Assembly: GCA_024278215.1 (NCBI GenBank)
Contig: JAJRTR010000143.1
Location: 1-15,024 of the forward strand
Length of the DNA stretch: 15,024 nt
Reading direction: 5' to 3'
Source: a bacterium
GTDB lineage: Bacteria; UBP15; UBA6099; JAJRTR01
Shown one piece after another: positions 1 to 15,024 of the stretch (the first letter of the stretch is position 1; each line of letters opens with the position of its first letter). The translations under genes were made by a program, and so were the position numbers. The notes beneath the pieces are model-generated. The model ran no database searches, had not been told where the DNA came from, and saw nothing but the letters and a program-made list of their open reading frames with translations.

Positions 1-995
1 GCTTCGGGCATTCCTACAAAAGCCACGGCATCGACAGTAGCGGTGGCGACAGTGATCGCCTGCGGCGCCGCGCAGCCGATGTCCTCGGCGGCGAAAATCA
101 CCATGCGTCTGGCGATAAACTCGGGTTGCTCGCCGCCTTCGAGCAGCCGCAGCATCCAGTACAGAGCGGCGTCCGGGTTGCTTCCACGCATACTTTTTAT
201 AAACGCGGAAACCATATCGAAACGATTCGTTTCGAGACGACCATAGTCGAGGCTTCGCCTGCTTGCTGTCTCGCGGACGAGTTCGGGTGTGATCGTACCG
301 CCCTTCCCCGCGAGTCTCGACGCCAGATCGAGCAAGTTGAGCAACACGCGCGCGTCGCCGTTCGAGAAAAACATGAGCTCTTCGCGAACATCCTCGCCGA
401 TATCGCCGCATGTCTGCAATTCTCCTGAACCAACCACCCTGTCGATGAGTTTGTTCATCGCGTCGTCGTCGAGTTTGTCGAAATGGAAAATGGAAATTCG
501 TGATCTCAGCGCTGGATTGAGCGCGAAATAGGGATTTTCAGTTGTAGCGCCGATGAGGGTGAGAAGCCCGCTCTCGAGGTGCGGCAGGAACGCATCCTGC
601 TGGACTTTATTAAAACGGTGGAATTCGTCGACAAAAATAATCGTGCGCTGTTCACTTGTTGTGATGCGCCGCTCGGCACCTCGCACTACTTTCCTGATAT
701 CCTCGAGTTTAGATGTCACAGCGCTGTATTCCTCGAAAAACGCGCCGGTGCGTTTCGCCATGATACGTGCGAAAGTAGTTTTGCCCGTGCCGGGTGGTCC
801 CCAGAAAACCATCGAAGCGAGAACCGATTCATCATGTATCTTCCGAAGTGGTTTCCCCTCGCCGAGTATGTGAAGCTGGCCGGCAAGTTCTTCAAGCGAG
901 CGGGGCCGCATTTTTTCCGCAAGGCCTCGCACACGTTCGAGTTCTTCGCCGAGGCGGCTGGTGAATAAATCGTTGTCGTTTCCCGATGCCGGCAT
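1..995 (-). CDS. rarA: Replication-associated recombination protein A (AAA+ ATPase), C-terminus beyond window edge
   Basis: Translating the minus strand from the ATG at 993-995 gives 331 codons that stay open to the window edge. The family is usually about 420-450 residues, so the C-terminal tetramerisation part is missing only because the window ends. Visible motifs are Walker A GPPGTGKT (about 66-73), Walker B IIFVDE followed by FHRFNK (about 119-130; the family usually reads DEIHRFNK), sensor-1 region GATTENP (149-155) and an arginine-finger context ALRSR (162-166). Later segments NGDARVLLNLLD and RRMVIFAAEDIG are also typical of RarA/MgsA/WRNIP1. The family acts at stalled replication forks as a DNA-dependent ATPase related to clamp-loader subunits. 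A purine-rich stretch (GATAAGG) lies about 6-10 bases before the start. Identification is from motifs and length; fork repair is family knowledge. Confidence 0.93.
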   Translation of the reverse strand, partial: MPASGNDNDLFTSRLGEELERVRGLAEKMRPRSLEELAGQLHILGEGKPLRKIHDESVLASMVFWGPPGTGKTTFARIMAKRTGAFFEEYSAVTSKLEDIRKVVRGAERRITTSEQRTIIFVDEFHRFNKVQQDAFLPHLESGLLTLIGATTENPYFALNPALRSRISIFHFDKLDDDAMNKLIDRVVGSGELQTCGDIGEDVREELMFFSNGDARVLLNLLDLASRLAGKGGTITPELVRETASRRSLDYGRLETNRFDMVSAFIKSMRGSNPDAALYWMLRLLEGGEQPEFIARRMVIFAAEDIGCAAPQAITVATATVDAVAFVGMPE

Positions 996-1054
996 TTCAA
1001 GCCTTATCCCCCCGCGCAGTGAAAAAAGCGGGTTACTCACATTGTTGATAAACA

Positions 1055-1060
1055 ATTATA
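1055..1060 (-). promoter_or_regulatory. Extended -10 element, probable rarA promoter
   Basis: Read on the minus strand this is TATAAT preceded by TGT, an extended -10 (TGnTATAAT), about 60 bases before the rarA ATG. No good -35 hexamer is visible at 16-18 bases upstream, which fits an extended -10 promoter. The assignment is by motif only. Confidence 0.35.
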
Positions 1061-1149
1061 ACAGATAAGAACAACATTTCATTACGCGGCCCGCCGGTAC
1101 GTTGCAGGCAGGAGAAAAATAGAGTGGATATTATTGGTATAATAAAGGC

Positions 1150-1644
1150 TTATCGGGCGAGTTGGGATGTGATATAATCGTCGACGCCCATGACGTATTC
1201 GCCTTCCTGCGGTATTCCGGCGATCACCAGTTTCCATGTGTATGTGTCTTTATGACGTGCGAAATAGCAGGCGAATACCGCATTCGTCGACCTTCTGTTT
1301 TCGAGAGTGCCGGTGTCGAGCTGATAATGTATGTGAGGGAACATCGAGATGCCGGTGTCGCCCGCGCGGCCAAGCAACTGACCACGTTCGACATAATCGC
1401 CGGGGCGCACGACTATGCTGTCTTTCATCAGATGATGGATGTTGCTGAATTCGCCTTTTGCGTGTTCGATGACAACATAATTCGACTTGTGCTTTTTTGT
1501 GATTACGATCAGGGGTCTGTGGTCCTTCTGGTCGGTTCTCGTTTTGACCACAACCCCTTCGGCCGGTGCCAGGACCGGCAGGCCCCAGGCATAATAATTC
1601 TTGTTTTTACCAGCGTTGCCCGTGGACATGCTCCCTTTTTTCAT
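1150..1644 (-). CDS. M23 (LytM-type) metallopeptidase, C-terminal catalytic part, downstream of a frameshift
   Basis: The frame encodes the end of an M23 peptidase domain: IEHAKGEFSNIHHLMKDS, then VRPGDYVERGQLLGRAGDTG and the HxH zinc motif in PHIHYQLD. The frame stays open upstream of the ATG at 1644 back to a TGA near 1805. That upstream stretch encodes the start of the same domain: HTHFPFRGE, FVAQG, a histidine in WISHKPG and the aspartate in AWDF, the expected first two zinc ligands. No ATG, GTG or TTG occurs in this upstream stretch, so the domain could only be made from the preceding reading frame (1644-2159), one base out of register. All four zinc ligands are intact, so the mutation is recent, a sequencing error or recoding. 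The expected role is cleaving peptidoglycan cross-links outside the membrane. ATG 1644 overlaps the upstream stop (TAATG), but starting there would lose two zinc ligands. Confidence 0.8.
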   Translation of the reverse strand: MKKGSMSTGNAGKNKNYYAWGLPVLAPAEGVVVKTRTDQKDHRPLIVITKKHKSNYVVIEHAKGEFSNIHHLMKDSIVVRPGDYVERGQLLGRAGDTGISMFPHIHYQLDTGTLENRRSTNAVFACYFARHKDTYTWKLVIAGIPQEGEYVMGVDDYITSQLAR

Positions 1645-2159
1645 TACGACGAAATCCCATGCGAATTCGCCGCTTGTGCCGGGTTTATGCGAAATCCAAC
1701 TGCTGTTGCCCTGTGCGACGAAACACTCACCTCTGAAAGGAAAGTGAGTATGGTCCGCCGGCTGTTCATTCTCTCGGATGACGGAACAGCAGGCGAATAG
1801 ACTTCAGAGGTTATAGGGTCTTCCTCTTTAAACAATTCGAATAGCATTTGCGCATCATCATGGGAAAGCAGGTTAAGAAAATCATCTATTCGAGGATATT
1901 TGTTTTCCCTTATCCACAGGGTGAGACGCTCGAGCGGCTCTCTCTGGTCGACTTTGAAATAACCTTCACTGAAAAGAATCCTGTCGAGTTTCTTTTTAAA
2001 GTCCCTCGAGTGGCTTTCGATTTCCGCCAGCATTCGGGATTCGGGAGAGAATGAATAGTTATGCGCGCCGCGGCACATTGTCGGCATAAACAACAAAAAT
2101 ATGAAAACGAGCGCTGGAGTCGACAAATAAAAAATCAGATGTTTTTCAAGCCTTCGCAT
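1644..2159 (-). CDS. N-terminal part of the frameshifted M23 peptidase: membrane anchor plus helical region
   Basis: This 171-residue reading frame begins with a basic stretch and a hydrophobic segment (about residues 8-28, LIFYLSTPALVFIFLLFMP), consistent with a signal peptide or membrane anchor. A helical, charged region follows to about residue 115. The last 40 or so residues (after about PSSERMNS) are probably a frameshift artefact, because the overlapping frame over the same bases encodes the conserved start of the M23 domain. Anchor, helical spacer and M23 domain is a normal layout for a periplasmic peptidoglycan hydrolase. The start ATG at 2157-2159 has AGGGAG about 15 bases upstream, a rather long spacing. 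It is divergent from ribD, with minus-strand TATAAT boxes at 2206-2211 and 2217-2222. No close homologue is recognised for the N-terminal region. Confidence 0.65.
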   Translation of the reverse strand: MRRLEKHLIFYLSTPALVFIFLLFMPTMCRGAHNYSFSPESRMLAEIESHSRDFKKKLDRILFSEGYFKVDQREPLERLTLWIRENKYPRIDDFLNLLSHDDAQMLFELFKEEDPITSEVYSPAVPSSERMNSRRTILTFLSEVSVSSHRATAVGFRINPAQAANSHGISS

Positions 2160-2267
2160 AATGAGACGGCCTACTCCCTGACGGATTGCGATGTCTTTGT
2201 TTCAGATTATAGTTATATTATACACCATTCCCAAATATAATGCGGACGTTTCCCCGAAACTGAATAG

Positions 2268-2276
2268 TGCTATAAT
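2268..2276 (+). promoter_or_regulatory. Extended -10 promoter element directly upstream of ribD
   Basis: TGCTATAAT is a perfect extended -10 (TGn plus TATAAT at 2271-2276). A start site about 7 bases downstream would fall only a few bases before the ATG at 2287, where no Shine-Dalgarno sequence is visible. That would give a leaderless or nearly leaderless ribD mRNA. Another TATAAT lies at 2236-2241 and would give a longer leader. Confidence 0.4.
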
Positions 2277-2286
2277 TATAGTTGCC

Positions 2287-3399
2287 ATGAAAAGCAAAAT
2301 AAAATATATGCGGATGGCTGTCAGGCTGGCGGAGCAAGGCAGGGGACGCACATCGCCAAACCCGATGGTAGGTGCCGTCATCGTGCGCGACGGCGTTATA
2401 GTCGGCGAAGGCTGGCATCGCCGGGCGGGAACGCCACATGCGGAGCGACACGCGCTCGAGTCGGCAGGCGAAAAGGCAAAGGGCGCGGATATTTATGTCA
2501 ATCTCGAACCCTGCTCGCACCAGGGCCGCACTCCGCCATGTGCGCCCGCGCTGGTCAGGGCGGGCATTGCGCGCGTCTTCATCGGTATGCGCGACCCGAA
2601 TCCGCTTGTGGCCGGACGTGGTATAAAAATACTCGAAGATGCGGGACTGCATGTCGAGTCGGGCATTCTCGAGAAAGAATGCCTGCGCCTGAATGAAGCT
2701 TTTGTCAAGCATATTACAACAGGTTTGCCGTTTGTCATTCTCAAAGGTGCGATGACTCTGGACGGCAAGACAGCGACAAAAACCGGTGAATCGAAATGGA
2801 TCACCTGCGGTGAAAGCCGTGCGCTCGTGCACAAGTTGCGGGGCGAAGTCGATGCCGTGATCGTCGGCAGTGGAACGATGCTGTGCGACGACCCGAGCCT
2901 GACTTCGCGAATCGAAAGCAAAATTAAAGACCCGTACCGCGTTGTTCTGGACAGCAAGCTGAAGACAGAAATCGACTCGAACTTCTGCAAACTTGCCGCC
3001 GACGGAAAAAGCATAATAGTGACAACGCGGGAATTATCAGATGAAAAAGCAGTCGCGCTTGCAGACGCTGGCTGCCGTGTTATTCGAGTGAGAGCCGGCG
3101 GAAACGGCAGTTGCGACCTGGAGGATACGCTCAGGAAACTCGGCGGCATGGATGTCGCCTCCGTCATGGTGGAAGGCGGCGGCGAACTTCACTTCTCACT
3201 GCTCGAGGCGGGTCTCGCGGACAAAGTGATGGTTTTTATCGCACCGAAACTTCTTGGCGGGCGCGGCAGTAAAACACTTGTCGAAGGCGATGGTTTCCCC
3301 GCGATTTCTTCGTCTGCAACATTGAAAGATATACGAATCAGCAATATCGGAACAGACCTTCTTGTCGAGGCGTATCTCAACGATTCAGGCTCTGTTTAA
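2287..3399 (+). CDS. ribD: Bifunctional riboflavin biosynthesis protein RibD (deaminase/reductase)
   Basis: From the ATG at 2287 this is 370 residues, the normal length for RibD. The N-terminal cytidine-deaminase-like domain has HAE (H51, E53) and PCSHQGRTPPC (C76, C85), the zinc ligands and proton shuttle of the pyrimidine deaminase. The C-terminal reductase domain (from about 147) has FVILKGAMTLDGKTA, a SKWIT segment, DAVIVGSGTMLCDDP and VEGGGELHFSLLEAGLADK. It converts 2,5-diamino-6-ribosylamino-pyrimidinone phosphate to 5-amino-6-ribitylamino-uracil phosphate in two steps in the cytosol. An in-frame ATG at 2191 would add 32 residues (FQIIVILYTIPKYN...) unlike the family, so the internal start is chosen. 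No FMN riboswitch and no other rib gene is present here. The 3' end overlaps the convergent gene by four bases. Confidence 0.95.
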   Translation: MKSKIKYMRMAVRLAEQGRGRTSPNPMVGAVIVRDGVIVGEGWHRRAGTPHAERHALESAGEKAKGADIYVNLEPCSHQGRTPPCAPALVRAGIARVFIGMRDPNPLVAGRGIKILEDAGLHVESGILEKECLRLNEAFVKHITTGLPFVILKGAMTLDGKTATKTGESKWITCGESRALVHKLRGEVDAVIVGSGTMLCDDPSLTSRIESKIKDPYRVVLDSKLKTEIDSNFCKLAADGKSIIVTTRELSDEKAVALADAGCRVIRVRAGGNGSCDLEDTLRKLGGMDVASVMVEGGGELHFSLLEAGLADKVMVFIAPKLLGGRGSKTLVEGDGFPAISSSATLKDIRISNIGTDLLVEAYLNDSGSV

Positions 3400-4109
3400 A
3401 TCGGCAGTTTTTCGAGAATCGTCTGTAGTCCCGAATTCACGGGGCTCAGTGTGCTCAGCACGGGTGCGATAAGTTCGAGAAGTTTCTTGAGATTTACATC
3501 CGGGCTGAACCTGACCCAGCCCTCCTCCATAATTTCGTTTACCGCTTCAGCCATTTTCACGCCCATAAGCAAAATGCGCGCGCCGTCGTCCGATTCTTCA
3601 TAGGCTTTTTTGAAAGCATTAAAGAATTGTATATTCGCAACTTTAAGGATTCCAAGTTCGATGTGTTCCATACCTTCCTGTTGCTTGATGAAGTCGGAGA
3701 AATGATCGAACGCGTCTTCCATTTTATCGTTGTAGAGCAGTTCCGCGCCCTTGATGAAACCGTCTTCGCCGAGTTTTGTTTTAAGAGGATAGAATTCAGT
3801 GTAAACGCCGTCTTCCGCATATTCCACCGCGGACCAGATAATCTCGTCGCCGTCTGTGTTTGTGATAATTGTGAGCATGCTGGGGTTGTCGCCCAGTATC
3901 GCCTTTGCGCCGCCGTTTTTAAGCAGATGGTAGATCGCCCTTGCGTCGATATCGAAGGGGACGAAATAGGGGTCGACCATCGCCTCGTCGCGGCTGACGT
4001 CTTCGCCTTCGTGCATCCTCTTCATTACGTCGCAGACATCAAGCCACATTGCTTTGAACGATTCCGCGCCCCATGACATAATTTCTTTTTCTTCCTGTGT
4101 CAATGCCAT
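3396..4109 (-). CDS. Acidic cytosolic protein of unknown function
   Basis: This is a 237-residue protein with no signal peptide or membrane segment, rich in Asp and Glu, with a mixed helix/strand pattern. Notable stretches are VDPYFVPFDIDARAIYHLL, LTIITNTDGDEIIWSAVEYA and a C-terminal helical region ending LQTILEKLPI. I do not recognise the family and see no catalytic motif. The start is well supported: AGAGGTG lies seven bases before the ATG at 4107-4109. The stop overlaps the ribD stop on the opposite strand (3396-3399), so both transcripts must end inside the other gene or in shared sequence; no hairpin terminator is visible between them. The MA-like peptidase gene lies 126 bases upstream on the same strand, so co-transcription is possible. 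Confidence 0.75.
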   Translation of the reverse strand: MALTQEEKEIMSWGAESFKAMWLDVCDVMKRMHEGEDVSRDEAMVDPYFVPFDIDARAIYHLLKNGGAKAILGDNPSMLTIITNTDGDEIIWSAVEYAEDGVYTEFYPLKTKLGEDGFIKGAELLYNDKMEDAFDHFSDFIKQQEGMEHIELGILKVANIQFFNAFKKAYEESDDGARILLMGVKMAEAVNEIMEEGWVRFSPDVNLKKLLELIAPVLSTLSPVNSGLQTILEKLPI

Positions 4110-4235
4110 TTCTTTTCACCTCTTCCTTTCCTCATTTTGCAGTCCCTGCGGACCGCTTCCTCATATTATCTGTATTCTGCTGTTTGTCAAATAAATAATT
4201 TCGTAATGTCGAGCCAATTGCAGCAAATGGAATGT

Positions 4236-5315
4236 TCAATGTCTGCGGCCGGGCCGCCATGGTCGGTCACCGTAGACATCAGGGTCCCATTCTTCATCGA
4301 GGTCGTCCCAATCGTCGTCCGGATCGTACTCATCGTCGTCGGCTTCGAGCCTTGCGATGCGCTTCCGGCGCGAGATAACAATAAAATATACGGCGAGGAA
4401 AAGAAACCCCATCGCGACCCAGGTGTACATGTCGAAGTAGGCGAGTACATGGCGGGCGATAACCCACGCACCCGGGCGGTCGAGATGTCGCCTCCAGATG
4501 TCGGCGAGTTCGTCGAGGGGCGCACCGTATATCTTGTTGAAAGCGGAATCTGTGGAAGTTCCCGCGGCAAGCAGTTCGAGCAAGCGCCGGAAGGAGGGTT
4601 TTCCCCTGCGTTTCATGAGATACTGCGTGAAGTCCGCACTCTGTGCGTAAGCAGTTTGCGCCAGTATCTCGGATCGTGGAAACCCACGTGCGATGTCGTC
4701 GAAATCGGCGACATTTCCTTGACGCAGAGCATTGTAAAGTCGAGTTTTACGGTCGTTCCACATACTGGGTATTTCCCAGGCTTCGGACAGATTGACAGCG
4801 ATGCCCTCGTTGAGCCAGCGGGGGAGTGCGTCGGGATGCTTTCGGAACTCATAGTCCAGAACGGCATGTACGAGCTCATGGTGGATTATGTTGTAGAAGT
4901 TTTCAGGGTTGGTGTTCAGACCTTCGGGTTTGATGACTATGGTACGTCGTGAATATACGGCGACGGCCCAATCGGGGATACCGTTCCCGGCATAGCGGCG
5001 GAATTCCGAGCTGTCGCCCGTTATATATATGGTGTAAGAGCCTGACGGAGAGTGTCCGAGATAATCGACTGTGAGTTTCATCTTTTCATTTGCGCGGGAT
5101 TCGACTTCATCGACGATGCTTTCCGGCATGTCCACGGCACGTACGATAATCCTGTAATCATCCGCATAAGTATTCATCGCGGGGATCAGGGGAAACAGGA
5201 ATAATAAGAATAACGGCCACATGTGCCCGGTACGATAAACACAAAGGATGTCGGCGATTCCCATGGATATTTTTCTAAAAACAACATTTCTTTTAACGTA
5301 TCTGCATGTGCGCAT
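4236..5315 (-). CDS. Membrane-anchored zinc metallopeptidase, peptidase MA-like (gluzincin)
   Basis: With the ATG at 5315 the protein has 359 residues. HHELVH (H146, E147, H150) followed by WLNEG (E170) is the HExxH plus distal glutamate signature of gluzincins, in the arrangement of the 'peptidase MA-like' family. A hydrophobic segment WPLFLLFLFPLIPAM (about 33-47) looks like a signal sequence. A second hydrophobic segment (about 297-314) is followed by RRKR and an extremely acidic tail (about 324-346, mostly Asp and Glu). The predicted topology is therefore an exported catalytic domain, one C-terminal membrane anchor and a cytoplasmic acidic tail. Internal starts at 5264 or 5222 are possible; 5222 puts the signal sequence at the N-terminus, but none of the three starts has a good Shine-Dalgarno. 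The substrate is unknown. It is divergent from the TPR gene. Confidence 0.82.
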   Translation of the reverse strand: MRTCRYVKRNVVFRKISMGIADILCVYRTGHMWPLFLLFLFPLIPAMNTYADDYRIIVRAVDMPESIVDEVESRANEKMKLTVDYLGHSPSGSYTIYITGDSSEFRRYAGNGIPDWAVAVYSRRTIVIKPEGLNTNPENFYNIIHHELVHAVLDYEFRKHPDALPRWLNEGIAVNLSEAWEIPSMWNDRKTRLYNALRQGNVADFDDIARGFPRSEILAQTAYAQSADFTQYLMKRRGKPSFRRLLELLAAGTSTDSAFNKIYGAPLDELADIWRRHLDRPGAWVIARHVLAYFDMYTWVAMGFLFLAVYFIVISRRKRIARLEADDDEYDPDDDWDDLDEEWDPDVYGDRPWRPGRRH

Positions 5316-5382
5316 ATCACTGATAATAACTTCTTTTTAAATAAATTGCACCCTGTCATGAAATACTTGCAAATATGGCGGC

Positions 5383-5388
5383 TATAAT
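5383..5388 (+). promoter_or_regulatory. TATAAT -10 box upstream of the TPR gene
   Basis: A perfect TATAAT lies about 43 bases before the GTG at 5431, in the AT-rich gap between divergent genes. No -35 hexamer is visible at standard spacing (TTGCAA at 5367-5372 is too close), so the call rests on the -10 alone. Confidence 0.3.
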
Positions 5389-5430
5389 ATAAAATAACGA
5401 AAATTCCCGAGAGCGGGGAAAGGCCGGCCT

Positions 5431-6006
5431 GTGAAGCTTCAGACGATTCAATGTATAAGTAAAAGCGAAAGAGGCAATCAGAAAATAGCCATGATAATAG
5501 CGACAACGCTGATTGTCGCATTTTTAGGATTTCTAGTTTTGTCGTTTCTGTTCTCATCCGGCAGTCCGCTAAACGCACTTCTTTTTCCGGAAAAACATAA
5601 AAAAATGGAGAAACAGAAACAGGCGATTATCTTATACGACTCGAAGCAATGGGACAAAGCCCGCACCAAACTCGAAAAGCTTGTCGAAGAAAATCCGGAT
5701 GATACTCTATACATCTACATGCTCGGAACAACTTATGCAAGACTGGGATACCCGGAGAAAGCTATAGGGAAATTGAAACGAGTAATAGAACTTGATCCAA
5801 AACACCACGAAGCATTCGGCAGCATGGCCTCGATATACTATAAATACGGTGAAGATGCCGCCGAGAACGGCTCGTATGAAAAGGCGAGGGATTACTACAA
5901 GATGGCGGAAGGCAAGATAGCGCAGGCACTGAACCTCGCGCCCGATAAGCTGGCATACCAGGAAATACAGAAACAGATTATCGAGGAGCAGGAAAGATTG
6001 CCCTGA
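5431..6006 (+). CDS. Membrane-anchored tetratricopeptide repeat protein
   Basis: This is a 191-residue protein with one transmembrane segment (about 21-42, MIIATTLIVAFLGFLVLSFL) followed by TPR motifs. The clearest repeat is about 91-124 (LYIYMLGTTYARLGYPEKAI ... VIELDP); a weaker one precedes it (about 60-90) and a third, with an insertion, follows (125-172). TPR domains are protein-binding scaffolds; here the domain would sit on one face of the inner membrane. The GTG at 5431 has GGGGAAAGG upstream at good spacing; an ATG at 5491 would start exactly at the membrane segment and is an alternative. No partner can be assigned from context: the divergent neighbour is a membrane peptidase, and motA starts 224 bases downstream with its own probable promoter. 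Confidence 0.82.
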   Translation: MKLQTIQCISKSERGNQKIAMIIATTLIVAFLGFLVLSFLFSSGSPLNALLFPEKHKKMEKQKQAIILYDSKQWDKARTKLEKLVEENPDDTLYIYMLGTTYARLGYPEKAIGKLKRVIELDPKHHEAFGSMASIYYKYGEDAAENGSYEKARDYYKMAEGKIAQALNLAPDKLAYQEIQKQIIEEQERLP

Positions 6007-6135
6007 CTTTGAGGAAGACATTGGGTGGAGTTCGATAAATTGCCGAAAACAGCACCCGACAGAGCCAGTCAGGAAAAAAAACAAGACTTTTTGTGACATT
6101 ATACACGATAAGACTGTTAAAAATTGCAGATATGC

Positions 6136-6165
6136 TTGCATTATTTAAGAATTCAATGTTAGAAT
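6136..6165 (+). promoter_or_regulatory. Candidate sigma70-type promoter for motAB
   Basis: TTGCAT (6136-6141), an 18-base spacer, then TAGAAT (6160-6165) preceded by TGT (extended -10). It predicts a start near 6172 and a leader of about 59 bases. No sigma28-like (TAAA...GCCGATAA) or sigma54-like (GG-N10-GC) flagellar promoter is visible here. Confidence 0.4.
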
Positions 6166-6176
6166 TTACGGACTTA

Positions 6177-6223
6177 CCAGATTTAAAATTTTTATTTTAA
6201 AATCTTAAGCAAAAATCTGGAGG
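6177..6223 (+). promoter_or_regulatory. AT-rich leader hairpin overlapping the motA ribosome-binding site
   Basis: CCAGATTT (6177-6184) is the reverse complement of AAATCTGG (6213-6220), whose last two bases are the first two of the GGAGG Shine-Dalgarno (6219-6223). An internal, competing AT hairpin (6179-6189 with 6194-6205) lies between the arms. The pairing could partly mask the ribosome-binding site; regulation is inference. Confidence 0.35.
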
Positions 6224-6230
6224 ATATTAA

Positions 6231-7043
6231 ATGGATATTGCATCAATGGTTGGTATTGTGTTGGGAACCATCTTCCTCTTTTGGGGTAGTCTGGGCGCTG
6301 TTGATAACAGCATAGCCACATTCTTTGAGTTATTCATCAATGTACCGTCGATGATGATTACGTTCGGTGGAACATTCGCAGCGACTATGATTCACTACCC
6401 GCTGCCCCAGATCAAATCGATCGCCCCGATATTGAAGAATGTGTTCACCACATCACCCGAAACACCGAACGCGGCGATCGACATCCTTGTCAATCTTGCT
6501 GAAAAAGCAAGACGTGAAGGGTTGCTCTCGCTCGAGTCGGATGTGGAAATGACGGAAAATGTTTTCCTCAAAAAAGGAATACAACTCGTCATCGACGGCA
6601 CAGACCCCGAACTGGTCCGCGAGATCATGGAAATCGAGCTGGAATATCTCGAAGAACGGCATAAAGTCGGTGTCGGCCTTTTCGAGGCCATGGGTTTCTA
6701 CTCCCCGGCATTCGGACTTGTGGGAACACTTCTCGGACTCATCGGAATGCTCAAAGCACTCGGACAAGACATCAACGCTCTCGGGCCCAAGATGGCTATC
6801 GCCCTTGTAACAACATTATATGGAGCCGTATTTGCGAACTTCATCGCTCTGCCCATCAGTGGAAAGCTCAAGGTTCGCAGTGGCGAGGAAATTCAGCTCA
6901 AGCAGGTAATGATCCAGGGTATCATCTGCATACAGGAAGGCAACAACCCGAGGATCGTAAGGCAGAAGCTCATGAGCTTCCTGTCACCCAAGGCAAGACG
7001 CGAGATGGAAGAAGCTGAAGGTGGCGAAAGGAGAGCCGCGTAA
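6231..7043 (+). CDS. motA: Flagellar motor stator protein MotA
   Basis: This 270-residue inner-membrane protein has four hydrophobic segments (about 4-22, 33-54, 158-176 and 186-208) and a large cytoplasmic loop between the second and third, the MotA/PomA topology. The loop carries ARREGLLSLE (about 93-102), containing the charged residues that contact the rotor protein FliG. YSPAFGLVGTLLGLIGML (158-174) and the proline in FIALPIS (208) correspond to the two conserved stator prolines. MotA and MotB form the ion channel that drives flagellar rotation. GGAGG lies seven bases before the ATG, fixing the start. motB follows after three bases. The ion used (proton or sodium) cannot be read with confidence from this sequence. 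Confidence 0.96.
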   Translation: MDIASMVGIVLGTIFLFWGSLGAVDNSIATFFELFINVPSMMITFGGTFAATMIHYPLPQIKSIAPILKNVFTTSPETPNAAIDILVNLAEKARREGLLSLESDVEMTENVFLKKGIQLVIDGTDPELVREIMEIELEYLEERHKVGVGLFEAMGFYSPAFGLVGTLLGLIGMLKALGQDINALGPKMAIALVTTLYGAVFANFIALPISGKLKVRSGEEIQLKQVMIQGIICIQEGNNPRIVRQKLMSFLSPKARREMEEAEGGERRAA

Positions 7044-7046
7044 ACT

Positions 7047-7838
7047 ATGTCAAGCGTACGCACAGGCAGAAAACCCGAAGAACCGCCAAAAGGCGCGCCT
7101 TCGTACATGACCACCTATGGCGACATGACCACGCTGTTGCTCGTATTCTTTGTCTTCCTCTTCAGGGTAACTGACGGTATCAGCCAGGCGAAAATAGATG
7201 CAGCTATTTCATCATTCAGGCAGGCAATGGGTGTGTTCCCGGCATCCATTTCTGTTCTGCGACCGGACGAAGCTATGCTCGTACCGAAAGAACACGGTAC
7301 AAAAAACTACTGGGGCGAACAAAAACAACTCGAATCACTTGAAAAGCTTCTCCGCAAAGAGATACAGAATATGCAGGATATGGGACCCGGCTATCTTTCT
7401 ACTTACAGAGGTAAAAAAGAGCTAAGGGTTACCGTTGGAAGCAAGGCATTGTTCGGATCGGGAGATGCCCAGGTGAAAGATGAATTTAAACCGGCACTCG
7501 ATAAACTTGCGGAGTTCATAAAGAAATATAAACTCCAGGCTGTCGTTGAAGGTCACACGGACAACCAGCCCATCAGCACCTCAAGATTTCCTTCCAACTG
7601 GGAGCTTTCCGTGGGACGCGCTTCGAGTGTTGTGCGATACATGATTGAAAAACATGGTATAGATGAGAAGTACCTCCAGGCAAGCGGGTATGCGGATACA
7701 AAACCTGTGGCGTCAAACGACACTGCTGAAGGCCGCGAGAAAAACAGGCGCATCGAGATTATTCTGAAACCCACCAGGGGTACGCCTGCAAGCTTCGAGC
7801 AGAAAGCCAAACAGATATTCGGCGGCGCAACATTCTAA
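7047..7838 (+). CDS. motB: Flagellar motor stator protein MotB
   Basis: This 263-residue protein has a short cytoplasmic N-terminus, one membrane segment (about 24-40) starting TTYGDMTTLLLVFF, and an OmpA-like peptidoglycan-binding domain (about 125-242). D26 is the ion-carrying aspartate found in all functional MotB/PomB proteins. The amphipathic stretch just after the membrane (about 41-60) is where the channel plug lies. The OmpA domain shows VEGHTDNQPI (167-176), NWELSVGRA (184-192) and GREKNRRIEI (229-238). MotB anchors the stator to the cell wall. It is co-transcribed with motA (gap three bases); GGAG inside the end of motA sits rather far (13 bases) from the ATG, so translational coupling is likely. 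No fliL or other flagellar gene follows; a terminator ends the unit. Confidence 0.96.
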   Translation: MSSVRTGRKPEEPPKGAPSYMTTYGDMTTLLLVFFVFLFRVTDGISQAKIDAAISSFRQAMGVFPASISVLRPDEAMLVPKEHGTKNYWGEQKQLESLEKLLRKEIQNMQDMGPGYLSTYRGKKELRVTVGSKALFGSGDAQVKDEFKPALDKLAEFIKKYKLQAVVEGHTDNQPISTSRFPSNWELSVGRASSVVRYMIEKHGIDEKYLQASGYADTKPVASNDTAEGREKNRRIEIILKPTRGTPASFEQKAKQIFGGATF

Positions 7839-7870
7839 CAAAAGCAGATCAGATAATTTCAAACATACAA

Positions 7871-7898
7871 AACCACCGTTAACCCCGGTGGTTTTTTT
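7871..7898 (+). terminator. Intrinsic terminator after motB
   Basis: AACCACCG (7871-7878) pairs perfectly with CGGTGGTT (7886-7893) around a seven-base loop, followed by a run of T (7892-7898). It is a standard rho-independent terminator 33 bases after the motB stop. Confidence 0.92.
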
Positions 7899-8015
7899 GT
7901 TCCGGCTCAATCGGATAAATTCTCCGGATGCTGATTCGCGGGTAAATACAACCGATGCATCACATGTATAGCGGTTCAATAGGAATTGCGTATGTGAAAT
8001 CGTGAAACAACATGG

Positions 8016-8206
8016 TGTCGTGTCAACTTTGTATCGACGTTTTTGAGTGTAGACAAGGGCGCGGTCACCGTACCGCTCCTGAGCATATATTACGCATAAC
8101 TGTTTGTACAACCAAAAGTGTAGGCGCGGTACGGTGACCGCGCCTACACTTTTTCTGTTCATTCCACTAAATGATTTTCTTACGTCTTTTCATCGTTGAC
8201 ACGACA
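8016..8206. mobile_element. MITE-like element with 12-bp terminal inverted repeats
   Basis: TGTCGTGTCAAC (8016-8027) is the exact reverse complement of GTTGACACGACA (8195-8206). The match continues imperfectly inward: both ends have CGTC eight bases further in, about 19 of 24 positions in all. The 191-bp interval has no gene and contains nested longer inverted repeats (8058-8076 with 8126-8144). This is the layout of a non-autonomous miniature inverted-repeat element. No flanking target duplication is obvious, so mobility is inference. Confidence 0.5.
8058..8153. repeat. Nested long inverted repeats with a 17-bp perfect hairpin
   Basis: The 19 bases at 8058-8076 (GGCGCGGTCACCGTACCGC) are the exact reverse complement of 8126-8144. 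The right arm is also part of a second perfect hairpin: 8114-8130 (AAAAGTGTAGGCGCGGT) with 8137-8153, six-base loop ACGGTG, followed by T residues. The right arm can therefore pair locally or with the distant left arm. The local hairpin plus T run could also terminate transcription in either direction. Confidence 0.75.
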
Positions 8207-8266
8207 ATAACGTGTTCTTTCCTTTGTACATGATAGTCGTAGATATACGTATGCAATTCTAAATAA

Positions 8267-8284
8267 TAAATGCTATAGCATTTA
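8267..8284. repeat. 18-bp perfect palindrome
   Basis: TAAATGCTATAGCATTTA reads the same on both strands with no spacer. It is AT-rich and has the form of an operator for a dimeric regulator, but no promoter or gene is adjacent, so a role as a binding site is only a possibility. Confidence 0.6.
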
Positions 8285-8407
8285 AGAACGTGATCTTTGT
8301 TCAGCCGATAATGTTATGTCAAGTATCAAATGACGCTAATGGCGTACGCACCTGATTCAACCTGATTTGCCGATTTATGGTTTCACTTTGAAACTCAGCG
8401 CAAGCAC

Positions 8408-8499
8408 TTTGGAGTGCGGCGATTTATCGCCGTTTTGTCTGTTTACACCGGGAATAAATTCCCGGCGACGAAAGCGACAATGAATTGTCGCACTCCAAA
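8408..8499. repeat. Cloverleaf-like repeat element: 11-bp outer stem enclosing three hairpins
   Basis: TTTGGAGTGCG (8408-8418) is the reverse complement of CGCACTCCAAA (8489-8499). Inside are three short perfect palindromic hairpins: 8417-8432 around TTTA, 8448-8465 (CCGGGAATAAATTCCCGG) and 8474-8491 (GCGACAATGAATTGTCGC). All three have AT-rich four-base centres and GC-rich stems of different sequence. The first and third share two or three bases with the outer arms. The left flank can also fold GCACTttggAGTGC. The design resembles a modular dispersed extragenic repeat. Confidence 0.65.
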
Positions 8500-8545
8500 T
8501 AGGCGGCTTAGCCCTGCACCTTTCTCGTTTTTACGCTAACCCATC

Positions 8546-8567
8546 TTGCGTCTTTTCTTTGTTGACA
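8546..8567. repeat. Third copy of the MITE end motif
   Basis: The 22 bases here match 8180-8201 (the right end of the MITE-like element, same orientation) at 19 positions: TT(A/G)CGTCTTTTC, then three variable bases, then GTTGACA. It ends just before the stop codon of the sugar kinase. It could be a leftover end of another copy. Confidence 0.5.
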
Positions 8568-8572
8568 AGCCG

Positions 8573-9490
8573 CTATTCTATCGTTTCGACGAAGCACTCA
8601 AAGGCAGCACGGTCAGGAAGTGAGGGCTGCGCGCCGAGTTTTGTTGTCGAGAGGGCGGCGACGCATCCAGAGAGTTCGACGGCTTCCCGGATGTCTTTGC
8701 CTTCGTCGAGAAAGACTGCGAGACTGCCTGTGAATGAGTCGCCGGCGGCGGTTGTGTCTTTTACGTCCACCGGCACAGGCGGAAAGAAGGCGACGCCGTC
8801 CTCGTCATAAAGAAGTGTGCCGTTTCCACCCATTGTTATAATAACTGTTTTAAGTACGCGTGCCGCAATCACCGCAGCGGCTTTTTCCGCGCTGTCCACA
8901 TCTACAACATCAATGCCGCTCAGCATCGTCGCCTCCGTCTCGTTCGGTGTCATGATGTCCACATTTTTATAGAAAAAATCATCGAGTTCACATGCCGGGG
9001 CAGGGTCGAGAATGATGCGTTTGCGCAACCTGCGGGCGAGCCTCACAGTTTTTTCGTTGACTTGCACAGGGATTTCAAGTTGTATGATTATGGTGTCTGC
9101 GGATTCGATCAGCGGTATCGCGTCGTCGAGGTCGAGAGGCTCGAAGTTCATGTTCGCGCGAGGCACCATGACGATGCTGTTGTCGCCTTCGGCATCCAGA
9201 ACGACGGCGGAGCAGGCTGTGCCCGCGCTATCTTTTTTTACCCAGCGGACATCTACACCTGCGCCGGAAAGACTGTCGAGAATCTCACTGCCGTAGACGT
9301 CGTCGCCGACACGGCCCACGGCGGCGGCGTCAGCGCCCAGGAGCGCCGCCTGCATCGCCTGGTTCGCGCCCTTGCCGCCGGGCGCCGTGCTGAATGATTT
9401 GCCGACTACGGTTTCGCCTTTCACGGGCCGTTTCATCGTTTCAAATATGAAGTCCATTACGAAACTTCCCACTACAACTATTTTTCCCAT
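8573..9490 (-). CDS. PfkB/ribokinase-family sugar kinase
   Basis: From the ATG at 9488-9490 (AGGGAG upstream) the protein has 305 residues, typical of ribokinase. An in-frame start at 9520 adds ten residues that do not fit the family. Motifs are GGKGANQA (38-45), LEIP with the substrate-contact glutamate (139), TPNETE (181-186, the NxxE magnesium motif) and DTTAAGDSFTG (245-255) with the catalytic base D251. These place it with ribokinases, which phosphorylate D-ribose at O5 using ATP. The first substrate motif reads GSFVMD instead of the ribokinase GSxNxD: the aspartate is kept but the asparagine that binds ribose is replaced by valine, so the sugar or nucleoside used may differ. No ribose transporter or regulator is nearby. 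A secreted protein gene lies 97 bases upstream on the same strand. Confidence 0.88.
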   Translation of the reverse strand: MGKIVVVGSFVMDFIFETMKRPVKGETVVGKSFSTAPGGKGANQAMQAALLGADAAAVGRVGDDVYGSEILDSLSGAGVDVRWVKKDSAGTACSAVVLDAEGDNSIVMVPRANMNFEPLDLDDAIPLIESADTIIIQLEIPVQVNEKTVRLARRLRKRIILDPAPACELDDFFYKNVDIMTPNETEATMLSGIDVVDVDSAEKAAAVIAARVLKTVIITMGGNGTLLYDEDGVAFFPPVPVDVKDTTAAGDSFTGSLAVFLDEGKDIREAVELSGCVAALSTTKLGAQPSLPDRAAFECFVETIE

Positions 9491-9587
9491 ACGACTGCTC
9501 CCTGTTTTGAGGTCCGGCACTGCTCATATTGTAATAATTGTATTCGGATCGGGTGGATTTGTAACGCGAAAAGGATAACTGGTTCGA

Positions 9588-10877
9588 TTATCTCGAAGCG
9601 GACTGGATACCGGCGGTACGGAAGACGAGGCGTACGGGATAGTAGGAACCGGATTCGGGAGTGATCTCCACATTGACCGTGCGGTGTCCTTTCGGGGAAA
9701 CATCAAACTCGCCGATGACGATGGAATCCGGTGGTTTTACGAGATTGGTTTTCACGAGTGTGCCGTCAACAATGATTACGCCCCTTGCGGGTCCGGCAGA
9801 AGGATTGAAGTGGAGTTCGACCCTCTCTGTCCGTGGAAACGGATTATCGAGAGAGACTTCCAGCCTGTAGGTTACACCGTAATTGCCCTTGAGCGGTGAA
9901 TGGTCTCCGTTGAGACTTCGCAACGGGTTGTCGCCGATATTTATGAACTTCCATCTGCCGCCGAGTTCGAATTTGTCCTTAATGAGAATGTAGGGCGGCC
10001 CGTATACGCCGTGCCCCCGCGACGAGTCGAACTCGCCGATGGGGCGTGCCCAGGCAGTGACGTATCTCATCGGATCGAGAACTTTGATTTTGAATGTTAT
10101 ATTGTCACCGGAAAGCAACCTCATGTCGCCGACGCCGCTGATAATTTCTTCCGGCGCAAGTTCGTACTGATGAATTGCGGTTTCGCCCGGCGGCAGTTCG
10201 AGGATGCTGCCCCTGTTGTCAAGCAGGTTGCGGGCAAAAGAGTGGGCAGTCCGGTGGCCGGGCGGCGACTCGAGTATGTCTGTCTCGAACGTACCCTCGA
10301 CGATATGCAGCACAGCGGTTTCGTCCGCCTTGTTTTCCGCCAGCATCACAAGTTCGAGCGGTCTTCCGACGCCGTTTTTGTGATGTATGAGATAGCGCAC
10401 GGACTCCTGCGCGTCGATCTTTCCTTCAAGCAGAAGGCCTGTTTCCGTCAGCAGTTCCGGGTTGTTGCTCACATACAGTCTGCTGCATCTGCCGAAATCC
10501 TCGATCACAACATTTTCGATCCGAACGGCGGTATAGCTACGCGCGCTCCTGTAGTTTCTGCCCCATGTCAGGACAGAAACGAGTGCGGTGGATGTGTGAC
10601 CGCGAGTGATGTAGTCGGGCGCGATGATTCGTGTGCGGTCGACATAGAAGCGGCCGCCCGGCTTCGTCCTGATATTGTTCTCCACTTTCATTATCAACTG
10701 TGGAATATAGAAATCGAGAGGGACCCTGTTGCCTGTTATCTTTATAGAAAGAAGGGCCGGTGTTGTACCTGCGTATTCAGTGGCTGCGTTCTTTACAGGC
10801 GAAGCCGTGATCCGCGCACAGAAAAACACAACCGCCGAAACAGCTAAGGCCAATATTTTTGTCCCTGTGCGTGTCAT
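9588..10877 (-). CDS. Secreted protein, possibly DUF3370-like
   Basis: This is a 429-residue protein with a clear N-terminal signal peptide (basic start, hydrophobic TKILALAVSAVVFFCARITA, probable cleavage near 25). The mature part is rich in beta strand and has no catalytic motif that I recognise. From about 135 to the end the order of segments NNPELLTETGLLLEG, RYLIHHKNGVGRPLEL, LPPGETAIHQYEL and KGNYGVTYRLEVSLDNP resembles, from memory, the DUF3370 family best known from cyanobacteria; this needs a profile search. The two cysteines (20, 130) do not suggest a disulfide core in the mature form. The start ATG at 10875-10877 lacks a strong Shine-Dalgarno. It lies 126 bases downstream of fumarase beta on the same strand, and its function is unknown. 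Confidence 0.72.
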   Translation of the reverse strand: MTRTGTKILALAVSAVVFFCARITASPVKNAATEYAGTTPALLSIKITGNRVPLDFYIPQLIMKVENNIRTKPGGRFYVDRTRIIAPDYITRGHTSTALVSVLTWGRNYRSARSYTAVRIENVVIEDFGRCSRLYVSNNPELLTETGLLLEGKIDAQESVRYLIHHKNGVGRPLELVMLAENKADETAVLHIVEGTFETDILESPPGHRTAHSFARNLLDNRGSILELPPGETAIHQYELAPEEIISGVGDMRLLSGDNITFKIKVLDPMRYVTAWARPIGEFDSSRGHGVYGPPYILIKDKFELGGRWKFINIGDNPLRSLNGDHSPLKGNYGVTYRLEVSLDNPFPRTERVELHFNPSAGPARGVIIVDGTLVKTNLVKPPDSIVIGEFDVSPKGHRTVNVEITPESGSYYPVRLVFRTAGIQSASR

Positions 10878-11003
10878 TTATTCAACTGGTTTATGCTTTT
10901 TTATGTTGCAATGTGTTAATCGCAAAGAATTCTTCGGACTTCAGTCATGGATTAAAATGGATTCTCACCTTCGCAGGCACAATATACAGGAAGAAAAACG
11001 ACT

Positions 11004-11564
11004 TTAATCTTTCCTGAATTCCTTATAGCCCACTTCGTACAGGTTTCCACCGTGAACGTCGTTGGCGACAACGGCAGGGAACTCCTCGACGACAATGCGG
11101 CGCATTGCTTCGGGACCGAGATCGTCATACGCAATGACTTCCGCCTCTTTGATGGAGCGTGCTATGACAACACCCGCGCCGCCGATTGCCGCGAAATACA
11201 CAGCGCCGTGTTTCTTCATCGCTTCGATCACAGCGGGGCCGCGTGCGCCCTTGCCTATCATGCCCTTGAGTCCTATTTCCATGAGGCGCACGGCATAAGG
11301 GTCCATTCGATAGCTGGTCGTCGGGCCTGCCGAGCCGATCACCTCGCCAGGTTTCGCGGGTGTGGGACCGACATAATATATTATCTGACCGGCGAGATCG
11401 GCGGGCAGGTCTTCGCCCCGGTCAAGCGCGTCGAGCATCCTTTTGTGCGCGGCGTCGCGTGAGGTGTACATGACGCCGCTTATCAGCACCCGGTCGCCTA
11501 TCTTAAGGTCTTCCAGTACTTCACTTGTGAGTGGTGTTGTGATTTTTTTCATGTCGTTGCTCAT
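11004..11564 (-). CDS. fumB-like: Class I fumarate hydratase, beta (C-terminal) subunit
   Basis: From the ATG at 11562-11564 the protein has 186 residues, as usual for the separate beta subunit of Fe-S hydro-lyases (fumarase class I / tartrate dehydratase family). Signatures are SRDAAHKRM (35-43), YYVGPTPAKPGEVIGSAGPT (63-82), TSYRMDPY (83-90), the GKGARG loop (104-109) and AAIGGAG (125-131). With the alpha subunit it interconverts fumarate and malate. The start overlaps the alpha stop as ATGA, and GAAGGTGA lies about six bases upstream inside alpha, so translation is coupled. A longer frame exists to 11636, but it would cover the end of alpha. Tartrate dehydratase beta is the main alternative, since the subfamilies are close; fumarase is favoured by family frequency only. 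Confidence 0.9.
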   Translation of the reverse strand: MSNDMKKITTPLTSEVLEDLKIGDRVLISGVMYTSRDAAHKRMLDALDRGEDLPADLAGQIIYYVGPTPAKPGEVIGSAGPTTSYRMDPYAVRLMEIGLKGMIGKGARGPAVIEAMKKHGAVYFAAIGGAGVVIARSIKEAEVIAYDDLGPEAMRRIVVEEFPAVVANDVHGGNLYEVGYKEFRKD

Positions 11565-12403
11565 AGTGTCACCTTCACATGCCTGTGTGCATGGCATTCC
11601 ATATTGACGGCAACAGGCAGACTGGCGATGTGGCATGGGTGGGCGAGAATCCTGACGCCCAGTGCCGTGACAGTGCCGCCGAGTCCCTGCGGTCCGATAC
11701 CGAGATTGTTTATGCGTTCGAGAAGTTCTGCTTCAATTCGTGCAAGGATAGGGTCGGGATTCTTTTCTCCAAGGTCCCCCAGCAGTGCTTTCTTGGCGAG
11801 CAGCGCGCATACTTCGAATGTGCCGCCGATGCCCACCCCGACAACAACCGGCGGGCATGGGTTCGCCCAGCCTTTTTTCACTGTTTCCACTATAAAATCT
11901 TTTACCCCTTCTTCGCCCTGCGCGGGAGTGAGCATCCTGAGCCGTGACATATTCTCGCAACCCGCTCCTTTCGCCATCATACAGATTGTCAGTTTGTCGC
12001 CTTCCACTTCCTCGAAGTGAATCACGGCGGGCGTGTTGGTTTTTGTGTTCACCCTGTCCAGCGGGTGGCGCACCACGGACTTTCGCAGATAGCCGTCTTC
12101 GTAGCCAAGCTTAACACCTGTGTTTATGGCGTTTCCGAGTGTGCCGCCGTCGACACCGACATCGCAGCCCTTCTGTATAAAGAACACAGATACGCCGGTG
12201 TCCTGGCATATCGGGCGCTGCTCCTCGCGCCCCAGACGGACGTTTTCCCTGATGCGTTCGATTATGTCGCGCCCCACAGGCGACTTCTCTTCTGCTGCCG
12301 CCTTCTCCAGCGCATCCGACACATCGCGTGGAAGCTCGCACGCAGCCTGGATACACATTTTCCTGACTGTCTCGCTGATCTTGGTGGAAGGTATTGTTCG
12401 CAT
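11561..12403 (-). CDS. fumA-like: Class I fumarate hydratase, alpha (N-terminal, Fe-S) subunit
   Basis: This 280-residue protein has the standard length of the separate alpha subunit. Signatures are RPICQDTG (63-70), NAINTGVKLGYEDGYLRKSV (91-110), AKGAGCENMS (144-153), NPCPPVVVGVGIGGT (181-195) and LGIGPQGLGGTVTALGV (234-250). The likely 4Fe-4S ligands are C66, C183 and C270: their spacing (117 and 87) resembles the three-cysteine pattern known in class I fumarases. This Fe-S enzyme type is oxygen-sensitive and common in anaerobes. The minus-strand TATAAT at 12462-12467 gives a leader of roughly 50 bases. No TCA-cycle neighbours are present. L(+)-tartrate dehydratase alpha is the main alternative. 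Confidence 0.93.
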   Translation of the reverse strand: MRTIPSTKISETVRKMCIQAACELPRDVSDALEKAAAEEKSPVGRDIIERIRENVRLGREEQRPICQDTGVSVFFIQKGCDVGVDGGTLGNAINTGVKLGYEDGYLRKSVVRHPLDRVNTKTNTPAVIHFEEVEGDKLTICMMAKGAGCENMSRLRMLTPAQGEEGVKDFIVETVKKGWANPCPPVVVGVGIGGTFEVCALLAKKALLGDLGEKNPDPILARIEAELLERINNLGIGPQGLGGTVTALGVRILAHPCHIASLPVAVNMECHAHRHVKVTL

Positions 12404-12461
12404 AGTTCCGTTCCGTTTTCTATAGTTCCCATCGCAGGGAGTTATATTTGCAATTCCTTAT

Positions 12462-12467
12462 ATTATA
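12462..12467 (-). promoter_or_regulatory. TATAAT -10 box, probable fumarase operon promoter
   Basis: On the minus strand this reads TATAAT about 59 bases before the alpha-subunit ATG, in the AT-rich gap. No convincing -35 is visible at standard spacing. Confidence 0.35.
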
Positions 12468-12536
12468 ATCCAGCATATCCTGGAAATGTTCACAAACGCA
12501 TAGTTTTTCCCGACAGTCTGTTTGCGACCGGCATCA

Positions 12537-12685
12537 CAATTATTGCGGAGTGTGCGACACAAAAGTGGTTATTTGAGAAAAGCGGGGCAGGTACCGCAAA
12601 AAACAGCGTTACCTGTCCCTGTTTTTCGCGCACGAAAAATATGGTTGTTTTTAGCCCACTTTTATGTCGCACACCAATTATTGCG
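12537..12685. mobile_element. MITE-like element with 19-bp inverted repeats and 11-bp flanking direct repeats
   Basis: CAATTATTGCG occurs at 12537-12547 and again, same orientation, at 12675-12685, like a target-site duplication. Between them (12548-12674) the ends are inverted repeats: GTGTGCGACACAAAAGTGG (12550-12568) against 12656-12674, 18 of 19 matching. Inside are two hairpins: GGGGCAGGTA/TACCTGTCCC (12584-12593 with 12610-12619, one G-T pair, extended by CGC/GCG) and TTTTTCG/CGAAAAA (12622-12639). The 127-bp body cannot encode a transposase, so it would be non-autonomous. Confidence 0.65.
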
Positions 12686-12692
12686 AATGCAG

Positions 12693-12722
12693 TTGCAGAA
12701 GACCTGTGTTTTTCAGTATACT
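12693..12722 (+). promoter_or_regulatory. Candidate promoter for the zinc-ribbon gene
   Basis: TTGCAG (12693-12698), an 18-base spacer and TATACT (12717-12722) lie about 75 bases before the GTG at 12798. The -35 is weak. It begins seven bases after the right direct repeat of the MITE-like element, so insertion may have shaped this promoter. Confidence 0.35.
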
Positions 12723-12797
12723 TTTATAGATATACCAAACGAGAGTCACCACAAAAAAACAGGCTCGTGATGGGCCGCATATACCGGAGGCGATACT

Positions 12798-14855
12798 GTG
12801 AGCGCGAAAAAAGTGAAGAAGAAGAAAGATATAGATACATCAGATTACTTCAATGGCCTGATTCCGATAAATGAATACATATACCGGAAGTATCTCAAGG
12901 AAGCCAAAGCACCGTTCAGCGACCAGACGGCAAACGCCGACGAGATGATTCACGGTGCGGCGCAGTTCGAGGGCGAAAGAAATGCACTTATTCAATACCT
13001 TCGCAGACTGAGTCCGTTCGAGAGGCACGTGTACGACTCGGCAAAGAGCCTTAAAAAAGTCGACGAAGAATTGAAAGAAGCTGTTGAAAAAAACAACGCC
13101 GACGAAATGACAAAAGGCTATTTCAAAATTGCTACGATCCTGATGCAACTGAAACTCTGGGTGCCCAGCGACTTTGAAATACAGGAAATGCCGCTCGCGA
13201 TTGAATTTACGTCCGAAGAAATACAGTTCCTGGACCATGCTATGGGAATCGACATGCCGGTGCTGCCCGACAAAGTAAAAAGACCTGAACCCATAGAATT
13301 GACACGCACGGCAGACGTTGACAAAAGACAACTTCACGAAAGCGGCAGGATCATCGACCCGGACTATGAAGAACCACTCCGCAAGATCATGCGCAGCTAC
13401 GTTTACAAACATTATGGCGTCGAAAGGATCGTGAATTTTTCCGGGACCAAGGTGCCTCTGAAATCCAACCAGTCGTTCCATAATGTTAAAGTCAAAGAAG
13501 AAGTCCATGATATGTCTTGCTTTTTTGGATTGTCGCAGTTCATCGAAAACAAGTACTCGAGTCTCCGAAGATCGACATACAGGCCGCTGGACATCGAACG
13601 CAAGGAATCGGGCGGGTACAGGGGTAAACGGATAAAGTTTAAGGAAGAAAACGGAAAACTCGTCGAAGTTCCCAACGGCATGATCTCAGTCGAAGTGATG
13701 GCAATGACGCCGCAGGACATAAACCTGAAGATGATCAACGACATCGGCTTGATCAGAGATACGCTGACTCAGGGCGCTAAGAAGATCGACAACAATTACT
13801 TCTTCAATATTTTTTACCACATACAGAAACCGTTGCTTTCCCCCGAAGAAATGAAAGATGTCGAAGTGAGTGAGACATACGAACGATTCGAGCCGTCCGA
13901 AACAGACGACTACATGAAGCACAGAGACCGTATCGACGCCGATACAACTATGGACCTCATAAAAGAGCTGTCCGCCTGCGACCAGTATATATTCGGCGGC
14001 CACCTTGATATGGACCTCTACCTCGACGGCATAGGTATCCGCAAAAAGCCTAACATTATGATTATCGAGGGCGAAGGGCTCGCTTCTTACGACTATATAA
14101 ACAATCTGATAATAGTACCGTCGATCTGCCCGCAGAAAATAACGCCCATCGACCAGATACTGGCTGCTCTCGCCGACTTCAGGTACGCACTCTGGATAGA
14201 CTCGCCGAAGGATATATGGGAACAACAGGGAGTGGGCTTCCAGATCATCGGAAAGAGAAGTAAAGACAGGGCATCCAAAGCGCTCTGGAGTTGTTTCCCC
14301 GCACGATGCAGCGCGCTCATCAAGCAGAGGGCCTTCCGCGAATATTACAGAAAGCACATACTGGGATTCCTTTTCAGCAACAGGGTGAAAGTAGTCGCTG
14401 GCTGCGAAGTGCCGACAGTAAACCGCTTCCCCGATAAGGCACTCCGCATGTACTTCGACGCTTATGTACCGCTGAAAGAAATAAAAGAAAGCGGCTCGCT
14501 GAAAAAGAAACAGGAAAAGAAATCAGCCACCGCCCCAACTCAGGTACCGGCGGCAAAACCAGCCGCACCCGCCAGGCCGCCGGTCGCAACACCCTCTCAC
14601 GCCACCGCGCCCGCAGCACCCACCGCGCCCGCTGCCGGGAAACCGGCAGCACCGGCATGTCCTGCCGCGCCCGCTCACACCCCGGCTGCAACTTCTGCCA
14701 TGAAATGCGCGAATTGCGGGAAAGAACTTCCCGCAGGCAGCAAGTTCTGCCTCGAATGCGGCACTCCCGTCGCCACCACCAAAAAATGCACGAAATGCGG
14801 ATTCGAGCTGCCCATCGCTGCAAAATTCTGCAACGAATGCGGCACTCCGCAATGA
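12798..14855 (+). CDS. Large protein of unknown family with C-terminal double zinc ribbon
   Basis: The GTG at 12798 has GGAGG (12786-12790) seven bases upstream. The 685-residue product has a basic N-terminus (KKVKKKK), about 560 residues of globular, charged sequence that I do not recognise, a Lys-rich then Ala/Pro-rich low-complexity linker (about 567-634), and two zinc ribbons. Ribbon 1 uses C637, C640, C651, C654; ribbon 2 uses C664, C667, C678, C681, both in the CxxCG...KFCxECGTP form of double zinc-ribbon domains. There is no signal peptide or membrane segment, so it is predicted cytosolic. Zinc ribbons on a flexible tether usually bind nucleic acid or protein. Part of the core (about 418-466, NIMIIEGEGLASYD, NNLIIVP, then a helix ILAALADFRYALW) has the strand-helix order seen around metallopeptidase active sites but lacks HExxH; this is only a speculation. 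A miniprotein gene overlaps its stop. Confidence 0.85.
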   Translation: MSAKKVKKKKDIDTSDYFNGLIPINEYIYRKYLKEAKAPFSDQTANADEMIHGAAQFEGERNALIQYLRRLSPFERHVYDSAKSLKKVDEELKEAVEKNNADEMTKGYFKIATILMQLKLWVPSDFEIQEMPLAIEFTSEEIQFLDHAMGIDMPVLPDKVKRPEPIELTRTADVDKRQLHESGRIIDPDYEEPLRKIMRSYVYKHYGVERIVNFSGTKVPLKSNQSFHNVKVKEEVHDMSCFFGLSQFIENKYSSLRRSTYRPLDIERKESGGYRGKRIKFKEENGKLVEVPNGMISVEVMAMTPQDINLKMINDIGLIRDTLTQGAKKIDNNYFFNIFYHIQKPLLSPEEMKDVEVSETYERFEPSETDDYMKHRDRIDADTTMDLIKELSACDQYIFGGHLDMDLYLDGIGIRKKPNIMIIEGEGLASYDYINNLIIVPSICPQKITPIDQILAALADFRYALWIDSPKDIWEQQGVGFQIIGKRSKDRASKALWSCFPARCSALIKQRAFREYYRKHILGFLFSNRVKVVAGCEVPTVNRFPDKALRMYFDAYVPLKEIKESGSLKKKQEKKSATAPTQVPAAKPAAPARPPVATPSHATAPAAPTAPAAGKPAAPACPAAPAHTPAATSAMKCANCGKELPAGSKFCLECGTPVATTKKCTKCGFELPIAAKFCNECGTPQ

Positions 14856-14974
14856 ATTGCCGACACTGCAATATGGTTACACGTGAACTGAATAACTTAA
14901 AAAACCACCCTGAATACAAAGAACGCTTCAATGAGATTATGAAACAGATACAAGAGAACGATAAGAGGAAATAG
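14852..14974 (+). CDS. 40-residue CxxC miniprotein coupled to the zinc-ribbon gene
   Basis: The ATG at 14852-14854 overlaps the TGA of the preceding gene as ATGA, the usual sign of translational coupling. The 40-codon frame begins MNCRHCNMV, with a CxxC at residues 3-6, followed by a strongly charged, probably helical segment (KNHPEYKERFNEIMKQIQEN) and ends at TAG. It has no Shine-Dalgarno of its own. A single CxxC is half a zinc site, so it would need a partner or a dimer to bind zinc. A related protein is not recognised. Alternatives are a chance frame, but the exact overlap, the protein-like composition and the Shine-Dalgarno of a following start favour a real gene. Confidence 0.6.
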   Translation: MNCRHCNMVTRELNNLKNHPEYKERFNEIMKQIQENDKRK

Positions 14975-14977
14975 GCT

Positions 14978-15024
14978 GTGTCGGAGCATCTGTGTGTTTT
15001 TTCGGGCCGAGTTTACCACAGCAC
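14978..15024 (+). CDS. Possible start of a further gene, cut by the window edge
   Basis: A GTG at 14978 has AGAGGAA (14964-14970) seven bases upstream and begins four bases after the miniprotein stop. The frame (reading VSEHLCVFSGRVYHS) is open to the window end. Only 15 codons are visible, so it can be named only as a candidate third member of the operon. Confidence 0.35.
   Translation, partial: MSEHLCVFSGRVYHS

Follow-up and report, generated by a model that had tools for sequence, protein, structure and literature searches.

The stretch of DNA analysed here, referred to as the window, is one entire contig of 15,024 bases (G000:C119). Toward its right end it carries a 685-aa open reading frame whose product consists of a long core, an Ala/Pro-rich linker and a double zinc ribbon, and whose stop codon is overlapped by a small frame with a CxxC motif. 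The features are as follows:

12787..12797, plus strand: ribosome binding site (GGAGG) and spacer before the GTG at 12798, from the sequence and a duplex energy of -9.5
12798-14855, plus strand: 685-aa open reading frame with GTG start (ORF call)
12798..14495, plus strand: core, residues 1-566, of no known family, from the ORF and two homologues at 53-55% identity
14496..14699, plus strand: Ala/Pro-rich linker, residues 567-634, net charge +6.6
14700..14855, plus strand: double zinc ribbon, residues 635-685, and the stop codon (Pfam DZR, Zn_Ribbon_1)
14852-14974, plus strand: 40-codon CxxC frame, a doubtful gene, with an ATG that overlaps the stop codon of the large gene as ATGA
14884..15024, no strand: 141-base contig-end overlap, shared exactly with the end of contig C204, through which the sequence runs on

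The 685-aa gene is real, as indicated by a strong ribosome binding site and by homologues in two genomes of its order. The GGAGG motif is placed at good spacing from the GTG at 12798, and its duplex energy (-9.5) compares with a value of -7.8 for the best 1% of background places. The gene is present in a single copy. Two divergent fumarase genes are located 5' of it, and convergent genes for a DUF202 protein and an MFS transporter follow 3' on contig C204, so that the 685-aa gene stands alone. An Rfam search of the whole window gave no match. The leader of the gene, between its start and the divergent fumarase genes, harbors a MITE-like element (12548-12674) with 19-base terminal inverted repeats that are 95% complementary; the element is flanked by an 11-base direct repeat, CAATTATTGCG, at 12537-12547 and 12675-12685, and about 20 near-full or long copies with 82-92% identity occur elsewhere in the genome. 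At a separate locus, L035, a minus-strand gene (10064-11035 in the numbering of that locus) encodes a secreted-looking protein of 323 aa in which a motif of the form WCExNPDECxxKKEKIKEK is repeated many times.

Whole-genome searches with the core covered six other genomes of the order and yielded a homologue in two, G002 (54% identity over residues 20-566) and G005 (55% identity over residues 21-560), and the same two homologues were recovered from the GTDB contigs, where they belong to the uncultured bacterium MAGs DeMMO6_30 and RA.bin91. The three core sequences are roughly equidistant from each other, with pairwise identities of 53-54%, and their conservation climbs toward the C-terminal half of the core, where it peaks at 57-67% invariant positions in residues 391-480. 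Genus g2 is represented by four genomes, with completeness values of 92% and 97% for two of them, and none matched the core; its absence from these four genomes of the order therefore argues that the gene is not essential to the lineage. No convincing core match was obtained in 379 further whole genomes or in a second sample of 385 whole genomes that overlaps the first, and no relative was found among viral contigs, plasmids and phages; a match in G026 at 0.008 was regarded as noise, with the rest of its genus and family unmatched. Within the collections searched, the core family is thus restricted to one deep bacterial order. The gene neighborhood differs among the three loci, which share no conserved neighbors: the G002 homologue (L007) lies next to a TPR gene, and the G005 homologue (L006) next to genes for a penicillin-binding protein and an isocitrate-dehydrogenase-like protein, the latter recognized by translation only.

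Searches of residues 1-566 against Pfam, NCBIfam, PHROGs and PADLOC gave no convincing profile match over the cut-off, and a profile of the core sequence found no match among PDB chains (best E value 0.5), in agreement with the description of the core as unlike known families in the first-pass annotation. AlphaFold2 predictions for the core, made with three homologue rows, reached a mean pLDDT of 42, and the C-terminal half alone gave an unusable model with a mean of 36. Within the full-core model, a helical structure is probable for residues 31 to about 100, where the pLDDT is 63-82 in each block. A Foldseek search with this poor core model returned a best E value of 0.14 and no match below 0.1, a result that carries no weight because the pLDDT of the model is so low. 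Since no usable predicted structure is at hand, the function of the 685-aa protein can be approached from its architecture alone. The highest mean hydropathy over 19 residues in the protein is 1.08, and consequently no transmembrane segment is expected.

The linker comprises 68 aa, including 24 Ala and 15 Pro residues, and leads into a ribbon segment with a net charge of +2.4, which is matched by Pfam DZR (PF12773) at residues 637-682 (E value 8.5e-11; 42.3 bits against a cut-off of 27.3) and by Zn_Ribbon_1 (PF13240) at 1.7e-12. Four CxxC pairs begin at residues 637, 651, 664 and 678, so that the set of eight cysteines is complete. A double ribbon of the same kind is found in the G005 homologue as well, preceded there by an Ala/Pro linker of greater length; the contig of the G002 homologue stops at the expected start of the linker, so the tail can be read in the G005 homologue only. 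The Ala/Pro tether with eight cysteines in two ribbons, as first annotated, is therefore borne out and recurs in a second genome. The 685-aa protein resembles bacterial proteins tailed with DZR (PF12773) or Zn_Ribbon_1 (PF13240) in carrying a C-terminal ribbon pair on a low-complexity linker, but differs from them in a core that matches no described family. In the same genome, the Pfam DZR cut-off is also passed by six further proteins of unrelated sequence, and because DZR is so common on unrelated proteins the ribbons suggest docking to something rather than the activity of the protein. Similar modular use of the same kind of ribbon is seen in two of the six, L047 and L055, although in these proteins the ribbons are N-terminal and the partner is a domain that appears STAS-like from its sequence, not this core. 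A comparable arrangement is offered by SHOCT, described in PMC3581485 as a short, mostly C-terminal module joined to many unrelated domains; SHOCT and the DZR tail are both short C-terminal modules, but SHOCT is not a zinc ribbon. Another protein of this genome, L048 (G000:C98, about 85019-86032), consists almost entirely of repeated zinc ribbons with Pro/Thr/Glu-rich linkers between them, and its last repeats are almost identical to one another.

The first-pass annotation had joined the 685-aa gene and the 40-codon frame into a two-gene unit. Both open reading frames and their ATGA overlap are present in the sequence. Our analysis gives something approaching an even chance to the explanation that the small frame arose by chance or is a decaying relic, located in the AT-rich spacer that separates the large gene from the convergent DUF202 gene, with the large gene being monocistronic. 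This explanation is consistent with the position of a lone large gene amid divergent and convergent neighbors, with the monocistronic state of the homologue L006 and with the lack of a homologue of the small frame among 386 genomes. The 40-aa frame also gave several weak matches (E values 0.003-0.05); L066, L068 and L070 look unrelated on reading, and the remaining ones are short, partial and mostly located within longer frames. In contrast, the codon score of the frame (0.22) falls inside the range of real gene segments, at their 27th percentile, and among the top 2% of spurious ORFs. When the AT-rich sequence of the frame was shuffled, 2.4-4.7% of the shuffles stayed open and 7% of those scored equally, which yields a joint chance of roughly 0.2-0.3% for this composition, before counting the places from which such a frame could be picked; the gene-like score is thus in part due to the AT-rich composition. 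A chance or relic origin of the small frame is compatible with the reading of the 685-aa protein as a stand-alone docking protein.

The alternative that a 40-aa CxxC protein is re-initiated at the ATGA, is made at a fixed ratio to the large protein and works with it, for instance by completing a zinc site that both share, appears unlikely. The overlap itself, the gene-like codon score and the CxxC motif followed by a charged, seemingly helical stretch would fit such a coupled pair; however, an open and gene-like frame is not very unlikely in DNA of this AT-rich composition, the frame lacks homologues in the 386 genomes, and no Shine-Dalgarno sequence precedes it (duplex energy -1.7, equal to the background level). 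Moreover, in L006 a convergent gene for the penicillin-binding protein ends 60 bases past the stop codon of the large gene and therefore leaves no room for a miniprotein frame. This test is limited to a single case, because the contig of L007 ends just after the core, but in the one homologue whose 3' flank can be read the miniprotein is absent, which speaks against a two-gene unit; the fixed stoichiometry and shared task initially attributed to the pair find no support. Translation coupled at the ATGA is possible in this one species, and the frame may be either a young lineage-specific small ORF re-initiated there or a frame open by chance. As a partner it is not conserved, and it amounts at most to a local oddity.

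In summary, the orphan family at this locus is real and its tail an ordinary one, and the two-gene view is not borne out. From the first-pass annotation the open reading frames, the linker, the ribbons and the unmatched core stand, as does the interpretation of an unfamiliar core tethered to two ribbons, while the 40-aa frame is unconfirmed as a gene, the two-gene unit is unsupported, and the third start and the operon are contradicted. We tentatively favor, as a plausible account that falls somewhat short of being probable, a stand-alone cytosolic orphan protein that combines a family-less core with a tethered docking tail. The working part of this protein would be the C-terminal half of its core, which contains long invariant stretches and may be enzyme-like or form a tight interaction surface. 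Judging from the architecture, the ribbons on their positively charged tether may form a docking module, which would bring the core to a nucleic acid or protein partner. The proposed role of the 685-aa protein as a sensor or adaptor is an architectural guess. Poorly sampled lineages commonly encode large conserved proteins that belong to no family; the 685-aa protein represents a clean case, with about 54% identity across genera of an order and a tail hinting at docking, and it would be of importance if its core had a new fold or were a new enzyme. A more ambitious version, in which the core is a new fold or enzyme family, confined to one deep bacterial lineage and held at nucleic acid by the tethered ribbons, and has gained a coupled zinc microprotein in this species, is highly improbable. 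Comparably little credit is given to the idea of a degenerate zincin (zinc-peptidase-like) domain, devoid of the HExxH residues, in the C-terminal part of the core, since the strand-helix pattern (INNLIIVP...DQILAALADFRYAL) resembles one by eye and nothing further, while HExxH is absent, Pfam and NCBIfam are unmatched, a profile comparison with the contig's own Peptidase_MA protein gave no match, and the core models (mean pLDDT 42 and 36) are too poor for judging the fold.

A third possible start had suggested that a longer operon might begin here, but the frame from GTG 14978, read through the overlap into the minus strand of C204, stops after 24 codons, and the next genes on C204 are convergent, which contradicts such an operon. 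Codons 12-40 of the miniprotein recur at the end of C204 as their only other strong match in the same genome; this copy was ruled out as a paralogue because it is part of the exact 141-base identity of the two contig ends. We infer that this identity is an assembly k-mer overlap of neighboring contigs. No such overlap within the same genome was found for the left end of the window, and the k-mer interpretation therefore draws on the C119/C204 pair alone. A dispersed repeat (14969-15021), situated around the stop codon of the miniprotein and within the 141-base overlap, has copies at C112:29990 and C196:30073 with 82-84% identity.
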